A stretch of DNA of 64,000 bases from Dyella silvae. GTDB lineage: Bacteria; Pseudomonadota; Gammaproteobacteria; Xanthomonadales; Rhodanobacteraceae. How positions within the stretch are numbered: the first letter of the stretch is position 1; every line of letters begins with the position of its first letter. Where the stretch lies: assembly GCF_026421305.1 (NCBI RefSeq), contig NZ_JAPJBQ010000001.1, positions 372,001 through 436,000 on the forward strand. Reading direction: 5' to 3'. The position numbers and the translations under genes are program-made. Positions 1 to 64,000 of this stretch are shown one piece after another. The notes under the pieces are model-generated. The model did no database searches, had not been told where the DNA came from, and saw only the letters and a list, made by a program, of their open reading frames with translations.

Positions 1-30
1 GGCCCGCTCATCGCGGGCCTTTTTGTTTTT
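1..30 (+). terminator. Rho-independent terminator of an upstream gene
   Basis: A perfect 7-bp GC stem (positions 1-7 with 13-19, loop TCATC) is followed directly by a T-rich run TTTTTGTTTTT. It ends transcription coming from a gene that lies left of the window and separates it from asnB. The stem may extend beyond the window edge. Confidence 0.85.
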
Positions 31-66
31 CTGCCATGCGAAAAACAAACCAAGGAATCCCAGGCC

Positions 67-1740
67 ATGTGTTCCATCTTCGGCATGTTCGACCTGCAGC
101 CAGGCGATGACCTGGCGGCGTTACGCCAGCAGGCGCTGGAGCTCTCGCAGCGCCAGCGTCATCGCGGACCCGACTGGAGTGGCGTGTTCGTCGATGCCGG
201 CGTGATTCTGGTGCACGAGCGGCTGGCCATTGTCGACCCTGCCAGCGGCGCGCAACCGCTGCGCTCGCGCGATGGTGCGCTCGCGCTGGCGGTAAACGGC
301 GAGATCTACAACCACCGTGAACTGCGTTCGGCCAGTGATTACGACTTCACCACCGGATCAGATTGCGAGGTGATCAACTCCCTGTATCGCGAAGGGCACG
401 CGCCTGCTGACTGGGTTTCGCAGCTCAATGGCATTTTTGCTTTCGCGCTGTGGGATGCCGACGCTGCGCGTTACGTGATTGCGCGAGACCCCATTGGGGT
501 ATGCCCACTGTATTGGGGGCACGACAGTGAAGGGCGCTTGTGCGTGGCATCGGAAATGAAGGCGCTGGTTGGGGTGTGTGCTGACGTGGCGCCGTTTCCG
601 CCAGGTCATGTGTATGACAGCACCGATGGCGAACTACGCCGCTACTACCACAAGCCGTGGCGCGACTATGCGCAAACGAAGGGGCATGACGTTTCACCTG
701 ATGCGCTACGGGAGGCCTTTGAGCAGGCGGTGCATCGTCAGTTGATGACCGATGTGCCTTATGGCGTGCTGCTTTCGGGTGGGCTGGACTCCTCCCTGGT
801 GGCTGCCTGCGCCGCGCGTTTTGCACGCCATCGAGTGGAGGATGACGACAAGGCCGAGGCCTGGTGGCCACGCCTGCACTCGTTTGCGATTGGCCTGGAA
901 GGCTCGCCCGACCTGGCCGCGGCACAAGTGGCGGCGGATGCGCTGGGTACGGTGCATCACGGTTTCGTGTACACCTTCTGGGAGGGGCTGGACGCGTTGC
1001 CCGAAGTCATTCGTCATATCGAAACGTACGACGTCACCACCATTCGCGCATCCACGCCGATGTATCTGCTGGCCCGGCGCATCAAGGCGATGGGCGTGAA
1101 GATGGTGCTGTCGGGCGAGGGATCGGATGAAATCTTCGGTGGTTATCTCTACTTTCACAAAGCGCCGTCGGCGGAAGCGTTTCACGAAGAGACCGTGCGC
1201 AAGCTGGATGCGTTGCACAGCTACGACTGCCTGCGTGCCAACAAGTCGATGATGGCCTGGGGCGTGGAAGCGCGCGTGCCTTTCCTCGATCTGGCGTTTC
1301 TGGATGTGGCCATGGGTATGGACGCGCGCCACAAGATGGCGGGGCAGGGGCGCATCGAAAAGGCGGTGCTGCGCGAGGCATTTCAGGGCGCCTTGCCGGA
1401 CGCCATCCTGTGGCGGCAGAAGGAGCAGTTCAGCGATGGTGTGGGTTACGGGTGGATCGATGGCCTGAAGGAGCATGCCGAGCAGGCGGTGAGCGATCGC
1501 GAGTTCGCCGCCGCGGCTACGCGGTTTCCGCACAACCCGCCCGCCACCAAGGAGGCGTATCTGTACCGGCGTATTTTCGAGCGTTTCTACCCGGGGCAGG
1601 CGTGCGCGGCGACGGTGCCGGGTGGCAAGTCGATTGCGTGTTCGTCGCCGGCCGCGCTGGCATGGGATCCGGCGTTTGCCGCGGCGGCGGATCCGTCGGG
1701 GCGGGCGGTGAAGGGGGTGCATCAGCAGGCGTTGGCGTAG
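67..1740 (+). CDS. asnB: Asparagine synthase B, glutamine-hydrolysing
   Basis: Makes asparagine from aspartate, ATP and glutamine in the cytosol. The 557-residue protein matches the usual length of AsnB (554 in E. coli). It begins MCSIFGMF, so Cys2 is exposed after Met removal as the class II glutaminase nucleophile; this fixes the start. The glutaminase domain spans about residues 2-190. The ATP pyrophosphatase loop SGGLDSS is at 237-243, and the synthetase domain runs to about 520. An AAGGA Shine-Dalgarno lies about 10 nt upstream. It stands alone between a terminator and a repeat-filled gap. The last 40 residues are Ala/Gly/Pro-rich and look like a variable tail. Confidence 0.95.
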   Translation: MCSIFGMFDLQPGDDLAALRQQALELSQRQRHRGPDWSGVFVDAGVILVHERLAIVDPASGAQPLRSRDGALALAVNGEIYNHRELRSASDYDFTTGSDCEVINSLYREGHAPADWVSQLNGIFAFALWDADAARYVIARDPIGVCPLYWGHDSEGRLCVASEMKALVGVCADVAPFPPGHVYDSTDGELRRYYHKPWRDYAQTKGHDVSPDALREAFEQAVHRQLMTDVPYGVLLSGGLDSSLVAACAARFARHRVEDDDKAEAWWPRLHSFAIGLEGSPDLAAAQVAADALGTVHHGFVYTFWEGLDALPEVIRHIETYDVTTIRASTPMYLLARRIKAMGVKMVLSGEGSDEIFGGYLYFHKAPSAEAFHEETVRKLDALHSYDCLRANKSMMAWGVEARVPFLDLAFLDVAMGMDARHKMAGQGRIEKAVLREAFQGALPDAILWRQKEQFSDGVGYGWIDGLKEHAEQAVSDREFAAAATRFPHNPPATKEAYLYRRIFERFYPGQACAATVPGGKSIACSSPAALAWDPAFAAAADPSGRAVKGVHQQALA

Positions 1741-1782
1741 CTGAAGCGGTAGCGATTGAGGCGCACCTCTCATATACCCTCG

Positions 1783-1894
1783 CCGTCATCCCGGCGCAGG
1801 CCGGGATCCAGTGACTGGTGCGCTGGAGCTTGGCGCGTGGTTCGCTTTGCTGTTCACTGAGGAGGCTGGATCCCGGCCTACGCCGGGATGACGG
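1783..1894. repeat. REP/BIME-type inverted repeat pair
   Basis: Two copies of an intergenic palindromic unit face each other: positions 1783-1811 (CCGTCATCCCGGCGCAGGCC and onward) and its reverse complement at 1866-1894 with one mismatch. Each unit is itself a hairpin (CCCGGC/GCCGGG). The same core recurs near 5.8, 38.1, 57.4 and 60.8 kb, always between genes. The gap between asnB and prfB holds this pair, a second hairpin at 1931-1953, and the prfB leader. Confidence 0.85.
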
Positions 1895-1930
1895 TAGAAA
1901 GGGTGTCGCAAGATTGACCCCTCACCCCAG

Positions 1931-1953
1931 CCCTCTCCCCGGAGGGGAGAGGG
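1931..1953. repeat. Intergenic hairpin repeat (CCCTCTCCCC type)
   Basis: A perfect 10-bp stem, CCCTCTCCCC with GGGGAGAGGG, closes on the loop GGA. The preceding CCCCTCACCCC context recurs at 10629-10645, where the hairpin half is degenerate. It looks like a dispersed intergenic repeat and could also act as a terminator, though no T-run follows on the plus strand. Confidence 0.7.
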
Positions 1954-2031
1954 AGCAGTGCCGGGCCGCCGCACCCTTCGTTAGCCCCGCTCTGTTAACA
2001 TGGTGGGCCGTTTTCCCATGATTTCCCATCC

Positions 2032-3157
2032 ATGATCGAAACCAATCCGATCCTTGCGCAGATTGCGGACCTGAAGGGCCGCGTCGAGTCGCTTAGGGGG
2101 TATCTTTGACTACGCCACCAAGCGTGAGCGTCTCGAAGAAGTAAGCCGCGAACTGGAAAGCCCCACCGTGTGGGACGATCCGCCGCGTGCGCAGGAGCTG
2201 GGCCGCGAGCGCGCCCGCCTGGATACCATCGTCAGCGGTATCGATTCGCTGACCTCCGGCCTCGCCGATGCCGGTGAACTGCTGGAAATGGCCGCCGCCG
2301 ACGGCGATGAGGACACCATTCACTCCGTGGTGACCGATCTGGCTGGTCTGGAAGCCAAGGTGGCCAAGCTGGAATTCCAGCGCATGTTCTCCGGCAAGAT
2401 GGACGCCAATAACGCCTTCGTGGACATCCAGGCCGGCGCCGGTGGCACCGAGGCGCAGGACTGGGCGGAAATCCTGTTGCGTATGTATTTGCGCTGGGCC
2501 GAATCGCGCGGTTGGAAGGTTGAGCTGATGGAAGTCAGCGGCGGTGAAGTGGCCGGTATCAAGTCCGCCACGTTCCGCGTCGAAGGCGACTATGCCTATG
2601 GCTGGCTGAAGACCGAGATCGGTGTGCATCGTCTGGTGCGCAAGAGCCCGTTCGACTCCGACAACCGTCGCCACACCAGCTTTACGTCGGTGTTCGTGTC
2701 GCCGGAAGTGGATGACGACATCGATATCGACATCAACCCGGCCGATCTGCGTACGGACGTGTACCGTTCATCCGGCGCCGGTGGTCAGCACGTGAACAAA
2801 ACCGAATCGGCGGTGCGTATCACGCATATCCCGACCAATACGGTAGTGGCCTGCCAGACCGAGCGCAGCCAGCATGCCAACCGCGATCGCGCCATGAAGA
2901 TGCTGGCGGCGAAGCTGTATGAGTTGGAGTTGCAGAAGCGCAATGCCGAGAAGGATGCGCTGGAAGCTACCAAGTCCGATATTGGCTGGGGCAGCCAGAT
3001 CCGCAACTACGTGCTGGACCAGAGCCGCATCAAGGATCTGCGTACCGGCATCGAGCGTTCGGACACGCAGAAGGTGCTCGACGGCGACCTCGACGAATTT
3101 GTCGAAGCCAGCCTGAAGTCGGGCCTGGATGCGGGCGCCAAGCGCGTGGATGCCTGA
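2032..3157 (+). CDS. prfB: Peptide chain release factor 2, +1 programmed frameshift
   Basis: Releases peptides at UGA and UAA stop codons. Translation starts at ATG 2032, reads 25 codons to CTT (2104-2106), slips +1 over the in-frame TGA at 2107, and continues with GAC at 2108 to the stop at 3157. The product is 374 residues (365 in E. coli). After the shift, the stop-recognition tripeptide SPF falls at 205-207 and the catalytic GGQ at 250-252, the same numbering as E. coli RF2, which supports this reconstruction. The usual partner lysS lies downstream but is separated by a small gene. A caller without frameshift logic would start at 2168 and lose the N-terminus. Confidence 0.96.
2095..2110 (+). 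promoter_or_regulatory. prfB autoregulatory +1 frameshift site
   Basis: The sequence AGGGGGTATCTTTGAC matches the well-known RF2 recoding site: an internal Shine-Dalgarno (AGGGGG) three nt before the slippery CTT, then the TGA stop and a following C. When RF2 is scarce the ribosome pauses at UGA and shifts +1, so RF2 level controls its own synthesis. Confidence 0.96.
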
Positions 3158-3200
3158 TCGCCAAGCCATGAAATCTGCCGACGACGGAGGTGTTGCCCGC

Positions 3201-3563
3201 ATGAACCGCAGGAAGACTTTCCGAATACTGGTGGTATGTGCTGCCCTGGCGGCATGCCAGGGCGTGGTCAGCGCACAGGACAATGGTTCTGCCAGCCAGG
3301 GCATCAAGGAAGATGCGCGCACTGCCGGCAAGAAGGTCGGCGACGCTGGCCGCGACGTGGGCCATGCCACGAAGGATGCAGCCGTGACCGTGGGGCACGG
3401 CGCGAGAGACGCGGGCGTGGCGGTCGGCCACGGCACGAGAGATGCTGCCGTGACCGTCGGGCACGGTGCGAAAGAGGCAGGCCAGGGCATCGGTCACGGC
3501 GCGAAGGAGGGCTGGGAGGCCACCAAGCACGCCGTGAAACACGTGTTCGGCAAAGACGATTGA
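3201..3563 (+). CDS. Small exported protein with 11-residue VGHGA-type repeats
   Basis: Unknown function. The start at ATG 3201 is chosen because ACGGAGG lies 10 nt upstream and a signal peptide follows at once (residues 1-25). Either a lipobox LAAC at 16-19 or a signal peptidase I site after VSA could be used, so it is an envelope or secreted protein of 120 residues. Residues 49-114 form six consecutive 11-mers, such as AAVTVGHGARD and AGVAVGHGTRD, with a V-G-H core and a charged end. The 11-residue period resembles amphipathic LEA-like or apolipoprotein-like helices. It sits between prfB and lysS, genes that are often adjacent. Metal binding through the repeated His is possible but only a guess. 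Confidence 0.75.
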   Translation: MNRRKTFRILVVCAALAACQGVVSAQDNGSASQGIKEDARTAGKKVGDAGRDVGHATKDAAVTVGHGARDAGVAVGHGTRDAAVTVGHGAKEAGQGIGHGAKEGWEATKHAVKHVFGKDD

Positions 3564-3573
3564 CCGTCGGCGT

Positions 3574-3596
3574 CGCGGGAAGACTAGTGTCCCGCG
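3574..3596 (+). terminator. Possible weak terminator hairpin
   Basis: A 7-bp stem CGCGGGA/TCCCGCG with a 9-nt loop lies just after the small repeat protein and before lysS. No T-run follows, so termination, if any, would be weak or Rho-dependent. Confidence 0.35.
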
Positions 3597-3669
3597 CGTT
3601 CGATGATCGCAAGACAAATCAGACATGCGCCCGCCAAACGGCGTGGGCGCCGGCAGCTACGGAAACCTC

Positions 3670-5190
3670 ATGACTGAACCGACCGATATCCAGCCCATCG
3701 ACGAGAACAAGCTGATCGCCGAGCGTCGCGAGAAGCTGAAAGCGCTGCGCTCGGAGGGTGTGGCGTTCCCGAACGACTTCAAGATGGATGCCTTCACCGG
3801 CGACTTGCAGGCTGAGTTTGCCGATGCGGAAAAATGGACCGCTGAGGCTATCGAGGCACTGAGTCGTCAGGTCAAGGTGGCCGGCCGCATCATTCTCAAG
3901 CGCGACCAGGGCAAAGTGGCCTTCGTGCAGATGCAGGATTTCAACGGCCGCATCCAGCTGTTCATCCATCAGGGCACGGTGGGCGAGGATACCTACAAGG
4001 CGTTCAAGGGCTGGGACCTGGGCGACATCGTGGGTGCCGAAGGTACGCTGATGCGCACCCGTACCGGCGAGCTGTCGGTGAAGGTGGAAAAGCTGCGCCT
4101 GCTCACCAAGAGCCTGCGCCCGCTGCCGGACAAGCACCACGGCATGGCTGACGTGGAGCAGCGCTATCGCCAGCGCTACGTGGACCTCATTGTCACCGAA
4201 GAAGCGCGCCGCACCTTTGCGCAGCGTTCGAAGATCATCGGCTTCATCCGCCAGTGGCTCGAAGCCGAGCCGCGCCGCTTCATGGAAGTGGAAACGCCGA
4301 TGATGCATGTGATTCCGGGCGGCGCGGCCGCGCGTCCGTTCGTGACGCATCACAATGCGCTCGACATGGATCTTTACCTGCGCGTGGCGCCAGAGCTTTA
4401 CCTCAAGCGCCTGGTGGTCGGCGGTTTCGACCGCGTGTATGAAATCAACCGCAACTTCCGCAACGAAGGCGTGTCGACCCGGCACAACCCCGAATTCACC
4501 ATGCTCGAGCTGTACCAGGCCTACGCCACGTACACCGAGATCATGGATCTGACGGAAGGCGTGATTCGCGACGCCGCGCAGCACGTCATCGGCACCACCA
4601 AGCTGACCTGGGAAGGTATCGAGATCGATGTAGGCCCGGCGTTCCGCCGCTGGAGCATGGAAGACGCCGTGCTCGAACTGAATCCGGAGATTCGCCGCGA
4701 AGACCTGCGCGACCGCAACGCCATGGCCGCCCATGCGAAGCGTCTCGGTTGCCAGGTGAAGGACGACTTCGGTTGGGGCCGCCTGCTGCTCGAGATCTTC
4801 GAGAAGACGGTGGAACACACCCTGATCCAGCCGACCTTCATCACCCAGCACCCGGTGGAAGTTTCGCCGCTGGCGCGCGAAAGCGACACCGACAAGGGCA
4901 TCACCGACCGCTTCGAGCTGTTCGTCAACGGCAAGGAAATCGCCAACGGCTTCTCCGAGCTCAACGATCCGGAAGACCAGGCGGCGCGTTTCCAGGCACA
5001 GGTGGACGCCAAGGCCTCCGGCGACGACGAAGCCATGCACTTCGACGCCGACTACATTCGCGCGCTGGAAGTGGGCCTGCCGCCGACGGGTGGCCTGGGC
5101 ATCGGCATCGATCGTCTCGTGATGTTGCTGACCAACGCCTCGTCGATCCGCGACGTGCTGCTGTTCCCGTACATGCGCCTGGAGGCCTGA
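3670..5190 (+). CDS. lysS: Lysyl-tRNA synthetase, class II
   Basis: Charges tRNA-Lys in the cytosol. The 506-residue protein matches E. coli LysS (505). An OB-fold anticodon-binding domain covers about residues 50-170. The class II core follows with motif 2 around [17 protein letters not shown] and motif 3 [11 protein letters not shown] near the C-terminus. Start ATG 3670 gives the normal N-terminus (MTEPTD); an upstream in-frame ATG at 3625 would add 15 unusual residues. YciI and BolA family genes follow closely on the same strand. Confidence 0.95.
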
Positions 5191-5193
5191 GCC

Positions 5194-5499
5194 ATGTGGT
5201 TCGCGATTATGGGTACGGACGTGCCGGACTCGCTTGAGAAGCGCAAGGCTGCCCGCCCGGCGCACATCGAGCGTTTGCAGAAATTGTTGGATGAAGGCCG
5301 CCTGCTGGTGGCCGGACCGTTTCCGGCCATCGAGTCGGACGATCCGGGCCCGGCCGGCTTCACCGGCAGCCTGATCCTGGCGGAATTCCCGTCGCTGGCC
5401 GATGCCGAAACCTGGGCCAAGGCCGATCCGTACGTGGCAGCCGGCGTCTATGCCGACGTCGCCATCAAGCCGTTCCGCAAGGCGTTGCCCGCGGCATGA
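5194..5499 (+). CDS. YciI family protein
   Basis: A 101-residue protein of the YciI/YCII fold (dimeric alpha+beta barrel, ferredoxin-like). The family pattern is visible: the [13 protein letters not shown] start, a conserved His in RPAHIERL near residue 24, the VAGPF segment and a C-terminal PF strand. The exact reaction is unknown for most members; H. influenzae YciI has been proposed to have a His-Asp active site. It starts 3 nt after the lysS stop, with GGAGG inside the lysS end, so the two are probably co-transcribed. Its stop overlaps the next start (ATGA at 5496-5499). Confidence 0.85.
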
Positions 5500-5759
5500 G
5501 CGCGTCCATGGCCGAACAGATTCACGAGCGCCTGCAGCAGGCGCTCGATCCCGTGGCGCTGGACGTGCTGGATGAAGGGCACAAGCACGCTGGCCATGCC
5601 AACGAAGGGAAGGGGCATTTTCATGTGCGCATTGTCAGCGCGGCGTTTGCCGGCCAGCTGTCGATCAAGCGCCACCGACTGGTCTATGCGGCCCTGCAAG
5701 GGTTGATGGACAACGGCATCCACGCGCTTTCGATCGACGCCAAGGCGCCGGGCGAGTAA
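5496..5759 (+). CDS. BolA family protein
   Basis: An 87-residue BolA-like protein. The class II KH-like fold is recognisable: an N-terminal helix (IHERLQQAL), the conserved segment around [15 protein letters not shown], and the C-terminal [13 protein letters not shown]-like strand. BolA proteins bind monothiol glutaredoxins and [2Fe-2S] clusters or act in transcription; which role applies here cannot be told. The ATG at 5496 overlaps the YciI stop by 4 nt, implying translational coupling. An internal ATG at 5508 is an alternative start. Confidence 0.88.
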
Positions 5760-5780
5760 GGCTGTCCCGCTTTTTCGCTG

Positions 5781-5810
5781 CCGTCCCAGCGCAAGCTGGG
5801 ACGCAGTGAC
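5781..5810. repeat. Degenerate REP-type palindrome
   Basis: CCGTCCCAGC-GCAA-GCTGGGAC followed by GCAGTGAC is a diverged single copy of the 1.8-kb repeat. It lies in the 267-nt gap between the bolA-type gene and smc. The rest of that gap is AT-richer (5880-5940), where the smc promoter would be expected, but no convincing -35/-10 pair was found. Confidence 0.6.
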
Positions 5811-6026
5811 TTTCCTGGGCGTGGGGTCGCCAAAGGCACTGGCTTCCGGCTTTCGCTGCAATGTCGAACGGGTGTCTTTCTGTAAACATAGAAATAACAT
5901 TGACTTACAAGTCAGTGCTAAAGTGAAACATATCGCCAAAACGCATTGCGGCAGGGGCCTGCGTTTGGCACAGTGACCCATCGCCCGATCTTCCCGGGCC
6001 TCACCTATTTGGCTGCCGACGCCCGC

Positions 6027-9000
6027 ATGCGCCTGACTACGATCAAACTCGCCGGCTTCAAGTCCTTCGTGGACCCGACCACCCTGCATCTGCCGACCAA
6101 TATGACCGGCGTGGTGGGGCCCAATGGTTGTGGCAAGTCCAACATCATCGATGCCATTCGCTGGGTGATGGGCGAGAGCGCGGCCAGCCGCCTGCGCGGC
6201 GATTCGTTGACCGACGTGATCTTCTCGGGCTCCAACGCACGCAAGCCGGTAGGTCAGGCCACGGTCGAGCTGATCTTCGACAACTCCGACGGCACGATTC
6301 AGGGCGAGTACGGCCAGTACGCCGAAATCTCGGTGAAGCGCCAGGTGACGCGCGACGGGCAGTCCGCGTATTTCCTCAACGGCGCGCGCTGCCGCCGCCG
6401 CGACATTACGGATCTGTTCCTCGGTACCGGTCTTGGCCCGCGCAGCTACTCGATCATCGAGCAGGGCATGATCAGCCAGATCGTCGAGGCCGCACCCGAC
6501 GAACTGCGCACGCATCTGGAAGAAGCGGCGGGCATCTCCAAGTACAAGGAGCGCCGCAAGGAAACCGAGAGCCGCATCAAGTCCACCCGCGAGAACCTCG
6601 ATCGCGTGCGCGACGTGCGCGACGAAGTGGACAAGCAGCTCGAACACCTCAACCGCCAGGCCCGCGCCGCCGAGCGCTGGAAGGCGCTGAAGGAAGAGCA
6701 GACGCGCAAAGAAGCCGAGCTGCGCGCACTCGAATATCGCGGCCTCAAGGGTCAGCACGATAAGGAAGGCTCCGGCTTGTCGGCGGCCGAGATTGAGATT
6801 GAAAAGCACATTGCCACCCAGCGCCATCACGAGGCGCAGATGGAAAGCGTGCGTGAGCGCCACACCGACGCCACCGAGCATCTGAACAAGGTGCAGGCTG
6901 AGGTTTACAAAGTCGGCTCCGAGATTGCCCGCGTCGAGCAGCAGGTGCGCTTCAATCGCGAGACGGCCGACCGCCTGCAGCGCGCGCAGGGCGATACCGA
7001 GCGCGAGCACGCCGAGCTGGCCGAACACATCACCAATGACCGCACGCAGGTGGAAACCCTGCGCATGGCGCTGGCCGAAGGCGAGCCGAAGCTCGAGTCG
7101 TTGCAGCAGATGCAGGACGACACCGCCGATTCGCTGCGCGAAACTGAAACCAAGCTGGCCGACTGGCAGCAGCGTTGGGATTCGCATACGCGCACGGCCG
7201 GCGAATCGAGCCGCGCTGCCGAAGTGGAGCGCACCAAACTGAATTATCTGGACCGGCAGGCGATCGACCTGTCGCGTCGCCGCGAAACCCTGGAAACCGA
7301 ACAAAAGGCCACCGATGTAGCGGCACTCGATGCCGCTTCCGAGCAATTGCACATCGAGCACGATACGCAACGCGAGCGTGTGGAATCGTTGGGCAGTCTG
7401 CTCGACCAGCACAAGCTCGCCCACGAAAAGGTGCTGGACGAAGAGCGCCAGGTGCAATCCTCGCTCAACGAAGCGCGCCAGCAATTGCAGACTGCGCGGG
7501 GACGCCAGGCGTCGCTGGAAGCGCTGCAGCACGCCGCACTGGGTCAGGAAGAGAGCGCCGCCAGTGGCTGGCTGAGCCGCCTGGGCCTGGACAAGTCGCG
7601 CCGCCTCGGCGAGTCGTTGCAGGTGGAAGCGGGTTGGGAAACGGCCGTCGAAACCGCTCTCGCAGGCTTCCTCGATGCGGTGTTGGTCGACGAATCGCAC
7701 GCACTGGCCAAGGAATTCGGCGCGCTCGAAAACGCCGACGTGGCCTTGGTCAATGGCTCGGAAGGTGGTGCCAACACGGCCGGCACGCTGGCGGCGCATG
7801 TGCGCGGTCCAGCAGCAGCCATCTCCATTCTCAATCATGTGTTGACCGCCGACTCCATCGAGCACGCGCATCAGGTGGTCGCCGGACTTTCCGCGCTGGC
7901 GCCGTATCAGTCGGTGATGACGCGTAACGGTGAGTGGCTGGGGCCAGGCTGGGCGCGTGTGCGCCGCGCGCAGGGCAATCAGGTCGGCGTGCTGGCACGC
8001 GAGCGCGATATGCGCACGCTGGCCGAGCAGATCCTTGCCTTGGAAGAGCGCATCGAAGAAGCCACGCATACGCTGGACGATCTGCGCACGCGCAAGTTCG
8101 AAGCCGAGCGCGCGCGCGACGATGCGCAGCGCGAGCTCTACAACGCCCATCGCCGTCAGTCGGAACTGGCCGGCCAGGTGCAGAGTCATCGCGGCAAGAT
8201 GGAAACCGCTCGCGCCCGTGCCGAGAAGGTGACCGGCGAAATCAACGATCTGATCAACCAGCTCGACGAACTGCAGACGCAGACGCGCGACGCGCGGGCG
8301 CGACTCGACGAGTCGGTGGGTCACATGGGCGACCTGGAAGACCAGCGCCGCGAACTGGAAAACGAGCGCCGTGCGCTTCTCGAAGCGCGCGAAGAAGCGC
8401 GCATGAACGCGCGCGAGGCCGCCGACCAGGCGCACGCGCTGGCGCTGTCGATGGAATCCAAGCGCTCCTCGCTGACCTCGCTGGAGCAGGCGCTGGCCCG
8501 CATGGAAACCCAGCTGCGCCAGATCGATGCGCGCCGCAGCGAGATCGCCGAGCAGCTCGCTGCCGGCACGGACCCCATCGCCGAACTCGAAGCCGAGCGC
8601 CAGACCTACCTCGATCAGCGTCTGCTGGTCGACAAGCAACTGGTGGACGCCCGCCGCGCGCTGGACGATTGCGACGGCGAGTTCCGCCGTCTGGAACACG
8701 AGCGCCAGCGCATCGAGCAACTGCTCAACGGCCTGCGCGAAAACCTCTCGCAGAAACGCCTTGCTGCGCAGGCGCTGCAACTGCGTGCCGAACAGCTGGC
8801 CGAAGCCATTACCGCTTCCGGCCTCGAACTGGAGCCGCTGCTCGCCGAGCTGGCCGAAGACGCCGATGCCAGTCAGTGGCGCTCTCAGCTCACGGATATC
8901 GGTCAGAAGATCGTGCGCCTGGAGCCGGTGAACCTTGCTGCGATTCAGGAGCATGCCGAGCAGAGCGAGCGCAAGACCTATCTCGACAACCAGCTCACCG

Positions 9001-9536
9001 ACCTCACCAGCGCGATGGAAACGCTGGAGGCGGCGATCAAGAAGATTGACCGCGAAACGCGTCAGCGCTTCAAGGAAACCTTCGACCGCGTCAACGCCGG
9101 CGTGCAGGAGTTGTTCCCGCGCCTGTTCGGTGGTGGCCACGCGTATCTCGAACTCACCGGAGACGACCTGCTCGACACCGGCGTCGCCATCATGGCGCGC
9201 CCGCCGGGCAAGCGCGTGTCCAATATCACGCTGCTCTCCGGTGGCGAAAAGGCACTGACCGCCGTGTCGCTGGTGTTTGCCATCTTCGGCCTTAATCCCG
9301 CGCCGTTCTGCCTGCTCGACGAGGTGGACGCACCGCTGGACGAAGCCAACGTGGGGCGCTTCTCCAATATGGTGAAGGAGATGAGCGAGAAGGTGCAGTT
9401 CATCTTTGTCAGTCACAACAAGGCCACCATGGAAGCGGCTTCCCAGTTGTGTGGTGTGACCATGCGCGAGGCGGGTGTTTCGCGACTGGTGCAGGTGGAT
9501 CTTGCTGAAGCAGCTAAACTTGCGGGCGCAGCTTGA
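6027..9536 (+). CDS. smc: Chromosome segregation protein SMC
   Basis: SMC ATPase that compacts and segregates the chromosome with ScpA/ScpB. 1169 residues, the usual SMC size. Walker A GPNGCGKS is at 31-38, followed by a long coiled coil, a hinge at about 520-650, a second coiled coil, the signature LSGGEK at 1070-1075 and Walker B CLLDE at 1095-1099. Start ATG 6027 yields the canonical N-terminus MRLTTIKLAGFKSF; longer starts add non-homologous residues. SMC rather than MukB is expected outside the enterics. zipA begins 9 nt after the stop, so they form one operon. Confidence 0.97.
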   Translation: MRLTTIKLAGFKSFVDPTTLHLPTNMTGVVGPNGCGKSNIIDAIRWVMGESAASRLRGDSLTDVIFSGSNARKPVGQATVELIFDNSDGTIQGEYGQYAEISVKRQVTRDGQSAYFLNGARCRRRDITDLFLGTGLGPRSYSIIEQGMISQIVEAAPDELRTHLEEAAGISKYKERRKETESRIKSTRENLDRVRDVRDEVDKQLEHLNRQARAAERWKALKEEQTRKEAELRALEYRGLKGQHDKEGSGLSAAEIEIEKHIATQRHHEAQMESVRERHTDATEHLNKVQAEVYKVGSEIARVEQQVRFNRETADRLQRAQGDTEREHAELAEHITNDRTQVETLRMALAEGEPKLESLQQMQDDTADSLRETETKLADWQQRWDSHTRTAGESSRAAEVERTKLNYLDRQAIDLSRRRETLETEQKATDVAALDAASEQLHIEHDTQRERVESLGSLLDQHKLAHEKVLDEERQVQSSLNEARQQLQTARGRQASLEALQHAALGQEESAASGWLSRLGLDKSRRLGESLQVEAGWETAVETALAGFLDAVLVDESHALAKEFGALENADVALVNGSEGGANTAGTLAAHVRGPAAAISILNHVLTADSIEHAHQVVAGLSALAPYQSVMTRNGEWLGPGWARVRRAQGNQVGVLARERDMRTLAEQILALEERIEEATHTLDDLRTRKFEAERARDDAQRELYNAHRRQSELAGQVQSHRGKMETARARAEKVTGEINDLINQLDELQTQTRDARARLDESVGHMGDLEDQRRELENERRALLEAREEARMNAREAADQAHALALSMESKRSSLTSLEQALARMETQLRQIDARRSEIAEQLAAGTDPIAELEAERQTYLDQRLLVDKQLVDARRALDDCDGEFRRLEHERQRIEQLLNGLRENLSQKRLAAQALQLRAEQLAEAITASGLELEPLLAELAEDADASQWRSQLTDIGQKIVRLEPVNLAAIQEHAEQSERKTYLDNQLTDLTSAMETLEAAIKKIDRETRQRFKETFDRVNAGVQELFPRLFGGGHAYLELTGDDLLDTGVAIMARPPGKRVSNITLLSGGEKALTAVSLVFAIFGLNPAPFCLLDEVDAPLDEANVGRFSNMVKEMSEKVQFIFVSHNKATMEAASQLCGVTMREAGVSRLVQVDLAEAAKLAGAA

Positions 9537-9545
9537 GGAATGGAT

Positions 9546-10571
9546 ATGACCGCGCAACCCGTTATCGCTTTTGCCTGGAACCCGGCCGTCGGCGTTCCGA
9601 TGTTGATCGTTGGCCTGATCGTGATTGCATTGATCTGGTTGTTCGGTCAGCCGAAGAAAGAGCAGGGCAAGCGGCGCGTGGTGCCGAATCCTTCCGGTGA
9701 GCGCCGCGAACCCACCTTTGGCGACGAGGGCGAGGCGCTGGAGGAGTCCGCATTCAGCGCGCGCGACAACTTCCATATGGATCCGCTTGCTGAGCACCCG
9801 CCGCAGCAGGGCGAGCTCGACATGGGGCTGCGCGAAGAGCTGGAACGCCTCGGCGCGACGCTCGCTGGCGGCAAGGACAAGGTTGCGCCGGCGCCTATGA
9901 GCAAGCCGCAGGGCATCGCTGCATCGATTGTCGATGCGCTGCGCGCACCGCCGGAGAAATTCGAGGAAAGCCTGGCGCACGCCACGGCGGCCGAACCCGT
10001 GATGCCGACGCGCACGGTTGAGCCGGCACCGGTGGTTGCTGCGCCCGCGCCGGCGCCCGCACCGGTGGCGGAAGCGCCGCGTGTGCCGCCGCGTTCCGAC
10101 GTGGGCCGCCGTCCGGAACGCTTGCCGGTGGAGCGCATCGTCACCCTGTTCGTCGTGGCGCGCGAAGGCAGCGTGTTCAATGGCGCGGACCTGATCGTGG
10201 CGGCCGAAAAGACCGGGCTGGAGTTCGGCGACATGGGCATCTACCACCGGCTGGTGGATGGCAAGCGCGAGCTGGGCCCGATATTCAGCGTGGCCAATAT
10301 GCTCAAGCCGGGCAATTTCGACCTGACCCGTCTCGACGTGCTGCGCACCCCGGGCCTGAGCTTCTTCATGACGCTACCGGCGCCCATTCCGGCGCTGGAT
10401 GCGTGGGACGCCATGCTGCCGACCGCGCAGCGCCTGGCGGAGCTGCTGGACGGTCAGGTGCTGGATGAGGAGCGTAATGCGCTCGGCCGCCAGCGCGTGG
10501 CCCACATCCGCGACGAGCTGCGTGGCTGGGATCGCGATCACGAGGGTAAAGAAATCACCTTCGGGCGCTGA
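9546..10571 (+). CDS. zipA: Cell division protein ZipA
   Basis: Inner-membrane anchor of the FtsZ ring. 341 residues: an N-terminal membrane helix (about residues 13-33, PAVGVPMLIVGLIVIALIW), a Pro/Ala-rich linker, and the C-terminal FtsZ-binding domain from about 190 (ERIVTLFVVARE onward). The start at ATG 9546 is preferred over ATG 9540: the GAGGA Shine-Dalgarno touches the latter but is 6 nt from the former. The smc-zipA order is standard; the usual next gene, ligA, is 21 kb away here. Confidence 0.92.
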   Translation: MTAQPVIAFAWNPAVGVPMLIVGLIVIALIWLFGQPKKEQGKRRVVPNPSGERREPTFGDEGEALEESAFSARDNFHMDPLAEHPPQQGELDMGLREELERLGATLAGGKDKVAPAPMSKPQGIAASIVDALRAPPEKFEESLAHATAAEPVMPTRTVEPAPVVAAPAPAPAPVAEAPRVPPRSDVGRRPERLPVERIVTLFVVAREGSVFNGADLIVAAEKTGLEFGDMGIYHRLVDGKRELGPIFSVANMLKPGNFDLTRLDVLRTPGLSFFMTLPAPIPALDAWDAMLPTAQRLAELLDGQVLDEERNALGRQRVAHIRDELRGWDRDHEGKEITFGR

Positions 10572-10626
10572 GCGGCGTTTACTGCAAGGCGCTTGAATGT
10601 AAGGATGTAAGGGGGCCACCGCATGA

Positions 10627-10665
10627 TTGGCCCCTCACCCCGGCCCTCTAGTTAAAGGGCAAGGG
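10627..10665. repeat. Remnant of CCCCTCACCCC intergenic repeat
   Basis: The segment GGCCCCTCACCCCGGCCCTC matches the repeat context seen at 1918-1935. Its hairpin half is reduced to GCCCT-CTAGTTAA-AGGGC. It lies in the 155-nt gap after zipA, at the left border of the accessory block. Confidence 0.55.
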
Positions 10666-10726
10666 AGCATCGCGGTAGTTTGTGCGATGTCGCAGTGTCT
10701 TCCTCGATACACGTCAAGGAGACCGC

Positions 10727-12298
10727 ATGACCTGGACATCGCTGCGTCACCTTCTGTGCCTGGGCCTGCTGGCGCTTGCCGCCTGTACCCGTTCCGAACT
10801 GCGTCCCGATTACCCACGCGTTCCAAGTGCCGTCCTGCCGGCTCAGGCCGACGCGCCGCTGGTGGCGTATACCAAGCGAGTAACGGCGCCACATGGCGAG
10901 GACTCTGGCCTGCGTCTGGTCAGCGACGCCACCGATGCCTTGCTGGCCCGCATTGCGTTGGCCGATCGCGCCAAACATTCGCTGGATATTCAGTACTACA
11001 TCTTCGAAAGCGATGCGACCGGGGAACTGCTTGCCCGACACCTGCTGCTGGCGGCGGATCGGGGGGTGCGTGTACGCCTGCTGCTGGATGATCTGCATGT
11101 CGCGGGCAACGACGAAGTGCTGCGTGCGCTGGACGGCCATGCCAACATCGAGATTCGCCTGTTCAATCCCTTTCTGGAGCGCAATGCATCGGCGTGGGGT
11201 ATGGGCAAGCAGTTTGCCGGGGATTTCTCGCGGCTTAATCGCCGGATGCACAACAAGGCCTTTGTCGCCGACAGCGCGATAGCCATCGTCGGTGGACGCA
11301 ATATCGGCGACGCGTATTTCGACGCGAATGGCAACGTCAATTTCCGCGACCTGGATGTGATGGTGATCGGCCCCGTGATACCGCAGATCGGGCAAGTCTT
11401 CGATCGCTATTGGAACAGCACGCAATCGTTCCCGATCGGGGCCTTTCATGAGGGCACGCCAGATCCGGCCGAGCTGGACAAGATACGCAAAGCATTGGCT
11501 CAACATGCGCGTCAGTTCAGCCAGAGCAGCTATGCGCAGAACATGGTGACCAGGATAGGCGACGTCGCCCGCGAAGCGCCTTCCACCGACTGGGCCTGGG
11601 GGCAAACCATCTATCTGGCGGACGATCCTGAAAAGGGCAGCCCGGACTTGAACAACAAAGACCTGCATATGGCGCCGGCATTGCGGGCATGGGCCGAGGG
11701 CGCCACGCAGCGGCTTACGTTGATTTCGCCCTATTTTTTGCCTGGCAGCAGCGGTGTGGCGTTTTTGCGAGGCTTGCGCGACCGCGGCGTCGACGTCGCC
11801 GTGCTGACCAACTCATTGGCCTCCACCGATGCAGGCAATGTTTATAACGCTTATGCGTCCTACCGTCCGGCGCTGCTGAAAGAGGGCGTACATCTGTACG
11901 AACTGAAACCCGACGCCACTCGACTAAAAGGCGGCAGCCATTTCTTCGGAGCGACCTCCAGCACCAGCAGCTTGCACGCCAAAGCCTTTGTGGTGGACGA
12001 CCGGCATGCCTTCGTGGGGTCCATGAATCTCGACCCGCGTTCGGTCGACATCAACACCGAAGATGGCGTCATTGTCGACTCGCCCGTGCTTGCCAAAGCC
12101 CTGTTGCAGATCTTTGCCGATGCCACCCAACCCATGCACAGCTACCAAGTGCTGCTGGACCCGAACGGCGAGGTGTATTGGCAGGCCAGCGGGCCGGATG
12201 GCAAGTTGATCCGTTTCGACCATGCGCCGGAGACCAGTTGGTGGCGGCGCTTCAAGGTAGGGCTCAACGGGTTGTTGCCCATCGAGGGGCTGCTCTGA
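10727..12298 (+). CDS. Phospholipase D family lipoprotein, cardiolipin synthase C-like
   Basis: 523 residues with two HKD motifs: HNKAFVADSAIAIVGGRN in the first half and HAKAFVVDDRHAFVGSMN near residue 420. These pair into one active site that transfers phosphatidyl groups through a phospho-histidine. The start at ATG 10727 has AAGGAG upstream and opens a lipoprotein signal peptide ending LAAC (residues 17-20), so the enzyme is probably anchored in the envelope. The architecture resembles E. coli ClsC (YmdC), but ClsC activity usually needs YmdB, which is not nearby. It could instead be a phospholipase D. Confidence 0.82.
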   Translation: MTWTSLRHLLCLGLLALAACTRSELRPDYPRVPSAVLPAQADAPLVAYTKRVTAPHGEDSGLRLVSDATDALLARIALADRAKHSLDIQYYIFESDATGELLARHLLLAADRGVRVRLLLDDLHVAGNDEVLRALDGHANIEIRLFNPFLERNASAWGMGKQFAGDFSRLNRRMHNKAFVADSAIAIVGGRNIGDAYFDANGNVNFRDLDVMVIGPVIPQIGQVFDRYWNSTQSFPIGAFHEGTPDPAELDKIRKALAQHARQFSQSSYAQNMVTRIGDVAREAPSTDWAWGQTIYLADDPEKGSPDLNNKDLHMAPALRAWAEGATQRLTLISPYFLPGSSGVAFLRGLRDRGVDVAVLTNSLASTDAGNVYNAYASYRPALLKEGVHLYELKPDATRLKGGSHFFGATSSTSSLHAKAFVVDDRHAFVGSMNLDPRSVDINTEDGVIVDSPVLAKALLQIFADATQPMHSYQVLLDPNGEVYWQASGPDGKLIRFDHAPETSWWRRFKVGLNGLLPIEGLL

Positions 12299-12409
12299 AC
12301 CCAGGCAACAGGGCATTCCCGGCTTTCACGAAAGCGTCACAGAGGGCGCCTAGGCTCAAGCGCCTCAATGATGCCGTGCCTGCTCGGCAACGACCGCCGG
12401 GGAGGCGCC

Positions 12410-12925
12410 ATGCGGGAAAAGCACGGAAAGTGGTCCGCGCTGTTTGCCGAAAAAGGCGCGACGCTCAGCAACTATTTTCTGCGGCGAGTTGCCCATCGAT
12501 GGGATGCTCAGGATCTGGTGCAGGAGGTTTATTTGCGCCTGCTGCGCATGGAGTCATCCGACGCGGAAAACATCCGCAATCCGGAAGCCTACCTCTTCAC
12601 TGTGGCTGCGAACCTGGTCAAGGAGCATGCGGTGATGCGCCAGCAGCAACCTGTGGGCAGCGATGGACTGGAAGAGCTGTTCGAGCAGCTCAGCACACCT
12701 TGCAGCGCCGAAGCGAATGTCGATCGCGAGCTGCGTCGCCAGCGGCTGGGAGCGATGATCCAGCGTCTGTCGCCCAAATGCCGTGCGGTGCTGGTGATGC
12801 ATTATCGTGACGACATGTCGTACCGCGACATCGCCGAGCGCTTGTCGATCTCGACGAACATGGTGAAAAAGTACATCGTGAAAGGCTTGGCAACGTGCCG
12901 GCAAAGGATGGCCGACTATGAATGA
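12410..12925 (+). CDS. ECF sigma factor, FecI-like
   Basis: 171-residue RNA polymerase sigma-70 family factor. Region 2 is visible as LSNYFLRRVAHRWDAQDLVQ. Region 4 is the helix-turn-helix around LSPKCRAVLVMHYRDDMSYR to the C-terminus. Start ATG 12410 is chosen because GGGGAGG lies 4-10 nt upstream; an ATG at 12368 has no such site. The last 8 nt overlap the FecR-like gene. With that gene and the TonB receptor it forms a cell-surface signalling unit in which receptor occupancy releases the sigma factor. No Fur box was seen upstream. Confidence 0.92.
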   Translation: MREKHGKWSALFAEKGATLSNYFLRRVAHRWDAQDLVQEVYLRLLRMESSDAENIRNPEAYLFTVAANLVKEHAVMRQQQPVGSDGLEELFEQLSTPCSAEANVDRELRRQRLGAMIQRLSPKCRAVLVMHYRDDMSYRDIAERLSISTNMVKKYIVKGLATCRQRMADYE

Positions 12926-14048
12926 CCGCGGGAATTTCGATGCGGCGCGCCGCGCTCGGCGCATCACCGAGCAGGCAGCGGCCTGGTACATCGAGCAGCA
13001 CGACGAACCCGACACACGCAGCAGAGCGGCGTTTCTGGCCTGGTTGCGTCAATCGCCGGAGCACGTCGCGGAATATATGGCCATTGCTCAGATGCATGGC
13101 GATCTGAAGTCGGCTGCCTCGCTGGAAAAGCTCACGTCTGACGAGCTGGCGGAGTGGGCAGGCCGGTCCAATCCGGTGGTGCTGTTTCCTCAACACAACA
13201 TTCGTCATGTGGACCAGCGCGTTGGCGCGTCATCAGGAAAGTGGCGTGCCGTGGCTGGCGCGGCGGTTGCCGCCGCAGTCGCGGCGCTGGCCTTGCTTGG
13301 CGGCATGCACTGGCGCACATCCAACTTGGAAACCCACCAGCAAGTGGTGGCGGAGGCTCACGCCGTCCGTTCGGTGACTTTGCCGGACGGGACGCTGGTT
13401 CAGCTCGACAAGGGCAGCGTTATCGATGTGAGTTTCGATGCGCACTATCGCCGCATTGACGTGGTCAGTGGCAATGCCTTGTTTGACGTGGGCAAGGATC
13501 CCGCCCGGCCGATGCTGGTCAACGTGGGCGGCCATGTACTGCAGGATATCGGCACGGTGTTTGATGTGATGCGCGGTACCGGCGGTGACACGCTGACGGT
13601 CATCAGCGGCCACGTGCGGGTGTGGAATGCACCGCCCGCCTGGCCGAACGAAACGAAAACCTTCATGGATACGCTTCGGGACGACAGCGAGGCCGTTGCT
13701 GATCTCATCGCGGGCCAGCAGGTCACCATGCATTCAAATCACGTCAGCACGGTACGGGCGGCGCCGTTGAATGAGGTGACGGCATGGCTTCCCACCGATA
13801 TCCATTTTCAACGCGAAACCGTGGGCGAAGTGGCCCGGCGTTTCAATGCGTACACCACGACGCCACTGATCATTGAAGATCCGCGTATCGCAGACATGCG
13901 GATCAGTGGTGTGTTTCACGCCAATAACCCGCAGGCCTTCGTGACGTATCTGGCATCGTTGCCGGGCGTGTATGTGGTGCAGGGTGGCGACCGCGTACGC
14001 ATTGTGGCGTCGTCATCGCATGGCAATGATCACGCTGGGAAGCTGTAA
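12918..14048 (+). CDS. FecR-like anti-sigma regulator
   Basis: 376-residue inner-membrane regulator that carries the signal from the receptor to the sigma factor. The cytoplasmic N-terminal domain (residues about 15-65, containing WLRQSPEHVAEY) is the sigma-binding region. One membrane helix sits at about 108-130. The periplasmic FecR domain follows, with LPDGTLVQLDKGS near 155 and the FDVGKDPARP segment. A C-terminal STN-like region at about 290-370 should contact the receptor signalling domain. It overlaps the sigma gene by 8 nt, so the pair is translationally coupled. Confidence 0.92.
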   Translation: MNDRGNFDAARRARRITEQAAAWYIEQHDEPDTRSRAAFLAWLRQSPEHVAEYMAIAQMHGDLKSAASLEKLTSDELAEWAGRSNPVVLFPQHNIRHVDQRVGASSGKWRAVAGAAVAAAVAALALLGGMHWRTSNLETHQQVVAEAHAVRSVTLPDGTLVQLDKGSVIDVSFDAHYRRIDVVSGNALFDVGKDPARPMLVNVGGHVLQDIGTVFDVMRGTGGDTLTVISGHVRVWNAPPAWPNETKTFMDTLRDDSEAVADLIAGQQVTMHSNHVSTVRAAPLNEVTAWLPTDIHFQRETVGEVARRFNAYTTTPLIIEDPRIADMRISGVFHANNPQAFVTYLASLPGVYVVQGGDRVRIVASSSHGNDHAGKL

Positions 14049-14177
14049 GAAAAAATTCATGGAATGGGCGGTACCTGATGTCGGTGAAACGGACTCTTAG
14101 ATGGGTATCGGCCAACACGCAGCGTTAGTCGCGCTGCGCGCTGGTCAGCACCAACACCCACTAAGGCCCTCCCCGAT

Positions 14178-16991
14178 ATGCGACAACGTTTAGCAGCTTC
14201 CATTGCGTTTGCTCTTGCCGGCTCCTTGCCCCTGGCCGGATGGGCGGACACGCCAGCCACGCCGACACACACCGCCGCCATTGCGCCCATGCCGCTGTCG
14301 CAGGCGCTGGATCGATTCGCCCGCGGCGCGAATCTGCAGATCGTCTATGGTTCGGAGATTGCGGACAGCATTCGCAGCCCCGGCGCAGATGCGGGCTTGC
14401 CGCCCGAGCAGCAGTTGCGGCAGTTGCTCAGCGGCACCGGTCTTACCTATCGCTTCATCACACCCAACACCGTGACGATTGTCCCGGGAAACGTATCAGC
14501 CAATGCGGGCAGCCCGGCCGCCGCTGCGGCGACGACGGCCGGTAAGGATGCGTCGGATCCGGCGCCCGCTAACGCTGCTTCGGCGACGAACGACGGCAAG
14601 AGCGCCAAAGACCTGGATCAGGTCGTTGTCACCGCCCGCTCCGGCGTGGACGTGCGCACCAAGGCCCAGACCAGCTACTCCATCACCACCATCGACGAAG
14701 ACCGCCTGCGCATGCAGGCGCCGACCAGCGTTACCGAAGCGATGAAATCGGTGCCTGGCTTCTGGGTGGAAGCATCCGGCGGCGAGGCCAGTGGCAACAT
14801 TCGGGCGCGTGGTATTCCCGTTGATGGTTTTGGCTCGGTGAATTTGCTCGAGGACGGTATACCGGTACAGCATGATCCCGCCCTCGGCTATCTCAATGCC
14901 GACCAGGCGTTCCGTCTCGACGAAACCATCGATCGTATCGAAGTCGTGCGTGGTGGCCCGTCGTCGATCTTCTATTCGAACGCGCCGGCAGGCGCGATCA
15001 ACTTCATTCCGCGCCAGGTCGGTGACATGGCCGAGGGGTTGGTGAAGTACACCGTCGGCAATTACAGCCTGAATCGCCTGGATTTCTGGTATGGCACGCC
15101 GATCGGCGGCGGCTGGAAGCTCAGCGCGGGCGGCTTCTATCGTATCGATGACGGTATCCGCCGGCCGGGATTTACCAACGATCAAGGCGGCCAACTGCGA
15201 GCCACGTTGTCCCGCACTTTTGAAAACGGCGACATCAGTTTCGATATCAAGCATATGGACGACAAGGTCGCGCTGGACCTTGGCATTCCCATGTATCGCA
15301 ATGCCAGCAGCGATCTGGTGGCGGTGCCCGGTTTCAACGGCAATTACGGCACGCTGGCTGGCCCGGATACCGAGCACGTCAACATGATCCAGGGCAATGG
15401 CAACCTCTACAAGTTCGACAATAGCCTGGGCACGGACGTCAAGCGGACGCAGTTCACCGTGAAGTTCGATTACAACCTCGGAGCGGACTGGAAGCTGGCC
15501 GAGAACCTGCGCTACAGCGACACAGATACGCAGCGCAACGGCGTCTATCCCAACGCCATTCAGACGGCGACGGCATTCCTTGCATCGGCGCAGTCACGCC
15601 TGAAGCAGTACTTTCCCAACGCAGCCGGCATGCAGCTGCAGTACGTCGATGTGCCAAATCAGGTGTTCAATAACGCCAGCCAGAACGGAAACGGATTGGT
15701 GGTGATTGGCGGCCTGCGCGGCATCACCATGCCGATGAACGAGTTCACCAACGATACGCGTCTGCTGCGCAAGTTCGAATTGGGCGACCAGACCCACGAC
15801 GTGACGCTGGGCTACTACTACGCCCATTTCAACCAGAGCTTCGACCGCTATTCGTCGACGGCGCTGCTCGATACGCGAGATAACGCGCGCCTGCTTGACC
15901 TGGTAGCGCTGGATTCTGCCGGCAACCCCATCGGCAAGCTGACCAATGGCGGTATCTACAACTACGGTTACGAATGGGCGCACGCCAGCGGCCAATCCAA
16001 CACCAACGCCTTCTATGTCTCCGACGAATGGCAGATCACCGATAAGCTTCGTATCGACGGTGGCGCGCGCTGGGAAGACGTGAACACCAAGGGCTGGACC
16101 GAGTCTCCGAAGACGGTGAATCTGGGTACGCCGCCGACCTCGCAGATCATCACCGGTAGCGGTCAGGTCGTCAGCTACGATCACAGCTTCAATAAGGTGG
16201 GCTGGACACTCGGCGCGAATTATCAGTTCAGCGACCACCAGGGCGTATTCGCGCGCTACACCTCGACCTTCCGCTTGCCGAATCTGAGCTCTTACATCAC
16301 CACGCCAACAGCGACGCCGGTGATCCAGACCATGATCCTGCCGGAGATGGGCTACAAGTTCAGCAACCGCTACATGGATGCGTACGCGACCCTGTTCTAC
16401 ACCAAGTACAACAACGTCAGTTTCAGCAACTACGTGTTCAATGCGAATACGGGGGCTTCGACGCCGCAGACCGGTTACGCCAACACCAAGACCTATGGTC
16501 TGGAGCTGGAAGGCACGTTCTATCTTTCCAGGCTGTTCGATGTGCAGTACACGGCAACGCTGCAGGACCCGCAGTACAAGGGGTTACGTTACACCACGGT
16601 CGTAGCCGGCGCGCCGGTGTTGCTCGACTACGATGACAATCAGCTGATTCGTGTACCCAAGACCAGCTTCCGGGTCGTGCCGGGCGTCAATTTGTTGAAC
16701 GACAGGCTGCGCCTGCAGATGACCTACGAGTACGAAGGCAAGCGCTACGTCGATACGGCCAATTCCGTGGTGTTGCCGCAGTACCACACCATCGGCTTCA
16801 GCGCCCGCTATCAGGCTACTCCAGAGCTGTCGTTCTTCCTGTATGCGGACAATCTCAACAACTCGCTGGGTCTGACCGAGGGCAATCCGCGCGCGGGCGA
16901 GCTGGCCAGCGCAGATGCCGGCAAGAGTGTGTTCATTGCGCGCCCGCTGCTGGGCCGCTCGTTCCGGGCGTCGGTCATGTATCGCTTCTGA
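14178..16991 (+). CDS. TonB-dependent receptor with N-terminal signalling domain
   Basis: 937-residue outer-membrane transducer. Signal peptide 1-23 (cleavage after GWA), then an STN domain at about 36-104 that reads out ligand binding to the FecR-like protein. An Ala-rich linker follows, then a TonB-box region DLDQVVVTA at 145-153, a plug with LLEDGIPVQ and IDRIEVVRGGPSSIFYS, and a beta barrel ending in Phe (SVMYRF). The upstream sigma/anti-sigma genes make it a FecA-type system. The substrate is unknown: the next gene is a secreted metallohydrolase and no Fur box was found, so a ferric siderophore is not the only option. Confidence 0.93.
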   Translation: MRQRLAASIAFALAGSLPLAGWADTPATPTHTAAIAPMPLSQALDRFARGANLQIVYGSEIADSIRSPGADAGLPPEQQLRQLLSGTGLTYRFITPNTVTIVPGNVSANAGSPAAAAATTAGKDASDPAPANAASATNDGKSAKDLDQVVVTARSGVDVRTKAQTSYSITTIDEDRLRMQAPTSVTEAMKSVPGFWVEASGGEASGNIRARGIPVDGFGSVNLLEDGIPVQHDPALGYLNADQAFRLDETIDRIEVVRGGPSSIFYSNAPAGAINFIPRQVGDMAEGLVKYTVGNYSLNRLDFWYGTPIGGGWKLSAGGFYRIDDGIRRPGFTNDQGGQLRATLSRTFENGDISFDIKHMDDKVALDLGIPMYRNASSDLVAVPGFNGNYGTLAGPDTEHVNMIQGNGNLYKFDNSLGTDVKRTQFTVKFDYNLGADWKLAENLRYSDTDTQRNGVYPNAIQTATAFLASAQSRLKQYFPNAAGMQLQYVDVPNQVFNNASQNGNGLVVIGGLRGITMPMNEFTNDTRLLRKFELGDQTHDVTLGYYYAHFNQSFDRYSSTALLDTRDNARLLDLVALDSAGNPIGKLTNGGIYNYGYEWAHASGQSNTNAFYVSDEWQITDKLRIDGGARWEDVNTKGWTESPKTVNLGTPPTSQIITGSGQVVSYDHSFNKVGWTLGANYQFSDHQGVFARYTSTFRLPNLSSYITTPTATPVIQTMILPEMGYKFSNRYMDAYATLFYTKYNNVSFSNYVFNANTGASTPQTGYANTKTYGLELEGTFYLSRLFDVQYTATLQDPQYKGLRYTTVVAGAPVLLDYDDNQLIRVPKTSFRVVPGVNLLNDRLRLQMTYEYEGKRYVDTANSVVLPQYHTIGFSARYQATPELSFFLYADNLNNSLGLTEGNPRAGELASADAGKSVFIARPLLGRSFRASVMYRF

Positions 16992-17004
16992 CGATGTTGC
17001 GTAA

Positions 17005-17042
17005 CGTTCCGCGTGCTGCACCGCATGGCAGCACGCGGAACG
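17005..17042 (+). terminator. Strong hairpin between receptor and hydrolase genes
   Basis: A perfect 15-bp stem (CGTTCCGCGTGCTGC at 17005-17019 with 17028-17042) closes an 8-nt loop and is followed by GATTTTCTG. It starts 13 nt after the receptor stop. It may be a leaky terminator or a 3'-end stabiliser that sets the receptor/hydrolase ratio. The gap to the next gene is only 81 nt. Confidence 0.65.
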
Positions 17043-17072
17043 GATTTTCTGTGTCGCCCGGAGAAGAACACC

Positions 17073-18602
17073 ATGGTTGACTGGATGCGCCGTTCCTATC
17101 GTTTTCTGTTGCTGGTCACCTTATGGCTGGTGCTGCTGAGTGTGGCCTGCGCCATGGATGCCGAGCCGGATCTGGTCTTGCGTGGACAGTTGAACGGCAG
17201 CGACAACCGCACCTATCGCGAGGTGCCATTTGACGTTCCTGCCGGCGTGAATCGCATTACGGTGCAGTTTGATTACACCGGCCGCAATGAGCACACCACG
17301 GTGGATCTCGGTCTGCTGGGGCCGGGCGGCTTCAAAGGGCAAGACGGTTTTCGCGGGTGGAGCGGTGGTAGCAAGTCATTGTTCACCGTGGGGGTGACAG
17401 ATGCCACGCCATCGTTTCTGCCGGGCTCGATTCGCCCGGGCCGATGGACCTTGCTGTTGGGCATTCCCAACATCCGGCAGCCTGCCAAGGCCGATTACAC
17501 GGCAAAGATCTGGTTCGGTCATCCCGGCGATCCGGCGTGGTTACCGGCGGTGATGAATCGCCCGTTGCGTCGCGAGGCCGGTTGGTATCGCGGCGATCTG
17601 CACATGCACGGCGCGCACAGCGATGGCAGCTGCGCTACACAGAGCGGCAACCAGCGGGCGCCGTGCCCGTTGGTCTTTACGGTGCAAGAGGCGGCAAAAC
17701 GTGGGTTGGATTTCATTGCGTTGAGCGATCACAACACGGTATCGCAAGCCAACGACATTCGTGAGCTGCAGCCTTACTTTGATCGCCTGTTGCTGATTCC
17801 CGCACGCGAAGTCACGACGTTTCAGGGGCATGCGAATCTGTTCGGCACGATCGAGCCGATCGACTTCCGCGTCGGTAGCGCCGCGGTGCCCGACTGGAAC
17901 GCCTTGCTGCGGCAGATCGAGAGCTTGCATGGCGTGCTGTCGATCAATCATCCGATACGCCCCAATGACGAAACGTGCATGGGCTGCGGCTGGACGCCCG
18001 CACAGCCGGTCGACATGCATCGGGTGCAGGCCATCGAGGCCGTCAACGGCATCGATGCCATGCTGCCCGATTCAGGTATTCCGTTCTGGCAGCACCTGCT
18101 GGATCAGGGCTATCGCTTGACGGCGATCGGCGGCAGCGATAATCACGAGGCAACGCGCGCGATAAGCCTTCCGGCACTCAGCAGCATCGGCACACCCACC
18201 ACAGTGGTGCACGCCGATGCGTTGTCCATGCAGGCCGTTCTTGCCGCCATCCGGGCGGGTCATGTGTTTGTGGATGTGCAGGGTAGCGCCGATCGCATGC
18301 TCGACCTGACGGCTCGCATGGACGACGTGAGCGCGGAGATGGGTGATGCGGTGAACGCAGCCGCGGGACGGATCATCCGTTTCTCGATGGCCGTCAAAGC
18401 ACCGGCGGGTTCGCGCATCGAAACCCTGGTGGACGGCAAGGCCTTTGCGCCGGGCGGCGCCAGCGCAACGAGTGAGGCGCTTCAGCATCTGGCATTCGAC
18501 TGGACCAGTGACGGGCAACGCCACTGGGTTCGCGCGAATGTGCGCGGCGCGAGCGGACAGCTTCTGCTGATCGGCAACCCGATTTACGTCAACTTTCCCT
18601 GA
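17073..18602 (+). CDS. Secreted PHP-domain metallohydrolase, CehA/McbA-like
   Basis: 509-residue exported hydrolase. An N-terminal hydrophobic segment (residues 10-28) is a signal peptide or anchor. Residues about 30-150 form a beta-rich domain. The PHP catalytic domain follows with metal ligands HMH at 177-179, SDHN at 218-221, Glu246, NHP at 292-294 and SDNH at 355-358. This architecture matches the CehA/McbA family, named for carbaryl-ester hydrolases; most members have unknown substrates (esters or phosphoesters). Start ATG 17073 has GGAGAAG 6 nt upstream. It follows the TonB receptor and probably prepares or releases that receptor's ligand. Confidence 0.82.
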   Translation: MVDWMRRSYRFLLLVTLWLVLLSVACAMDAEPDLVLRGQLNGSDNRTYREVPFDVPAGVNRITVQFDYTGRNEHTTVDLGLLGPGGFKGQDGFRGWSGGSKSLFTVGVTDATPSFLPGSIRPGRWTLLLGIPNIRQPAKADYTAKIWFGHPGDPAWLPAVMNRPLRREAGWYRGDLHMHGAHSDGSCATQSGNQRAPCPLVFTVQEAAKRGLDFIALSDHNTVSQANDIRELQPYFDRLLLIPAREVTTFQGHANLFGTIEPIDFRVGSAAVPDWNALLRQIESLHGVLSINHPIRPNDETCMGCGWTPAQPVDMHRVQAIEAVNGIDAMLPDSGIPFWQHLLDQGYRLTAIGGSDNHEATRAISLPALSSIGTPTTVVHADALSMQAVLAAIRAGHVFVDVQGSADRMLDLTARMDDVSAEMGDAVNAAAGRIIRFSMAVKAPAGSRIETLVDGKAFAPGGASATSEALQHLAFDWTSDGQRHWVRANVRGASGQLLLIGNPIYVNFP

Positions 18603-18963
18603 GTTGTTCGCTACGCGACTGCGTGGGTCAGGCAAAGGCCAGCGTATCCCTGCGTAGGGCACGCTTCCCGGATCCCCAATGGTGGGGGGCGAGCATCCCG
18701 GCATGCTACGACCGATTCCGTGGCTTGAAACGCTATCCAAAAGTCTTAGTCGGGCGCGGCGAGGAATTCACGCGAATTCAGCATTTGCTTCCGCATGATC
18801 CGACCGCAAGGGCCCTGACAAGCGTCGTGTTGGTCGGGTACCTGTGACACGAGTGTCATCAGGCGCAGGGAGAAGCGATAGCGGTCTTGGCGTTTCTCCG
18901 GCCCCGGTAGGAGAGCGCCGCAGACGGAATGAGCGGACGACGTGGGGGAGGATGGAGGAGCGT
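18603..18963. other. 361-nt intergenic region with palindromes
   Basis: No convincing gene. It holds CCCCA-ATGG-TGGGG near 18675, two GAATTC sites 4 nt apart near 18765, and a perfect palindrome TGACACGAGTGTCA at 18845-18858, about 105 nt before the next start. An imperfect hairpin follows (GGAGAAGCG near 18870 with CGTTTCTCC near 18900). This could be a structured leader or an operator region for the gene at 18964. Confidence 0.55.
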
Positions 18964-19281
18964 ATGCGCAAAGTGACCATCAGGTTTCAGGACGTCGCCA
19001 CCGAACTAGCCCAGATCAATGCCCAGCGCGATGACGTGATGGAACGCGCCTTCGTCATGCTCGAGCTGCGGCAGGGCACGCTCGCCACGATGCTGGTGCA
19101 GAGCCTGGGCGACCGGCAGCGCGCGGTGCGCTGGATGTGTCGCCATCAGAACGCCTTTGCCGGGCGCACTGCTTACGAGCTGCTGGCCGACGGCGAAGAA
19201 GACACCGTGTGGGATGAGATCGCCCTGATGAGCGATGCCCCCGTCGCCGCGCGGCTCAATTCGGTCCGCATGGCTTACTGA
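18964..19281 (+). CDS. Small protein resembling MbcA/ParS-type antitoxin C-terminus
   Basis: 105 residues, function unproven. The start at ATG 18964 follows GGAGGAG (18954-18960); an in-frame ATG at 18952 has poorer spacing. The C-terminal half, around RHQNAFAGRTAYELLADGEE, resembles the toxin-binding domain (DUF2384) of Xre/MbcA/ParS antitoxins, where a G-R-T-P-L-E-L-L segment is typical. No RES-domain or other toxin gene adjoins it, and no DNA-binding helix-turn-helix is evident. It may be an orphan antitoxin-like regulator or an unrelated family. Confidence 0.6.
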   Translation: MRKVTIRFQDVATELAQINAQRDDVMERAFVMLELRQGTLATMLVQSLGDRQRAVRWMCRHQNAFAGRTAYELLADGEEDTVWDEIALMSDAPVAARLNSVRMAY

Positions 19282-19338
19282 GCCGGTAAGCCATCGCTCC
19301 CGGAGGCCGAAAGGAACCACGGCTGTGGTCCCTCCGCT

Positions 19339-19360
19339 TGTCACGCGTTCCCGCGTGACA
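19339..19360. other. Perfect inverted repeat, possible operator or hairpin
   Basis: TGTCACGCG and CGCGTGACA flank TTCC in the 166-nt gap between two unknown small genes. A second perfect stem, CCGGTG-AGAG-CACCGG, lies at 19394-19409, just upstream of the next gene. Neither is followed by a T-run. Together they could form a structured leader for the gene at 19448. Confidence 0.5.
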
Positions 19361-19447
19361 GGGTGCGCAAGTATTTGCGATAGTCGCCCCGGGCCGGTGA
19401 GAGCACCGGACCCCGCAGGGAAGCGCACTCCGCACCAGGGAGGGGGA

Positions 19448-19882
19448 ATGAACGTACTCAAATGGCTATTCGTGGTGGGCGTAGCCGCCTGCGTGTATCA
19501 CTGGTGGCAAAAGCATCATGCCGATGGCGCGGATGGCGACACACAGACCGCGCTGCTGGAAAAGGGCACCGGCTTTGTGCCGTTCCCCCGACCGATGGGA
19601 GCGCGAGCCGACGCGGTGCTTATTTACGCGCCGGCCAATTGCCCTTCGGACGTGGCACGGCGGGCGAACAAGCTCGCGCAGCAACTGAAAGAGCTGGGCA
19701 TCCCCAGCGTCCAATTGCAGGAAGCCAGTTTCGATATCGATGGTTCGAATCCGGAGGCCATGGCGCAGATCAAAAGCGTGATGGAAGGAAAGGGGCCCCC
19801 GGTCATCATACGAGGGCGAGCCAAAGCCAATCCCACCATCGACGACGTAGTAGCCGAGTACCGCGCCCCTCGCAGGCGCTGA
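19448..19882 (+). CDS. Membrane-anchored glutaredoxin/thioredoxin-like protein
   Basis: 144 residues, uncharacterised. An N-terminal hydrophobic helix (residues 3-18, LKWLFVVGVAACVYHWW) suggests a membrane anchor. The soluble part has a thioredoxin-like pattern: a beta strand AVLIYAP, a single Cys in ANCPSD where redox proteins carry CxxC, a helix KLAQQLKELGIPSVQL, and a PPVIIRGR strand with the near-invariant Pro. Only one Cys remains in the motif, so a monothiol or non-redox role is likely. Start ATG 19448 has GGGAGGGGG just upstream. Confidence 0.62.
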   Translation: MNVLKWLFVVGVAACVYHWWQKHHADGADGDTQTALLEKGTGFVPFPRPMGARADAVLIYAPANCPSDVARRANKLAQQLKELGIPSVQLQEASFDIDGSNPEAMAQIKSVMEGKGPPVIIRGRAKANPTIDDVVAEYRAPRRR

Positions 19883-19900
19883 CAGCGCTGTCATACGGCG

Positions 19901-21472
19901 TCAGGGTGTGGGCTCCGCAGGCGCACGCAGCGCCCATACGCTGTTGGTATGGCCGTGGCGTGCGCGACGCATGGCGGCGCGTGCGAAACAGGCGAAGACG
20001 ACGCCGAGCGCGAGGCCAGTGAGGTCAACGCCCACGACACGCCAGCCTAGCGGCGATCCGCCCGAGAACATGGCCGGTGCGTTGCTGATCAAGTCGATCA
20101 TGGCGGTGCAGGCGGTAAGCGCCGCCGTTGCCCATAGCAATTCCACTGTTGCGCGCGCGATGGGGCGAGCACAGGCGTAGATGCACGCCGCCAGAAACAA
20201 GCCGTAGCACGCCACGCGCTGCGGCAAGGCGGCATCCATGTCCCACCGCACCGCAAGCCAGGTCGCGGCGAAAGCGCCAGAGATACCGAGGCAGGTACCG
20301 ATGCACACGCCGACGGTGGCACGCGCCATCACCTGCGTGCGTCGTGGCTGATCCAGATGGCGGCGCTTGCGCCGCGATTCGATCCACAGCAGGTTGCCGG
20401 AATAGAACAGAAAGGCGCCTGCCAGACCGAGCAGGAAGTAAAGCCACTGCACCGTCCGCCCGCCGAAACTGCCGAAATGCAGACCGAACAACGAGGCGTA
20501 GCTGATGCCATTGAGGCTGTAGCGATGTCCCACATAGGTGGCAAGCACGCTACCGTCGTGCGCGGACATGGCGACGGTGCCATAGGTGCCCAGCGTGTGC
20601 TGCGAAAGGCCACGGACTTCGGCCACGGCCTGGCGATCGCCGTAATGCACGAAATGTAGATAGTCCGGCTCGAAAGTGGTGACGCCGCTCGCCAGAGCGG
20701 CGGTACGCGCGCGTTGCATCAGTTCCACGGACGAAAGCATGCGGGCCGGCGTACCACTGGCAGTGACAGCCGGCGTGGTTTGCGTGGCCTTGCCAAAAGC
20801 CTCGATCAGCTTGCCATCAAAGGCGACGGTATTGAGTGTGGCCAGCGTGATGGTGAACAAGCAGAACAGCGCGCCTGTCACGGCAAAAATCACATGGAAG
20901 GGCAGGCTGATCACCCCGATGGCATTGTGTGCGTCCTGCCACAGGCGCTTGATATTGCGGCCCACGCGCATGGCAAAGAGGTCGCTGATCAATTGCGGCA
21001 AGTGGATCAGGATGCCGGACACCAGTGCGAGGCCATATAGCACGCTGACGATGCCCATCAGATACAGGCCCACGACCGGCAAGCCCAGCGAGTCATGCAA
21101 GGCATAGATGAAATCGGCCAGCTCGTTCTCGGCTGCGCCGGTGCGCGGCGCAGCCATCTGGCTTGCGGTGGCGAAACGGGCATGGTCGCCGTCCTGCCAA
21201 TAAGCGTAAGCCGCATGCGAGCTGTCGGTAGGCAACACGATGCCGAAATCATCGCGAGCAACGGGGTGCTCGGCGAGCAGCCGTTCGATCAGCGCATCCG
21301 TGGACACCCCGGCATCCATCGTGGTGCGCCACGGCGGGTTCTGCCACGCGGCGATATCGTCGTGGAATACCGTGAGCGCGCCGGCATAGAAAGCGACAAA
21401 CAGCGCGAAGCCAGCCAGCAGGCCGGTCCAGGTATGCACGGTTTGATAGGTGCGGATGGTGGAGGATTTCAT
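19901..21472 (-). CDS. PepSY-associated transmembrane protein
   Basis: 523-residue inner-membrane protein. An N-terminal helix follows the TYQTVHTWTGLLAGFALF motif typical of PepSY_TM proteins. A periplasmic domain comes next, then several helices (LHDSLGLPVVGLYLMGIVS, LPFHVIFAVTGALFCL and four more toward the C-terminus). Such proteins often accompany TonB-dependent siderophore receptors and include FoxB/FsqB-type ferrisiderophore reductases, so iron release in the periplasm or membrane is the likely job. It is the last gene of a three-gene operon controlled by a Fur box at 22040-22056. Confidence 0.85.
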   Translation of the reverse strand: MKSSTIRTYQTVHTWTGLLAGFALFVAFYAGALTVFHDDIAAWQNPPWRTTMDAGVSTDALIERLLAEHPVARDDFGIVLPTDSSHAAYAYWQDGDHARFATASQMAAPRTGAAENELADFIYALHDSLGLPVVGLYLMGIVSVLYGLALVSGILIHLPQLISDLFAMRVGRNIKRLWQDAHNAIGVISLPFHVIFAVTGALFCLFTITLATLNTVAFDGKLIEAFGKATQTTPAVTASGTPARMLSSVELMQRARTAALASGVTTFEPDYLHFVHYGDRQAVAEVRGLSQHTLGTYGTVAMSAHDGSVLATYVGHRYSLNGISYASLFGLHFGSFGGRTVQWLYFLLGLAGAFLFYSGNLLWIESRRKRRHLDQPRRTQVMARATVGVCIGTCLGISGAFAATWLAVRWDMDAALPQRVACYGLFLAACIYACARPIARATVELLWATAALTACTAMIDLISNAPAMFSGGSPLGWRVVGVDLTGLALGVVFACFARAAMRRARHGHTNSVWALRAPAEPTP

Positions 21473-21473
21473 C

Positions 21474-21731
21474 TCACGTTACTGCCATGCGTGCGATCCA
21501 CAACACGAGAAAGACCGCGGCATTGGCGATACCAAGCACCAGCCACGCGCGTGCGCCGCTACGGAACATGTACGTGCCTGCCATGAAGGCGGTCCACAGC
21601 GGGAAGAACAGGATCAGCGCGGGAACTACAAATGCCTCGCCGCGATTCGGCAACACGTGCAGCAACAGCGCTAGCAGGGCGGCGGCCAGCGGAAACCCCA
21701 GCAGGGTGCCGGCCAGACAACGGGCCATCAT
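21474..21731 (-). CDS. Small membrane protein, DUF3649-like
   Basis: 85 residues with three hydrophobic segments (CLAGTLLGFPLAAALLALLL; FVVPALILFFPLWTAFMAG; AWLVLGIANAAVFLVLWIA). The ATG at 21731 overlaps the stop of the upstream gene (ATGA), so translation is coupled; the PepSY gene starts 1 nt after its stop. Small membrane proteins of the DUF3649/DUF3325 types commonly sit with PepSY proteins in iron-uptake operons, and the position and size fit DUF3649. Function unknown. Confidence 0.68.
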   Translation of the reverse strand: MMARCLAGTLLGFPLAAALLALLLHVLPNRGEAFVVPALILFFPLWTAFMAGTYMFRSGARAWLVLGIANAAVFLVLWIARMAVT

Positions 21732-22000
21732 GACTGCGTGTTTTCCGCACCGGGGCCGCGCCACCAGGCGAGATAGGGCAACGTCACCCAGACCAACATG
21801 AGTGTGGTCAGTGCCGCCGCGATGCCTGCACCCGTACCGGCCTCTTGCATCCAGCATGCTATGCCGGCAACGAGCAGAAGCCCGCCGAGACGTCGTCCCG
21901 TGGTGGAAAGCGATCGCTTGCGCAGACGCTGTTGCTCGCTGGCCAGATAGACCAGCAGCGCTCCTGTAAATATCAGCGACAAAGCAATAACGACAATCAC
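21728..22000 (-). CDS. Small membrane protein, DUF3325-like
   Basis: 90 residues with three membrane helices and a basic loop (ASEQQRLRKRSLSTTGRR) between the first two. The start is GTG at 22000, with AGGAAG 5 nt upstream; longer readings have no ribosome site and would cross the promoter. It is the first gene of the Fur-controlled operon DUF3325-DUF3649-PepSY, whose members overlap or abut. The family assignment rests on pattern and context. Function unknown, presumably iron-linked. Confidence 0.65.
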   Translation of the reverse strand: MIVVIALSLIFTGALLVYLASEQQRLRKRSLSTTGRRLGGLLLVAGIACWMQEAGTGAGIAAALTTLMLVWVTLPYLAWWRGPGAENTQS

Positions 22001-22039
22001 GCGGGCTTCCTGGGCTTGTTTTGGCGTTCGGGCTCCATA

Positions 22040-22056
22040 TTGAGAATAATTCTCAA
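22040..22056 (-). promoter_or_regulatory. Fur box
   Basis: TTGAGAATAATTCTCAA is a perfect 8-1-8 palindrome containing the 7-1-7 Fur consensus form TGAGAATNATTCTCA. It lies 39 nt upstream of the GTG start at 22000 and covers the -10 element of the predicted promoter, as expected for repression by Fe-Fur. Confidence 0.88.
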
Positions 22057-22078
22057 TTGCGAATATTGCTTCTGTCAA
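22049..22078 (-). promoter_or_regulatory. Promoter of the PepSY iron operon
   Basis: On the minus strand a consensus -35 TTGACA (22078-22073) is followed after 18 nt by a -10-like GAGAAT (22054-22049) that lies within the Fur palindrome. Transcription would begin near 22042, giving a leader of about 40 nt. Confidence 0.65.
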
Positions 22079-22166
22079 GCCGAATGCGCAAACAGGCTGG
22101 TGACGCCAGGGATCACCAGCCCTTGGTTCGGGTGCCGCCCGCGTTTCGGGTGGCCAGATGAAGACC

Positions 22167-23033
22167 TCAGTGCTGTGGTAGCAGCAGCGTAGCGACCAAA
22201 CGGAAACCCCAGCCTTTCGGGCTGTTGGGTGTGTCCGCCGCCCAATAGCGCACGCCACCGGTGAAGCTCACCGGCAATGTGCCCACGCGGGTCAATTTCG
22301 CCACGGTGATATTGACCGGCACCACCCACTGGTGATGTTTCCAGTCGTAACTCGACTCGGCATTGAGGCCATACGTCCAGGCGGTGGGCGTGGTGAAGCT
22401 CAGAAACGGCTGGATAAAGGTGCTGCTGACATCGGGATGCGACGGGTCATGGCTGCGCACCGATGCAACCGACCAGATGTGATTGGCCAGCACGCCATAG
22501 GTCCAGCCATGGGATTGTTTGAGCAACACGGCGGTGGGACCGAGTCCCCATTTTTTGGAGCCAAGCAGTCCATCGGTAGCTGTCGGAATGAGAAACGCGG
22601 GGCCTGCGCCCCAGATGAGGCCGCTGCCGGTAGGGCGCGCGGGAGAGAAGAACAGACTCTGCGTGATATCGCCAAGACCACTCTGATGCCCTGAACCCGG
22701 AGAGATATCCGACTGCGACACGACGGGAAGGATCGTGCGCGAAATCATGGTCCAGTCCTCGCTCAGATGGATCGGAATGACCGGCTGGAAGTTCAGATAG
22801 GTCTTGTGTCCGTCGTCCGCCGGTCCAATCTTCTGGTCGTAGTTGAACTGAAAGGGCACGCTGATCAGGCTGGCGACGGGATTGGACAGCTTCTTCGCCA
22901 GCTCGACATTTTCGGCGTCACCCGATTGCTGCGCGTCTGCCCCGCGTGGTGACAATGCGCCTGCGACGAGCAAAACCATCATCGCGCCGCATAGCGGGCG
23001 CTTCCTGCCTCGCAGCGTCTGCGTACATGACAT
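22167..23033 (-). CDS. Outer-membrane beta-barrel protein (MetA-pathway transporter-like)
   Basis: 288 residues. The start ATG 23033 is 7 nt from AGGAG; a TTG at 23039 is too close. A signal peptide of about 34 residues ends near GADA. The remainder is a run of amphipathic strands of outer-membrane type (LNFQPVIPIHL, GLGDITQSLFFSP, WGAGPAFLIPTA), closing with GWGFRLVATLLLP. The pattern is that of proteins usually annotated as transporter or phenol-degradation MetA-like. No substrate can be named. It lies 111 nt beyond the Fur box and is transcribed toward it. Confidence 0.7.
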   Translation of the reverse strand: MSCTQTLRGRKRPLCGAMMVLLVAGALSPRGADAQQSGDAENVELAKKLSNPVASLISVPFQFNYDQKIGPADDGHKTYLNFQPVIPIHLSEDWTMISRTILPVVSQSDISPGSGHQSGLGDITQSLFFSPARPTGSGLIWGAGPAFLIPTATDGLLGSKKWGLGPTAVLLKQSHGWTYGVLANHIWSVASVRSHDPSHPDVSSTFIQPFLSFTTPTAWTYGLNAESSYDWKHHQWVVPVNITVAKLTRVGTLPVSFTGGVRYWAADTPNSPKGWGFRLVATLLLPQH

Positions 23034-23174
23034 CGGCAATCTCCTGAGTGGCTAAGTGACCGGCTTGCAGACCTATCGCTTGCGTCTGCAGAACCGGCGA
23101 CGTCCTGCCGTCAGGCCACAGGATGTTTTGATACGCGTCGCTCGAACAGCGAAGAACTACTTAATTGGCGTTGC

Positions 23175-24467
23175 CTAGAATTGATACTGCAACCGCGCCA
23201 CGATGGCCGAGGGGTGCTTGCCGTCGTAGGGGTCTCCCGGTTTGTTGAGGTTCACCGCGTGGACCAGATTCGCGGAGAGGCGTACGGATTTGTCCAGGTA
23301 CCAGTTGACGCCCACGGAAAGGTTGGTCTCCTTGCCGCCAAAGACGTCGCGGTTATTGAGGTCGGTGGTACTCAGGCGTACGGCGACTTCCAATGCGCCG
23401 CCGCCACGTCCATTCCATGACGCGTGGGGCACTACCGGGCCAAACGTGGCATTGCTCTCACGATAGTCACGGCTCTCGCCGGTCAACATCCAGCTGGCGT
23501 AGGCATACCAGCCCCAGAAGCGCAGCGAGGGGTAGCCACTGTCGCGCTGCAGGCGAGCTTCCATGTATTCCGCTTGCCAGGAGAACGGGCCGTTGACGTG
23601 AGCGGCTTCCAGCCCATAGCGCTGCACTTTGTTGGAACCGGAAATACTTCCGGTGTTGAGGAAATAGTCACTGCTGGACAGTGCCACCTCCGGCGCAGAG
23701 TCGAACTTCTGATCGTTGCCGGGCCCATAGCGCCGGGTCGAGTAGTCGACGGCCAGGTGGTATAGCCCACCCGCGGCTTTGAGCACGTAGGCAAGCCGCC
23801 CGGTAAGGGCGACGCCACGTTGCTGCCGGCCTTCGTCTTTGCCACCGGCGGTGAAGAAGCCATACGTCCATACCCAGGGACCACGGTAATCGCTGGAACT
23901 GATGCCGATGCTTCGGCTGGGTGCCAGCGCATTGGTGGTGGCACGTTCGAGAAAGGTGGTATTTCGGAAGCTGCCGAATTGCTCTATACCAAACGGCTCT
24001 TGCTGGTTGCCAATGGTGAGCACGCCGAAGTGTTCCGTTTGCTTGCGCACGTAAACATCTTTGAACTCGAAGTGGTCGTCCACCCACTGGGCGTCGGCGT
24101 AGAACAGCCAGTCAAGCCAGAGTTTGTGCGTCAGGTTGAGGTCGAAGCGGCGCAAGCTGACCTGGGTATCGCCCAACCCCTTGCCGGAATAGACCGCCGC
24201 ATCGCCCATCACATAGCCATGGATTTGCGTATGCAGGACCGGGGTGTCGATACCGCCGTCGAGCGGACGCATAAGCGAAAGTTTGCGCAGACTGGAGAGG
24301 GCCGCGCCACTGTCGGCCGGCGTGTTGGCTTGGGCTTCCTCGTCCCCTTGTGGTGGCGCCGGTTTGGACGGCTGATTGACGCAGCCGGAAGCGAGCGCGC
24401 ATGCGAGGCTCGTTGCTATCAACGCAGGAAGCCGCCGCGCCGATGTGCTACGCCCGAATTCGCCCAT
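23175..24467 (-). CDS. Phosphate-selective porin OprO/OprP family protein
   Basis: 430-residue outer-membrane porin of the Porin_O_P type. The family block is clear: LTHKLWLDWLFYADAQW, then KDVYVRKQTEHFGVLTIGNQ, QEPFGIEQFGSFRNTTFLER, and a C-terminal strand ending LQYQF. Family members pass phosphate or polyphosphate, but other substrates are known, and no phosphate-starvation site was seen. Oddly, the N-terminus resembles a lipoprotein signal (ALASGC, Cys29) followed by a Pro/Asp/Glu-rich linker, unusual for a porin; it may simply be a signal peptide with a nearby Cys. It is divergent from fabV. Confidence 0.82.
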   Translation of the reverse strand: MGEFGRSTSARRLPALIATSLACALASGCVNQPSKPAPPQGDEEAQANTPADSGAALSSLRKLSLMRPLDGGIDTPVLHTQIHGYVMGDAAVYSGKGLGDTQVSLRRFDLNLTHKLWLDWLFYADAQWVDDHFEFKDVYVRKQTEHFGVLTIGNQQEPFGIEQFGSFRNTTFLERATTNALAPSRSIGISSSDYRGPWVWTYGFFTAGGKDEGRQQRGVALTGRLAYVLKAAGGLYHLAVDYSTRRYGPGNDQKFDSAPEVALSSSDYFLNTGSISGSNKVQRYGLEAAHVNGPFSWQAEYMEARLQRDSGYPSLRFWGWYAYASWMLTGESRDYRESNATFGPVVPHASWNGRGGGALEVAVRLSTTDLNNRDVFGGKETNLSVGVNWYLDKSVRLSANLVHAVNLNKPGDPYDGKHPSAIVARLQYQF

Positions 24468-24741
24468 GATTCCCCGTCATCCTCAATCCTTTGTAACCGA
24501 TGGCAGCTCTGATGGTTGCCTTCGTCCGGTGTTCGCTATTCATAGTGGGGCGATTGTGAAATCGCAGTCTGTATGCGCGTTGTGCATGAATGGGTAGGCG
24601 AAGTGCCCGACAAGGCAAAAGGGCACCTGCCCGGACCGATCCAGGCCGCTGCCAGGCAGCCACAAGCCCTCCCTACGGCAGCGCATGGCCGGCCGTGCGG
24701 GTTAAGATGACGGTTTGTACTGCCCTCCCAGGAGTCCTCGA

Positions 24742-25947
24742 GTGATCATCAACCCCAAGGTGCGTGGTTTTATCTGCGTGACGGCCCATCCGGTCGGTTG
24801 CGAACGCAACGTGCTCGAACAGATCAACATCACCAAGGCGCAAGGTGACCTGGGCGAGGGCCCCAAGCGTGTGCTGGTCATCGGTGCCTCCACCGGCTAT
24901 GGCCTGGCCTCGCGCATCACGGCAGCCTTCGGTTATGGCGCGGCCACGCTGGGTGTGTTCTTCGAGAAGCCCAGCAGCGAGAGCAAGCCGGGCACGGCGG
25001 GCTGGTACAACTCCGCTGCCTTCGACAAGTTCGCCAAGCAGGCGGGTCTGTACAGCCGTTCGATAAATGGCGATGCGTTCTCCAACGAGACGCGCGAGCG
25101 CGCCATCGAGATGATCAAGAACGAGATGGGCGGCAAGATCGACCTGGTGGTGTATTCGCTCGCCTCGCCGGTGCGCAAGCTGCCGGACACTGGCGAATTG
25201 GTGCGCTCGTCGCTCAAGACCATTGGCGAGACCTTTACGGCCAACTCGGTCGACACCAACCGCGATACGGTGGTGCAGGCATCGGTTGAGCCGGCGACCG
25301 AGCAGGAGATCAAAGACACCGTCACCGTGATGGGTGGCGAGGACTGGAAGCTCTGGATCGATGCGTTGAGCAAGGCTGGTGTGCTGGCCGACCACGCCAA
25401 GACGGTCGCCTACAGCTATATCGGTACGGAAATTACCTGGCCGATGTACTGGCACGGCACGCTGGGCCAGGCCAAGCAGCACCTGGACAACACGGCCAGG
25501 CAGCTGGTCGCCGAGCATAAGGCCGAACATCTCGACGCTTACGTGGGCGTGATGAAGTCGGTGGTGACGCAGGCCAGCGCGGCGATCCCTGTGCTGCCGC
25601 TGTACATCGCCATTTCCTTCCGCGTGATGAAGGAAAAAGGCATCCACGAAGGCACCATCGAACAGATCAACCGCCTGTTCCGCGACCGCATGTACCGCAC
25701 GGACCATCAGGCGCCGGAGCTCGACAACGATGGTCGCCTGCGCCTGGACGACTGGGAGCTTCGTGAGGACGTGCAGCAGGTCTGCAAGGCGCTGTGGCCG
25801 ACCATCACCACAGAGACCCTCAACGAGCTCACCGACTACGCCGGCTACAAGAGCGACTTCCTGCGTCTGTTCGGCTTCGGCCGTGAAGACGTGAACTACG
25901 AGGAAGAGGTCGACGCCGACCGCCGCTTCGACGTCGTCGAGCTCTGA
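24742..25947 (+). CDS. fabV: Enoyl-ACP/enoyl-CoA reductase FabV
   Basis: NADH-dependent enoyl reductase that completes each fatty-acid elongation round. 401 residues, the normal FabV length. The start is GTG 24742, preceded by AGGAG, giving the family N-terminus (M)[16 protein letters not shown]. The Rossmann glycine motif GASTGYGLA and the FabV active-site pattern Y-x8-K ([10 protein letters not shown]) are present, with the C-terminal [15 protein letters not shown] block. FabV enzymes are known for low triclosan sensitivity and are common in Xanthomonads. It is probably monocistronic, with a strong hairpin after the stop. Confidence 0.95.
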
Positions 25948-25957
25948 GGCGACACCC

Positions 25958-25982
25958 GGGATGCCGCCGGTGGCGGCATCCC
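25958..25982 (+). terminator. Hairpin terminator after fabV
   Basis: A perfect 11-bp stem, GGGATGCCGCC with GGCGGCATCCC, closes on the loop GGT, 11 nt after the fabV stop. The sequence that follows (CCTTCGG) has no real T-run, so it is either a weak intrinsic terminator or a 3'-stabilising hairpin. Confidence 0.6.
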
Positions 25983-26098
25983 CTTCGGCACGTATCTCTG
26001 GCCGACAGTGACTGCCAGCGGGCAGCGCTGCCGGATACCCCTTGTGGCAGCACGGAAGCCGGGCATACAGCGGCGCCCATTCTCAATAAGCTGTTGCC

Positions 26099-27517
26099 AT
26101 GAGCACCGCCATCGTCTGGTTCCGCCGGGATCTCCGCCTCGCCGATCATCCGGCGCTCAGCGCGGCTTCCCAGGCGCACGAACACATTCTTCCGCTCTAT
26201 ATCCATGCCCCCCACGAGGATGGTTTGTGGCCGGCCGGCAGTGCGAGCCAGTGGTGGCTTCATCACTCCCTTTCCAGACTTGACCTGAGCTTGCGTGAGC
26301 GTGGCAATGCGCTGCACCTGGCCCAAGGTGACAGCCTGCACGTGCTTGGCGATCTCATCGAGCGCACGGGCGCCAGCGCGGTGTACTGGAGCCGCCAGTA
26401 CGAACCCTCGGCCATGGCGCGCGATACCGGCATCAAGGCTGCGTTGCGCGAGCAAGGTATTGAGGTGCATAGCTTCAACGCGTCGTTGTGGTGCGAGCCG
26501 TGGCAGATCGAGACGAAGCAACAAGGACCCTATAGCGTCTTCACTCCCTTCTGGCGGAATCTTCGTACGCACCTCGGCGCAGGCAAACCCTTGCCGGCGC
26601 CTTCGTCGTTGCGTGGGGCGATAGTGGACGGAGGCTTGCCGATTGACGCACTCCGGCTGCTTCCAGCAATTCGCTGGGACCTCGGCCTGCAGGAGACATG
26701 GCAGCCGGGAGAGCAGGGGGCGCGCGAGCTGCTCGACATTTTCATGGACGATGCGGCGCGTGACTACGCGCAGGCTCGTGATCTCCCGGCTTGCCACGGA
26801 ACGTCACGTCTTTCACCTCACCTGCATTTCGGGGAGATATCGCCGGGGCAGATTCATCAGCTGTTGGCGAATCAGGCCGCGGCCGTCGATGTACGCCACC
26901 GCCCCGAAATCGAGCCTTATCTGCGCGAGCTGGGATGGCGCGAGTTTGCGCATCACCTGCTTTACCACTTCCAGGACACGCCCACGGAAAACTTCAACAA
27001 GCAGTTCGACAGGTTTCCCTGGGCAGACAACGATGCATCTTCCCTTGAGCGCTGGCAGCGCGGGAGCACAGGCATTCCCCTGGTAGACGCTGGCATGCGC
27101 GAACTCTGGCATACCGGATGGATGCACAATCGCGTGCGCATGATCGTTGCCAGCTTTCTCACTAAAAACCTGAGGCAGCACTGGCTTAACGGCGCGCGAT
27201 GGTTCTGGGACACGTTGGTCGACGCCGATCTCGCCAACAATACGCTGGGCTGGCAGTGGGTGGCCGGTAGCGGCGCGGATGCCGCGCCTTTTTTTCGCGT
27301 ATTCAATCCGGTGACACAGGCACAGAAGTTCGATCCGCAAGGGCGTTACCTGCGGCGCTGGCTGCCTGAGTTGTCTTCGGCGCCGCTGCCTCTGTTGTTT
27401 GAGCCATGGAAGGATCCGGAGCTGCTGCGCCGCAGTGGTTATCCCGCGCCCATGCTCGATCTTGGCGACACGCGTCTGGCGGCGCTGGATGCCTGGCGCG
27501 TGATGCGCAGCGTATAG
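26099..27517 (+). CDS. phrB: Deoxyribodipyrimidine photo-lyase
   Basis: Light-driven repair of cyclobutane pyrimidine dimers using FADH- and an antenna chromophore. 472 residues, as for E. coli PhrB. The N-terminal photolyase domain begins STAIVWFRRDLRLADHPAL. The FAD-binding half shows TSRLSPHLHFGEISPG, the WREFAHHLLYHF block, the GIPLVDAGMRELWHTGWMHNR stretch and the NNTLGWQWVAGSG and FRVFNPVTQ motifs. A CPD photolyase is more likely than a cryptochrome. It converges on the antiporter gene with a 1-nt gap. Confidence 0.95.
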   Translation: MSTAIVWFRRDLRLADHPALSAASQAHEHILPLYIHAPHEDGLWPAGSASQWWLHHSLSRLDLSLRERGNALHLAQGDSLHVLGDLIERTGASAVYWSRQYEPSAMARDTGIKAALREQGIEVHSFNASLWCEPWQIETKQQGPYSVFTPFWRNLRTHLGAGKPLPAPSSLRGAIVDGGLPIDALRLLPAIRWDLGLQETWQPGEQGARELLDIFMDDAARDYAQARDLPACHGTSRLSPHLHFGEISPGQIHQLLANQAAAVDVRHRPEIEPYLRELGWREFAHHLLYHFQDTPTENFNKQFDRFPWADNDASSLERWQRGSTGIPLVDAGMRELWHTGWMHNRVRMIVASFLTKNLRQHWLNGARWFWDTLVDADLANNTLGWQWVAGSGADAAPFFRVFNPVTQAQKFDPQGRYLRRWLPELSSAPLPLLFEPWKDPELLRRSGYPAPMLDLGDTRLAALDAWRVMRSV

Positions 27518-27518
27518 A

Positions 27519-28709
27519 TCAGCTGGGCGTGTCGGTAGATGTGACGGGACGGCGGAGTAGCCACGCGAGCACGGGTGGCGTCACCATGGCCGTGAGCAGC
27601 GACATCGCCACGATGATGGCGTAAATCTGGTTCGTGAATACCCCGGCAGACAAGCCCAGACTGGCAATCACCACGCCCACCTCGCCACGCGGAACCATGC
27701 CGAAACCCACGATGATGGCACTGCGCGAGCGCAACGACAGCGCGCCGAGATAGCCGCCAATCAACTTCGACGCAATGGCGATCAGGGTGACCACCAGCAA
27801 CATCATGCTGGCCTCGAAGTCGGCTAGCAGATGCAGATCGATTTTGCTGCCGGTGATGACGAAGAAGAATGGCGTCAGCAAGGCGAGCAAAGGCTGCGTC
27901 TGCTTTTCCAGGGTGTGTTGCTGGCGTGTTTCGGAGGCGATCATGCCGGCGAGGAAGGCGCCGATGATGGCGGCCAGGCCAAACAGGGTCGAGACATAGG
28001 CCAGACCCAGGCATAGCGCCAGCACGATGGCCAGCGCCGAGTTCGGGTTCTGTGGTTTGTCCAGCCAGCGGGAATTCCAGCGCATCACACGAGCCCCGCC
28101 CAGGCCGATGACGGCGATGAAGCCGATCGCGCCGCCCAGCACGGCGAGCAGATGAATCAGGTCGACGCCTTCGCCGCCTTGCAGCGACACCACCACGCCA
28201 AGCAACAGCATGGCAAGAATGTCGTCGATCACCGCAGCGCCAAGAATCACTTTGCTCTCGGTACGCTGCAGCGCGCCGAGCTCTTGCAGTACGCGCGCGG
28301 TGATGCCCGCCGAGGTGGCAACAAACGCTGCCGCGATGAAAAGGGAGCGGCTCCAGTCGAACCCGTTGCCGTGCGCCCACAGGCCGCCCATTCCAAACGG
28401 CACCAGCACGCCAAGCACGCCCACCAGGAAGGCCACCTTGCCGACCTTCTTCAGGTCCTCCAGGCGTGTTTCCAGGCCCACGGAGAACAGCAATAGCACC
28501 ACGCCGATTTCCGCCAGCACATCCAATGGCGTGCCTGTGGCGACCTGTTCGGGCGTGATCCAGCCAAGCACGGAAGGGCCGACCACGCAGCCCGCGGCGA
28601 TCTCGCCCACCACGCCGGGAAGTTTCAGGCGCTGCGCGATCTCGCTGCCGATCTGGGCGGCGATAAAGACGATAAAGAGTGTGAGCAGGATGTCGCTGGC
28701 GTGGTGCAT
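27519..28709 (-). CDS. CPA2-family cation:proton antiporter
   Basis: 396-residue inner-membrane exchanger with about 12 helices. Family marks: LPGVVGEIAAGCVVGPSVLG near the N-terminus, AEIGVVLLLFSVGLET, the ion-binding region AAVIDDILAMLLLG with an Asp pair, and FGMVPRGEVGVVIASLG. It lacks the C-terminal TrkA-N (RCK) domain of KefB/KefC, so it is nearer to NapA/GerN-like Na+/H+ or K+/H+ exchangers. Ion specificity cannot be read from sequence. The gene is followed downstream by phrB in convergent orientation. Confidence 0.9.
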   Translation of the reverse strand: MHHASDILLTLFIVFIAAQIGSEIAQRLKLPGVVGEIAAGCVVGPSVLGWITPEQVATGTPLDVLAEIGVVLLLFSVGLETRLEDLKKVGKVAFLVGVLGVLVPFGMGGLWAHGNGFDWSRSLFIAAAFVATSAGITARVLQELGALQRTESKVILGAAVIDDILAMLLLGVVVSLQGGEGVDLIHLLAVLGGAIGFIAVIGLGGARVMRWNSRWLDKPQNPNSALAIVLALCLGLAYVSTLFGLAAIIGAFLAGMIASETRQQHTLEKQTQPLLALLTPFFFVITGSKIDLHLLADFEASMMLLVVTLIAIASKLIGGYLGALSLRSRSAIIVGFGMVPRGEVGVVIASLGLSAGVFTNQIYAIIVAMSLLTAMVTPPVLAWLLRRPVTSTDTPS

Positions 28710-28778
28710 GGAGAGGAGCGGCCCCGTGATCAGATCCGCTGCATGCTACATGCTCCGTGATCCGTGCGTGGTGCGTCC

Positions 28779-29071
28779 CTAGGGATGCTCTGATCTATTC
28801 CACGTGCCCGGCATGACGTCCATAAGGCTCAGCGGCGGTGTTGCGCGGCACAGGACAGACTGGCCGTCTGTTCAAGCCGCGTGGCACCGTCGCTGGGCCT
28901 TATGGACGTCACCCCTTCTATTCAGATTAATACGTTGGGGCCGCACGGTATGCGCGCAACGCTTCGCCCCGTCGTCTCGACAGACGGCCAGTCTGCCTTC
29001 GCCGCCGGAACCGTGCGTTGCGTGCATACCGTGCGGTGACGGGTACGTGGAATAGATCAGAGCATCCCTAG
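28779..29071. mobile_element. 285-bp MITE with IS5-like ends and CTAG target duplication
   Basis: A non-coding element (28783-29067) bounded by 23-bp perfect terminal inverted repeats (GGATGCTCTGATCTATTCC-ACGT and its complement at 29045-29067), flanked by CTAG on both sides as in IS5-group insertions. Two internal stem-loops fill it: 15 bp, 28814-28828 with 28897-28911; and 22 bp with one mismatch, 28941-28962 with 29015-29036. Each apical region carries a short palindrome, and 16 nt of one (28856-28871) are exactly complementary to the other (28980-28995). No transposase is encoded, so it would be moved in trans. It occupies most of the 358-nt gap between the antiporter and MFS genes. Confidence 0.85.
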
Positions 29072-30543
29072 CCGGAGGCTCGCCCCGGTCGTGGCGCGCC
29101 ATCGTTCTGCAGGCGGCTGAACACCCAGCTGGCCGTGGCCGTCACGATGCCGAGCAACAACACAGTCCAGCGGAAGGCGGGAATGTAGTCCTCGTTCGAG
29201 TGTCCTTTCAGCAGGGCTTCCATCAATAGCGAGGCCAGCGCGATGCCGAAACTCATCGACAAGTATTGAGCCGTCGATGCCATCGACGATGCCTGTGAAG
29301 CGAATTTCACGTCCAGGTCGTTGTAGATCAGCGTGTTCATGGCGGTGTACTGCATGCCCATGAAGCCGCCGTAGATGAAGACCATCAGCGCAATGAGCCA
29401 CATCGGCGAACTCTTGCCGAGCAGGGCGAACGAGGCGAGCAGGGCGGCGACGACCAGCGTGTTGGTAAACAGCAGATTGCGATAGCCAAACCGGTTGAGC
29501 AGCTGGTTGATGCCCCACTTTGCGGTAATCGAGCCCAACGCTTGCGGCACCATCATCAGGCCGGCCATCAACGGCGACCAGCCGCAACCGACCTGCAGAA
29601 ACAGCACGAGCAACAGAAACATGCCCGACACGCCCAGCCGCGTGAACAGGTTGCCTGCCAACGACACCCACACGCTGCGAATGCGCAGCAGGCTGAGATC
29701 GGCAACCGGATGAGGGGTGCGGCGGCTGTGCCAGACATAGATCGTGCCGAACGCGATGGCCAGTGCGCCATAGATCGCAATGGACACCCAACGGCCACCA
29801 CCGCCGCTGGCGACTTCTGACGCGGTCAGCAGCATGGCCGAGGCAGCCGCGAACAGCAGAAAACCGAAGATGTCGAACGCGGGCGCCTGGTCGAGCCGGT
29901 AGTCGGGCATGTCGCGCCGGTTCATCCACATACCGACGATACCTACCGGCACATTGATCAGAAAGATCAGTCGCCACGAGGTGTACTGCGCAAGCGCACC
30001 GCCGAGCAGTGGACCAAGCACCGAACCCATCAGGCCCACCGTGGCCACCGTGCTCATCGCCCTTACAAACTCGCGTTTGTCGATGCTGCGCACGAGTACG
30101 TAGCGGCCCACAGGCATCAACGCTGCGCCGCCAAGGCCTTGCAGCACACGCGCCGCGACCAGCTGCGGTAGCGTCTGCGCGATGCCGCACAACAACGAGC
30201 CAATGGTGAAGGTGGCGATGGCCGCGGCAAAAATGCGACGTGTGCCGAAGCGATCGCACAGCCAGGGGCTGGCCGGAATGAAAATCGCCAGCGTCAGCAC
30301 GTAGCTGGTCAAGGCGGTGCGCATGCCCAGTGGTGTGACATGGAGCGCATCGGCCATGGCGGGCACGGCGGTGTTGACGATGGTGGAATCCAGCGCCTGC
30401 ATGAAGAACGCCGCAGCCACCAGCCAGATCAGGCCGCGATAACGCTCGCTGGACGACGCTGCCGGTGCTGCGGGAGCTGGCGCCTCATCGTGCGGAGGTG
30501 GATCGGGGAGGTTGGCCTCAGGGGTGGCAAAATTTTCTGGCAT
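29068..30543 (-). CDS. MFS exporter, DHA2 (EmrB/QacA) type
   Basis: 491-residue inner-membrane drug:proton antiporter-like protein with about 14 helices. The DHA2 pattern is seen in LIWLVAAAFFMQALDSTIVN (helix 1, motif D1), LCDRFGTRR (motif A) and LGGAALMPVGRY with GSVLGPLLGGALAQYTSWR (motif C). An Ala/Pro-rich cytoplasmic N-terminus of about 35 residues precedes helix 1. Substrate unknown; export of toxic compounds is typical. The stop codon TAG lies inside the CTAG target of the adjacent MITE, so the insertion sits exactly at the gene end. Confidence 0.9.
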   Translation of the reverse strand: MPENFATPEANLPDPPPHDEAPAPAAPAASSSERYRGLIWLVAAAFFMQALDSTIVNTAVPAMADALHVTPLGMRTALTSYVLTLAIFIPASPWLCDRFGTRRIFAAAIATFTIGSLLCGIAQTLPQLVAARVLQGLGGAALMPVGRYVLVRSIDKREFVRAMSTVATVGLMGSVLGPLLGGALAQYTSWRLIFLINVPVGIVGMWMNRRDMPDYRLDQAPAFDIFGFLLFAAASAMLLTASEVASGGGGRWVSIAIYGALAIAFGTIYVWHSRRTPHPVADLSLLRIRSVWVSLAGNLFTRLGVSGMFLLLVLFLQVGCGWSPLMAGLMMVPQALGSITAKWGINQLLNRFGYRNLLFTNTLVVAALLASFALLGKSSPMWLIALMVFIYGGFMGMQYTAMNTLIYNDLDVKFASQASSMASTAQYLSMSFGIALASLLMEALLKGHSNEDYIPAFRWTVLLLGIVTATASWVFSRLQNDGAPRPGRASG

Positions 30544-30781
30544 GCCTTTCCATGATACCTGCTACGACAGCTTGCTTTTGTGCGCTGTCATGTCCACAGT
30601 CGTTGTCCTATTATCTCAAAGTCTGTGCGCACGCATCACGTCGTTGGCCTCCGGTCAGGCCGCGCGAGTGCCGCGAGCGGACGTTGATCGCTATGCGATC
30701 ACTTATAGACCGCGCGCGCTGGGGCGATTTCGTCCCGGCGCGTCGTCTTTTGTGATCGCCTGTACGAAGACAGGAGTCAAC

Positions 30782-31192
30782 ATGAGCACCAAGCCCCCCA
30801 TCGTCCTTTCCCGCCTGGACCTTGACCGTATCGATGCGTTGCTGGAGCGCATGCCGCCCACGCAGGCGGCCCAGTACGAGGCGCTGCGCGCGGAGCTGGA
30901 TCGCGCCGACGTGGTGGAGCCCTCGGCTATTCCGGCCGACGTGGTGACCATGAACTCCGTGGTCACGTTCAAGGACGAGGATTCCAGCGACGAGCTGACC
31001 ATCAGCCTGGTCTATCCGGCGGGAGCCGGTGCGCCGGGTACGGTGTCGATCCTGGCTCCGGTGGGTAGCGCCTTGCTGGGGCTGCGCGTCGGGCAGCAGA
31101 TCGAGTGGCCCACGCCCGATGGCCGCAAGCGCACGCTGCAGGTGCTGGAGATTGAGTATCAGCCCGAAGCGTCGGGTGATCTCCACCGTTGA
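30782..31192 (+). CDS. rnk: Nucleoside diphosphate kinase regulator Rnk
   Basis: 136 residues, the same length as E. coli Rnk. A short N-terminal coiled coil (LDRIDALLERMPPTQAAQYEALRAEL) precedes a GreA/GreB-like FKBP domain with the pattern VVTFKDEDSSDELTISLVYP and a SALLGLRVGQQIEW block. Rnk binds RNA polymerase like a Gre factor but its coiled coil is too short to reach the active site; in E. coli it affects Ndk levels. The start ATG 30782 matches the family N-terminus. The 238-nt gap upstream, shared with the divergent MFS gene, shows no clear site. Confidence 0.9.
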   Translation: MSTKPPIVLSRLDLDRIDALLERMPPTQAAQYEALRAELDRADVVEPSAIPADVVTMNSVVTFKDEDSSDELTISLVYPAGAGAPGTVSILAPVGSALLGLRVGQQIEWPTPDGRKRTLQVLEIEYQPEASGDLHR

Positions 31193-31247
31193 CGCGGTCG
31201 TCACATGACGCCGGTCACACCGGCGTCACGTAAGTGATGATCCGCCA

Positions 31248-35345
<4,098 letters not shown>

Positions 35346-35349
35346 GCTC

Positions 35350-35745
35350 GTGAATGCCCCGCTGCTGCCCGCCATTCATCATGTGGCGTTGATCTGTTCG
35401 GACTACGAGCGCTCAAAGGTGTTCTATACCGAGACGCTGGGCTTTCGGATCATTCGCGAGGTTTATCGTGCCGAGCGCGGCTCGTGGAAGCTTGATCTCG
35501 AAGTGAGCCCGGGCGTGAGTCTGGAGCTGTTCTCGTTTCCTTCGCCGCCGCCGCGTCCTTCGCGGCCTGAGGCACAAGGGCTGCGGCATCTGGCGTTTGC
35601 GGTTCCGGATGTCGATGTCGTGGTCGCCACGTTGAAGGATCGCGATGTGATCTGCGAGCCGATACGTGTGGATGAATACACCGGCCGGCGCTTCACCTTT
35701 TTCGCTGATCCCGATGGCCTGCCCATCGAACTCTACGAAGCGTGA
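35350..35745 (+). CDS. YaeR-like VOC (glyoxalase) family protein
   Basis: 131 residues, a single glyoxalase/VOC fold. It closely follows the E. coli YaeR (GloA2) pattern: IHHVALICSDYERSKVFYTE, LELFSFPSPPPRPSRPEAQG, LRHLAFAVPDVD and TFFADPDGLPIELYEA. The metal ligands expected in the family (His near the start, His in RHLAF, Glu in ELYE) are present. The physiological substrate of YaeR-type proteins is uncertain. The start is GTG 35350, 4 nt after epmA, giving an operon ligA-epmA-yaeR. A terminator follows. Confidence 0.88.
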   Translation: MNAPLLPAIHHVALICSDYERSKVFYTETLGFRIIREVYRAERGSWKLDLEVSPGVSLELFSFPSPPPRPSRPEAQGLRHLAFAVPDVDVVVATLKDRDVICEPIRVDEYTGRRFTFFADPDGLPIELYEA

Positions 35746-35766
35746 CATGGGATCCGTGCAAAAGAG

Positions 35767-35799
35767 AACCCGGCGGCTCTCGCAAGCTGCCGGGTTTTC
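35767..35799 (+). terminator. Bidirectional terminator
   Basis: AACCCGGCGGCT pairs with AGCTGCCGGGTT (one G-T) around a 6-nt loop, followed by TTTTC on the plus strand. It lies between the convergent yaeR-like gene and aqpZ and can serve both. Confidence 0.8.
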
Positions 35800-35817
35800 G
35801 ATGATGGCCGGGCGAGT

Positions 35818-36519
35818 TTAGTTTTCGCGTGAATCCAGCAGGTGGCGATAGATCAAGCCACCCACCGCGCCGCCGATCAGCGGAACCAGCCAGAACATCC
35901 ACAACTGCTGTATGGCCCAGCTACCCTGGAAGAACGCTACGCCCGTACTACGTGCGGGGTTCACCGAGGTGGCGGTGATCGGAATGCTGATCAGGTGGAT
36001 GAGTGTCAGTGCCAGACCGATGGCCAGGGGCGCGAAGCCGGTGGGAGCGAGTTTGTGCGTGACGCCGCTGATCACAATGAGAAAGAACGCGGTGAGTACA
36101 AACTCGGCGATGATGCAAGCCTGCAACGAATAGCCGTTTGGCGAATGCTCTCCGTAGCCGTTGGCGGCGAATCGCACACTGGCGTCAAAGCCTTCCTTGC
36201 CAGTGGCAATAAGGTAGAGCACGGCGCCTGCCGCCAGACCACCGATGACCTGGGCGATGATGTAAGGCACTACATCCCTGGCCGGGAAACGCCCGCCAGC
36301 GAAAAGACCCACCGTTACCGCGGGGTTGAAATGAGCACCGGAAACATGACCCACGGCATACGCCATGGTCACCACCGTCAAGCCGAAGGCGAGGGCGACG
36401 CCGGTAAAGCCAATGCCCAGATCGGGAAAGGCCGCAGCGAAGATCGCGCTGCCGCAGCCGCCAAAGACCAGCCAGAACGTACCGAAGAACTCAGCTCCCA
36501 AACGCTTTCCCATACTCAT
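35818..36519 (-). CDS. aqpZ: Aquaporin Z
   Basis: 233-residue inner-membrane water channel (231 in E. coli). Both half-helix motifs are intact: HFNPAVT and SVNPARS. The N-terminal [21 protein letters not shown] block is typical of AqpZ rather than the glycerol facilitator GlpF. The start ATG 36519 is preceded by AAGGAG on the minus strand; a second in-frame ATG lies two codons later. It is transcribed alone and diverges from the MFS symporter gene; the 239-nt spacer shows no clear operator. Confidence 0.95.
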
Positions 36520-36758
36520 GCGGACTCTCCTTGCCAGATTTTGGGGGATTGACCTGGGCAGCATCCCTGCGCGGCTTCCACAACGATCCCAAGGTGAAAC
36601 AGGCTCTTAGTGCTGGGCCCAGGTGCCCTTAGGCTAGCAAAACCGCGAGGTCAGGTAGCCCAGGGATGGTGATGTAACGGTAAACATTGACGCAGCGCGC
36701 GGGCATGGCCTTTCGGTATGCTGCCCTGTCGCTTTCATCTGGAACCGTAGGATTACTG

Positions 36759-38081
36759 ATGACGCAGGTTTTTCCGACTACGCCGGCACTGGCATCTCCT
36801 GAGCGCCGTCTGGGCGCGCGCGATATCAAGACGCTGCTGCTGGCTTCACTGGGCGGGGCGCTGGAGTTCTACGATTTTGTGGTGTTCGTGTTCTTCACGA
36901 TCCCGCTCAGTCATCTGTTCTTCCCGCCCGATACCGCGCCCTGGCTCGCGCGGCTGCAGATCTACGGCATTTTCGCGGCCGGCTACCTGGCGCGTCCGTT
37001 GGGCGGCATCGTGATGGCGCACTTTGGTGATCGTCAGGGGCGCAAGCGCATGTTCACGCTAAGCGTGTTTCTGATGGCGTTGCCCACGCTGGCCATCGGC
37101 TTGCTGCCGGTCTACGCGACCGTTGGCGTGCTGGCGCCGTTGTTGCTATTGCTGATGCGGATCGTGCAGGGCGTGGCAATTGGCGGCGAAGTGCCGGGCG
37201 CGTGGGTGTTTGTCGCCGAGCACGCGCCGCGGGGACGCGTCGGTTTCGCATGCGCCTGCCTTACGTCGGGGCTGACGGCCGGCATTCTCATGGGCTCGTT
37301 GACCGCGGCCTGGATCAACCATCACCTGGCGCCCGAAGAGGTGCTGCGCTGGGGCTGGCGCGCGCCCTTCTGGCTGGGTGGCTTGTTTGGGTTCATCGCG
37401 GTGTGGCTGCGTCGCTGGTTGAGCGAAACGCCAGTGTTTGCGCAGTTGCGCGAACGCAAGGCGCTGAGCCGCGAGCTGCCCTTGCGAAACGTGCTGGCGG
37501 ACCATGGCGGTAGCGTGGTGCTGTCCATGGCCATCACGTGGCTGCTGACGGCAGCCATTCTCGTGCTGATCCTCATGTTGCCCAATCTCGCGCAGAAGTC
37601 GTTCGGCATGGCGCCGGATGCGGCCTTCTTCGGCAACAGCCTCGCCGCATTCGCTCTTGGCCTGGGTTGCCTGGCTTATGGTTGGCTGGTGGATCGCATC
37701 GGGGCGCCGCTGGCGTTGCTTATCGGTTCGCTGGCGCTGGTGGCATGTACCTATGCGCTGTTCGCCGACCTCGCGGCAGGCGGGGCGCATTTTCTGCTGC
37801 TGTATGCGCTTACTGGTTTTCTCGTGGGTGTCGTCGGTGTTGTGCCCACGATCATGGTGGCTGCATTTCCGGCGCCCGTCCGTTACTCGGGCATCTCGTT
37901 CGCCTACAACGTTGCGTATGCGGTATTCGGAGCGAGTACGGCCACGCTGATTGGCTATCTCGCGGAGAAAGCGGGACGCATGGCACCCGCGCACTATGTG
38001 GCGATGACGGCGGCGGTCAGCGTCGTGGCGGCGTTGTGGCTGCTGATGGCGCGGCGCAGTTCGGGTGACGCGCTGACGTAA
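36759..38081 (+). CDS. MFS transporter, metabolite:H+ symporter type
   Basis: 440 residues, 12 helices, of the MHS subfamily (ProP, ShiA, KgtP relatives). Marks are SLGGALEFYDFVVFVFF in helix 1, ARPLGGIVMAHFGDRQGRKRM (motif A) and IGGEVPGAWVFVAEHAP, where the family has GGE-x-x-G. Likely imports an organic acid or zwitterion, but the substrate cannot be named. Start ATG 36759 places the first helix at the usual distance; an earlier GTG/ATG would add 24 residues without family resemblance. A palindromic repeat lies between it and hflD. Confidence 0.88.
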   Translation: MTQVFPTTPALASPERRLGARDIKTLLLASLGGALEFYDFVVFVFFTIPLSHLFFPPDTAPWLARLQIYGIFAAGYLARPLGGIVMAHFGDRQGRKRMFTLSVFLMALPTLAIGLLPVYATVGVLAPLLLLLMRIVQGVAIGGEVPGAWVFVAEHAPRGRVGFACACLTSGLTAGILMGSLTAAWINHHLAPEEVLRWGWRAPFWLGGLFGFIAVWLRRWLSETPVFAQLRERKALSRELPLRNVLADHGGSVVLSMAITWLLTAAILVLILMLPNLAQKSFGMAPDAAFFGNSLAAFALGLGCLAYGWLVDRIGAPLALLIGSLALVACTYALFADLAAGGAHFLLLYALTGFLVGVVGVVPTIMVAAFPAPVRYSGISFAYNVAYAVFGASTATLIGYLAEKAGRMAPAHYVAMTAAVSVVAALWLLMARRSSGDALT

Positions 38082-38102
38082 ATCGACGCGTGCTCTCGCT
38101 TT

Positions 38103-38138
38103 TGATCGTCATTCCGGCGCAGGCCGGAATGACGATCA
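38103..38138. repeat. REP-type palindrome between convergent genes
   Basis: A perfect 16-bp inverted repeat (TGATCGTCATTCCGGC and its complement) around GCAG. It carries the same GTCATTCCGGCGCAGGCC core as the repeats at 1.8 and 57.3 kb. It separates the MFS gene from hflD and could act as a bidirectional 3'-end hairpin. Confidence 0.85.
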
Positions 38139-38149
38139 GGTAAGCGTCA

Positions 38150-38773
38150 TCAGGTGTTGTTGATCGTCGATCCCGTCAACAACCCGCGTGCCAGCATGCT
38201 GCACTGCTTGCGATAGAGCAGCATTTGCCACTGGCGTCCACCCACCTGATGCCACAACACGGCCGAGCGCACGGCCGCGAGCAGGTTGGTGCGCACTTTC
38301 TCTACCACGGCAGGCTGCTGCAGTTGCTGCGGGTTACCGGTCACCATCACGCGCGGCTTGAGGGTGGACAGCGTGCTGGCATACAGACTGGCGAGCCGCT
38401 TGACGACCTGGGGCGAATCCCCGCCAAAGTGTTCAACCTGGCGTTGAGCGGAAACGATGCCCTGCTGCAGTTGTTCGAGCAGATCGGAACGACGCGCCAG
38501 GCTGCGCTCCAGCCGCATGACCGTGAAGGCCATCCGGGTGACCGCCACATCGCGATTGTTTTCGTCCAGCAGGGTGATCAGCTGGCGCAACCCCAGCCGC
38601 ACGGCAGCGACGTCGCCATAGACGCCTACCACGGAGGGGGCGTCGATCCGGAACACGCTGGCCATGCTGGCGGCCATGGCAATGTCGTCGCAGCGGCCGT
38701 CATTGGCCAATTGCTGGGCAAGCGTGGTGGCCTGGAACAGACCAGCCAGGGCCAGCACGCGCTCTTCATTCAT
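38150..38773 (-). CDS. hflD: High-frequency lysogenisation protein HflD homologue
   Basis: 207 residues (213 in E. coli), an all-helical membrane-associated protein. Conserved segments include RVLALAGLFQATTLAQQLA at the start and VRTNLLAAVRSAVLWHQVGG near the end. In E. coli it binds lambda CII and is encoded directly after mnmA, as here. Its cellular role outside phage infection is unclear. Start ATG 38773 fits the family N-terminus. It is the last gene of nudJ-mnmA-hflD. Confidence 0.9.
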   Translation of the reverse strand: MNEERVLALAGLFQATTLAQQLANDGRCDDIAMAASMASVFRIDAPSVVGVYGDVAAVRLGLRQLITLLDENNRDVAVTRMAFTVMRLERSLARRSDLLEQLQQGIVSAQRQVEHFGGDSPQVVKRLASLYASTLSTLKPRVMVTGNPQQLQQPAVVEKVRTNLLAAVRSAVLWHQVGGRQWQMLLYRKQCSMLARGLLTGSTINNT

Positions 38774-38783
38774 GGCAAAGGCT

Positions 38784-39914
38784 TCAAACACCGGAAAAGG
38801 TCTCTGAGAGGGAAGGGGCATCATTCCAGCCACCGAACGGCGCGTCGGTGCGGTCAATCACGGCGCCACCCAGGCAGGACTCGCCGTCATAAAAGACCAC
38901 CGACTGGCCGGGGGTTACTGCGCGCTGGGGCTCGTCGAAAATCACCTCGAGACCGTCTTCGCCAACGACCACTTCGCAGGCCTGATCGGCCTGGCGATAG
39001 CGTGTCTTGGCGGTGCAACGGAAGCGGTTGGCCGGCGGTGTACCCGCCACCCAGCTCGGCGATTCCGTATGCAGGCGGCGCGAGTACAGCCAATGATTCT
39101 CGCCGCCCTGAGCTACATACAGCACGTTGCGGGGCACATCTTTGCCTACCACGTACCAGGCCTCGCCACTGGCGCCGTGCCGGCCACCGATGCCGAGGCC
39201 GTTGCGTTGGCCAAGGGTGTAATACATCACGCCCTGGTGCTCGCCGACGGTGGCGCCGTCGGGTGTGCGCATGGGGCCGGGCTGGGCGGGAATGTACTGG
39301 GCCAGGAAGCTGCGGAAATCACGCTCACCGATGAAACAGATGCCCGTGGAATCCTTCTTGGCGTGGGTGGGCAAGGCGGCTTCCTGGGCCATCTGGCGCA
39401 CCCTGGACTTCTCGATCTCGCCTACCGGGAACAGCGTGGCGGCCAGTTGCTGCTGGCCCAGCGCATGAAGGAAGTAGGTCTGGTCTTTGGAGGCATCTAC
39501 CGCACGCAGCAAACGATACTTGCCCTCATGGAAATCCACGCGGGCGTAGTGGCCGGTGGCGATCTTGTCGGCGCCGAGCGCGCGAGCCTCGTCCAGAAAG
39601 GTCTTGAACTTGATCTCGCGGTTGCACAGCACGTCCGGATTGGGCGTGCGTCCAGCGCGGTATTCGGTCAGGAAGTGCTCGAACACGCCGTCCCAGTACT
39701 CGGCGGCAAAGTTACGGGCATGGAAGGGGATACCCAGGCGCCCGCACACAGCCACAGCGTCCTTGCGGTCGATGTCGGCGGTGCAGGGGCCGTTGCGGTC
39801 GTCCTCTTCCCAGTTCTGCATGAACAGGCCTTCGACCTCATGCGCGGCCTGTTGCAGCAGCAGGGCGGCTACCGAGGAGTCCACGCCGCCAGAGATGCCA
39901 AGCATCACTTTCAC
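38784..39914 (-). CDS. mnmA: tRNA-specific 2-thiouridylase MnmA
   Basis: Adds sulfur to U34 of tRNA-Lys, -Glu and -Gln, taking it from the Tus relay. 376 residues (368 in E. coli). The PP-loop SGGVDSS is near residue 10; the catalytic Cys residues are in [12 protein letters not shown] and STGICFIG. The start is GTG 39914, overlapping the nudJ stop as GTGA; an ATG three codons later is possible. The gap to hflD is 10 nt. The order nudJ-mnmA-hflD matches E. coli. Confidence 0.95.
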
Positions 39915-40405
39915 GGGTAGCGATCCTCGACCAGCAAGCTGTGCAGCATGTCCAGCGGATGGCGTTGACCGGCCAGCCATGCATCGATGCTCATCAGCAC
40001 CAGCGGGCTGCGCAGGCGATCGCCCAGTGCAACGATCTCATCGCGGGTAAGCCACAAGGCGCGGCGGATACCGGCATCGAGCGGGCGGTCCGGGTCATGG
40101 CTGACTGCGTGGGCGCCAAAGCTGAATCGCACCACCCCGTCGCCATGTTCCGTACTGCGCCACTGGTGCACACCAATAAGGTGGTCAAGCGTCACGGTCC
40201 AGCCGGTTTCCTCCAGTGTTTCTCGCATGGCGGCGGAAATCAGACTTTCCTTGTCATCCAAATGGCCCGCTGGCTGGTTATAGGCGAGACGACCGTTCAC
40301 TTCTTCCTCGACCATCAGGAAGCGGTCGCCATCGGCCACGACGCATGCCACCGTGACGTGCGGGCACCAGACAGAACGGGAGGTGATGGGATTGGAATCA
40401 GCCAT
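39911..40405 (-). CDS. nudJ: Nudix hydrolase NudJ (phosphatase type)
   Basis: 164 residues. The Nudix box is complete ([20 protein letters not shown] followed by TGW). Start ATG 40405 gives [20 protein letters not shown], matching the NudJ style of beginning shortly before the HVTVA strand. NudJ hydrolyses nucleoside tri/diphosphates and HMP-pyrophosphate in E. coli. It sits first in the operon with mnmA and hflD, in the same order as E. coli ymfB-mnmA-hflD. Divergent from clpS. Confidence 0.9.
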
Positions 40406-40527
40406 TGGGGATATATGGCGGCAGCAGGGGCACTGGAAAAGCGGCCATTGTGCCATTACCTGAAGCCGATCATGTCCGCCGACCCACGGCGGTATACTTT
40501 TCCCCAAGGAAAACTCGCTTAGAACCC

Positions 40528-40854
40528 ATGGCTCACGAACCCGAACACGAACAAGGCAGCGGTCACGGCCTGGCACTGGAAACCTCTCGGCCGGAGGTAG
40601 CTCGCCCCCCGCTCTTTCAGGTGGTGCTGCTGAATGACGATTTCACACCGATGGACTTTGTAGTCGAGGTACTGCGCAGTTTCTTCAATCTGGATCAGGA
40701 GCGGGCCGTGCAGGTGATGCTGCATGTCCATACGCGCGGGAAGGGAGTCTGCGGGGTGTTCACCCGGGAAGTCGCCGAAACCAAGGTAACCCAGGTGAAC
40801 GAATATTCACGTGCTCATCAGCACCCATTGTTGTGCACTATGGAAAAGCTCTGA
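40528..40854 (+). CDS. clpS: ATP-dependent Clp protease adaptor ClpS
   Basis: 108-residue N-recognin that brings N-degron proteins to ClpAP. The core [16 protein letters not shown] (substrate pocket), the [19 protein letters not shown] block and the C-terminal [10 protein letters not shown] are all present. The N-terminal 30 residues are the flexible segment. It lies 133 nt before clpA on the same strand, the normal arrangement. Confidence 0.95.
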
Positions 40855-40987
40855 GAACGGTAGTAAGGGCGCCAAAATTAATCCCTTGCCCTGTCACTCA
40901 TGGCACGGATATTGAAAGGCTTCGGGTGCCCCCCATCTCGTAGCCATTGGGGCGTAGCCGCCCTGTCACACAGCGGAGTAGGTCCGG

Positions 40988-43255
40988 ATGTTCAGCAAGG
41001 ATCTCGAAGTCACCATTGGCCAGTGCTACAAGCAGGCCCGCGAGCAACGTCATGAATTCATGACGGTGGAGCACCTGCTGCTCGCACTCACCGAAAACCA
41101 GTCGGCCCTGGGCGCCCTGCGTGCCTGTGGCGTTGACCTGCCGCGCCTGACGCGCGAGCTGGAAAAGATCATTGCCGAAACCGTGCCGGTACTGCCGCAC
41201 GGGGACGAGCGTGATACTCAGCCCACGCTGGGCTTCCAGCGCGTACTGCAGCGCGCGGTTTACCACGTGCAGTCCTCGGGCCGTAAGGAAGTCACCGGCG
41301 CCAACGTGCTGGTGGCCATCTTCGGCGAGAAGGATTCGCACGCCGTGTATTTCCTGCACCAGCAGGAGATCACCCGGCTCGACGTGGTCAACTACATTTC
41401 GCACGGCATCGCCAAGATTGGCGACGAGCCGTCGCAGAGCATGCCGGGCTCGGAGCGCGAGTCGGAAGACGGCGAGCCCAAGGGTAACCCGCTCAGCGAG
41501 TACGCCAGCAACCTCAATGAGCTGGCGCTGGAAGGCAAGATCGACCCGCTGATCGGCCGCCAGGACGAAATCGAGCGCACCATCCAGGTGCTGTGCCGCC
41601 GCCGCAAAAACAACCCGCTTTACGTGGGTGAGGCTGGCGTGGGCAAGACCGCTCTGGCAGAGGGCCTGGCCAAGCGCATCGTCGATGGCGACGTGCCCGA
41701 AGTGCTGGAGAACGCCACCATCTGGTCGCTGGACCTGGGCGCGCTCGTTGCGGGCACCAAGTACCGCGGCGATTTCGAGAAGCGCCTGAAGGCGGTGATC
41801 GGTCAGCTGAAGAAGCAGCCGGGTGCGATTCTGTTTATCGATGAGATCCACACCATCATCGGTGCGGGTTCCGCCTCGGGCGGCACCATGGACGCGAGCA
41901 ACCTGATCAAGCCCATGCTGGCGTCGGGTGAGCTGCGTTGCATCGGATCCACGACGTTTCAGGAATTCCGCGGCATCTTCGAGAAGGACCGCGCACTGGC
42001 TCGCCGCTTCCAGAAGATCGACGTGGTCGAGCCGACCGTGGCCGACAGCTTCGAGATTCTCAAGGGCCTGCGTTCGCGTTTCGAAGAGCACCACAACGTC
42101 ACCTATACCAGCGAAGCCCTGAAGGCCGCGGTGGACCTGTCGGTGAAGCACATTCCCGACCGCCTGCTGCCCGACAAGGCCATCGACGTGATCGATGAAG
42201 CCGGCGCCCGCCAGCGCCTGCTGCCGGCCGACCAGCGCACGGGTAAGGTCGATGTGCCCGAGGTCGAGTACATCGTTGCCAAGATGGCGCGCATCCCGGC
42301 CAAGCAGGTGTCGGCGTCGGATCGCGACGTGCTGAAGAACCTCGAGCGCAACCTCAAGATGGTGGTGTTCGGTCAGGACCAGGCCATCGAGGCGCTCGCT
42401 GCCTCGATCAAGATGGCCCGCTCGGGCCTTGCCGACCCGTCCAAGCCGATCGGTTGCTTCCTGCTGGCCGGCCCCACCGGCGTAGGCAAGACGGAGGTGA
42501 CCAAGCAGCTGGCGATGCAGCTCGGCATCGAGATGATCCGCTTTGACATGTCCGAGTACATGGAAGCGCATTCGGTCTCGCGTCTGGTCGGCGCGCCCCC
42601 GGGCTATGTCGGCTTTGATCAGGGCGGTTTGCTCACCGAGGCGGTGACCAAGCACCCGCATGCCGTGTTGCTGCTCGATGAAATCGAGAAGGCGCACCCG
42701 GATGTGTACAACATCCTGTTGCAGGTGATGGACCGCGGCGTGCTCACCGACACCAACGGTCGCGAGGCGAACTTCAAGAACGTGATCGTGGTGATGACCA
42801 CCAACGCAGGTGCGCAGCAGGCGTCGCGTCGCGGCATCGGCTTCGTCAAGCAGAACCATACGATGGACGCGATGGAGGTGATCCGCCGCATGTTCACGCC
42901 GGAGTTCCGCAACCGTCTGGATGCGGTCATCCAGTTCAATGCGCTGGACTTTGACCACATTCTGCGCGTGGTCGACAAGTTCCTGATCGAACTGGAGTCC
43001 CAGCTCACTGAGAAGCATGTGAGCCTGGACGTCGACGCCGATGCCCGCCGCTGGCTGGCCGAGCACGGCTTCGATCCGCAGATGGGCGCGCGTCCGATGG
43101 CTCGCGTCATCCTGGAGAAGGTGAAGCGTCCGCTGGCCGACGAGCTGCTGTTCGGCAAGCTGGCCGAGGGCGGCAAGGTGCGCCTCAGCGTTGCCGATGG
43201 CGAGCTGGTGGTGACTACCGAGGCGGCCGAGACGCTGCCGGCGACGGTGACCTGA
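40988..43255 (+). CDS. clpA: ATP-dependent Clp protease ATPase subunit ClpA
   Basis: 755-residue AAA+ unfoldase that feeds ClpP and takes substrates from ClpS. An N-terminal Clp-N repeat domain spans about 1-145. AAA1 has Walker A GEAGVGKT and AAA2 has GPTGVGKT. The ClpP-docking loop reads RRGIGFVKQ, with IGF in place of the E. coli IGL. The middle region lacks the long ClpB coiled coil, which confirms ClpA. Stop at 43255, then a strong terminator. Confidence 0.97.
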
Positions 43256-43277
43256 CCGCCGCCCTTCGGGAAGCAAC

Positions 43278-43312
43278 GAAAAAAGGCCGCGTATGACGCG
43301 GCCTTTTTTTCT
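43278..43312 (+). terminator. Bidirectional intrinsic terminator after clpA
   Basis: AGGCCGCGT-ATG-ACGCGGCCT with an A-run before and seven T after. It ends clpA transcription and, read from the other strand, can end infA. Confidence 0.92.
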
Positions 43313-43317
43313 TCCCT

Positions 43318-43397
43318 TGCAGGAGCGCACTGGTGCGCGACAACCTACGGAGCGGGAATCATGGATCTCTGCGGTCGCGCACGAGTGCGCTCCTGCA
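43318..43397. repeat. Second REP-type inverted repeat (GGAGCGCAC family)
   Basis: Units at 43318-43341 and 43374-43397 are reverse complements over 24 nt with one mismatch (GCAGGAGCGCACTNGTGCGC core). The form resembles the GTAGGAGCG-type REP/BIME sequences of Pseudomonas and Xanthomonads. It is distinct from the CGTCATCCCGG family elsewhere in the window. Confidence 0.82.
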
Positions 43398-43406
43398 GAA
43401 GAGTCA

Positions 43407-43625
43407 TTACTTCATGCGGTAGGTGATACGTCCCTTGGTCAGGTCGTACGGTGTCATCTCTACCTTCACCTTGTCGCCGGTGAGGATTCGGATGTAGTGC
43501 TTGCGCATGCGGCCGGAAATGTGGGCCGTGATGACGTGGCCGTTTTCCAGCTGCACGCGGAACATGGTGTTGGGCAGGGTCTCCTGGACCGTGCCTTCCA
43601 TTTCGATGACGTCGTCTTTGGCCAT
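43407..43625 (-). CDS. infA: Translation initiation factor IF-1
   Basis: 72-residue S1/OB-fold protein that blocks the ribosomal A site at initiation. The whole sequence is canonical, from [19 protein letters not shown] to [13 protein letters not shown]. Start ATG 43625 matches the invariant N-terminus. Convergent with clpA, as in many gammaproteobacteria. Confidence 0.97.
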
Positions 43626-43707
43626 GCGTTCCGGTGGGGCGAGAGCAGCCGTCATGGCCGCGTAAGCGGTCGATTATGCCACGGAAGTTCCGATGGTTAA
43701 AGAAACA

Positions 43708-43983
43708 TCAGCCGAAATGCTCTTCCAGCTTGCGACGGATCTCCTGTTCGACCATGCCCTTGAGCGGGGCCAGCATCATGCCCAGCTCGGCCGTGACCTG
43801 GATGGCGTCAGGGCCTACGGCAATGCTGCCGTTCACGCCGGGACGGGAAAAACGCAGGGTGTCGCCTTGCCACTGGCCCTCCATCCCGAACTTTTCCTGC
43901 ATACGCGCGGCCACCTTGTCGACCACGGCCCGGGCCTCGGCAATGGGGAGCTGGTGCGGACGGCGGATATCGATCTTGGGCAT
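43708..43983 (-). CDS. Polyhydroxyalkanoic acid system family protein
   Basis: 91 residues. The pattern (IDIRRPHQLPIAEARAVVDK, FSRPGVNGSIAVGPDAIQVT, AELGMMLAPLKGMVEQEIRR) matches the small PHA_gran_rgn/TIGR02610 family, often found near polyhydroxyalkanoate genes but of unclear function. No PHA synthase is in the window. Start ATG 43983 fits the family N-terminus MPKIDI. Confidence 0.82.
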   Translation of the reverse strand: MPKIDIRRPHQLPIAEARAVVDKVAARMQEKFGMEGQWQGDTLRFSRPGVNGSIAVGPDAIQVTAELGMMLAPLKGMVEQEIRRKLEEHFG

Positions 43984-44085
43984 GGGAAGGCTCCTGAACA
44001 GGCAAACGCCCATGGTATGCCAGATGGGCTCGGAGAGAGTGCACGCATCTGTTAGAGTCCCGGCCGTCTATCGACTGGTTCACTG

Positions 44086-44853
44086 ATGCGCATCGAGTTT
44101 CCCAATTCAGCCCGAGAGGACTTTCACTGGGACGCTCCTGCGTTGCGTATCGGCAGTGCGCCGGATAACGATCTGATCCTTGCGGCGCATCAGGCCAGCG
44201 CTTATCACCTGCGTATTCAACTGGATCGCCGCGGCTGGGTGCTGCAGGTACTTCCGCAAGGCGGTCGCATCTACGTCAATGCGCGCCCGGTACGTGAAAA
44301 GGCGCTGGTGCGCCCTGGCGACATCCTCAGCGTAGGCGACTGCCGCATGCTTCTGCGTACGGACGAGGAGCCAGCCCACAGCCTGCCTGTGACCGTACCT
44401 GCTGAGGGGCGTTGCACGGTGGCGCTGCGTGCGGTGGCCGGCCCCCTCTCAGGTCGTGTCCAGTCGCTCCAGAACAGGCTGGAGCTCGGTCCGCTCGGGC
44501 GCATTCCGCTGGAATTGCCGCAAGGCGAGACTGCTTCGCTGGTGGTGTTCTGGCGTGATGGCTTGCTGCAACTCGAGGCAGGGCAGCGTTCGGCCCGCTA
44601 TCCGCTGCGGGTCAATGGCGTGCCCGTCGAACAGGCCACCCTGCGGCCAGGCGATCAGATCGGCCTGGGCATGCACCGTTTTGTCGTCGACGCACCGGGG
44701 CTGGAACCCGAGCCCGAGATGCCTCAGCCGGAGCCCGAGCACACCCATTTGCCGGAAGAAGATGCCGGTCCACGCGGTGAGGTGTGGTGGCTGATCGCCA
44801 CGGCGGCGGTGCTGGCGTTGGGCATCGCGGTGGCGCTGCTGGTGCGCTTCTGA
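44086..44853 (+). CDS. FHA-domain membrane protein
   Basis: 255 residues. An N-terminal forkhead-associated-like domain spans about 15-95, with RIGSAPDNDLILA and ASAYHLRIQ in place of the usual GR/N...SR..H pattern, and NARPVREKALVRPGD. Residues about 110-205 look like a second, more diverged copy (PLGRIPLELP, NGVPVEQATLRPGDQIGLG). A Pro/Glu linker leads to one C-terminal membrane helix (WWLIATAAVLALGIAVALLV), giving a tail-anchored cytoplasmic protein. FHA domains bind phospho-threonine; no Ser/Thr kinase or type VI genes are nearby. Confidence 0.75.
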   Translation: MRIEFPNSAREDFHWDAPALRIGSAPDNDLILAAHQASAYHLRIQLDRRGWVLQVLPQGGRIYVNARPVREKALVRPGDILSVGDCRMLLRTDEEPAHSLPVTVPAEGRCTVALRAVAGPLSGRVQSLQNRLELGPLGRIPLELPQGETASLVVFWRDGLLQLEAGQRSARYPLRVNGVPVEQATLRPGDQIGLGMHRFVVDAPGLEPEPEMPQPEPEHTHLPEEDAGPRGEVWWLIATAAVLALGIAVALLVRF

Positions 44854-44891
44854 GGTAGCCAGCGGGCCGTTTGCAGACACCTTTCCACGGG

Positions 44892-44922
44892 TTGACGCTA
44901 CATTGCTGCGACGCGGCATAAT
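44892..44922 (+). promoter_or_regulatory. Possible promoter of serC-pheA-aroA
   Basis: TTGACG (44892-44897) and CATAAT (44917-44922) are separated by 19 nt. Transcription would start near 44929, which leaves the GTG at 44953, not an earlier GTG at 44926, as the usable serC start. Confidence 0.45.
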
Positions 44923-44952
44923 GCGGTGACTCGTCCCGCGAAGGCTTCATCA

Positions 44953-46038
44953 GTGAGCAGACTCTGGAATTTCAGCGCCGGCCCGGCCGCGCTGCCGCAA
45001 CCGGTGCTGGAACGCGCCCAGCGCGAATTGTTGGATTGGAATGGTTGTGGCGCCTCCGTCATGGAGTTGTCCCATCGCGGCAAGCTCTTCATGGGGCTGG
45101 CCCGGCAAGCCGAGGCGGATCTGCGCGAGTTGCTCGCGATTCCCGAGAACTATGCGGTGCTGTTTCTGCAGGGCGGCGCCACGCAGCATTTCGCCCAGAT
45201 CCCGATGAACCTCGCGGGCGAGGGCGACAGCGCCGATTACATCGTCACCGGCCACTGGAGCGAGAAGGCGGTGAGTGAGGCGGCGCCTTACGTGAAGGTG
45301 AATGTCGCCGCCACCAGCAAGGATGAGCACTATCTGCGCCGGCCTCCGCGCGATACCTGGCAGCTCAATCCACGCGCAGCCTATGTGCATTACACGCCGA
45401 ACGAAACTATCCACGGCGTCGAGTTCCACGATATTCCGAATGTGGGCGAGGTGCCGCTGGTGGCGGACATGTCGTCCGACATTCTGTCCGGCCCCATCGA
45501 CGTATCGAAGTTCGGGCTGATTTATGCCGGCGCGCAGAAGAACATCGGCCCGTCCGGCCTGGTGGTGATGATCATCCGCCGCGACCTCCTCGAGCGTGCG
45601 TCGCGGCCGATGGCGCGCATCTTCCGCTATGCCGATCATGCGGCCAACGATTCCATGCTCAACACCCCCAATACCTGGGGCTGGTACCTCGCGGGCCTGA
45701 CCTTCCAGTGGCTGAAAGAGCAGGGCGGCCTTGCGGTGATGCACGAGCGCAACCAAGCCAAGGCGGATTTGCTGTACGGCGCCATCGACGGCTCCGGCGG
45801 CTATTACCGCAACCCGGTGGAGCACGCGTCGCGTTCGCGCATGAATGTGCCGTTCACGCTGCATGACAGTGCGCTGGATGCCGATTTCCTCAAGGAATCG
45901 GAGGCGGCGGGCTTGCTTGCACTGAAGGGCCACAAGGCGCTGGGCGGCATGCGTGCGTCGCTCTACAACGCGGTGCCGCTTGAAGCGGTGCAGGCGCTGG
46001 TGGCCTTCATGGGTGATTTCGCAGAACGTCACGGATGA
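44953..46038 (+). CDS. serC: Phosphoserine aminotransferase
   Basis: PLP enzyme converting 3-phosphohydroxypyruvate to phosphoserine; it also serves pyridoxine synthesis. 361 residues (362 in E. coli). Conserved blocks: LWNFSAGPAALP, VMELSHR, QGGATQHFAQIPMNL, and the PLP lysine in YAGAQKNIGPSG. The start is GTG 44953, with GAAGG upstream; the family N-terminus begins at this point. pheA and aroA follow, the well-known serC-pheA-aroA cluster; hisC and tyrA, present in the Pseudomonas version, are absent. Confidence 0.95.
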   Translation: MSRLWNFSAGPAALPQPVLERAQRELLDWNGCGASVMELSHRGKLFMGLARQAEADLRELLAIPENYAVLFLQGGATQHFAQIPMNLAGEGDSADYIVTGHWSEKAVSEAAPYVKVNVAATSKDEHYLRRPPRDTWQLNPRAAYVHYTPNETIHGVEFHDIPNVGEVPLVADMSSDILSGPIDVSKFGLIYAGAQKNIGPSGLVVMIIRRDLLERASRPMARIFRYADHAANDSMLNTPNTWGWYLAGLTFQWLKEQGGLAVMHERNQAKADLLYGAIDGSGGYYRNPVEHASRSRMNVPFTLHDSALDADFLKESEAAGLLALKGHKALGGMRASLYNAVPLEAVQALVAFMGDFAERHG

Positions 46039-46116
46039 AACCGTTGCACGGTGGTGGGGTATCGGGGACTATCCCCGGTTCCCCATTTGGACTTCTTTCC
46101 CTCCAAGCCACACGAC

Positions 46117-47205
46117 ATGACCGATAAGAAATCCTCGCTTTCCGACGTGCGCGAGCGCATCGACAGTATCGATCAGCAGATCCAGCAGCTGATTTCCGAG
46201 CGCGCCGGCTGGGCGCAGGAAGTGGCGCGCGTCAAGGGTGAAGGGCTCTCGGCCATCGACTATTACCGCCCGGAGCGCGAGGCGCACGTGTTGCGCATGG
46301 TGGTGGATCGCAATCACGGTCCGCTGTCCGACACCGAGATGGTGCGGCTGTTTCGCGAGATCATGTCCTCCTGCCTTGCGCAGGAAGATCCGCTCAAGGT
46401 GGGCTTTCTCGGCCCAGAGGGCACCTTCAGCGAGCAGGCCGTGCGCAAGCATTTCGGTCACGCCGCTTACGGTCTGCCGTTGGGAAGCATCGAGGAGGTG
46501 TTTCAGGAAGTCGCCGCAGGCCATGCCGATTTTGGCGTGGTGCCGGTAGAGAATTCCGGGCAGGGCATGATCCAGGTGACACTGGATATGTTCCTCACTT
46601 CCGAGGCCACTATCTGCGGCGAAGTAGAGCTTCGTGTTCACCAGTGCCTGCATTCGCTGCAAGGCAGGCTGGAAGACATCAAGCGCGTATACGCGCATGC
46701 GCAATCGTTGCAGCAGTGCAAAACCTGGCTGCGCATTAACTTGCCGGGTGTTGAATGCATTGCCGTCAGCAGCAATGCCGAAGCTGCCCGTCTGGCGCGG
46801 CACGCCGATGATGCAGCGGCCATCGCAGGCGAAACAGCGGGCCGCGTGTACGGCCTCAAGACGGTGGCGCAGGCCATCGAGGATCGCGCCGACAACACCA
46901 CGCGCTTCCTGGTCATCGGTCGCTCGCTATTTCCGCCTTCGGGCAACGATCGCACGTCGCTGCTGATCACGGTGAACGACAAGCCGGGCGCGCTGTACCA
47001 CGTGCTCAAGCCGTTTGCCGATCATGGCGTCAGCCTCAATCGCATCGAGTCGCGTCCGGCGCATTCGGGCAAGTGGCAGTACGCGTTCTTCATCGACGTA
47101 TCCGGCCATATCAATGACGGACCGATGCAGGCGGCGATGGCGGAGATGGGCGAAGCCGCCGCCAAGGTGCGCGTGCTCGGCTCCTACCCGGTGGCACTGC
47201 CCTGA
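46117..47205 (+). CDS. pheA: P-protein: chorismate mutase/prephenate dehydratase
   Basis: Bifunctional enzyme of phenylalanine synthesis. 362 residues: an AroQ chorismate mutase (1-90, LSDVRERIDSIDQQIQQLIS), prephenate dehydratase (about 95-270, GFLGPEGTFSEQA and the DNTTRFLVIG motif), and a C-terminal ACT domain with the Phe-binding ESRP (RIESRPAH). Start ATG 46117. It is 78 nt after serC and 41 nt before aroA. Feedback inhibition by Phe is expected from the intact ACT motif. Confidence 0.96.
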   Translation: MTDKKSSLSDVRERIDSIDQQIQQLISERAGWAQEVARVKGEGLSAIDYYRPEREAHVLRMVVDRNHGPLSDTEMVRLFREIMSSCLAQEDPLKVGFLGPEGTFSEQAVRKHFGHAAYGLPLGSIEEVFQEVAAGHADFGVVPVENSGQGMIQVTLDMFLTSEATICGEVELRVHQCLHSLQGRLEDIKRVYAHAQSLQQCKTWLRINLPGVECIAVSSNAEAARLARHADDAAAIAGETAGRVYGLKTVAQAIEDRADNTTRFLVIGRSLFPPSGNDRTSLLITVNDKPGALYHVLKPFADHGVSLNRIESRPAHSGKWQYAFFIDVSGHINDGPMQAAMAEMGEAAAKVRVLGSYPVALP

Positions 47206-47246
47206 TACCTGTGTGACCGCCGTCGCTGTGGTCACTGGAGAAGCTT

Positions 47247-48551
47247 GTGAGTCGACTCGACTGGACCAGTCATAACGGCCATGCGCTGCACGGCAGCGTA
47301 CGTGTGCCGGGCGACAAATCGGTGTCGCATCGCGCCCTGATGCTGGGTGCGCTGGCAGATGGTACCTCGCACATCCGAGGCTTCCTCGAAGGTGAAGACA
47401 CACGCGCTACGGCGGCCGTGCTGCAGCAGCTGGGCGTGCGTATCGAAACGCCTGCGGATGGTGAGCGCGTGGTGCATGGCGTGGGCCTGCACGGTTTGCG
47501 CGGCACCACGCAGCCGCTGGATTGTGGCAACGCCGGCACCGGCATGCGCCTGCTCACCGGGCTGCTCGCCGGGCAAGCCTTCGACAGCACGCTGGTCGGC
47601 GACGAATCGCTGTCGAAGCGCCCCATGCGCCGCGTGACCGATCCGCTGGCAAGCATGGGCGCGAAAATCGATACGCAGGAAGGCTTGCCGCCGCTGCATG
47701 TACGTGGCGGTCAGCGGTTGCATGGCATCTCGTACACGCTGCCGGTCGCCAGTGCGCAAGTGAAATCGGCGCTGCTGCTAGCGGGTCTTTACGCGCAGGG
47801 CGAGACCGTGGTCATCGAACCCCATCCCACGCGCGATTACACGGAGCGTATGCTGACCGCCTTTGGTTGGCCCATCGAGTTTTCTCCTGGTCGCGCGCGC
47901 CTGAGTGGCGGGCATGCGTTGCGCGCCATGGATGTGGATGTGCCGGCGGACTTTTCTTCCGCTGCCTTTTTTCTGGTCGCAGCAAGCGTGGTTCCGGGCT
48001 CGAAACTGCGCTTGCCTGCGGTGGGTTTGAACCCCCGCCGCACGGGGCTTCTGCAGGCCCTGCGCCTGATGGGAGCCGATATCCGCATCGAGAATGAGCG
48101 CGAAAGTGGCGGTGAACCCGTCGGCGACTTGCTGGTGCGTTACGCGCCGCTGCATGGCATCGAGCTGCCAGAAGCGCTGGTGCCCGACATGATCGATGAA
48201 TTCCCGGTGCTGTTTGTGGCCGCTGCTGCCGCCAAGGGGCGTACGGTCGTGCGCGGTGCAGCCGAGCTGCGTGTGAAGGAGTCGGATCGCATTGCCACCA
48301 TGGCGGCAGGTCTGCGCGCGCTGGGCGTGTCCATCGAAGAGGCGCCAGATGGCGCCACGATCGAGGGCGGCAGCATCGATGGCGGCGTCATCGAGAGCCA
48401 TGGTGATCACCGCATCGCGATGAGTTTTGCGGTGGCGGGTTTGGTGGCCGCCGGCCCTGTGCGTATCAACGACTGCACCAACGTCGCGACGTCGTTTCCG
48501 GGGTTTCTGGAGCTGGCCAACGGGTGCGGCTTCCAGCTCAAGACAGCCTGA
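47247..48551 (+). CDS. aroA: 3-phosphoshikimate 1-carboxyvinyltransferase (EPSP synthase)
   Basis: Sixth step of the shikimate pathway, joining PEP to shikimate-3-phosphate. 434 residues. The N-terminal [20 protein letters not shown] motif and the [12 protein letters not shown] segment are intact. The Gly-Ala pattern around GNAGT is of the class common outside the enterics. The start is GTG 47247, with CTGGAG upstream. Third gene of serC-pheA-aroA; kdsB follows after 77 nt. Confidence 0.96.
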
Positions 48552-48628
48552 CAGGGGGCGCTCCCACGGAACTATCTCGCCGTGGGTGTGCTCAACCGCT
48601 AACCTTGGCGCTCCACCCCGAGGTCGCC

Positions 48629-49408
48629 ATGTCTACCGCCCTGCCTTCCTTCATCGTCGCCATCCCCGCCCGCTATGGCTCCACTCGCCTGCCGGCCAAA
48701 CCGCTGCGTGAGCTGGGCGGCGTGCCCATGGTGGTGCGCGTGGCGCAGCGTGCGCTGCAGGCGGGCGCGGCCCAGGTAGTGGTGGCGGTAGATGATCAGC
48801 GCGTTGCCGACGCTATCGCGGGGCAGGGCGTCGACGTATGCATGACGCGCATCGATCACGCGTCTGGCAGCGATCGCCTCGCCGAGTGCGCACTGCACTA
48901 TGGTTGGGCAGACGATGCCATTGTGGTGAATCTGCAGGGTGACGAGCCGTTTGCTCCCGCAGCCGGCATTCGCGAAGTGGCGCAAGCATTGGCGGAGGAC
49001 GATGCGCCGATGGCCACACTGGCCACGCCCATCAGCGACGCCCATGAGCTGTTCGATCCGAACGTCGTGAAGCTGGTGCGTACGGCAACCGGTCGTGCGC
49101 TCTACTTCAGCCGGGCACCGTTGCCGTGGGCGCGCGATGCATTCGCCGCACAACGCGATGCTTTGCCAGATGAAGTGCCCTTCCTGCGCCACATCGGCAT
49201 CTATGCCTATCGAGCCGGGTTTCTGAAGCGATATACGCAGTTGTCGCGCACGCCGCTGGAACAAGCCGAGTCGCTGGAGCAGTTGCGCGTGCTCGAGCAC
49301 GGCTTCCCCATTGCCGTACGTTTGACGCCGGAACCGTTCCCGCCGGGCATCGATACCGAGGCGGACGTGGAACGCGCCGAGCGTTGGCTGGCGCAGCGCA
49401 ACGGCTAG
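48629..49408 (+). CDS. kdsB: CMP-KDO synthetase
   Basis: Activates 3-deoxy-manno-octulosonate with CTP for LPS inner core synthesis. 259 residues. The nucleotide-binding start [19 protein letters not shown], the NLQGDEPF motif and the C-terminal [13 protein letters not shown] block are present. Start ATG 48629 has GAGG 4-8 nt upstream. The stop overlaps the end of a tiny convergent gene by 3 nt. Confidence 0.95.
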
Positions 49409-49563
49409 TGCCGCCGCCGCACCATCACGATAAACAGGCCTGCCAATAGCAGGCCCAGTGCCAACCCGATGCCGGCACCCCACAAGGCACCCTGGGTTCC
49501 GCCTATGGCGTGGCCAATCAGAAACCCCAGTACGAACAATAAGGGTAGCGGCAGACAGCCCAT
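49405..49563 (-). CDS. 52-residue two-helix membrane protein
   Basis: Unknown. Two hydrophobic segments, [19 protein letters not shown] and [20 protein letters not shown], are rich in Gly, joined by a short turn and closed by RRRH. Start ATG 49563 has GGAGG on the minus strand at good spacing. The stop codon overlaps the kdsB stop region. The glycine-zipper-like pattern suggests helix packing or oligomers. It is short, but the ribosome site and composition support a real gene. Confidence 0.6.
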
Positions 49564-49676
49564 CGTCGATCCTCCGCGCCTATCGTGGCAGTGCATTGTC
49601 GCGTGAGGCAATGCCGTTGGCCCGGGCTTGCGCGTGACCGCACCCGCCCATAGTTTCTCCACGCGGCCTGTGCCGT

Positions 49677-50171
49677 ATGAGCAACAGCGACCTGATGACG
49701 CCGCAAACATCCCCAACGTCCATTCTCTTCGTTTGCCTGGGCAATATTTGCCGATCTCCGCTGGTCGAAGCGGTGGCGCGTCAGCGCTGTGCCGAAGCCG
49801 GATTGGATGTCAGGTTTGCATCCTGCGGCACGGGCAACTGGCATGTCGGCAAGGGGGCGGATCCACGCATGCTGGAGGCCGCAGCCGAGGCAGGTTATGA
49901 CCTTTCACAACATCGTGCGCGCCAGGTGCGTGCGGGGGATTTTCTCGCCTACGACTGGGTGCTGGCGATGGATGCCGACAACCTCGATGCATTGCTGCCG
50001 TTGCGCGGATCGCAGGGGGCGCCGGTCGAGTTGTTCCTGCCCTGGGCGGGCATCAGCGAGCCGGTAGAGTTTCCGGACCCTTACTTTGGCGATGAGGAAG
50101 GCTTCAGCGAAGCCGTAGCGCTGGCAGAGCGGGCGGTAGACGGCCTCATCGCACGCCTGCAGAGCCGTTGA
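49677..50171 (+). CDS. Low-molecular-weight protein-tyrosine phosphatase
   Basis: 164 residues. The phosphate-binding loop CLGNICRS (family C-x5-R-S) lies near residue 20 in ILFVCLGNICRSP, and the acid DPYF is in VEFPDPYFGDEEG. Cytosolic; bacterial homologues act on tyrosine kinases of exopolysaccharide systems, but no such kinase is here, so it is more like the housekeeping YfkJ type. uvrC starts 17 nt after its stop. Confidence 0.93.
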   Translation: MSNSDLMTPQTSPTSILFVCLGNICRSPLVEAVARQRCAEAGLDVRFASCGTGNWHVGKGADPRMLEAAAEAGYDLSQHRARQVRAGDFLAYDWVLAMDADNLDALLPLRGSQGAPVELFLPWAGISEPVEFPDPYFGDEEGFSEAVALAERAVDGLIARLQSR

Positions 50172-50188
50172 ACGGCTAGAATCAAACG

Positions 50189-52015
50189 ATGCTGCCCACT
50201 CCGCCGCAAGCCTTCGACGGCAAGGTTTTCGTCAAAACGCTCACCACGTCGCCCGGCGTCTATCGTTATTTCGACGAGGACGGCGATCTGCTGTACGTCG
50301 GCAAAGCCGGCAATCTGAAGAAGCGCGTCAGCAGCTACTTCCTCAAGCCCAAGATGGAGCCGCGCATCGCGGCCATGGTGTCGCAGATCGCCCGTGTCGA
50401 TATCACGGTGACGCGTACCGAGGGCGAGGCGCTGCTGCTGGAATCGCAGCTGATCAAGTCGCTGAAGCCGCGCTACAACATTCTGCTGCGTGACGACAAA
50501 AGCTATCCCTACATTTTCCTGTCGGGTGGCGAGGATTACCCGCGGCTGGCGTTCCACCGCGGTGCGAAGAATATGCCGGGGCGCTATTTCGGGCCCTATC
50601 CAAGCGCGTTCGCGGTGCGCGAAAGCCTCAACCTGATGCAGAAGCTGTTCAAGGTGCGTCAGTGTGAGGACAGCTATTTCAAGAACCGCTCGCGCCCCTG
50701 CCTGCAACATCAGATCGGCCGATGCACGGCACCGTGCGTGAAGCTGATTACGGTGGACGATTACCGCAACGACGTGCGCCATGCGGAAATGTTTCTCGAG
50801 GGCCGCAGCAGCGCGGTGATCGACGAACTGGCGGGCGAGATGGAGAAGGCCAGCAAGGCGCTGGAGTTCGAGCGTGCCGCAGCCATGCGCGATCAGGTGG
50901 CCGCGTTGCGCAAGTTGCAGGCGGAACATCATGTGCAGGGTGCCAGCGCGGATATGGACGTGCTCGCCTGCCGCATTGAAGCCGGCATGGCGTGCGTCAG
51001 CGTGCTGTTCTTCCGCAACGGTATCAGTCTCGGTACGCGCGACTTCTTCCCGCGCTTGCCCCTGGATGCGGAGCCGTCGGACGTGCTGGAGCAGTTCATT
51101 GCGCAGTACTACCTGGATCGACCGGTGCCGCGCGAGCTGGTCCTCGGCGAAACGCTGCCCAATCAGCAGATTCTCGCCGAGATGCTGGCGCAGCAATCAG
51201 GTCACGCCGTCGAGCTGAAATCCAGCGTGCGCGGCGAGCGCGCGCGTTTTCTGCAGATGGCCGAGCGCAATGCACAAGCCTCGCTTACCGCGCGTCTGGC
51301 CAGCCGGCAGACGCTGGGTGCACGCTTCGACGACCTGCAGAAACTGCTTGAGCTGGACGAGCCGCCTCGCCGCATCGAGTGCTTCGACATCAGTCATACC
51401 CAAGGCGAACTTACGGTGGCCTCGTGCGTGGTGTTCGGTCCGGAAGGGCCGGAGAAGTCACACTATCGCCGCTTCAATATCAGTGGCATCACCCCGGGCG
51501 ATGACTATGCCGCCATGCATCAGGCCCTGGTGCGCCGCTTTCGTAAGGTGGCCGAAGGCGAGGGCGCGCGTCCGGACCTGCTGCTGATCGACGGTGGCAC
51601 CGGTCAGGTGGCGCAAGCCCTGGACGTGCTAAGAGAGCTGGGTGTCACCGGTATCAATGTGGTGGGTGTGGCCAAAGGGCCGGGACGCCGCGCCGGCGAG
51701 GAAACGCTGATTCTTGCGGATTCCGGTCGCGAATTGCATCCCGGCTCGGCATCACCGGCACTTCATCTGGTGGCGGCCGTGCGCGACGAGGCGCATCGTT
51801 TTGCCATCAGCGGCCATCGCAAGCGGCGCGAGAAAGCGCGCGAGCGCAGCGTGCTCGAGGATGTGCCGGGCGTGGGCGCGCGGCGCCGTTCCGCGCTGCT
51901 CAAGGCGTTCGGCGGACTCGCCGGCGTGGAGGCCGCGGGGGTGGAGGAGTTGATGCAAGTGAAAGGCATTGATCGCGGGCTGGCAGAACGCATTTATGCT
52001 GTGTTGCATGGCTAG
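50189..52015 (+). CDS. uvrC: Excinuclease ABC subunit C
   Basis: Makes both incisions in nucleotide excision repair with UvrA and UvrB. 608 residues (610 in E. coli). The GIY-YIG 3'-nuclease (SPGVYRYF to LLYVGKAGNLKKR) is N-terminal, followed by a Cys cluster (CEDSYF...C), the UVR UvrB-binding motif near 210, the RNase H-like 5'-nuclease (IECFDISHTQGE, LLIDGGTGQV), and a C-terminal helix-hairpin-helix pair (VPGVGARRRSALL). pgsA follows 49 nt later. Confidence 0.97.
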   Translation: MLPTPPQAFDGKVFVKTLTTSPGVYRYFDEDGDLLYVGKAGNLKKRVSSYFLKPKMEPRIAAMVSQIARVDITVTRTEGEALLLESQLIKSLKPRYNILLRDDKSYPYIFLSGGEDYPRLAFHRGAKNMPGRYFGPYPSAFAVRESLNLMQKLFKVRQCEDSYFKNRSRPCLQHQIGRCTAPCVKLITVDDYRNDVRHAEMFLEGRSSAVIDELAGEMEKASKALEFERAAAMRDQVAALRKLQAEHHVQGASADMDVLACRIEAGMACVSVLFFRNGISLGTRDFFPRLPLDAEPSDVLEQFIAQYYLDRPVPRELVLGETLPNQQILAEMLAQQSGHAVELKSSVRGERARFLQMAERNAQASLTARLASRQTLGARFDDLQKLLELDEPPRRIECFDISHTQGELTVASCVVFGPEGPEKSHYRRFNISGITPGDDYAAMHQALVRRFRKVAEGEGARPDLLLIDGGTGQVAQALDVLRELGVTGINVVGVAKGPGRRAGEETLILADSGRELHPGSASPALHLVAAVRDEAHRFAISGHRKRREKARERSVLEDVPGVGARRRSALLKAFGGLAGVEAAGVEELMQVKGIDRGLAERIYAVLHG

Positions 52016-52064
52016 GCGCCGACGCGTTCAAGCCCGTAGAAGAAACCACCCCGGATAAGGATCT

Positions 52065-52673
52065 ATGCGCATCAACCTGCCCACCTGGCTGACCCTGTTC
52101 CGCGTGCTGTTGCTGCCGGTCATGGTGGTCGTTTTCTATTGGCAGTTTCCAGGGCACAACATCACGGCAGCCATCGTATTTCTGCTGGCAGCCATCACGG
52201 ACTGGCTCGACGGATACCTGGCGCGACGCCTTAACCTCACCTCGGCCTTCGGCGCGTTCCTGGACCCGGTAGCCGACAAGCTCATGGTGGCGGTGACGCT
52301 GTTCCTGCTGGTGGAAACGCATCGCGGCGGCTGGCCCGGCATCCTGATGGCAGTGACGGCGGCCATCATCGTAGGGCGCGAGATCAGCGTATCGGCACTG
52401 CGCGAGTGGATGGCCGAGATCGGCATGCGGGCCACCGTGAAAGTGGCCTTCATCGGCAAGCTCAAGACGGTGATGCAGATGGTGGCGCTGGTGGTGCTGA
52501 TCGTGCAGCACGAGAAAAGCGCCGAGGCGTTGCGCCTGTACCACATCGGCGAGGCGTTGCTGGTGATCGCCGGCATTCTCACCATCTGGTCGGGCCTGTA
52601 TTACCTGCGCGCGGCATGGCCCAGCCTGAAGGGCGAGGCGGCCAAGAGCGTATTTCCGCGCGATGAGGGCTGA
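52065..52673 (+). CDS. pgsA: CDP-diacylglycerol--glycerol-3-phosphate phosphatidyltransferase
   Basis: Makes phosphatidylglycerol phosphate, the first step to PG and cardiolipin. 202 residues with about five helices. The CDP-alcohol phosphotransferase signature D-G-x2-A-R-x8-G-x3-D-x3-D is complete in the DWLDGYLARRLNL to FLDPVADK stretch. The N-terminus NLPTWLTLFRV is typical. The order uvrC-pgsA-tRNA-Gly is common in gammaproteobacteria. Confidence 0.95.
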   Translation: MRINLPTWLTLFRVLLLPVMVVVFYWQFPGHNITAAIVFLLAAITDWLDGYLARRLNLTSAFGAFLDPVADKLMVAVTLFLLVETHRGGWPGILMAVTAAIIVGREISVSALREWMAEIGMRATVKVAFIGKLKTVMQMVALVVLIVQHEKSAEALRLYHIGEALLVIAGILTIWSGLYYLRAAWPSLKGEAAKSVFPRDEG

Positions 52674-52706
52674 TGGGGGCTCCCTGAATTGATTTATGAC
52701 GGGTGC

Positions 52707-52734
52707 TTGACGGCTGGCGATTACCCATTACAAT
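52707..52734 (+). promoter_or_regulatory. Sigma-70 promoter of tRNA-Gly
   Basis: TTGACG (52707-52712), a 16-nt spacer and TACAAT (52729-52734). The predicted start near 52741 is about 7 nt before the mature tRNA. Confidence 0.8.
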
Positions 52735-52747
52735 GCGCGACTCCGAT

Positions 52748-52823
<76 letters not shown>

Positions 52824-52853
52824 GATTCCGTTGATCGAAGCATCGCGATCAAC

Positions 52854-52882
52854 AAAAAAAGCGACCGAAAGGTCGCTTTTTT
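52854..52882 (+). terminator. Intrinsic terminator of tRNA-Gly
   Basis: An A-run, then GCGACC-GAAA-GGTCGC and TTTTTTATT. A stable tetraloop hairpin with a T-tract, about 30 nt after the tRNA. Confidence 0.92.
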
Positions 52883-52914
52883 ATTGCGTCAAATCCGGCG
52901 ATGCGCGAATCGGT

Positions 52915-52947
52915 GGTCTGACCGGCGACGCCGTCGCCGGTCAGACC
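52915..52947 (-). terminator. Long palindrome after cycA
   Basis: GGTCTGACCGGCGACG (52915-52930) is followed after one base by its complement. The stem lies 8 nt beyond the cycA stop on the minus strand. No T-run follows, so it is a possible factor-dependent or stabilising 3'-end hairpin. Confidence 0.5.
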
Positions 52948-52954
52948 GTCATCG

Positions 52955-54367
52955 TCAATGCGTTTCCTTCCGATGTTCAATGGCCTGCTTCCGATAGAAC
53001 GGATAGCAGATCGCCAGTGCTACAAACCAGATGGGCGTATAGATCAGGCCCTGCAGCGTGTCCTGTTTCTGCGCGAACACCCACAGCACGAAAGCGTAAA
53101 AGGCCAGCACCAGCCAGCACATCGCCACGCCGCCGGGCATCTTGAAGATCGACTTGGCGTGCCGCTCCGGATGCAGCTTCCGATAGCGCATGTAGGCAAT
53201 CATGATCAGCGACCACACGAAGATGAAGCAGATGCTCGAGATGGTGGTGACGATGGTGAAGACCTTCATGACGTCGCCTTCCTGATAGAGCAGGAACACG
53301 CCGATGAAGAGCAGTGCGCAGGAGTAGGCGAGGCCGTTGGCTGGCACATTGTTGTTGCTGAGCTTTGCAAACGGGCGCGGTCCCAACTTGCCAGCCGAGA
53401 GGCCGTAGAGCATGCGTCCCGTCGAATAGATGCCACTGTTCGCCGATGATGTGGCCGAGGTCAGCACCACGAAGTTGATCAGGCTGGCGGCGATGGGGAC
53501 GCCAATCAGCATGAACAGATTCACGAACGGGCTGCGGTCTGGTGCCACTTGATTCCACGGTGTCACCGTCATGATCACCAGCAAGGCGAGCACGTAGAAC
53601 ACGATCACGCGGATGGGAATGGAGTTGATCGCCTTGGGCAGCGTCTTCTCCGGATCGCGCGCTTCCGCCGATGCCGTGCCGACCAGTTCGATGCCGACGA
53701 AGGCGAATACGGCAATCTGGAACGCTGCCAGGAAACCCGTTCCGCCATGCGGGAACCAGCCACCGTTGCTCCACAGGTTCGATACCGCCGCTTTGGCACC
53801 CGAGGGTGACGTGAATCCGATGCCGATAAGCACAATGCCAATGGCGATCAGCGACACGATGGCGATGATCTTCACCAGAGCAAACCAGAACTCCATTTCG
53901 CCGAACAGCTTCACCGTCAGCAGGTTGAGGCTGAGCAACAACAGGATGCATGCCGCGCCGGGCAGCCACAACGGTACGCCTGGCGCCCAGAACTGGATGT
54001 AGCCCGTGATGGCCGCCACATCCGCGATGCCGGTCACCACCCAGCAGAACCAGTAAGTCCAGCCGGTGAAGAAGCCGGCACAAGGGCCCAGCAGGTCGTA
54101 GTTGAAGTCGACGAAGGACTTGTAGTGCAGGTTGGAGAGCAACAGCTCGCCCATGGCACGCATCATGAAGAACAGCACACTGCCGATGATGGCGTACGCA
54201 AAGATGACCGACGGGCCAGCCAGGCTGATGGTCTTGCCCGAGCCCATGAACAAGCCGGTGCCGATGGCGCCGCCAATGGCGATCAACTGCAGATGACGGT
54301 TATGCAGGTTCCGCTGCAGGTGGTGGTCCGCGGCGCCGGGCGCTACGGTCGGTTCGTGGTTCTGCAT
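52955..54367 (-). CDS. cycA: D-serine/D-alanine/glycine:H+ symporter CycA
   Basis: 470-residue inner-membrane amino acid permease (470 in E. coli CycA) with 12 helices. The N-terminal block LQRNLHNRHLQLIAIGGAIG, TGLFMGSGKTISLAGPS and WTYWFCWVVTGIADVAAITG are characteristic of CycA within the APC superfamily. Start ATG 54367 is preferred; a GTG at 54376 is too close to the AAGGA site. Its tail converges on the tRNA-Gly terminator region. Confidence 0.93.
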   Translation of the reverse strand: MQNHEPTVAPGAADHHLQRNLHNRHLQLIAIGGAIGTGLFMGSGKTISLAGPSVIFAYAIIGSVLFFMMRAMGELLLSNLHYKSFVDFNYDLLGPCAGFFTGWTYWFCWVVTGIADVAAITGYIQFWAPGVPLWLPGAACILLLLSLNLLTVKLFGEMEFWFALVKIIAIVSLIAIGIVLIGIGFTSPSGAKAAVSNLWSNGGWFPHGGTGFLAAFQIAVFAFVGIELVGTASAEARDPEKTLPKAINSIPIRVIVFYVLALLVIMTVTPWNQVAPDRSPFVNLFMLIGVPIAASLINFVVLTSATSSANSGIYSTGRMLYGLSAGKLGPRPFAKLSNNNVPANGLAYSCALLFIGVFLLYQEGDVMKVFTIVTTISSICFIFVWSLIMIAYMRYRKLHPERHAKSIFKMPGGVAMCWLVLAFYAFVLWVFAQKQDTLQGLIYTPIWFVALAICYPFYRKQAIEHRKETH

Positions 54368-54438
54368 GGGCGGCACGATCCTTTCGATGGCACGAAAGGG
54401 GCCATCCTAAAGGATTCCGGGGGCGCCCGTGCCGGGGC

Positions 54439-55167
54439 TCACCGGGCGTCGTGAAAGATGATCCCCAGTGTGTGGCGCTGGCCACTGCGAATACGGCTGA
54501 CGCCATGGCGCATGGCGACTCGGTAAAAGCCGCGACTGCCCTCCACGGGGCGCTGGTTGACCGCGAAGATCACCGCATCGCCCTGGCGCAGCGGCACGAC
54601 TTCCACGCGAGACTGCATGCGCGGTCGTTGCTCGGTGAGTACGAACTCGCCGCCGGTGAAGTCTCGCCCCGGCTCGGACAGCAGCACAGCGACCTGCAGT
54701 GGAAACACGTGCTCGCCATAGAGATCCTGATGCAAGCAGTTGTAGTCGCCGGGGCCGTAGCGCAATAGCAGTGGTGTGGGGCGTACCTGTCCGGCGGCGT
54801 GGCAGCGGTCGAGAAACGTCTCCAGCGCATCTGGGAAGGCGGTGTCGATACCGAGCTGAGCATTCCATGCATTCGCTACGGGAGCCAGCCACGGATAGAT
54901 CTGCGTTCGAAGCGCTTGCAACGTCGCGGGCAAAGGGTACGAAAAGTACTTGTACTCGCCGCGCCCGAAGCCGTGACGAGTCATGACGACACGGCTGCGA
55001 AAACCGCTCTCCCGCTCGTACAGCGCAGAAAGCGTCGCGCACACTTCGGGGGGCAGCAGGGCCGGTAGCATCGAGCAGCCGGAGGTGTTCAGCTGTTCGC
55101 CGATCATCGCCCAGTTGTACGCGCGCAGGTGCGGCTCGAGCAAATAGTCGTCAGTCGCTTTAGTCAT
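54439..55167 (-). CDS. 2OG-Fe(II) dioxygenase family protein
   Basis: 242 residues of the prolyl-4-hydroxylase-like fold. Iron ligands can be placed at His146 and Asp148 (LHQDLYGEHVFPLQ) and His221 (MRHGVSRI), with Arg231 as the likely 2-oxoglutarate-binding residue. A TGGEFVLTEQ strand and the C-terminal RHTLGIIFHDA are typical. Substrate unknown; AlkB-type and protein hydroxylation are both possible. The start ATG 55167 has no clear Shine-Dalgarno. A run of 12 G lies 13 nt upstream, which could make expression variable. Confidence 0.85.
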   Translation of the reverse strand: MTKATDDYLLEPHLRAYNWAMIGEQLNTSGCSMLPALLPPEVCATLSALYERESGFRSRVVMTRHGFGRGEYKYFSYPLPATLQALRTQIYPWLAPVANAWNAQLGIDTAFPDALETFLDRCHAAGQVRPTPLLLRYGPGDYNCLHQDLYGEHVFPLQVAVLLSEPGRDFTGGEFVLTEQRPRMQSRVEVVPLRQGDAVIFAVNQRPVEGSRGFYRVAMRHGVSRIRSGQRHTLGIIFHDAR

Positions 55168-55179
55168 GAGGCCGGCTCA

Positions 55180-55191
55180 GGGGGGGGGGGG
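55180..55191. repeat. 12-G homopolymer tract in a promoter/leader region
   Basis: Twelve consecutive G on the plus strand (C on the coding strand), 13-24 nt upstream of the oxygenase start. Runs of this length slip during replication and often cause phase variation. A sequencing or assembly error in run length is also possible. Confidence 0.85.
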
Positions 55192-55294
55192 CAGCAAGCG
55201 ATCATGTTCGAGGTCGGCGTGAAAGAAACTCCGTTTCTTGTGCTGCTCGGTTGATGTGTGGCTTTGAGCAGGGCATGCGATCAGGTGCCGACAC

Positions 55295-56293
55295 TCAACC
55301 CGTTGCGACGGTACGCCAGCGCGCGGGCGAGGCACCTTCCCATTGACGGAACGCGCGATTGAACGAGTTGAGCTCCTCGAAGCCGAGCAGAAAAGCGATC
55401 TCGCCCGTGTCCAGGTCGGTGGCATCGAGCAGACGCCGGGCCAGGTGGTGGCGTACCTGGTCGAGCACTTGCTGATAACTCGTGCCAGCCTCGCCCAGTC
55501 GCCGCTGCAGTGTGCGGGTGCTCAGGTGCAAGGCGTCCGCCACCTGGGCCATGCGCAAATGTCCGCCACGCATGCCTCGCGCCAGCACATTCCATACTTT
55601 GTCGCGCAGCGGCGTGGCGGCGGTCTGCTCACGCAGGGAACCTTCCAGCACGGGCAGCAGCTGGGTCAGATAGCTGTCGTCGTGTGTAACAAAAGGAAGA
55701 TCCAGGTCCGATCGCTGGTAAACGATGCGGTCTTGCGGCGCATTGAAGCGCAGCTCGCAAAGGAAATGCGCCGATAGCAGCGTGCCCTCGGCCGGGCGTC
55801 TCGTCAGTTCCAGTCGCCGCAGGTGCAGGCGGCGTTCCGTGCCACGCTCGGCCAGCGCGAAGTTGGAGGCGAACATGGCATCCACCAACAGACGCGGCGT
55901 GTGGCCTTCGGCGAGCATCCAGCGCATCGACACGGCGGCCTCGTCGGGGGCCAGCTCGACCACGACGTCCTCGGGGCAGGTGAGTCGCTTGTAGCGCGCC
56001 AGTTTGTCAAGGGCGTCGCCGAGGTTGCCGGAGTGCAGTGCCGCCGCCGTCACCATGTCGTAGACCTCGGTGCGGGTGCCGTCGCCCAGCCGCAGGCCGA
56101 GCGACGGATCCGGGCAGATGGCTTCGACGGCATGCCAGAACGCGAAGAACTGTGCCGTGGTCACCACCGGGCGTGCGGTCGACATCAGTTCCAGCGACAG
56201 GCCCGCGTGCGTGAGCACGGCGGGCACGTCGAGGCCGAGTGCGGTCATGCGCGCGAAGGCGCCACGGCTGAGCGGGATCTGGTCGGCTCTCAT
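55295..56293 (-). CDS. AraC-family transcriptional regulator
   Basis: 332 residues. The N-terminal part (about 15-200) is the arabinose-binding-like domain of OruR/ArgR-type regulators (ALGLDVPAVLTHAGLSLELM, FWHAVEAICPDPSLGLRLG). The C-terminal AraC helix-turn-helix pair spans 230-330, with VADALHLSTRTLQRRLGEAG and the IAFLLGFEELNSFNRAFRQW motif. Start ATG 56293. It follows an SDR gene by 22 nt on the same strand, so it likely controls that gene. The ligand is unknown. Confidence 0.92.
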   Translation of the reverse strand: MRADQIPLSRGAFARMTALGLDVPAVLTHAGLSLELMSTARPVVTTAQFFAFWHAVEAICPDPSLGLRLGDGTRTEVYDMVTAAALHSGNLGDALDKLARYKRLTCPEDVVVELAPDEAAVSMRWMLAEGHTPRLLVDAMFASNFALAERGTERRLHLRRLELTRRPAEGTLLSAHFLCELRFNAPQDRIVYQRSDLDLPFVTHDDSYLTQLLPVLEGSLREQTAATPLRDKVWNVLARGMRGGHLRMAQVADALHLSTRTLQRRLGEAGTSYQQVLDQVRHHLARRLLDATDLDTGEIAFLLGFEELNSFNRAFRQWEGASPARWRTVATG

Positions 56294-56315
56294 CGTCGTG
56301 TTGTGCCGGGCGTGT

Positions 56316-57200
56316 TCAGAGCACCGATTGCACCATCCGGTCGCGCTCCTCGGTAGCTTGCGGCGACAGGTCGAAGTCGGTCGAGAGGCTGAGCGTACGC
56401 CATTTGGCGTCTTCCTCCGCCATCTTTGCCGCCTGCTGTTCGGCCAGGTAGACCGCATCCGAGCCCAGCAGCAGGCGCAACGGGGGCTGAGGTTCGCGCG
56501 CGATGGCCAGGGTGGCCTTGGCGGCCTTGGCCGGGTCGCCGGTTTCCTGGCCCACATAGCTGCGGCGCGCATTGAGCATCGGGGCGAGCACGTCGGTGTA
56601 TTCCGAATCGGCAGCCGGCTCGAACACGGTCATGGACGGGCCACCCCAATCGGTGCGGAAACCACCTGGTTCGACCAGTGTCACGTGGATACCGAAGCCG
56701 GCGACTTCCTTGGCCAGCACTTCGGAAAAGCCTTCCACCGCCCATTTGGCGGACTGGTAGGCGCCCAGTCCGGGCACGCCGATGCGGCCGCCAATCGAGG
56801 AGAACTGGATGATGTGGCCGGCTCGCTGCCGACGCAGCACTGGCAGCGCGGCGCGGGTGACGTTCACCGTGCCGAAGAGGTTGGTCTCGAGCTGGGCACG
56901 AAAATCGGCGTCGCTGCCTTCCTCGATGGTAGCCAGGTTGCCGTAGCCGGCGTTGTTGACCACCACATCCAGGCGCCCGAACGTGTCGACGGCGGCCTGC
57001 ACGGCGGCGCGCGCCGCCTCGGGGTCGGTCACGTCGAGCGCGACGGTTTTTACCCGGTTGCCGTACGACTTCACCAGCGAAGCAAGTTGGGCTGGCTGGC
57101 GTGCGGTGGCGATCAGTTGGTGGCCTGCATCCAGTACGGCTTCGGCCAGGGCCTTGCCGAATCCGCGGGAGCTGCCGGTGATAAGCCAGACTTGGGACAT
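56316..57200 (-). CDS. Short-chain dehydrogenase/reductase
   Basis: 294 residues of the classical SDR family. The cofactor motif GSSRGFGKALA (TGxxxGxG type) begins near residue 9, NNAG is near 87, and the catalytic Ser and YxxxK (YQSAK) are near 140 and 153. Length and the C-terminal extension resemble the oxidoreductases often paired with AraC regulators. An Arg after the Gly motif (ARQP) suggests NADP preference. Substrate unknown. First gene of an SDR-AraC pair. Confidence 0.9.
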   Translation of the reverse strand: MSQVWLITGSSRGFGKALAEAVLDAGHQLIATARQPAQLASLVKSYGNRVKTVALDVTDPEAARAAVQAAVDTFGRLDVVVNNAGYGNLATIEEGSDADFRAQLETNLFGTVNVTRAALPVLRRQRAGHIIQFSSIGGRIGVPGLGAYQSAKWAVEGFSEVLAKEVAGFGIHVTLVEPGGFRTDWGGPSMTVFEPAADSEYTDVLAPMLNARRSYVGQETGDPAKAAKATLAIAREPQPPLRLLLGSDAVYLAEQQAAKMAEEDAKWRTLSLSTDFDLSPQATEERDRMVQSVL

Positions 57201-57331
57201 GGGGAATCTCCTGCCAGGGTCATGAGGGTAGACAGACCTTAGAAGGCGGGCAGGGAAGTCCGGTAATCCGATTGCGCCAAAAGTGGCGGGACCAGTTTTG
57301 GAGCCTATTCGTCACATTCACTCTTGCCGCA

Positions 57332-57459
57332 CGTCATTCCGGCGCAGGCCGGAATCCAGTGTCCGTGCGGCTTGGCTTTCGCGGAAGAGCCAAACGCTTT
57401 GACGTTGCACGAGAACCGATGGCTTCCGTCACTGGATTCCGGCCTGCGCCGGAATGACG
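57332..57459. repeat. REP/BIME-type inverted repeat pair
   Basis: CGTCATTCCGGCGCAGGCCG and onward (57332-57361) is exactly mirrored at 57430-57459. It is the cleanest pair of the family seen at 1.8 kb. It fills most of the 300-nt gap between the SDR gene and the DUF2058 gene. Nothing else recognisable lies in that gap. Confidence 0.88.
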
Positions 57460-57500
57460 GTGAGGGAAATGAGTGCTAACGCGAGATGTTGAACAGGTTC

Positions 57501-58040
57501 TCACCAGGTGAGGTCGTCGGGCACCTTGAACTGGCTGTAGAACTCGTCGTCCTCGCCGGCGGGTGCGCTTTCCGTTGGTTTGCCGTGATCCAGCACGATG
57601 AGCGAGGCATCACGCTCGCGAATCTTGTCGGCGGCGCTGCGCGGCACCAGCTCGTAACTGTCGCCGGCGCGCACGACTACCAGAACACCCCTGGCCAATT
57701 GGGCGCGCAGGGTTTCGTTCACCAGTACGCTGTGGATCTTGTCGCCATCCGTGAAGCGGTAGCTGATTTCGCCTTCGCGCTTGACCTTGTTGGCCTCGAT
57801 GATCTGACGTACCTGCGCGGCGATTTCGCGTCCCTGCGCCTGGGCCTTGCGCTCGGCGGCAAGGGCGCGGTCACGCTGAGCCTTTTCGGCCTGCAGCTGT
57901 TGTGCGTCGATCTTCTCTTCCTGGGGCGAGGCCGTGCCTTTGCCCTGGCGCTGCTTGGCCTGCTCGCGTGCGATCTGGTCGACCTTGCCCTTCTTGGCCA
58001 GGCCTGCCTTCAGTAGTTGTTCCTGCAGAGGGTTGCGCAT
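57501..58040 (-). CDS. DUF2058 (YaiL-like) protein
   Basis: 179 residues, cytosolic. It starts MRNPLQEQLLKAGLAKKGKV, as YaiL-type proteins do. A long charged, Gln-rich helix (25-90, probable coiled coil) follows, then a conserved domain with YRFTDGDKIHSVLVNETLR and LVPRSAADKIRERD. YaiL is described as nucleoprotein/polynucleotide-associated, but its role is unclear. Confidence 0.88.
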   Translation of the reverse strand: MRNPLQEQLLKAGLAKKGKVDQIAREQAKQRQGKGTASPQEEKIDAQQLQAEKAQRDRALAAERKAQAQGREIAAQVRQIIEANKVKREGEISYRFTDGDKIHSVLVNETLRAQLARGVLVVVRAGDSYELVPRSAADKIRERDASLIVLDHGKPTESAPAGEDDEFYSQFKVPDDLTW

Positions 58041-58178
58041 GGGACATTCCGGGAAGCTTGATCATCGATTGTAGCGCCGTTTCGCGACAGCCCAGACCGG
58101 CCCGCTCATCGGAGTCGAGACCGGGCGTGGCATCATGGTTTCGGCAGGGGCGCTGGCGCCCATGGGAGAGGACATGCC

Positions 58179-58562
58179 GTGATACCGCATTTTTCCGATC
58201 ATTCGGCCAATGAGCGTACCTATCTCGCCTGGGTTCGTACGGCGATTTCCGTGATGGCCTTCGGCTTCTTGCTGGAGCGCTTCGACATCTTTCTTATCTA
58301 CGCGTCGAAGACGGCCGACAAAGTTTCCGAGGGCTTGCATACGCGTGCTTCGCAGTGGCTCGGGCTGACGTTGTTGGTCGTTGGCGCCTTGATGATCGTC
58401 GGTGCGACGCTGCGCTTCTATCGCAACCGGCGTGCGATCGAGTCATCTAAGTCATCGATGTACGGTGATTCTTTGGTCGCCCGCGCTATGGCGGTGCTGC
58501 TGGTACTGATGGCGATCTTTCTCACGGTCTATGTGGCGAGACAGATTGCGGCGCTGAGCTGA
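58179..58562 (+). CDS. DUF202 (YidH-like) inner-membrane protein
   Basis: 127 residues with three helices. The DUF202 signature NERTYLAWVRTAISVMAFGF is at the start of helix 1, followed by WLGLTLLVVGALMIVGATLRFY and a final helix. The start is GTG 58179 (no ATG fits). Function unknown. It lies between divergent DUF2058 and an SDR gene. Confidence 0.85.
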   Translation: MIPHFSDHSANERTYLAWVRTAISVMAFGFLLERFDIFLIYASKTADKVSEGLHTRASQWLGLTLLVVGALMIVGATLRFYRNRRAIESSKSSMYGDSLVARAMAVLLVLMAIFLTVYVARQIAALS

Positions 58563-58639
58563 GCGCAAGAATCGGATAGTGCGCAACGATCCCCGTCATT
58601 ACCGTTCCTGCTCCGACGATAAGCAGAAAGGTAGTAGTG

Positions 58640-59404
58640 ATGGAGCAACTCAAAGGCAAGGTCGCCATTGTCACCGGCGCCAGTTCCGGTATTGGCTATG
58701 AGGCGGCGAAGCTATTTGCCAGGGAAGGGGCGAAGGTCGTCGTCTGTGCGCGTCGGCAAGCCGAACTAAATGCATTGGTTACAGAAATTGCCGGTGCTGG
58801 CGGGCAGGCTGTTGCCGTTGCCGGCGATGTTCGCGACGAGACGTTGGCCGCTCGTGCGGTAGAGGTGGCGGTTGACTCGTTCGGCGGGCTGGATATCGCG
58901 TTCAATAATGCGGGCGCGACAGGCGATGCCGCTCCGGTGCATGAGCTGTCGGTTGAGGCATGGCGCGAAACACTGGAAACCAATCTTACGGCTGCGTTCT
59001 TGGGAGCCCGACATCAGATTCCGGCCATGATGGCCAGAGGCGGTGGCTCGTTGATCTTCACGTCCACGTTCGTGGGCTACACCGTCGGCTTTCCCGGCAT
59101 GGGAGCGTACGGGGCGAGCAAGGCGGGGCTTATCGGCTTGTGCAAGGTGATTGCGGCCGAATACGGTGCGCAGGGCATTCGCGCAAATGCGCTCCTGCCC
59201 GGTGGCACGGACACCCCGATGGGACGCGCAGTGACTAACTCGCCAGAGGCACTTGCGTTCGTACAAAGCTTGCACGCCCTGAAGCGTCTGGCTGAACCGG
59301 CAGAGATCGCGCGGTCCGCGCTTTTCCTTGCATCGGATGCGTCCAGTTTTGTGACGGGGACAGCGATGCTTGTGGATGGTGGCGTTTCCATCACGCGCAC
59401 CTGA
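58640..59404 (+). CDS. SDR family oxidoreductase
   Basis: 254 residues, classical SDR. TGASSGIG is near residue 13, NNAG at about 92, a catalytic Ser in TSTFVGY and YGASK near 155, and the C-terminal FVTGTAMLVDGG. Start ATG 58640 has AAAGG about 8 nt upstream. CARRQ after strand 2 suggests NADP(H). It is close in type to FabG-like reductases, but the substrate is unknown. It converges on the thiolase gene across a strong terminator. Confidence 0.9.
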   Translation: MEQLKGKVAIVTGASSGIGYEAAKLFAREGAKVVVCARRQAELNALVTEIAGAGGQAVAVAGDVRDETLAARAVEVAVDSFGGLDIAFNNAGATGDAAPVHELSVEAWRETLETNLTAAFLGARHQIPAMMARGGGSLIFTSTFVGYTVGFPGMGAYGASKAGLIGLCKVIAAEYGAQGIRANALLPGGTDTPMGRAVTNSPEALAFVQSLHALKRLAEPAEIARSALFLASDASSFVTGTAMLVDGGVSITRT

Positions 59405-59422
59405 GGATCAATGGCATCAAGA

Positions 59423-59454
59423 AAAACGGCGCCGTATCGCTACGGCGCCGTTTT
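59423..59454. terminator. Bidirectional intrinsic terminator
   Basis: A perfect 14-bp stem AAAACGGCGCCGTA/TACGGCGCCGTTTT on a TCGC loop, with A- and T-runs at either side. It serves both the SDR gene and the fatty-acid oxidation genes. Confidence 0.93.
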
Positions 59455-59477
59455 CGTTTCCTGCAGGGAGCGGTGGA

Positions 59478-60686
59478 TCAGAGCGCTTCGAACACGCCCG
59501 CCGCACCCATGCCGGTGCCGATGCACATGGTCACCATGCCGTACTTCTGCTTGCGGCGGCGCATGCCGTGGATCAGCGTGGCGGCGCGGATGGCACCGGT
59601 TGCACCCAGCGGATGGCCCAACGCGATGGCACCGCCCAGCGGGTTCACCTTGGCCGGGTCGAGGCCGAGATCGCCGATCACCGCCAGCGCCTGTGCGGCA
59701 AAGGCTTCGTTGAGCTCGATCCAGTCCAGCTGATCCTTGGTGAGGCCAGTCTGCTTGAGTGCCTTCGGAATCGCTTCCTTCGGGCCGATGCCCATGATCT
59801 CCGGCTTCACGCCAGCGACGGAGTAACCCACGAAACGCGCGATCGGGGTCAGGTTGAATTCCTTGATCGCCTTTTCGCTGGCCAGCAGCAGCGCGCCAGC
59901 GCCGTCGGACATCTGCGAGGAGTTGCCAGCCGTTACCGAGCCGCCGAACTTATCGTTGCGGAACACGGTGCGCAGTTTGGACAGCACTTCCAACGTGGTG
60001 CCAGCGCGCGGGCCTTCGTCGGTATCGATAAGGCGGCTGTCCGTCTTGATGCCGCGCGTGGCGAGATCGGGATAGTGGTCGTCGAGCTTGAACGGGGTGA
60101 TTTCTTCCTTGAACTCACCGGCAGCGATGGCGGCCAGTGCGCGGCGATGACTCTCTACTGCGAAGGCGTCCTGCTGTTCGCGGGTGACCTTCCACTGCTC
60201 AGCCACCTTTTCGGCGGTGATGCCCATGCCGTAGGCGATGGCAACATCTTCCTTGTTGGCGAAGATGGCCGGATTCATCGCAATTTTGTGGCCCATCATC
60301 GGCACCATGCTCATGCTCTCGGTACCGGCCGCGATCATGAGATCGGCCACGCCGAGCTGGATGCGGTCAGCGGCCATGGCAATGGCCTGCACGCCCGACG
60401 AGCAGAAGCGGTTGATGGTGACGCCCGGCACCGTATACGGCAGGCCGGCGAGCAGCGCGCCGATACGCGCAACGTTCATGCCTTGCTCGGCTTCCGGCAT
60501 GGCGCAGCCGACGATGACGTCTTCGATGCGATGCGGATCGATGCCCGGCGCCTGTGCCATCACGGCGCGGATCACGTGGGCGAGCATGTCGTCCGGACGG
60601 GTGTTGCGGAACACGCCGCGCGGCGCTTTGCCGACCGGCGTGCGGGTCGCGGCGACGATGTATGCGTCTTGCACTTGCTTGGTCAT
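59478..60686 (-). CDS. Acetyl-CoA C-acyltransferase (thiolase)
   Basis: Last step of beta-oxidation: cleaves 3-ketoacyl-CoA with CoA. 402 residues. Catalytic residues are Cys95 (NRFCSSGVQAIA), His358 (GGAIALGHPLGATG) and Cys388 (CIGTGMGAAG). It works with the bifunctional enzyme encoded upstream on the same strand, 142 nt away with a repeat between. A FadA/FadI-type degradative enzyme is more likely than a biosynthetic PhaA because of this partner. Confidence 0.94.
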   Translation of the reverse strand: MTKQVQDAYIVAATRTPVGKAPRGVFRNTRPDDMLAHVIRAVMAQAPGIDPHRIEDVIVGCAMPEAEQGMNVARIGALLAGLPYTVPGVTINRFCSSGVQAIAMAADRIQLGVADLMIAAGTESMSMVPMMGHKIAMNPAIFANKEDVAIAYGMGITAEKVAEQWKVTREQQDAFAVESHRRALAAIAAGEFKEEITPFKLDDHYPDLATRGIKTDSRLIDTDEGPRAGTTLEVLSKLRTVFRNDKFGGSVTAGNSSQMSDGAGALLLASEKAIKEFNLTPIARFVGYSVAGVKPEIMGIGPKEAIPKALKQTGLTKDQLDWIELNEAFAAQALAVIGDLGLDPAKVNPLGGAIALGHPLGATGAIRAATLIHGMRRRKQKYGMVTMCIGTGMGAAGVFEAL

Positions 60687-60740
60687 GGTTTTGCTCCGTT
60701 ACATCGCGCTCATTAGCGGCGATGCACTTAGGTTTTTGAT

Positions 60741-60823
60741 CGTCATCCCGGCGAAGGCCGGGATCCAGTGTCGTTGGCGCTAATGCGAAGTCGCTGGGTC
60801 CCTGCTTGCGCAGGGACGACGAG
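60741..60823. repeat. REP-type repeats between fad genes
   Basis: CGTCATCCCGGCGAAGGCCG and onward (60741-60770) is a copy of the main repeat family. A degenerate partner in reverse orientation (GGTCCCTGC-TTGC-GCAGGGAC) is at 60797-60818. The hairpins lie between the bifunctional gene and the thiolase and may reduce read-through or protect the upstream message. Confidence 0.75.
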
Positions 60824-60828
60824 CCTCA

Positions 60829-63213
60829 TCAGTTACGCAGTGGCTTACCCGTAGTCATGGTGTGCGCGATGCGGGCCTGTGTCTTCTCGGTCTTGGCCAG
60901 CTCCACGAAGTGCTTGCGCTCGAGCTGGAGCAACCATTCCTCGTCGACCAGCGAACCGCGCTCGATCTTGCCGCCGCACAGCGTGTCCGCGATGCGCGTG
61001 GCGATGGCCACGTCATGCGGCGAGGCAAAGTAGCCTTCCGCAAGATTGGCGAGCGAGGCCTGGAAGGTGGCGGTACCCACATCGCCAGCGACCGGGATGT
61101 TGCGGTTCATCATCGGCGGACGCCAGCCGCTTTCGGCCAGCGACAGCGCGACCTTCTTGGCGACGTACAGCAGCTCATAGGCGTTGAACACGACGATGTC
61201 GCTGTCGCGCAGCAGGCCCAGCTGCTTGGCTTCCATCGCGCTGCCGGAGACCTTGGCCATGGCGACCGTCTCGAACACCTTCTTCAGTGCTTCAAACGGA
61301 TCTTCCGGATTGGCAGTGGCGGCGCGGATGGCCAGTTCATGCAGTCCGCCGCCGGCCGGCAGCAGACCCACGCCCGCTTCTACGAGGCCGATGTAGCTTT
61401 CCAGCGCGGCGACGGTGCGTGCCGAATGCATCTGGAACTCGCAGCCGCCGCCCAGCGCGAGACCGCGCACGGCAGAAACCACCGGCACCAGCGAGTGCTT
61501 GATGCGCATGCTGGTGGCCTGGAAGTTGGCGACCATCTTCTCGAAGTCGTCGAACTTGCCAGCCTGCAGCAGACCCAGCGCACCCTTCAGATCCGCGCCG
61601 GCCGAGAACGGCTCACCGGTCTGCCAGATCACCACGGCCTTGAGCTGCTGCTCGGCGACGTCGATCGCCTGCTGCACGCCGTCGAGCACATAGTCGTTGA
61701 CCGTGTTCATCTTGGTCTTGAACGAGATGATGCCCACGCCGTCGTCGCCCAGCGTCCACAGGCGCACGCCGTCGTTCTCCCACACCGTGGTGCCCTGGTC
61801 GAACTTCTCGCCGAGGATCGGATCGGGGAACAGCTGGCGCTGGTAGACCGGGTGCTGCGAACGCGGCTTGTCGGTGTTGGCGCTGGCCGAGTAGGAGCCG
61901 CTCTTGCCGTGCACGCCGGTACGGCCGTCGGTGACCCATGCGGGCAGCGGGGCGTTGCTCATGGCCTTGCCGGCGGCGATGTCTTCAGCGATCCAGCCAG
62001 CCACCTGCTGCCAGCCGGCGGCCTGCCAGGTCTCGAACGGGCCGAGCTTCCAGCCGTAGCCCCAGCGGATGGCGAAGTCGACATCGCGCGCGGTGTCGGC
62101 GATGTCGGCCAGGTGATAAGCGGTGTAGTGGAACAGGTCGCGGAAGGTCGCCCACAGGAACTGCGCCTGCGGATCGCTGGACGCGCGCAGCTTGCCGAAC
62201 TTCTCGGCCGGGTCCTTGATGGCGAGGATGGCGGACACCTCGTCCGAAGCCTTCTGCTCGGACGCACGATAGTCCTGCTTGGCCACGTCGATCACGACGA
62301 TGTCCTTGCCGGCCTTGCGATAGAATCCGGCGCCGGTCTTCTGGCCCAGTGCGCCCTTCTCGATCAGGGCGGAGAGCCATACCGGCGCCTTGAAGTACTG
62401 GTGCCACGGATCGTCGGCCAGCGTGTCGGCCATGGTCTTGATCACGTGCGCCATGGTGTCCAGGCCGACCACGTCAGCGGTACGGTAGGTGGCGCTCTTC
62501 GGGCGGCCCACGGCCGGGCCGGTCAGCGCGTCGACTACGTCGAAGCCCAGACCGAACTGCTGCGTGTGATGCATGGTGGCCAGCATCGAAAACACGCCGA
62601 TGCGGTTGCCGATGAAGTTTGGCGTGTCCTTGGCGATGACCACGCCCTTGCCCAGCGCGGTGGTGAGGAACGCCTCAAGGCCTTCCAGCACGTTCTTGTC
62701 GGTGAGCTTGGTCGGGATCAGCTCGACCAGGTGCATGTAGCGCGGCGGGTTGAAGAAGTGCACGCCGCTGAAACGGTGGCGCATCTCTTCCGGCAGTGCT
62801 TCGGCCAGGCCGTTGATCGACAGGCCCGAGGTGTTGGACGCGATCACGGCGGTCGGCGACAGGTGCGAAGCGATCTTCTTGTAGAGATCCAGCTTCCAGT
62901 CCATCCGTTCGGCGATCGCTTCGATCACCAGGTCGACGTCCTTCAGGTGTTGCAGATCTTCGTCGTAGTTGGCCGGGATGATCGTGGCGGCGACCGTCTT
63001 GTCGGCCAGCGGGGCAGGCGACAGCTTCTGCAGGTTGGCGATGGCCTTCAGCGCGATGCCGCTCTTGGGACCTTCCTTGGCGGCCAGGTCGAACAGCACG
63101 GTTTCGACGCCGGCATTGCTCAGGTGCGCAGCGATCTGCGCGCCCATGACGCCGGCGCCGAGTACCGCGGCCTTGCGGATACGTAGCGCTTTGGGGGTGG
63201 ATGGAGCGGTCAT
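60829..63213 (-). CDS. 3-hydroxyacyl-CoA dehydrogenase/enoyl-CoA hydratase, FadN type
   Basis: 794-residue bifunctional beta-oxidation enzyme. The NAD-binding dehydrogenase is N-terminal (AVLGAGVMGAQIAAHLSNAG, residues about 16-35; VHFFNPP; ANTSGL region). A crotonase/hydratase domain is C-terminal (about 480-720, with EPFSAGADLKG and GLALGGGCEFQMHS). This order is the reverse of E. coli FadB and matches B. subtilis FadN-like proteins. It feeds the thiolase encoded next. The TetR gene starts the operon 80 nt upstream. Confidence 0.93.
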   Translation of the reverse strand: MTAPSTPKALRIRKAAVLGAGVMGAQIAAHLSNAGVETVLFDLAAKEGPKSGIALKAIANLQKLSPAPLADKTVAATIIPANYDEDLQHLKDVDLVIEAIAERMDWKLDLYKKIASHLSPTAVIASNTSGLSINGLAEALPEEMRHRFSGVHFFNPPRYMHLVELIPTKLTDKNVLEGLEAFLTTALGKGVVIAKDTPNFIGNRIGVFSMLATMHHTQQFGLGFDVVDALTGPAVGRPKSATYRTADVVGLDTMAHVIKTMADTLADDPWHQYFKAPVWLSALIEKGALGQKTGAGFYRKAGKDIVVIDVAKQDYRASEQKASDEVSAILAIKDPAEKFGKLRASSDPQAQFLWATFRDLFHYTAYHLADIADTARDVDFAIRWGYGWKLGPFETWQAAGWQQVAGWIAEDIAAGKAMSNAPLPAWVTDGRTGVHGKSGSYSASANTDKPRSQHPVYQRQLFPDPILGEKFDQGTTVWENDGVRLWTLGDDGVGIISFKTKMNTVNDYVLDGVQQAIDVAEQQLKAVVIWQTGEPFSAGADLKGALGLLQAGKFDDFEKMVANFQATSMRIKHSLVPVVSAVRGLALGGGCEFQMHSARTVAALESYIGLVEAGVGLLPAGGGLHELAIRAATANPEDPFEALKKVFETVAMAKVSGSAMEAKQLGLLRDSDIVVFNAYELLYVAKKVALSLAESGWRPPMMNRNIPVAGDVGTATFQASLANLAEGYFASPHDVAIATRIADTLCGGKIERGSLVDEEWLLQLERKHFVELAKTEKTQARIAHTMTTGKPLRN

Positions 63214-63255
63214 TGGCTTCTCCGTAGTGCGAAACGCTTGTGTTAGTGAGACGGG

Positions 63256-63271
63256 CGGCCGTCGCCGGCCG
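63256..63271 (-). other. Short hairpin between regulator and fad genes
   Basis: CGGCCG-TCGC-CGGCCG lies in the 80-nt gap between the TetR gene and the bifunctional fad gene. It may attenuate read-through. There is no T-run. Confidence 0.35.
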
Positions 63272-63293
63272 AAGAAAAGTCGGTAAAGCGGAA

Positions 63294-63917
63294 TCAGGGG
63301 GACTTGAGGCCTGCCGCGGCAAAGCGGATCAGGTGCTCGGCGGTCTGCTCGCGGTGGCGATGTTCAGGGACGTCGCTCTTGCGCTGGATCATGCCGAAGC
63401 CCGACATGGCGTGGGTCAGGGCGCCGGTCACAAGGTCGACGCGCCAGTACAGCTCCTCCTTGCTCAGGCGGGGCAGCAGGCGCCCGAATTCGGCGGTGAA
63501 CTGGCGCATCACGTGGCCATAGTTTTCCGACAGGAACTTGCGAAGGGTGTCGTCGTGCTCGGCGAAGGCGCGGGCCAGCACACGCATGAACAGCGAACCG
63601 TTGCCATCGTGGGAAAGCTCCAGTGCAGGCACGATGAAGGCGCCCAGCACGTCCTCGATGGTGGTGTCCGGGTCGCCGGCAATCTTCTGCAGCGCGGCCA
63701 GTCGGCGGCCGTTCAACTGGTCCAGACGGCGGCGGAAAACCTCTTCGATCAGGCGATCCTTGGAGCCGAAGTGGTAGTTCACGGCGGCCAGATTGACCCC
63801 GGCGGCGGCGGTGAGCTGGCGCAGGGAGGCGCCTTCAAAGCCGTGGCGGGCGAACAGTTCCTCGGCGGCGCCGAGAATGCGTTCTTTGGTCGGCATGGTC
63901 GAACTGGTGACGGTCAT
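63294..63917 (-). CDS. TetR-family regulator, PsrA-like
   Basis: 207 residues. The N-terminal helix-turn-helix (EELFARHGFEGASLRQLTAA and AGVNLAAVNYHFGSKDRLIE) is close to Pseudomonas PsrA. The C-terminal ligand-binding domain should sense long-chain fatty acids or acyl-CoA. Start ATG 63917 is chosen because the predicted promoter and operators lie just upstream; an earlier ATG at 63995 would be inside the operator. Two operators overlap the -35 and -10, so autorepression is likely, together with control of the downstream beta-oxidation genes. Confidence 0.85.
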   Translation of the reverse strand: MTVTSSTMPTKERILGAAEELFARHGFEGASLRQLTAAAGVNLAAVNYHFGSKDRLIEEVFRRRLDQLNGRRLAALQKIAGDPDTTIEDVLGAFIVPALELSHDGNGSLFMRVLARAFAEHDDTLRKFLSENYGHVMRQFTAEFGRLLPRLSKEELYWRVDLVTGALTHAMSGFGMIQRKSDVPEHRHREQTAEHLIRFAAAGLKSP

Positions 63918-63937
63918 GTTTCGCGGCCCCGGCGAAA

Positions 63938-63953
63938 TCAAACGATCGTTTGA
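63938..63953. promoter_or_regulatory. TetR operator 1
   Basis: TCAAACGATCGTTTGA, a perfect 16-bp palindrome of the CAAAC-N-GTTTG class used by PsrA. It overlaps the edge of the -10 element of the tetR promoter. Confidence 0.82.
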
Positions 63954-63982
63954 GGATACGCGGGTCGATTTACGCCCGTCAA
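63953..63982 (-). promoter_or_regulatory. Promoter of the tetR-fad operon
   Basis: On the minus strand TTGACG (63982-63977), an 18-nt spacer and TATCCT (63958-63953). The -35 falls in operator 2 and the -10 touches operator 1. Confidence 0.62.
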
Positions 63983-63994
63983 ACGGTCGTTTCA
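63979..63994. promoter_or_regulatory. TetR operator 2
   Basis: TCAAACGGTCGTTTCA, a near-perfect palindrome of the same class. Its centre is 41 bp, about four helical turns, from operator 1, so both lie on one face of the DNA. It may also serve a divergent gene outside the window. Confidence 0.78.
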
Positions 63995-64000
63995 ACCGGC

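Follow-up and report, generated by a model that had tools for sequence, protein, structure and literature searches.

Known systems

The usual view of MITEs is that they are inert leftovers of ISs and that their interiors are arbitrary, and REP pairs are inverted pairs of strand-polarised hairpins. The element described here, located in a 64,000-nucleotide stretch of Dyella silvae DNA (the window), resembles the MITEs of the IS5 family in having IS5-family ends, a 4-bp YTAR duplication, several copies and no transposase gene, as well as in its presumed mobility in trans. It differs from them in that its interior is not a deletion product of an IS and its pair of hairpins is also found in elements with other ends. 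With the REP, BIME and REPIN repeats and their RAYT it shares inverted pairs of strand-polarised hairpins, but its hairpins are larger and it has IS5-type ends and a target duplication. Like Correia, ERIC, QMITE, BOX and SPRITE elements, to which it was compared by general description rather than by sequence, it is short, structured and intergenic. Structured MITEs give foldable transcripts that, according to a review, are sometimes cut by RNases, as for Correia and ERIC (PMC10969869); such cutting is the closest precedent known for a role of the element as RNA. Among the matches listed in full-text searches of the open literature, preprints aside, there was no description of this family.

The element in the window

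The MITE occupies positions 28779-29071 of the window, between two genes on the minus strand, and the mobile repeat itself comprises 285 letters, as read from the sequence. Its identity as a MITE is firm. The features are as follows.

27519-28709, minus strand: flanking gene of a Na_H_Exchanger (PF00999) antiporter (open reading frame and domain match)
28779-28782, no strand: left target-site duplication CTAG (direct reading)
28783-28805, plus strand: left terminal inverted repeat, 23 bp, perfect, GGATGCTCTGATCTATTCCACGT, starting with GGATGCTCTGAWYWA (direct reading)
28814-28911, plus strand: hairpin H1 with tip loop TGGCC; the plus strand gives the more stable fold, with compensatory changes
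28856-28870, minus strand: tip of H1, a weak match to module model R1 (14.9 bits, E 0.16; model search)
28911-28938, plus strand: hinge, a CCCC/GGGG mini-stem with a variable AT-rich loop (fold and alignment)
28939-29037, minus strand: hairpin H2 with tip loop GGCCA as read on the plus strand; the minus strand gives the more stable fold, with compensatory changes
28959-29019, plus strand: module core within H2, model R1, 56.2 bits (model search)
29045-29067, minus strand: right terminal inverted repeat, 23 bp, perfect (direct reading)
29068-29071, no strand: right target-site duplication CTAG, whose CTA, read on the minus strand, gives the TAG stop of the MFS gene
29068-30543, minus strand: flanking MFS transporter gene (PF07690), whose end lies inside the right CTAG

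The left repeat (28783-28805) and the right one (29045-29067) are perfectly complementary when inverted, and beyond them one mismatch is followed by a further pairing stretch, CCCG/CGGG. The CTAG duplications and the perfect 23-bp ends of a MITE, as well as two hairpins at the positions given in the original prediction, can all be read directly, and the 16-nt match between the loops (28856-28871, cagactggccgtctgt, with 28980-28995) is indeed an exact reverse complement. The module core within H2 contains TCGACAGACGGCCAGTCTGCCTTC (28977-29000), and the hinge loop reads CCCTTCGGG in short copies. The plus strand of the 293-nt region folds with -219 kcal/mol (z = -21.5), a value as low as which was attained by none of 200 dinucleotide shuffles.

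Copies and insertion sites

The search for further copies, by which the original prediction could be checked, gave 39 blastn matches in the own genome (G000), merged into about 18 places, and matches in 29 of 101 genomes, own included. Among the 17 other places in the own genome, two (L069 and L070) are degenerate or fragmentary. For the comparison of copies 57 loci were fetched. Edges with identical 4-mers were found in 18 of 52 MITE copies, nine with TTAA and seven with CTAG; the differing edges of the remaining 34 would fit, rather than prove, what is expected of old copies. A second set of copies has ends like AAGGCAACACTGATCAAGT and the same interior.

The orthologous site was without the element in all 18 genus relatives examined. 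These sites comprise 1-35 bases, against 23 bases and the element in the window, the flank having been extrapolated for several relatives in which the anchor ended early. TA or TAG is retained at the position of the right duplication in several of the empty sites.

Some copies have an altered structure or an unusual location. L063 (G000:C22) and L064 (G000:C15), of 225 bp, carry a similar deletion of the H2 tip with a short hairpin left, and three copies (L061, L072 and L067, at G000:C2:25015, 28070 and 29782) are located inside about 5 kb. A further module, some 45 nt long (CTCGCTCCTCAA...CATCCATG...CTCCCCGCGTGCG), with a variable palindrome of its own, is placed at a fixed point in H2, right after CTGCCTTC, in L082, L088, L090, L105, L107, L152, L172, L185, L247 and L252; it is present in copies with either end type. 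Two Dyella-type copies (L169 and L183) were found in a Candidatus Eremiobacteraeota MAG, suggesting bin contamination or transfer.

Probable IS5-family partner

IS elements of 1153-1196 bp in relatives (L126, L127, L132 and L330) carry GGATGCTCTGAWYWA at both ends with no mismatch. They are flanked by CTAA on both sides (L126 and L127), by TTAG on both sides (L330) or by TTAG and CTAG (L132). Their transposase was assigned to NF033581 (IS5 family) with 350.6 bits against a cut-off of 140, and both NF033581 and PF01609/PF05598 matched for L126 and for a fragment of L132. The transposase frame is open in L126 and L127 and contains a stop codon in L132 and L330. Two other ISs (L124 and L125) have ends resembling the second end type of the MITE (AAGGCAACACTGATCAAGT-like).

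In the own genome, neither PF01609, present in 57 of the 117 genomes of the family, nor, at 1e-30, a homologue of the L126 transposase, which has homologues in 10 of 61 genomes, was found. The IS5-family transposase with the same ends that was sought thus exists in relatives and is missing from the own genome, although an autonomous partner in the same genome is not required of a MITE. Probably, the element is moved in trans by a transposase of this family.

The interior appears to have another origin. Between five ISs and the MITE copies only the terminal 20-37 nt were aligned (blastn, best 40 matches), and a search for the module in 25 IS loci, two of which repeat the same IS, gave nothing better than E 0.92. 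As the similarity to ISs in these matches is limited to the ends and the IS loci tested are without the module hairpin, a MITE formed by simple internal deletion was rejected, in agreement with what the original prediction had said of the interior.

The hairpin module in other repeats

The module reads GCGTTG-N7-TCGAC[stem]NNCCA[stem']GCCTTC-N8-GCCTTG, and its tip on the favoured strand is GAAGGC-stem-TGGNN-stem'-GTCGA. H1 and H2 are probably inverted copies of one such module, from which both would descend. The second hairpin of four elements (L042, L295, L297 and L292) matches the H2 model R1 on the opposite strand, with E values from 9e-4 to 0.008 (0.003 for L292).

The pattern TCGACAGVCNNCCAGBCTGCCTTC was found in at least 113 stretches in a scan of 84,980 species genomes, the chance expectation being about 0.3 if equal base frequencies are assumed. 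Among the matches listed, the hosts are Dyella, Rhodanobacter and kin; Alcanivorax, Alloalcanivorax, Tamilnaduibacter, Oleiphilus, Pseudoteredinibacter, a Cellvibrionaceae MAG and Marinobacterium; and, more distantly, Geothrix rubra, Nocardioides ferulae, a Nocardioidaceae MAG and a Propionibacteriaceae MAG with many copies of the pattern. Most of the distant repeats inspected carry terminal inverted repeats of their own, and in other Gammaproteobacteria, in Geothrix and in several Actinomycetota the module is found inside repeats whose ends are unrelated. A covariance model built from 32 modules (R1) gave matches in 5 of the 398 genomes searched from the phylum, the own genome among them. One built from 69 modules (R2) did so in 7 of 296 genomes from the phylum to which the Propionibacteriaceae MAG belongs. 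Searches over 40 genomes had stricter filters, by which weak members may be missed. Six of the seven R2-positive genomes hold at least two copies, and most elements found with R2 measure 157-170 bp, have a single hairpin and differ in their ends.

In Marinobacterium lutimaris (L236:700-1100) four module hairpins form a tandem array in one orientation, and no IS5-type ends were noticed near this array.

In plasmids there was no match to the element of the window or to that of Alloalcanivorax, in E. coli genomes none to the Cellvibrionaceae element, and in viral contigs the exact tip pattern was not found. With Rfam at the gathering score, only a tRNA was found in the whole window; the region 28700-29150 had four matches up to E 5, all far below the gathering scores, and eight distant loci had none up to E 1. 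Membership of a known Rfam family was therefore rejected for the element and for these distant loci.

Conservation of the stems and strand polarity

In an alignment of 42 copies, from which 16 of the 57 fetched loci were excluded because they were truncated, degenerate or enlarged, all the stems persist: the terminal one, those of the two hairpins and the short one of the hinge. Pairing in the stems reaches 97.5% of 4262 cells, against 81.0% in shuffled alignments, 75 of 102 stem pairs show a double change, covariation is 0.460 against 0.146, and none of 500 shuffles attained any of five measures of stem conservation, a comparison with slid controls being favourable to the tested structure since it was taken from the same alignment. 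Both hairpins are thus kept by compensatory change, as had been anticipated. The most conserved letters are the unpaired ones of the tips and internal loops.

Departures from Watson-Crick pairing were counted only at column pairs where 50% or more of the 42 copies have a Watson-Crick pair. On the plus strand H1 has 99 G-T and 12 A-C cells, H2 has 7 and 59, and the terminal stem, with 25 and 16, shows little asymmetry. The pairs left out as below half Watson-Crick include T-G-rich pairs of H1 (columns 65/106 and 69/102), which favour the polarity, and one pair of H2 (190/239, T-G in 25 of 39), which is against it. A cruder count, arm by arm, gave 130 against 52 for H1, where the polarity is seen, and 79 against 86 for H2, where it is not, because the fixed mismatches of the conserved internal loops were counted.

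Folding energies agree with opposite polarity. In a set of 140 elements, the plus strand is more stable for H1 in 110 of 117, H1 being assigned loosely as a long hairpin with TGGNN other than H2, and the minus strand is more stable for H2 in 106 of 108 (110 of 111 if the region is taken from the fold of the other strand). Distant elements show the polarity in seven of nine H1 and 12 of 13 H2, both H1 exceptions belonging to one Cellvibrionaceae MAG and differing by 0.4-0.5 kcal/mol. The favoured strand is also more stable in 72 of 79 module cores. The exceptions amount to 7 of 117 H1, 2 of 108 H2 and 7 of 79 cores (L293 and L296 among these), and in three further genomes all five two-hairpin elements agree for both hairpins. 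As the copies are related, sign tests overstate this evidence.

Judged from sequence, the polarity and the conservation of unpaired letters are best read as marks of a folded single strand, and to that extent the folded RNA proposed originally is supported. The chances appear about even that the two inverted module copies inside this MITE function in single-stranded, folded form, for which RNA is the likeliest candidate. A transposase of the IS5 family would move it in trans into YTAR sites, and its interior would consist of two inverted copies of one hairpin module with a short hinge between them. Each copy folds best on the strand that runs in from its side of the element, so that a transcript from either flank would first meet a correctly handed hairpin. 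The conserved tip and internal loops may then serve as a site of recognition or processing, for example by a ribonuclease or an RNA-binding protein, aiding the persistence of the element. Against RNA as the acting strand, 131 of 208 flanking gene sides point away from the element, so that read-in from neighbouring genes would be unavailable at many copies. There are hints that the module inside the MITE is a previously undescribed signal of folded RNA or single-stranded DNA; RNA is preferred here by judgement, since sequence alone cannot separate the two.

The module might instead act as folded single-stranded DNA during replication, uptake or transposition, bound by a hairpin-binding protein, which we consider possible but rather doubtful. 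The polarity fits this equally, as G-T wobble is milder than A-C in DNA too, two polarised hairpins facing each other recall the layout of REP pairs, and independence of neighbouring transcription fits the many copies with genes pointing away. The best-known candidate protein, the RAYT-type Y1 transposase, is absent here, PF01797 (Y1_Tnp) having been found in 15 of 23 module-bearing genomes and being missing from the own genome and from 8 of the 23. None of the 20 fetched Y1_Tnp regions has a module less than 2 kb from the Y1 gene, the matches in two of the 20 being more than 4 kb away, and a RAYT/REP link was rejected since Y1_Tnp, although common in module genomes, is not beside the module in these regions.

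Other palindromes, such as GGGGTCAGATCCC/GGGATCTGACCCC, flank the Y1_Tnp genes of module-bearing genomes in L361, L362, L363 and L367.

It is unlikely that the likeness of the arms is due to template switching, conversion between the arms of a palindrome or a similar event at the DNA level, with a structure devoid of function. Such processes do yield changes that look compensatory, and the terminal stem with its 25 against 16 departures is nearly symmetric; however, they leave the conservation of unpaired tip and internal-loop letters, the polarity that is opposite between the hairpins and seen again in further families, and the presence of the module in several phyla with differing ends to be accounted for.

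Neighbouring genes

Context and orientation were counted with gene calls from a simple codon model of our own. Flanks were available for 111 copies, eight of them incomplete, and the 103 classified copies are located between divergent (39), tandem (51) or convergent (13) genes, 77 of the 208 flanking gene sides pointing into the element and 131 away from it. Of the inward sides 38 end at -8 to +7 bases from the element edge, and 11 of the 131 outward sides start within the same distance. YTAR target sites are often the gene's own TAG or TAA stop codon and, since YTAR contains TAA or TAG, insertion into a stop codon leaves the gene whole.

The element could also be a two-way transcription terminator or a 3'-end processing site for both neighbours, in line with the stop codon of the MFS gene inside the right CTAG, with the 38 of 77 inward genes ending at the edge and with the RNase processing of MITE-bearing transcripts reported for Correia and ERIC (PMC10969869). 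We hold this to be improbable, because 39 of the 103 classified copies are between divergent genes, the window region contains no terminator-like site, none of 117 H1 and 108 H2 hairpins is followed by a T-run, and the overlap with stop codons may simply result from the YTAR target. Gene orientation around 32 one-hairpin elements showed no preference either (three for the favoured strand, six for the other). An intrinsic terminator was rejected on the lack of terminator-like sites and T-runs, and a host 3'-end element with preferred orientation on the 32 one-hairpin elements; the original suggestion of a 3'-end processing element for the two flanking genes is weakened by these results and by the share of gene sides (77 of 208) that point inwards.

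Complementarity of the loops

In the 42 copies, the pairs between the two loops are paired in 88.6% of cases against 88.4% in shuffles, and their covariation is 0.086 against 0.085, attained by 217 of 500 shuffles; the loop complementarity predicted to be kept by compensatory change therefore behaves as in shuffles. Inverted-copy origin of H1 and H2 would by itself explain the complementarity, and the 16-nt match is no independent feature because the hairpins look like inverted copies. That the two loops kiss to form a single compact RNA was rejected and is highly improbable, since, despite the exact 16-nt complementarity of the window copy and the near-fixed TGG and CCA in the respective loops of the 42 copies, covariation does not exceed that of shuffles, opposite polarity means that H1 and H2 are not both optimal on one strand, and the tip is also retained in one-hairpin elements.

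Implications

Somewhat short of an even chance, in our estimate, is the broader reading in which the module, common to MITEs with different ends in at least three phyla, represents a new class of selfish folded nucleic acid. Its members would be marked by conservation of the internal loops and by a TGGNN tip on the favoured strand, would be moved by transposases that presumably differ, and would occur singly or as inward-facing pairs that offer a working copy to a transcript or strand arriving from either side. In this element conservation seems to lie in the interior, whereas the ends seem to be what is exchanged. Should the module prove to be a signal acting in cis as RNA or single-stranded DNA, models R1 and R2 would provide a motif for finding such elements and their host partner, and the signal would be a testable reason for the persistence and spread of some MITEs.
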